This document shows, piece after piece, positions 1-13,950 of a stretch of DNA of 13,950 nt. The first letter of the stretch is position 1. Every line of letters starts with the position of its first letter. The translations under genes were made by a program, and so were the position numbers. Origin of the DNA: Thermoplasmata archaeon (GTDB lineage: Archaea > Thermoplasmatota > Thermoplasmata > Thermoplasmatales > Thermoplasmataceae); contig JAKARU010000012.1 in assembly GCA_021819225.1 (NCBI GenBank), positions 1 to 13,950 of the forward strand. The letters are read 5' to 3'. The notes under the pieces are model-generated. The model did no database searches. It was not told where the DNA came from and was given only the letters and a program-made list of their open reading frames with translations.

Positions 1-1035
1 CTGGTCCCTGATGATCCTGCATTCACTTATTGTTCTTGATGCAGTCAGGATTCCATACCCTCGCATTACAATTATTGTCGGATATGGATCGTGCATCTTG
101 AACCCATTTACGTATTCACTGTATTCCTTCTCATATTTATTCTTGAATTTTTCAATCTCCTCTGGATAGTTTTTTTCATCCTTAAGATAGAGGTAGTCGT
201 ATTTTGTCCTTATCAGCATATCCGGTGTGGCAGGACCACTTTCCACGAATACCTCCGCCTCCCTGGATCTGCTTATAGCCAGGGCTTGCTCACCGGTATC
301 CACGAAGACTGTCTTCCTGTATTTTGACGAAAGAATACCTCTTATTTCAGGGATTATTCTGCTGAACGTGCTGTCTTTATCATATATTGTTTCCAGATCA
401 ATAGAGCCAAGTTTATCGCTGATGTATTTTTTTGCTCTTTCTACTATCCGTATATGCTTACCATAACTCTCTTCTGCAGTCTCGCCGAATGTAAAGAGGC
501 CGTGTTTTTTGAGTACAATTCCCTCTACGTCTGGCGTCATCACATTCATTATCTTGAGTATTTCCCTGGCAAGGGTGAAGCCCGGTGGAATATATGGGAC
601 AACAACAACATTTCCAAGTATTTTCTTGATATCGCTATCCTGCATTGAAGAATTTGTCAGCATAAGGATAAAATCAGAATGTGTATGGTCAACAAATGTA
701 TAAGGAATGAATGCGTGGAGAAAGCTTTCTACAGATGGAGCCGGTTCTGAAGGATCCAGCATGCTCTTCCTCAGGTAGTCCATCATTTCAAGATCACTCA
801 TCCTCTCAATGTCCTTTGCCAGAGTCAGATCCTCCATTCTCAGGCCAGTGAATCCTTTCTCATTTATAGTGGCCATATCAGACCCACTTCCTTTCACTCT
901 CAAGGTTTTAACTTCTCTTCCTGCATGGTCAATTTCCACAACCTTAACACTTGCATTTCCGCCGCCATGAAGAACAAGGTCCATGTCACTACCAAGCTTC
1001 CTGGCTGTCACAATCCTGTCATTAATCATTGTCAT
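1..1035 (-). CDS. Class II aldolase / short-chain dehydrogenase-type protein (N-terminal 345 residues, runs off the window)
   Basis: The minus-strand frame is open from an ATG at 1035 to the left edge, so the 3' end of the gene is missing. The 345 visible residues match the class II aldolase/adducin fold. A glycine-rich HGGGNASVK segment lies at residues 23-31, a DHTHSD zinc-ligand motif at 116-121, and a third-histidine motif KKHGLFTFGET follows. The arrangement resembles the long 'rhamnulose-1-phosphate aldolase/alcohol dehydrogenase' family (COG3347 type). In that family an N-terminal aldolase domain is followed by a Rossmann short-chain dehydrogenase domain, which here would lie outside the window. 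The substrate is unknown; a sugar or sugar-phosphate is an inference. GGTGAT (1040-1045) precedes the start by 4 nt; a second in-frame ATG at 1029 is possible. The gene overlaps the end of leuS by 14 nt, so it is probably co-transcribed and translationally coupled. Confidence 0.83.
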   Translation of the reverse strand, partial: MTMINDRIVTARKLGSDMDLVLHGGGNASVKVVEIDHAGREVKTLRVKGSGSDMATINEKGFTGLRMEDLTLAKDIERMSDLEMMDYLRKSMLDPSEPAPSVESFLHAFIPYTFVDHTHSDFILMLTNSSMQDSDIKKILGNVVVVPYIPPGFTLAREILKIMNVMTPDVEGIVLKKHGLFTFGETAEESYGKHIRIVERAKKYISDKLGSIDLETIYDKDSTFSRIIPEIRGILSSKYRKTVFVDTGEQALAISRSREAEVFVESGPATPDMLIRTKYDYLYLKDEKNYPEEIEKFKNKYEKEYSEYVNGFKMHDPYPTIIVMRGYGILTASRTISECRIIRDQ

Positions 1036-3709
1036 TTCTATCACCTTCTATATTTATAACTGGCCTGCCCGGGAGGGGCATTTTATTGTCTGTCTCAATA
1101 AATACCCTTGTTGATATACTCCAGCCCGTGATTCTTTCCACGATTTTCTGGAATCTGGTCAGGGCGCCCGCTTCATCTAGTTCAAGGGAAAGTTTGTTTT
1201 GCATCCTCTTGATGGCCTGTATTGCACCTTTTCTTTTCACATTGTAGTCATTATGTAAAATCTTCTCTGCATCCTCGTACATTATCCTGTCTGCCATGAT
1301 TATCTCCACCTTTCTCGCCTTTATTTTCGTGACTTTTTCGATGGATCTTACATCAGCAATAATACCCTGGCAGTATTTCCACTCCCTGATAAGATTAAGT
1401 TCATCTGCGTTCACCCTGCTGTCGCTTAAAATACTTTTACTTACGTATCCTTCAAATCCAAACTTCTTCCAGAAATGTTCACATGTGTGGGGAATAACAC
1501 AGGATAGCATCTGTAACCAATCCCTGGAAATCTTCCTGGTAGCATCTGTGGGGTTTCCGCCCATGTTCCTTAACTCTGAAAGATCGTTCAGGACCTCATA
1601 AATTATCTCGATATATGCATCGCGCACAGATAATTTTTCCATTTTCTCTATGAACTTTTCATGGTGAAGAGCAAATTTTGAGAGGAATAACTCGTATTCA
1701 ACTCCTTTACATTCCCGTGATCCTGTCGAGGCTTCATCAAGCACTGAACACAGCTCTTCATATTTGTTCCTTATTACTGCAACATCCTTCTCGTTCCAGT
1801 CTAATGAAGACGGAACATCAGAATTTACAGCAACATACATTCTGAACAAATCGGCACCGTATATACGAACAACATCAAGTAGCGAAATGCCGTTCCCCTT
1901 GCTCTTTGATATTTTAGCCCCGTTGGATATAACCGTACCAGAGATTGTTATTCCCTTTGGCCAGTATTGATTATTAAACAACGCTACATGATTCATTATG
2001 TAGAAGATAAGGTGATTGGACATGTGCGGGCTCGATGTAATCCTCTGATCAACTCCGTACCAGTACCTGAATTCCTCAGCGGCTTCTTTATATTCAGATT
2101 CGGCAGGATTTGGATTTGACGCATCAAAAATCATATCAAAAAAGTCATCATTCAGCTGGTTTGCATCCCTTATGAATGGTGACATGGTATAGAATGCGGG
2201 ATAAATTGTAGAATCTGAGAGAGATTCTATGACCCAGCTCCTGTCCATTGGCAATTCTGTCCCGAGTCCCCTTCTTCTTGCACATGCCCTTTCAGCAATC
2301 CAGTCAACAATATCAAGCATGTTCTTTTTGTAGAAATCGGGCTGGAAATCCATGTCCTTAACGTGTTTTCTGGTTTCTTCTTTCCACTTTTTGTTTGAAT
2401 AATCAATAAACCACTGATCATCAATCACTGAAACTACGACCTTTCCCCCATTTCGCGTCCTGGCCTTGCGTGTAGTCTCGAGGAAAATAAACGCAAGATC
2501 CTCATTTATGAGTCTTTTCTTTATTATTTCCCTTGCTTCCTTTACGGAAATTCCCTCAATTTCAGGTATCCCCTTCCTGACTTTGCCCGAGTAATACTCG
2601 TCCCTGTAGAGATCTGCATTGGCCTGTTCAAGATCCTGGTACTTATCCAGATATTCCCGTACATTTGTATTCTTGCCGCCAATTTCTATCATAGTATCCA
2701 TTTCTGTGGCAATTCCAAGCTTTTCCAGGTAATAATAATCCTTTACTGAGTGCCCGGGAACAGAATAAACGACCCCAGTCGCATGATCGGGATCTATTTC
2801 ATCGTTAAGGTACGCCTTCACCTTCTTCCCGGAAAGAGGGACATCATATTCATTCTCTATTATTTCACTCAGTTTACAATTCCCAATAATTTCAATTTTT
2901 CTGTTCTGATACGCATATTTTTCAGACGCTTCTCTTGTCATAACAACCTTCTTACCATTAATCTTGAGAATTACATATGTTGCCTTCTGGTTTATCCAAA
3001 GATTTGTTATTCCGTATATTGTTTCCGGCCTTAGGGAAGATGCTGCGAGGTAGAAATGCTTGCCCTTGAAAAGAACTGTAACAAATTCCTCAATAGAAAC
3101 CTTGTTTGTATCTCCATCTTCTATGTCGTCCTCTCCTACCGCATTCCCGTCCTCCGGGGAATACAGCACTGCATGGCTTCCCTTTGTCAGAAAACCAAGA
3201 GAATCAAGTTTCCTGAATTGCCATTCAACCATCTTCTTATACCTTTCGTCAACAGATCTGAACGTTCTCGTCCAGTCTATTGAATAACCTAGCGCCTTGA
3301 AATCCTTTATTATCTTATCTGCAAAGAAATCAGCCACTTCCTGTGGATCAAAGAATTTTTCTATTGTAGCCTCTACATTATCCTTGTTTTCATATTCTGC
3401 AATATATTTCCGGTAAAGTGCCACTGTCTTTTGGTCATTTTTCCTTAGCTTATCTGATATCGCCTCAATAGGTGTACCACTTTCGTGAAATCCCATTGGA
3501 AAAAGTACATTGTAACCCATGAGTCTCTTAAACCTGGCGATGAAATCAGCTATTGTATATGTTCGGCCATGTCCAACATGAAGAGGTCCGCTTGTGTATG
3601 GCCATGGAACGGTTATGAAGAATTTCTTTCTCCCGTCCTTCCTGGATACAAACATATCCAATTTTTCCCATTCATCCTGCCAGTGTTTCTCATCTATCAT
3701 TGGAATCAT
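1022..3709 (-). CDS. leuS: Leucyl-tRNA synthetase, archaeal type
   Basis: This cytoplasmic class Ia synthetase charges tRNA-Leu. From the ATG at 3709 it is 895 residues, in the range of archaeal LeuRS. The HIGH signature is HVGH at residues 44-47, in the archaeal context [18 protein letters not shown]. The KMSKS loop is KISKS at 599-603. The CP1 editing domain is inserted between them, with LRPETI at 226-231 and [10 protein letters not shown] at 311-320 followed by the conserved Asp at 324. The catalytic core also has [18 protein letters not shown]. The C-terminal part is the tRNA-binding helical region. The start at 3709 was chosen because its ATGA overlaps the pdaD stop by 4 nt and the protein then begins like other archaeal LeuRS. 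The frame extends upstream to 3781, where a GTG at 3748 sits behind a purine run, but that adds a Cys-rich, unfamiliar N-terminus encoded inside the pdaD 3' end. It is the middle gene of a three-gene operon. Confidence 0.97.
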
Positions 3710-4254
3710 TCCAGGATCAGTACAGCGGCCGCAACAGTGGTTGTCCACTCCTCCTCCTTCAATACTATTGCAGTTGAGCAAATATTCCTTGTTTGGAGAA
3801 TTCTGTCAGTAAGGGTATATTCCTCCCTTTCTGGATTCCACCTTAACTGGTCCTGCTCGCCCATTGTGCTTGCTAGCATTTCAGCTGCAAGCTTTTCAGC
3901 AAAAAAACCTGCCTTCTTTTCCGTTTCTCCAAAACTGTGATGTTCACTTAGATATCCCCACTTGCTTCTATCTGTAGGAATTGCATATCCGATGGCAGAT
4001 GAAACCATCCTGTTAAGCTCGTTTGAGGCATTCCTAGCCAGGACAGTGAAAAGAATCTGGCCCGGGGAAAGGTGTTTCAGACCATCATCCCGCTCTATGA
4101 CTGTGGCCCCCGGTGGAAATATAGAACTCACGCTCACAATATTGAATTGTGCAATTCCTGCATCCCTGAGGGCCTCCTCAAATGATCTCAGCATTGTATC
4201 TCCTCTCCCCACACCTCTGGTAAAGAAGAGTTTTGAAGGAACTAAATTTGTCAT
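3706..4254 (-). CDS. pdaD: Pyruvoyl-dependent arginine decarboxylase
   Basis: The protein converts arginine to agmatine and CO2. Agmatine is the archaeal precursor of putrescine and spermidine, and also of the agmatidine modification of the tRNA-Ile2 anticodon. At 182 residues it has the usual family length. The self-cleavage motif [10 protein letters not shown] is at residues 40-49. By family knowledge the chain breaks between Ser43 and Ser44, and Ser44 becomes the pyruvoyl cofactor of the larger alpha chain. The conserved [13 protein letters not shown] segment carries the catalytic Glu, and the protein ends in the characteristic [12 protein letters not shown] region. The ATG at 4254 is preceded by a short leader and a TATA-like box about 30 nt upstream. 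It is the first gene of the pdaD-leuS-aldolase run, and its TGA overlaps the leuS ATG. Confidence 0.95.
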
Positions 4255-4278
4255 TTCATCCGGTATATCTTACTATAA

Positions 4279-4295
4279 GATAAAAATATAATCTT
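4279..4295 (-). promoter_or_regulatory. TATA-like promoter of the pdaD-leuS-aldolase operon
   Basis: The minus strand reads AAGATTATATTTTTATC, an A/T-rich TATA element 29-37 bases upstream of the pdaD ATG (core 4283-4291). It predicts transcription starting within about 10 nt of the start codon, hence a very short leader. The same T-rich tract follows the archease stop at 4307 and may also help end the archease transcript. Assigned by position and composition only. Confidence 0.5.
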
Positions 4296-4306
4296 GGGGT
4301 GAGTAT

Positions 4307-4708
4307 CTAAACATCTAGCGTAATTTCTACCATTTTGGCTATATTTCCCATGGAAGCATAAGTTGCGGCCTTAGGAATATTAACCAGAGTTTGACCATTT
4401 TCCAGAATCAGAAAGTCAACGAGAACCTTCACTGTACTCTGCTCTACACTGACATTACATCTGTAAGGAATGGCGTGGAGAAGATCAAACTCAAAAATAA
4501 ACGAGTTAAGGAGGTCCACAGCCATTCTGTATATTTTTTCATTTAAATCAAATGTGTAACAGTGGGTCTCAGCAATATTGCCCTGTAGCTCCTGGTCTTC
4601 GATCATCAGGAATCTGAATCCAGACGTCAGTGAATTAAAAAGGTCGAAAATATCCTCGTAGGTGACTCTAATTGTAACATCGGCAGTATTATCGATCAGT
4701 TCAAACAT
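4307..4708 (-). CDS. Archease (RtcB tRNA-ligase activating protein)
   Basis: Archease is a small acidic cytosolic protein that helps the RNA ligase RtcB complete guanylylation and multiple turnover in tRNA splicing. This 133-residue protein has the family layout. It has an N-terminal HTADV-like motif (here NTADV, residues 7-11, with the conserved metal-binding Asp10). A central helix then carries VDLLNSFIFEFD, followed by the late segment NIPKAATYASM. The C-terminal LDV places the second conserved Asp at 132, the penultimate residue. The fit is clear, but the sequence is divergent: the usual His of HTAD is Asn. The gene has its own promoter upstream and lies 52 nt before pdaD. RtcB is not in the window. 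The function is known from the family, not from this context. Confidence 0.85.
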   Translation of the reverse strand: MFELIDNTADVTIRVTYEDIFDLFNSLTSGFRFLMIEDQELQGNIAETHCYTFDLNEKIYRMAVDLLNSFIFEFDLLHAIPYRCNVSVEQSTVKVLVDFLILENGQTLVNIPKAATYASMGNIAKMVEITLDV

Positions 4709-4740
4709 GGTAAAACAACAACCTGGTATGAGAATGCTAA

Positions 4741-4753
4741 AAATTTATAAAAA
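4741..4753 (-). promoter_or_regulatory. TATA-like promoter of the archease gene, in a T-rich tract after tes
   Basis: The minus strand carries TTTTTTATAAATTT about 35-45 nt upstream of the archease ATG at 4708, the spacing expected for an archaeal box A with a leader of about 10 nt. The tract lies 20-33 nt past the tes stop, so its T runs could also act as the U-rich terminator of tes. No strong ribosome binding site is visible before the archease start. Confidence 0.5.
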
Positions 4754-4773
4754 ATTTAGGGAAAATGGGTTAT

Positions 4774-6597
4774 TTATTCCTCGGGCTTTGAGGATGATAT
4801 AACCGGTATGGCTTCTTCAAGGTTAAGACCAATTTCGTCCTGTGAGAGTTTTCTTCCTATGCTTCTCTCGTAGAAGTCAATTATTGATCTCTTCTCTTCC
4901 ATTGTGTACTCCCTAAAGTACTTCTCCTTCTTCAGGTTCTTTCCAGTTCTCTCCTCATATGTTTTTGCCGGGATTGAATATTTCCTCTGGGTTGCATCTC
5001 TGTACAGTTCTGGAATTACGTTGAATGCACAGAAGGGAACTACTCTGCCGTCAGGCATGGCGTAATGTATATCACACCTTTCAACTCTGTCAACATCATA
5101 GGTGTAAGGATCCATGAAATGCATGAAGCCGACGAACATGCTCTTGTAATGGAAGGCCTTGAGACCATGATAATCTCCCTCGGTAAAGGCGTTGTATATC
5201 ATATCCTTGAGGCTGAAGTCCTTTGGAGCTTTCTCGTAATCCACGAATCTCTTCATATTCTTTAGAAGCTTTGCAAGTGAAGAAGCTTTTGAAAGCGTCT
5301 TTATGCTGGAGCCTTTAATCTCGTCAGATAGTTCTCCAATGTATTCGAACATTCCCCTGACATCTATGAACCTCGTTATCGGGGTTACCTTGTCGTCTTC
5401 TTTGAACAGATAGGTACCCATACCGCAGGCAAAGTGAATGGACAGCTTGTACATGTCCTTACCCTTGAGCTGTTCAACGAAGTTGGAAATCTTTGTCGTG
5501 GATGGAACTGTGAAGAAGTCTTCCCTTCCAATGAGACCATCTGTCTGCTGTTCTATTTTCTTGATGCATCCAGGTATGGTAACTCTCTGTTTCTCCCTCA
5601 TCCTGTCAGGCATTCTTCCTACAAGGCTCACCGGCTGGAAATTGACAGCCCTAACAGCATCTATGTTGTTAAGCCCAAACTTTATTATGTCACCAAGGTA
5701 CATATCGTTGATTCCACCTATAACTGTGGGAACAAGGACGACACCAAGTGGGGCATTCTTGTAGTTTTCAAGGGCGGCTGGAACTTCCCAGAAATTCTTA
5801 GGGTTTGATCTGGGCGTAGGGCCGTCAAAACTTGTGTATATAACATTTGATCCTGCCTCCCTGATCTTCTTCGGAAAGTCAGGATCGAATGCAGCCCTGA
5901 CACTGTTTGTGTTCAGCTGGATATGCTCGTAGCCTTCCTCTCTTGCTATTTTGATAACATCAAGTATGTCATCTCTGATTGTAGGCTCACCACCAGTTAT
6001 CTGAACTGCATTTGCGCCAACAGGCTTTTCGTTCCTCATTCTTCTGAGCATCATCCTGACCTGATCCTGGGATGGCTCATATATTGGCTCGTTCTCCTTT
6101 GCGTAGAAGAAACAGTACCAGCAAGACAGATCACAGCGGTTCGTTACAACCACGTTTCCCAATCCTGTATGTGACTTGTGCTTAACGCAAAGTCCACAGT
6201 GAGTTGGGCAAACAATCTTAGACTCCAGATAGGCCACATGGGGATTTAGTATCTTCACTCCTCCATCCTGCCATTTCTTAGCCTCTTCATACATTTCATA
6301 ATCTTCCCAGTATTTCTCTTTGGTGATTCCGTGCTCTGCACATTCCTTTATTAACTTGACTTCTCCACCGTTTTCATATACAATTGCGGGGATTCTCATC
6401 TGATCAAATTTTTCATCGTCGACACATATTGGGCAGAGACTTTCTGTCACTCTTATCAGGAGCATGTCATCATTCACAAGGTGTCCCATGCTCTGCACAA
6501 ACTCATCAACCGTCTTAAATGGCGCATTCTTGCTCAACTCGAAATCAGACGCAAATCTGATATCCGGGTATTTTTTCTTTTCCTCAATTGCTATCAT
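4774..6597 (-). CDS. tes: Tetraether lipid synthase (radical SAM, GDGT/caldarchaeol synthase)
   Basis: This membrane-associated radical SAM enzyme couples the phytanyl ends of two archaeol-type diether lipids by C-C bond formation, giving the membrane-spanning tetraethers that dominate Thermoplasmatales membranes. The 607 residues show the full cysteine set of the MJ0619/Tes family. A CPIC pair lies at 55-58 with C86 (rubredoxin-like iron site by family knowledge). CPTHCGLC follows at 130-137. The radical SAM cluster motif C-X3-C-X2-C is at C155, C159 and C162, followed by Tyr/Phe-rich residues. The SAM-binding GGEP is at 202-205, and further cysteines at 344, 391, 508 and 523 are candidates for the auxiliary clusters. 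The ATG at 6597 is preceded by GGTGAT (6605-6610) at 7-nt spacing. The gene stands alone, with gaps of 171 nt to pheT and 65 nt to the archease gene. Confidence 0.93.
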   Translation of the reverse strand: MIAIEEKKKYPDIRFASDFELSKNAPFKTVDEFVQSMGHLVNDDMLLIRVTESLCPICVDDEKFDQMRIPAIVYENGGEVKLIKECAEHGITKEKYWEDYEMYEEAKKWQDGGVKILNPHVAYLESKIVCPTHCGLCVKHKSHTGLGNVVVTNRCDLSCWYCFFYAKENEPIYEPSQDQVRMMLRRMRNEKPVGANAVQITGGEPTIRDDILDVIKIAREEGYEHIQLNTNSVRAAFDPDFPKKIREAGSNVIYTSFDGPTPRSNPKNFWEVPAALENYKNAPLGVVLVPTVIGGINDMYLGDIIKFGLNNIDAVRAVNFQPVSLVGRMPDRMREKQRVTIPGCIKKIEQQTDGLIGREDFFTVPSTTKISNFVEQLKGKDMYKLSIHFACGMGTYLFKEDDKVTPITRFIDVRGMFEYIGELSDEIKGSSIKTLSKASSLAKLLKNMKRFVDYEKAPKDFSLKDMIYNAFTEGDYHGLKAFHYKSMFVGFMHFMDPYTYDVDRVERCDIHYAMPDGRVVPFCAFNVIPELYRDATQRKYSIPAKTYEERTGKNLKKEKYFREYTMEEKRSIIDFYERSIGRKLSQDEIGLNLEEAIPVISSSKPEE

Positions 6598-6604
6598 TTA
6601 TTGA

Positions 6605-6644
6605 ATCACCTATTTCAAAATCATAGATTATAGTTAATTAAAAG
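6605..6644 (-). promoter_or_regulatory. tes promoter and ribosome binding site
   Basis: On the minus strand, CTTTTAATTAA (6634-6644) is a TATA-like element about 40 nt before the tes ATG. GGTGAT (6605-6610), complementary to the 3' end of archaeal 16S rRNA, lies 7 nt before it. Initiation about 25 nt after the box would give a leader of 15-20 nt that still includes the ribosome binding site. Confidence 0.5.
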
Positions 6645-6690
6645 TATTTTGTAGTTATTCTAACTAATAAATGCCAAATTTTAAATGAAT

Positions 6691-6701
6691 ATTGTTACAA
6701 T
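6691..6701. promoter_or_regulatory. Short perfect inverted repeat upstream of tes
   Basis: ATTGT-T-ACAAT, 11 bp with 5-bp arms, lies about 50 bp upstream of the tes TATA-like box in the 171-bp gap between pheT and tes. It could be a transcription-factor site, but such short A/T-rich palindromes also arise by chance. The rest of this gap shows no RNA gene or small reading frame that can be supported. Confidence 0.2.
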
Positions 6702-6768
6702 AGAAAATACAATAGCCAATTATTTCCGTCATTTAAGTTTCTATTTTGTTGTACCAATATATGATACT

Positions 6769-8358
6769 TTATTCATGTTTACTCTTTATGCATTTCAGAA
6801 GTTTTGAGAGGCTCAATTCAGCATAGGTTACAGGAAAATAAAATGTATATCTCGATATTACGCCAGGAGTTAATTCACCTATGTACCCTATGTTTTCTCC
6901 AGATAATTCAATGGTGCCGGATCTCCCTTCTATAAACTCTTCCCTGTTATCCCTAATTATCTCAAACCTGTTTTCAGTAAATGCCGAAAGGAATCTATCC
7001 AGATAGCCTTTTACTTCAGAATAATTTGCATGTCTTCCACATGTTGAAATGCCCAAAACCCTGTCCTGTATACCTCTGTTGAATACGTCTCCCACCTCGA
7101 ATATTTTCTGTGGAAACCCATATTGCATATTTCTCTGGTAAAATTCAAGGAATCCTCCAACAAGATCCTTTCTTAATTTTGAGTATTCCTCACTTTTAGC
7201 ATTAACTATGTCTAATGTTGAATCGCCATCTTCTTTTCTAAGTACAAAGTTGATGATCTCCTGGAAGCCAAGTTCAATCGAGACTTCCCTTGCCTTAGAG
7301 GTGAATAGATTCAGTACCTCGAAACTTCCAGTAAAATTTGAAGTGAGATCTTTTGCATTAATCCTGTTCAGTCCATAGGCCTTGATAAAATCTTCAGCAA
7401 TATCCTCGAAACCCATAACGTCTATCCTTTCGTCTGGAACAACAATCATGTTTGACCTGAAACTGTACCCCATTTTTTTCAGATTTTGTTTTACTTCCAT
7501 GGCACTAACTTCAATTCCCGCTATCTCCTGTATTTTCCCAGTTTGCAATGGATATTCGGTGTTCTTTAAATTCTTCAGTACATAACTTATGTCATTCCCA
7601 CCTGCAAATTCTATATTCCTACCCAACTTTCTAAAGTATCCAGTCGCAAGTCTCGTGCCCAGCATAAGGCCAGACATGCTTGGTGAAGTTACATCTACAA
7701 GTATGGATGTGGTCTTAGATGTAATTTTTGTCCTGCTGGAGTTGAACAAAGGTGGAATAGAAATTGGGCCAATGGAATCTTTTAGAGCACATATTTTTTT
7801 ATCATTTTCCCTTATTAACGCCAGTTTTCCGTACTGTATACCCTTATTGTGTTCATTTATTAGATGAGAGATTTCAGAATTCATTCCGTCATAGGTTTCA
7901 AATTGTTCACTAATGGAAATATTCTCATAGTCAAGGTCACCTCTGATACTCTCAAGATCGTGAACACCATATGCAAACAACTTTCTCTTTTTTCCGGCAC
8001 TTTCACTTAATTTATCAAGATAATCAACGGCATCATTTGAAATATATTTATTTTCCTTCTTTATTTTTACTTCAAAAACTGCTATATATGGTCTTATCTG
8101 TGGCTTATGATTTACGAGAATTCTATCTGTTCTTAAAATTCTCCCAATTCTGTTAGGCTTTCCCTCGAAAATATCCATTGATTTTATCAGGGACAATACT
8201 GAATAAAGATCAGGGCGATCAGGATTAAATTCTATCTTGACTTCGCCAGATTTTTCATAGCTAAACCCTATTACTCTTGAAAATTTGTTCAGTCTGGATT
8301 CCCACTCCATTCCCAGGTAATTCTTTAGAATATCCTCTTCTGTTCTGATTACGACCAA
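6769..8358 (-). CDS. pheT: Phenylalanyl-tRNA synthetase beta subunit, archaeal type
   Basis: This is the beta subunit of the (alpha-beta)2 class II enzyme that charges tRNA-Phe; it carries the editing and tRNA-binding modules. The 529 residues match the shorter archaeal/eukaryotic form, which lacks the bacterial EMAP-like N-terminus and the C-terminal RNP-like anticodon domain. In order it has the N-terminal VVIRTEEDILKNYLG segment, FNPDRPDLYS (44-53), a B3/B4-type editing region (about 120-240), a B5 domain (about 270-330, with VPDERIDVMGFEDIAED), and a catalytic-like class II domain to the end. The start is a TTG at 8358, supported by AAGGTGT just upstream and by family N-termini; the first Met would be residue 17. 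The gene begins 10 nt after the stop of the RHH regulator, so the two are almost certainly co-transcribed. The catalytic alpha subunit PheS is not in this window. Confidence 0.95.
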   Translation of the reverse strand: MVVIRTEEDILKNYLGMEWESRLNKFSRVIGFSYEKSGEVKIEFNPDRPDLYSVLSLIKSMDIFEGKPNRIGRILRTDRILVNHKPQIRPYIAVFEVKIKKENKYISNDAVDYLDKLSESAGKKRKLFAYGVHDLESIRGDLDYENISISEQFETYDGMNSEISHLINEHNKGIQYGKLALIRENDKKICALKDSIGPISIPPLFNSSRTKITSKTTSILVDVTSPSMSGLMLGTRLATGYFRKLGRNIEFAGGNDISYVLKNLKNTEYPLQTGKIQEIAGIEVSAMEVKQNLKKMGYSFRSNMIVVPDERIDVMGFEDIAEDFIKAYGLNRINAKDLTSNFTGSFEVLNLFTSKAREVSIELGFQEIINFVLRKEDGDSTLDIVNAKSEEYSKLRKDLVGGFLEFYQRNMQYGFPQKIFEVGDVFNRGIQDRVLGISTCGRHANYSEVKGYLDRFLSAFTENRFEIIRDNREEFIEGRSGTIELSGENIGYIGELTPGVISRYTFYFPVTYAELSLSKLLKCIKSKHE

Positions 8359-8368
8359 AATTTACACC

Positions 8369-8668
8369 TTAATCTTTTTTAATTGGATTTTGTGCCATGT
8401 ATTCCTTCAGAATTGTTCTTATCAGTTCTTCTATTGAAATGGCTTCTCCATTTTGAATCACAGAATTTAAATTTTCAACCATCCTGCTGGTTAATTTCAC
8501 CTGGACATTTTTCACATTGCTTTCTTGGTCATATTTTTCCAGGAATTCTTTAATCGCATCTCTGATGACTTCAGAAATAGTTTCGTATTTACTTATTTCC
8601 CTAATCTTCATAAGTCTGTCAAGGTCTTCCTCTGAAACTCGGATTGTTATTCTATATGGAACTGACAT
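8369..8668 (-). CDS. Ribbon-helix-helix DNA-binding protein with two RHH-like units
   Basis: A 99-residue protein from the ATG at 8668. Residues 5-46 form a CopG/Arc/NikR-like unit: strand YRITIRV, helix EEDLDRLMKIREI, then helix TISEVIRDAIKEFLEKY. Residues 53-92 look like a second unit: strand VQVKLTS, helix MVENLNSVIQNG, then helix SIEELIRTILKEYM. RHH proteins usually carry one unit and dimerise, so this chain may fold as a pseudo-dimer or build larger oligomers (inference). The frame extends to a TTG at 8692, but that codon lies only about 13 nt past the TATA-like box, upstream of the expected transcript start; the ATG also has GAAGGT nearby. It lies 10 nt before pheT, which suggests that it autoregulates the operon, but no operator has been demonstrated. 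The target is unknown. Confidence 0.8.
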   Translation of the reverse strand: MSVPYRITIRVSEEDLDRLMKIREISKYETISEVIRDAIKEFLEKYDQESNVKNVQVKLTSRMVENLNSVIQNGEAISIEELIRTILKEYMAQNPIKKD

Positions 8669-8704
8669 CTGAACCTTCCCAATAAGTGCCAATAATGTTT
8701 TTCA

Positions 8705-8719
8705 CTAATAAATCTTTTT
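8705..8719 (-). promoter_or_regulatory. TATA-like promoter of the RHH-pheT operon
   Basis: The minus strand reads AAAAAGATTTATTAG with its TATA-like core (ATTTATTAG) at 8705-8713, about 37-45 nt before the ATG at 8668. Initiation near 8680-8685 would give a leader of about 12-17 nt. This placement is the main reason for preferring the ATG over the upstream TTG as start of the RHH gene. Confidence 0.5.
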
Positions 8720-8842
8720 AGATTACTATTTCAGAAAATAACTAATTTCATCATTCGGTTCAACTTCTTCTTTTCATTATGCTCAATGTTGTATTGCGTT
8801 TATTCATTTTATGTGGAACGGTGCTTAAATGTATGATACCCT

Positions 8843-9144
8843 GTCATTGTCAAGCACGATCTGTCTTTTCCATATGAGCATTGCATTCACGGAGATGAGT
8901 TAGCCAGAGTATTTACACTGGCCTGCTATGTATTCTTTTGCCTGCAAGGGCTAAAACAGGAGTAGAATCTCATTGGTACGGTAGAAGAAAACAAAGAGTG
9001 GAATATCTACCATGATGGAAAATGGTACCAGATGACATAAAAGTCCTTGCAAAGGCAATTATGTTATCATGGTTGAGATCAGAATCGAAATTTGCAATAA
9101 TTAAAAGTAATCCTGTTCAGTTTACAAAGAGCCTTCACGATTGA
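8843..9144 (+). pseudogene. Decayed coding stretch, possibly the C-terminal end of an IS4/IS1634-like transposase
   Basis: No intact gene fits the gap between the RHH gene and aglB, but the plus strand retains protein-like stretches in two frames. From 8843 one frame reads through IHGDELARVFTLACYVFFCL to a TAG at 8963. After it the same frame continues with EENKEWNIYHDGKWYQMT to a TAA at 9038. The adjacent frame from 9031 then reads DDIKVLAKAIMLSWLRS to a TGA at 9142. The order resembles the end of IS4/IS1634-family transposases: a His/Glu-containing segment, a hydrophobic helix, then an EW..Y...W-type segment. Frameshift and stops show it is dead. No terminal inverted repeats or target duplication could be made out, and the start of the element is missing. 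The assignment is by pattern memory only. Confidence 0.38.
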
Positions 9145-9220
9145 AATTAAAGGGATTGAAAAAGTTATCCCACTGATCACCACGAAAGGATAGCAACAGT
9201 TGAATTCTAGTTAAACATTC

Positions 9221-9253
9221 TTATATGTAAATTGTATTAGCGTTTTCGGTAGT
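9221..9253 (+). promoter_or_regulatory. aglB promoter and weak ribosome binding site
   Basis: TTATATGTA (9221-9229) is a TATA-like box about 31-39 nt before the aglB ATG. It predicts a start near 9250 and a leader of about 10 nt. GGTAGT (9248-9253) is a weak GGTGAT-like site 6 nt before the ATG; it may fall at the very 5' end of the mRNA, so initiation may be nearly leaderless. Confidence 0.5.
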
Positions 9254-9259
9254 CGTACA

Positions 9260-12200
9260 ATGGAACTCCAAGAAATCAAATCTATTAACAGGTTGGAAAG
9301 GTGGTTAGGCAGAAACTGGGAGTTCGTGGGAATACTGATGCTGTTCTCATTATATATGTTCCTCGGGAATTTCTTTATGTGGGGACAGGCATTTCTTGAT
9401 GGTCTCGCGAACTTCTCTGGTGGGAGTGACCCTTACTTTAATTATATATTCATACAATATATTCTGGCCCATCACCAATCATTACTTTATACGTACAATT
9501 TGAATTATCCAATTGGTTCACATAATCCAAGAAACCCGTTTTTCCATTGGATGATTGTGTTTATATCAACAATTACCGCACCAATATTCGGTAGTGCTTC
9601 AAACGCAGCATACTATTCGTTCATGGAGTTTGACGCAGTATTCGGTGCCCTACTGATTATTCCCGTCTATCTACTTGGAAAGAGCGTCCTAGGCAAAAAA
9701 GCTGGAATGATTGGTGCCATTCTCTATACTCTGATGCCAAGCAATCTAACATCAGGTATTCTATCTGATGGTAGAATGCACACGCCTGAGCTCATATTCG
9801 CATTTTTCACTATATATTTCCTGGAACGCGCAGTGAAATTCCTTTCCAAGGATAGAATAATAACTGGTAGTCTGTTCAGGGTGAAGCAATATTATCCTGA
9901 TTTAATGGATTATATTAGAGAAAACAAGAAGGGATCTGTGTATGCTTTACTATCCGCAGCTTCCTTTGGTGCACTTGCGTTATCATGGCAGGGTTATGCA
10001 TATATTCTCGCCATAGTAGCCATTTATGTTGTTATACAGTTACTTGCAAATCTTTTCATGGGTAGAAATAATGGCTACATCTTATACATCAGCACCATAT
10101 TTGTATTCGTCTCCTTCGCGATGGCTTATTATTATTACTATGCAGCGGACAATACTCCATCTTTGTGGTTTATACCTCCGTTGATGATAGGAGTGGTAAT
10201 GATACTTATAAGTCTCCTCATATCTATATTCGGCAGGAAACCATGGATAATATCAGTCCCCGCTCTTCTCGTTTCAGTTTCAGTTGTTCTATTTGCAACT
10301 TATTACCTTACTCCCAACATATTCCACGAGATTATCTCTGGAGAAGGCTACTTCATTAAAACGCGTGTATACAGCACCATTGCGGAAGCTCAGGCACCAG
10401 CTCTAGGCCAGTATATTGCCGGGTTTGGTGTCGCTCAATTTATATTTGGAATAGGCGGCTTTGGGTATGTTATCTATAAATTCATGAAGGAAAAAACTGA
10501 TTCACTTCTTTTGCTTATCATATTCAGTGGTGTATCAATTTATATGAGTTTCTCTGCAGCAAGGTTCAATGTGACTGCAGCACCAAGCTATGCAATCATG
10601 GGTGGGGCTTTGATTTATTATTTTGCCTCGATCCTGAAGGTTGACAATGTCAATGCTTCAGCTAGCGCAAGGAAATCATTTAGGAAAGTTGGCGGTCTCA
10701 AGGGTAATATAAAATGGCTCCAGGCATTGTTTGTTCTTCTTCTTGTCTTTGCGCTCCTGGTTCCATCCGGGCTTGGCGTTGTGTCGACAGCGGTTCCTGC
10801 AAATTCCGCAGTGCCGATAAATCAGGAGATTTATAATGCTCTTCCTTCGTTCGCAAAGCCAGCAACTTTCCAGGAAAACCAGTCTGCCTATTTTGGAACT
10901 GTTGGTAGTTTTATCACAAACTCATCAAGTCCTCTCTCTGAATCCTTCACTTGGTTTTCCACGCAACAATCTAACTTACCTACTTCGGAGAAACCTGCAT
11001 ACGTTGATTGGTGGGATTATGGTTTTCAGGAATTGTACCAGGGTAAGCACCCAACAGTAGCAGATGATTTTCAGCAGGCTTATCAAATATCCGGACAGAT
11101 CTTACTTTCAACAAACCAGTCACAAATAATATCATTGATGACTTCAAGACTAATTCAGGCTGAATTTATCCAGAATTCCGGGCAATATACTCCGGCATTG
11201 AAGCAGGCAATGTCTCAATACTTGAGTAATAACGAGTTGTCTCTAATACAGCAGATATACAACAACCCTCATGAGTTTGTTCCGTGGATAATCGACAACT
11301 CATCAGTCTATGGGGTTTTCATTAAGAATATATCAAACCAAAATGCCTATTATGCACTTGTCAAAGGGCAGCTTTCCTCGAAGTTATCTCTCCCTGAGAT
11401 AGTAAATCTTTATCAGGCTGTCCAAAAGGCTACAGGATGGTCAATCCAATACATCCAGACTGATCATAATTTATTCCCATTGTCTGGTCTGGATACTGGT
11501 ATATTCTATGCACCAGCTTACTTGACAGATACTCCTTCATATACGACAGAGGGTGGCGGTGTTGTGCCATATGAGTATTACCAAATATATGCCGTGACTC
11601 CCAATGGAACATACCCCTTAAATCAAACTCCTACTAATGTAGTTCCCACAAATTACGAAATAACTTACACTCCTGCATTCTATAACACGACAATATACAG
11701 GGCGTTAGTCGGCTTACCTCCGACTGCAGTGGGTCAAAGTTCCGGTGTTCCTGGCTTAACATTTGGAACAAATCAGTATGAAATTCAACCTGCATGGAAT
11801 ATGAGTAATTTTGAAGTATGCTATGAGGGTGTCCCATATAATCCATACCAGAACGCCTCAGCACATCAAAACGCCTTCAAGATTATTCCCCTCCAGCAAG
11901 CCTACTCTTATGCAAAGGAGAAGAAGGGTACATCCGTTATATTCCCATCAGCAGCATCTATAATTCAGGGTTCTGATCCTATCCTTAGGTACTTCCCTGG
12001 AGCAGTCATCACTGGCCAGGTGAAATCACCAACTGGTGTTCCAATATCGGGTATAAGGGTCACTATTCTGGATCAATACGGGATACCTCATCAGACTGTA
12101 CTCACAAACAAATACGGCTATTACAATCTTTCAGGCCTCCCCGGAAATGATACACTTGTGTTTTCAGACGGTACCCTCAATGGAAGGACACTTTATGGGG

Positions 12201-13950
12201 CAAACATCCTTAATGCATTTGGTCTAAATATTTCAAGACAGCAGGCTGAGAGAAAGACTTTTGAACTCAATTATACCACTGGCCTTCCACAGTATTATGT
12301 GGTTAAAAATTATGTGATTTCAAATGTAACCTCCTCTGGCTTTGTTACTATAAACAGGCAACTCGGAGTCGGATCACATTCATATAATACTTCGAAGATC
12401 CTTAACGGAACTGTTCAGTTGAAGCGGATTTCAAACGGGCAGGAATACAATTTTACAATAAGGAATGGGCTTTATAATGCCTCAAACATTGGACCGGGTA
12501 ATTATTCTGTAAGCGTAATCACCTCCAACGGAACTGTATACAAAGCCATTCAGGATAATGTGTTAACACCTGGATCACCATTAATTTACGACATAAAGGT
12601 TCCACTAAATCTGGTGCAGACCAGAGTTATAATGGATGGAATTCCTGTCAAGGATGCCCAGATTATAGTTGATGATAAAATTTATTACACTAATAGTTCA
12701 GGATTTTCATATGTATATACAAATTCTGGAAATTACTCAATCTATGCCAAAGATGGAAATAGTGTGAGTACAATTTCCACAATTACCTTCCCGTCACTGG
12801 GCCAGAACAGAACATTGAATCTTACGTTGGTTCCTGGAGCAAATGTATCCATAAATGTAAAGAATTATGGTAGCAATACCTTAAATATTTACAGCAATGG
12901 GATCTTGTCCAATGCCGTAACTTTGAAGAAGAACGGAAATTCTTATAGTGGAGTAATAAACACCGGATTTTATACTGTTTATGACACATACCATAATAAC
13001 ACAGTATTTGATGAAATAAACGTTTATCAGAACAGTTCATTCAATTTAGTCGCATATAGCTCATCACACGTGTATGTCAGTCCATATGGTGCAAATTTAT
13101 CTTCATTTTCAGGGAACCTGTATATATCCCATTCTGATGTAGTCATAAATCAAGCAATTTCCGGCTCACAGAAATTATCATTTAATTTACCTTCAAATTT
13201 CTCTTACAATTTCTATATTCAGGGAGTAAAGGTTGGTGTTAATTACTATTCTTCTCAAACTTACAATGTTGCTAATGGAGCCAGGCTAACAATGCCTATG
13301 TATAAGGGGACTGCCATTTCAGTAGGAGTTTACAATCCTTCAGTGGCTGGAATCTTCTCATCAAGTTCAGCGGTATCCGGAGGAGTAGTATTTCTTTCCC
13401 AATTTGGATCTGAATTCGCTGCCTCCTCAATTTCATCTAATGGATATGCAACTTTCATAATCAATTCGACTCAATCAGACATTACTGCAAGGGCTTTTTC
13501 AGAAGGGTTCTCGTCAAATACCACGATTATCAGCAGGAATTCCCAGCTACCCTTGAATATTGTGAAGACCAGGGTTACAATCAATTTCATATCAATCAAT
13601 GGTGGAGCCCCACTCGACGGGACACTCAATTTGTCATCGAGCAATAGTTTTAGAGAGAGTATTATAAATGGAACCTCTTCATTCACTATCCCTGTCGGAA
13701 CTTATTATATGAACACTGAAGGTGGTAACCAGATTGTCCTGGATAATCAAAGCCTTATAACAATTAGTTCGTATCAGAGTACTTTCAATGTTACCTTCAC
13801 GAGCAGGATTCACGTAGCTTTTATCGGGGCTATAAACGCATCACTTTTCAACTATACTTCAAGTTACACAACCGCAATCTCAAACATATCTGAGGTCGCC
13901 CCCGGTAATTATGTTCTGTATGCTTTGAATGAACTTGGGCAGGCAGATCG
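9260..13950 (+). CDS. aglB: AglB/STT3-type oligosaccharyltransferase with a giant C-terminal beta-domain extension (3' end beyond window)
   Basis: AglB is the membrane catalytic subunit that moves a lipid-linked glycan onto Asn of N-X-S/T sequons outside the cell. The frame is open for 1563 codons with no stop. Residues 21-510 hold about 13 membrane segments. The first acidic motif is GGSDPYFNY with Asp57. The second-loop region is SDGRMHTPE (169-177). The TIxE motif is STIAEAQAP with Glu376. After the last helix (about 487-510) comes the soluble domain with WWDYG at 584-588, followed by HPTVADDFQQAY. From about residue 916 the chain departs from ordinary AglB. A carboxypeptidase-regulatory-like domain (GQVKSPTGVPISGIRVTI, then GYYNLSGLPG) is followed by further Ig-like beta segments near 1112-1195 and 1434-1563. 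About 37 N-X-S/T sequons lie downstream of WWDYG. Known AglB proteins are about 600-1000 residues. The extension should be on the outer face; a role in surface coating or substrate capture is inference. Confidence 0.94.
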   Translation, partial: MELQEIKSINRLERWLGRNWEFVGILMLFSLYMFLGNFFMWGQAFLDGLANFSGGSDPYFNYIFIQYILAHHQSLLYTYNLNYPIGSHNPRNPFFHWMIVFISTITAPIFGSASNAAYYSFMEFDAVFGALLIIPVYLLGKSVLGKKAGMIGAILYTLMPSNLTSGILSDGRMHTPELIFAFFTIYFLERAVKFLSKDRIITGSLFRVKQYYPDLMDYIRENKKGSVYALLSAASFGALALSWQGYAYILAIVAIYVVIQLLANLFMGRNNGYILYISTIFVFVSFAMAYYYYYAADNTPSLWFIPPLMIGVVMILISLLISIFGRKPWIISVPALLVSVSVVLFATYYLTPNIFHEIISGEGYFIKTRVYSTIAEAQAPALGQYIAGFGVAQFIFGIGGFGYVIYKFMKEKTDSLLLLIIFSGVSIYMSFSAARFNVTAAPSYAIMGGALIYYFASILKVDNVNASASARKSFRKVGGLKGNIKWLQALFVLLLVFALLVPSGLGVVSTAVPANSAVPINQEIYNALPSFAKPATFQENQSAYFGTVGSFITNSSSPLSESFTWFSTQQSNLPTSEKPAYVDWWDYGFQELYQGKHPTVADDFQQAYQISGQILLSTNQSQIISLMTSRLIQAEFIQNSGQYTPALKQAMSQYLSNNELSLIQQIYNNPHEFVPWIIDNSSVYGVFIKNISNQNAYYALVKGQLSSKLSLPEIVNLYQAVQKATGWSIQYIQTDHNLFPLSGLDTGIFYAPAYLTDTPSYTTEGGGVVPYEYYQIYAVTPNGTYPLNQTPTNVVPTNYEITYTPAFYNTTIYRALVGLPPTAVGQSSGVPGLTFGTNQYEIQPAWNMSNFEVCYEGVPYNPYQNASAHQNAFKIIPLQQAYSYAKEKKGTSVIFPSAASIIQGSDPILRYFPGAVITGQVKSPTGVPISGIRVTILDQYGIPHQTVLTNKYGYYNLSGLPGNDTLVFSDGTLNGRTLYGANILNAFGLNISRQQAERKTFELNYTTGLPQYYVVKNYVISNVTSSGFVTINRQLGVGSHSYNTSKILNGTVQLKRISNGQEYNFTIRNGLYNASNIGPGNYSVSVITSNGTVYKAIQDNVLTPGSPLIYDIKVPLNLVQTRVIMDGIPVKDAQIIVDDKIYYTNSSGFSYVYTNSGNYSIYAKDGNSVSTISTITFPSLGQNRTLNLTLVPGANVSINVKNYGSNTLNIYSNGILSNAVTLKKNGNSYSGVINTGFYTVYDTYHNNTVFDEINVYQNSSFNLVAYSSSHVYVSPYGANLSSFSGNLYISHSDVVINQAISGSQKLSFNLPSNFSYNFYIQGVKVGVNYYSSQTYNVANGARLTMPMYKGTAISVGVYNPSVAGIFSSSSAVSGGVVFLSQFGSEFAASSISSNGYATFIINSTQSDITARAFSEGFSSNTTIISRNSQLPLNIVKTRVTINFISINGGAPLDGTLNLSSSNSFRESIINGTSSFTIPVGTYYMNTEGGNQIVLDNQSLITISSYQSTFNVTFTSRIHVAFIGAINASLFNYTSSYTTAISNISEVAPGNYVLYALNELGQAD

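Follow-up and report, generated by a model that had tools for sequence, protein, structure and literature searches.

A long, doubly anchored AglB with a predicted beta-domain ladder and a conserved partner gene in the class Thermoplasmata

The window, by which we mean the whole 13,950-nt stretch of DNA that was analysed, ends inside the gene for the archaeal oligosaccharyltransferase AglB. An ATG-initiated aglB frame occupies 9260-13948 on the plus strand (1563 codons) and is open up to the window edge; the first-pass annotation had followed it unbroken from the STT3 core through the WWDYG motif over at least 1563 codons, and that reading stands. In a matching genome the frame runs on past the window to a stop ending at coordinate 15595, giving a protein of 2111 aa, and a partner gene overlaps the stop (Table 1). 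Window and matching genome differ at five of the 9336 bases compared (8026, 12709, 13945, 13946 and 13950), and the only resulting protein change within the window is D for N at residue 1563. Three of the five differences crowd into the last six bases of the window (13945-13950), as at a contig end. Elsewhere in the window, the minus strand carries a gene for the tetraether lipid synthase Tes at 4774-6597 (688 bits against a cut-off of 450).

Table 1. Features of aglB and its partner gene, in window coordinates continued into the matching genome
Feature	Residues	Position	Strand	Basis or remark
STT3/AglB N-terminal multi-spanning membrane core	1-515	9260..10804	+	TIGR04154, PF02516, hydropathy, GGSDPYF and EL5 EAQ
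Catalytic-type C-terminal globular part (central core and insertion)	516-904	10805..11971	+	weak match to 3vgp/3vu0
WWDYG motif	584-588	11009..11023	+	sequence
First prealbumin-like (CarboxypepD_reg) domain	917-990	12008..12229	+	PF13620
Extension, a predicted ladder of prealbumin/Ig-like beta domains	991 on	12230..13950, continuing to ~15511	+	AlphaFold, Pfam
C-terminal helix and basic tail KGRKVR of AglB		~15512-15592		hydropathy, AlphaFold model; beyond window (locus L002)
GGGGAGG, ribosome-binding-type sequence		15577-15583		within the 3' aglB codons for helix and tail; beyond window
Partner gene	274 aa	15592-16416 (L002 6200-7024, minus)		overlaps aglB stop; beyond window

In archaeal N-glycosylation, AglB is described as a single-subunit enzyme that ends near 900-1,000 residues. 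The window protein matches the archaeal STT3 model TIGR04154 over residues 25-633 (E = 1.1e-46), with a score of 159.6 bits that lies below the curated cut-off of 450 for the archaeosortase-associated AglB subfamily. PF02516 scores 28.8 bits, over its cut-off of 24.5; we call this match marginal, because the Pfam scan of the AglB protein itself at E 0.1 left the family out. The first DXD-type motif (GGSDPYF) and the EL5 Glu (EAQ) are both present. The second diacidic motif, of the DHD or DHH type, is DHD in several other families and SDGRMH in the window's family, f1; the SDGRMH site of the window protein falls in residues 164-182 (nt 9749-9805). The globular part weakly matches the solved AglB domains 3vgp and 3vu0, and PF22627 and PF21436 fall under their cut-offs in the Pfam scan. 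PF13620 is well over its own (50.8 bits against 32.3; whole-protein E = 2.2e-13), with its best stretch at residues 917-969. By these motifs and profile matches, the window AglB is a catalytic-type oligosaccharyltransferase with an STT3 core, WWDYG and a canonical AglB end that reaches to about residue 990. AglB-L of Archaeoglobus fulgidus has 499 membrane and 369 globular residues (PMC3703281, partial text); the window protein shares with it the membrane core, the first DXD-type motif, the EL5 Glu, WWDYG and the central core, but it is longer by about 1,100 residues, has a second membrane anchor and is coupled to a partner gene.

TIGR04154 is 831 positions long, and its position 825 aligns to residue 990 of a relative (G104). 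Identity to the window protein across the class is 0.45-0.57 at residues 901-1000 and 0.18-0.36 in later blocks. Because the model reaches residue 990 and conservation drops at about residue 1000, we place the true start of the extension at about nt 12230. The first-pass annotation had placed it at 12002; on these alignments the domain at 12008-12229 lies within the canonical AglB length and is counted with the canonical end.

So bounded, the extension spans about 1,120 residues (991-2111), its own membrane anchor included, where the first-pass annotation had allowed for at least about 650. Its description of a secreted-looking module, patterned as beta strands, rich in Ser/Thr/Asn/Tyr and joined to a catalytic subunit, agrees with the full protein. 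Hydropathy places no membrane segment between residues 514 and 2079 and one at 2079-2110, so that the module is free of membrane segments up to the edge, as had been noted, but has a second anchor past it. The AlphaFold model of residues 912-2111 of a relative (L033, 62% identical to the window AglB over the modelled stretch) is all beta with a C-terminal helix and has a mean pLDDT of 82.7; its pTM is 0.47, and the arrangement of the domains is not readable from it. Pfam families of the prealbumin/Ig-like kind were found in 23 ladder stretches scanned, and a repeat model built from the ladder gives 2 to 8 units per long protein, which does not settle the number of domains. These models predict that the outer face of the protein is a ladder of some dozen prealbumin/Ig-like domains with a second membrane anchor at its end. 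Foldseek searches with the ladder and with the partner returned generic beta-sandwich chains; NOMO is not among the best 50 matches listed for the ladder, which excludes nothing.

In the partner protein a signal sequence is combined with two predicted beta domains, a single helix and a basic tail; its AlphaFold model is weak (mean pLDDT 66.3). CARDB (PF07705) matches 16 of 20 members of the partner family, the window's own partner being without a match at E 0.01. Of 61 genomes, 59 from the class and two from family f36, 57 have a recognised member of the partner family beside aglB. The four exceptions are G207, split over contigs; G195, where the aglB match lies at the very start of a contig; G220, where a script found the tail of the partner family in a 256-aa ORF at -4; and G211. 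Among 25 loci, 16 have an exact 4-nt ATGA overlap between aglB and partner and two, the representatives of f5 and f9, show no downstream partner; nor does any appear beside the long forms of f35, f38, f39, f42, f45 and f46, for each of which one or two loci were read. The last aglB codons contain the ribosome-binding-type sequence, which is GGGGGTG in methanogens.

The cytoplasmic tail is, in sequence comparison, the most conserved part of the partner. A PKW(K/R) motif occurs in the tail of all 14 partners of families f1-f3, and pairwise identity across 13 Methanomethylophilaceae loci is 0.86 in the tail but falls to 0.37 for the ectodomain and 0.35 for the membrane helix, with the tail codons varying synonymously. 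Other arguments were set aside. Conservation of the C-terminal tail of AglB was dropped as a sign of cytoplasmic contact, since the conserved codons contain the partner's ribosome-binding-type sequence. The AglB proteins of f35, f39 and f46 have a CARDB-plus-helix end (2.6e-9, 6.8e-14 and 1.9e-4), but a gene-fusion argument was not built on them because other CARDB proteins of the phylum score equally well. Kinship of partner and ladder by profile comparison (48 columns, 91% probability, 8% identity) was judged too weak.

Of the 117 genomes in the window's GTDB order, 109 have a TIGR04154 match at E 0.001; frames of at least 1,900 aa are found in 86 of these 109, and the long frame is no rarity there. 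One of the 23 shorter frames, in L072 (G042, genus g2), is a 1442-aa form that keeps both the C-terminal helix and the partner gene; the three g2 genomes (G041-G043) have AglB frames of 1433-1454 aa. Another of the 23, in L073, is a frame broken into two pieces. Across the phylum, TIGR04154 has a match at 1e-12 in 137 of the 140 genomes that are at least 90% complete. Frames of at least 1,800 aa are found in 56 of 59 genomes of the window's own class, Thermoplasmata; families f42 and f45 reach 2,800-3,316 aa in 26 of 34 genomes, and AglB in f35, f36, f38, f39, f46 and f47 is mostly 2,337-2,744 aa. Medians are about 1,190 aa in f34, about 1,170 aa in f48 and 1,410 aa in f41, so that AglB in the phylum, cut frames aside, ranges from about 930 to 3,316 aa. 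The short forms read (f33, f34, f41, f44, f48, f49 and f50) have no C-terminal helix. In a quick, midpoint-rooted tree of AglB residues 1-1000, the long forms part from seven short-form rows with support 90, a topology that fits a single origin of the long form. The fusion to a large outer module, which the first-pass annotation had called unusual, is thus normal for the class Thermoplasmata and for much of the phylum.

A joining of two genes near 12000 through a faulty assembly or base call, which the first-pass annotation had considered, is excluded: the few differences between window and matching genome, three of which sit at the window edge, include none near 12000, and the uninterrupted long frame recurs in independent genomes of the order, the class and the phylum. 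The extension is fused to AglB, rather than encoded as a separate protein, in nearly all relatives read. The exceptions are L073 (G069), where 5387-11729 holds AglB as two overlapping frames of 1232 and 893 aa, and L111 (G316), where a 1603-aa AglB frame is followed after a gap of 245 nt by a 1506-aa frame with a terminal membrane helix; either split may be a sequencing error or a real change.

Several further relatives vary the pattern. In L100 and L101 (f42/f45) the frame is about 3,200 aa long, WWDYG lies near residue 955 and the protein has a C-terminal helix; the gene downstream of aglB in both is unrelated to the partner. Two strong STT3 matches (1590 and 2026 aa) occur on contigs C32 and C20 of G058, through duplication or a mixed bin. 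Among the relatives read, only L077 (f17) and L097 (f36) have an AglB with a PGF-type, sorting-like end, made up of PGF, a hydrophobic stretch and a basic tail. In the rarity of such ends, the AglB proteins differ from modules of S-layers, pilins and adhesins (SlaB, SpaA, teneurin TTR). We take these ends to resemble the PGF-CTERM archaeosortase signal; NCBIfam gives a sub-threshold Loki-CTERM for L077 (17.2 against 19.9 bits) and no sorting-signal match for the end of L097. Judged by these sequences, the anchor of the two proteins may be processed.

The window AglB has 55 sequons, against 26.5 in shuffled and 34 in reversed sequence, and the sum over 24 class representatives is 1003, against 486 and 541. 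Among the three roles that the first-pass annotation had proposed for the extension, that of a glycoprotein is supported by this enrichment but not proven; the other two, tethering of the enzyme in the coat and presentation of acceptors, may also apply. Enrichment is 2.29 in the canonical outer part, 2.3 in the partner and 2.06 in the ladder. Because the other outer parts are as enriched as the ladder, we take sequons to mark exposure, and sequon density was dropped as evidence of a role in the cell coat. Little or no enrichment (z 0.1 to 2.2) is seen in five of the 24 representatives (f8, f14, f21, f29 and f32), although their WWDYG is intact.

A coat role is nevertheless the main rival of the scaffold reading given below and comes next to it in likelihood, though less probable than not: glycosylated, doubly anchored ladders would be a major block of an unordered layer that replaces the S-layer, and the enzyme would sit in it. 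C. divulgatum and O. meridianum, two cultivated members of the order, are described with an unordered layer of about 20 nm and unidentified make-up (PMC12448462, partial text), and Methanomethylophilus alvi, in whose family the ladder is kept, is described without wall or S-layer (PMC10673518, partial text). S-layer SlaB, pilins and teneurin are among the single-domain structural matches listed for the ladder, and ladder sequons stand at twice the shuffled number in the window and in the 24-representative sum, although, as stated, this enrichment is neither specific to the ladder nor general. The STT3 subunit PTO0786 is one of 30 proteins found in three of three P. torridus culture-filtrate samples, but the same list has thermosome, EF-1alpha and a ribosomal protein (PMC8345856, partial text), so lysis is a possible source. 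For other relatives from mine drainage, both surface layers and putative genes for S-layers are reported (PMC3750248, partial text), so that absence of an S-layer is not general.

A separate line of evidence comes from family f10, which we infer to be the methanogen family Methanomethylophilaceae: McrA matches in 11 of 11 f10 genomes tested, over its cut-off in 10, and the named relatives are records of Candidatus Methanoplasma and Methanomassiliicoccaceae. Both genomes of genus g76 in this family have an intact WWDYG. In the other 15 (loci L098, L099, L114-L121 and L125-L129) the AglB-like protein is decayed at its motifs: none has an intact WWDYG, the acidic pair of the second motif is replaced in all 15, the Asp of the first motif is lost in 13 and the EL5 Glu in 14. 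These 15 rows form one clade beside g76 (support 100, branch length 1.74). The proteins retain ladder and anchor, and the partner adjoins the motif-less AglB in all 15 genomes. WWD is found in none of 52 database relatives of the f10 protein, which may overlap with the f10 genomes counted, and 47 of the 52 exceed 1,780 aa. At 1e-12, TIGR04154 matches just once in each of 22 f10 genomes, and G199 has two matches at 0.001; PF02516 matches 24 of 61 f10 genomes, once each, and is too insensitive there to exclude a second, diverged copy. On this pattern of motif loss, the f10 protein is likely a pseudo-oligosaccharyltransferase.

The Methanomethylophilaceae protein could instead be a diverged transferase with another donor or acceptor, in which case retention of the ladder would say nothing about a non-catalytic role. 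Its frames are long and intact, the first-motif Asp is kept in G235 and G220, an aligned Glu stands at the EL5 position in G130, and WIDY(A/S) is kept in three of the 15 genomes, all of genus g71 (G203, G217 and G220). We consider this quite improbable in view of the lack of an intact WWDYG and of the second acidic pair in all 15 and the length of the branch. Sequons bear on it from both sides: single z values run from -1.0 to 2.5, the highest being 2.5 in G220 and 2.2 in G199, but the summed f10 ectodomains (222 observed, 194 shuffled, 197 reversed) and those of 47 database relatives (871, 765 and 860) are near the shuffled numbers. Enrichment is weak or absent also in g76, whose motifs are intact. 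Glycosyltransferase genes tend to be fewer in host-associated Methanomassiliicoccales than in their free-living relatives (PMC9723798, partial text).

The same family bears on whether the ladder serves catalysis only, keeping acceptors near the active site in the manner of an expanded P1/P2 set of AglB-L. The ladder is fused directly behind the canonical C-terminal domain, of which IS, P1 and P2 are the known add-ons (PMC3703281, partial text), but the motif-decayed lineage keeps a full-length ladder, and we regard an exclusively acceptor-handling role as unlikely. That the ladder has outlasted the decay of these motifs suggests that it has work beyond serving catalysis; whatever ladder and partner do is probably independent of glycan transfer.

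The reading that we rate highest, at a probability of about 0.4, is that ladder and partner are a scaffold for secreted proteins, built onto the oligosaccharyltransferase and comparable to NOMO and TRAP of eukaryotes. NOMO consists of 12 prealbumin-like domains and one C-terminal membrane helix and is a subunit of the BOS complex at the multipass translocon of the endoplasmic reticulum. TRAP, beside the eukaryotic translocon, has Ig-like domains and a cytoplasmic tail that touches the ribosome. The tail of TRAP alpha binds the ribosome (PMC11186639, partial text). The AglB ladder, with its predicted tandem prealbumin-like domains outside the cytoplasm and its C-terminal membrane helix, has the architecture of NOMO, and a ladder profile searched against the PDB finds NOMO2 best (1.1e-23 over the whole chain, against 6.4e-9 for the runner-up). 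Taken singly, no NOMO stretch does better than 2.6e-8, and the matches are out of order: NOMO 130-291 and 270-467 match ladder positions 212-345 and 158-348, and NOMO 821-952 and 963-1091 match 488-623 and 213-328. NOMO, unlike the ladder, is not fused to STT3, and it may lead the list merely for want of other solved chains with tandem domains of this widespread family. The partner resembles TRAP alpha/beta in having an Ig-like outer domain, one helix and a basic cytoplasmic tail; this is a likeness of workings, the partner family having a CARDB-type domain, and a search of the family for a relationship to TRAP found none.

We favour the scaffold because of the best match to NOMO, the constrained tail of the partner, the double anchoring and the variable length of the ladder, which changes while the anchor stays (as in the 1442-aa form), as for a spacer. 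In such an assembly, ladder and partner would form a membrane scaffold where surface proteins leave the Sec channel, and the conserved tail of the partner would keep it close to the ribosome or SecY. Surface proteins coming out of the channel would be received or spaced by the ladder, with the fused STT3 adding glycans both to them and to the ladder; Methanomethylophilaceae would have only the scaffold function left. The scaffold and coat readings are compatible and do not exclude each other. A tentative wider proposal, resting on the same analogy, is that Thermoplasmatota, by fusing their oligosaccharyltransferase to a doubly anchored, NOMO-like ladder and gaining a partner with a tail, have a one-operon counterpart of the oligosaccharyltransferase, NOMO and TRAP set at the eukaryotic translocon, and that Methanomethylophilaceae may have lost N-glycosylation and kept the pseudo-oligosaccharyltransferase as a scaffold.

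C. divulgatum (PMC5155288) and the mine-drainage relatives (PMC3750248) have been reported with AglB genes, and the available parts of both papers do not remark on their size. Among the titles and starts of abstracts listed from the open-access literature, none gives an account of a long AglB, of the partner or of a motif-less AglB. Named relatives of the protein include some annotated as 'hypothetical protein', 'carboxypeptidase regulatory-like domain-containing protein' or 'glycosyltransferase family 39 protein', so that public annotation conceals the long form. Much of the phylum departs from the picture of a single-subunit enzyme, with an AglB of up to 3.3 kaa and a conserved candidate accessory subunit, and one family seems, by its motifs, to have lost the enzyme activity but kept the protein. 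If the scaffold reading is true, the two genes would offer an archaeal system for studying the coupling of oligosaccharyltransferase and translocon; if the coat reading is true, they would name a component of the unidentified protein layer of acidophiles that lack an S-layer.
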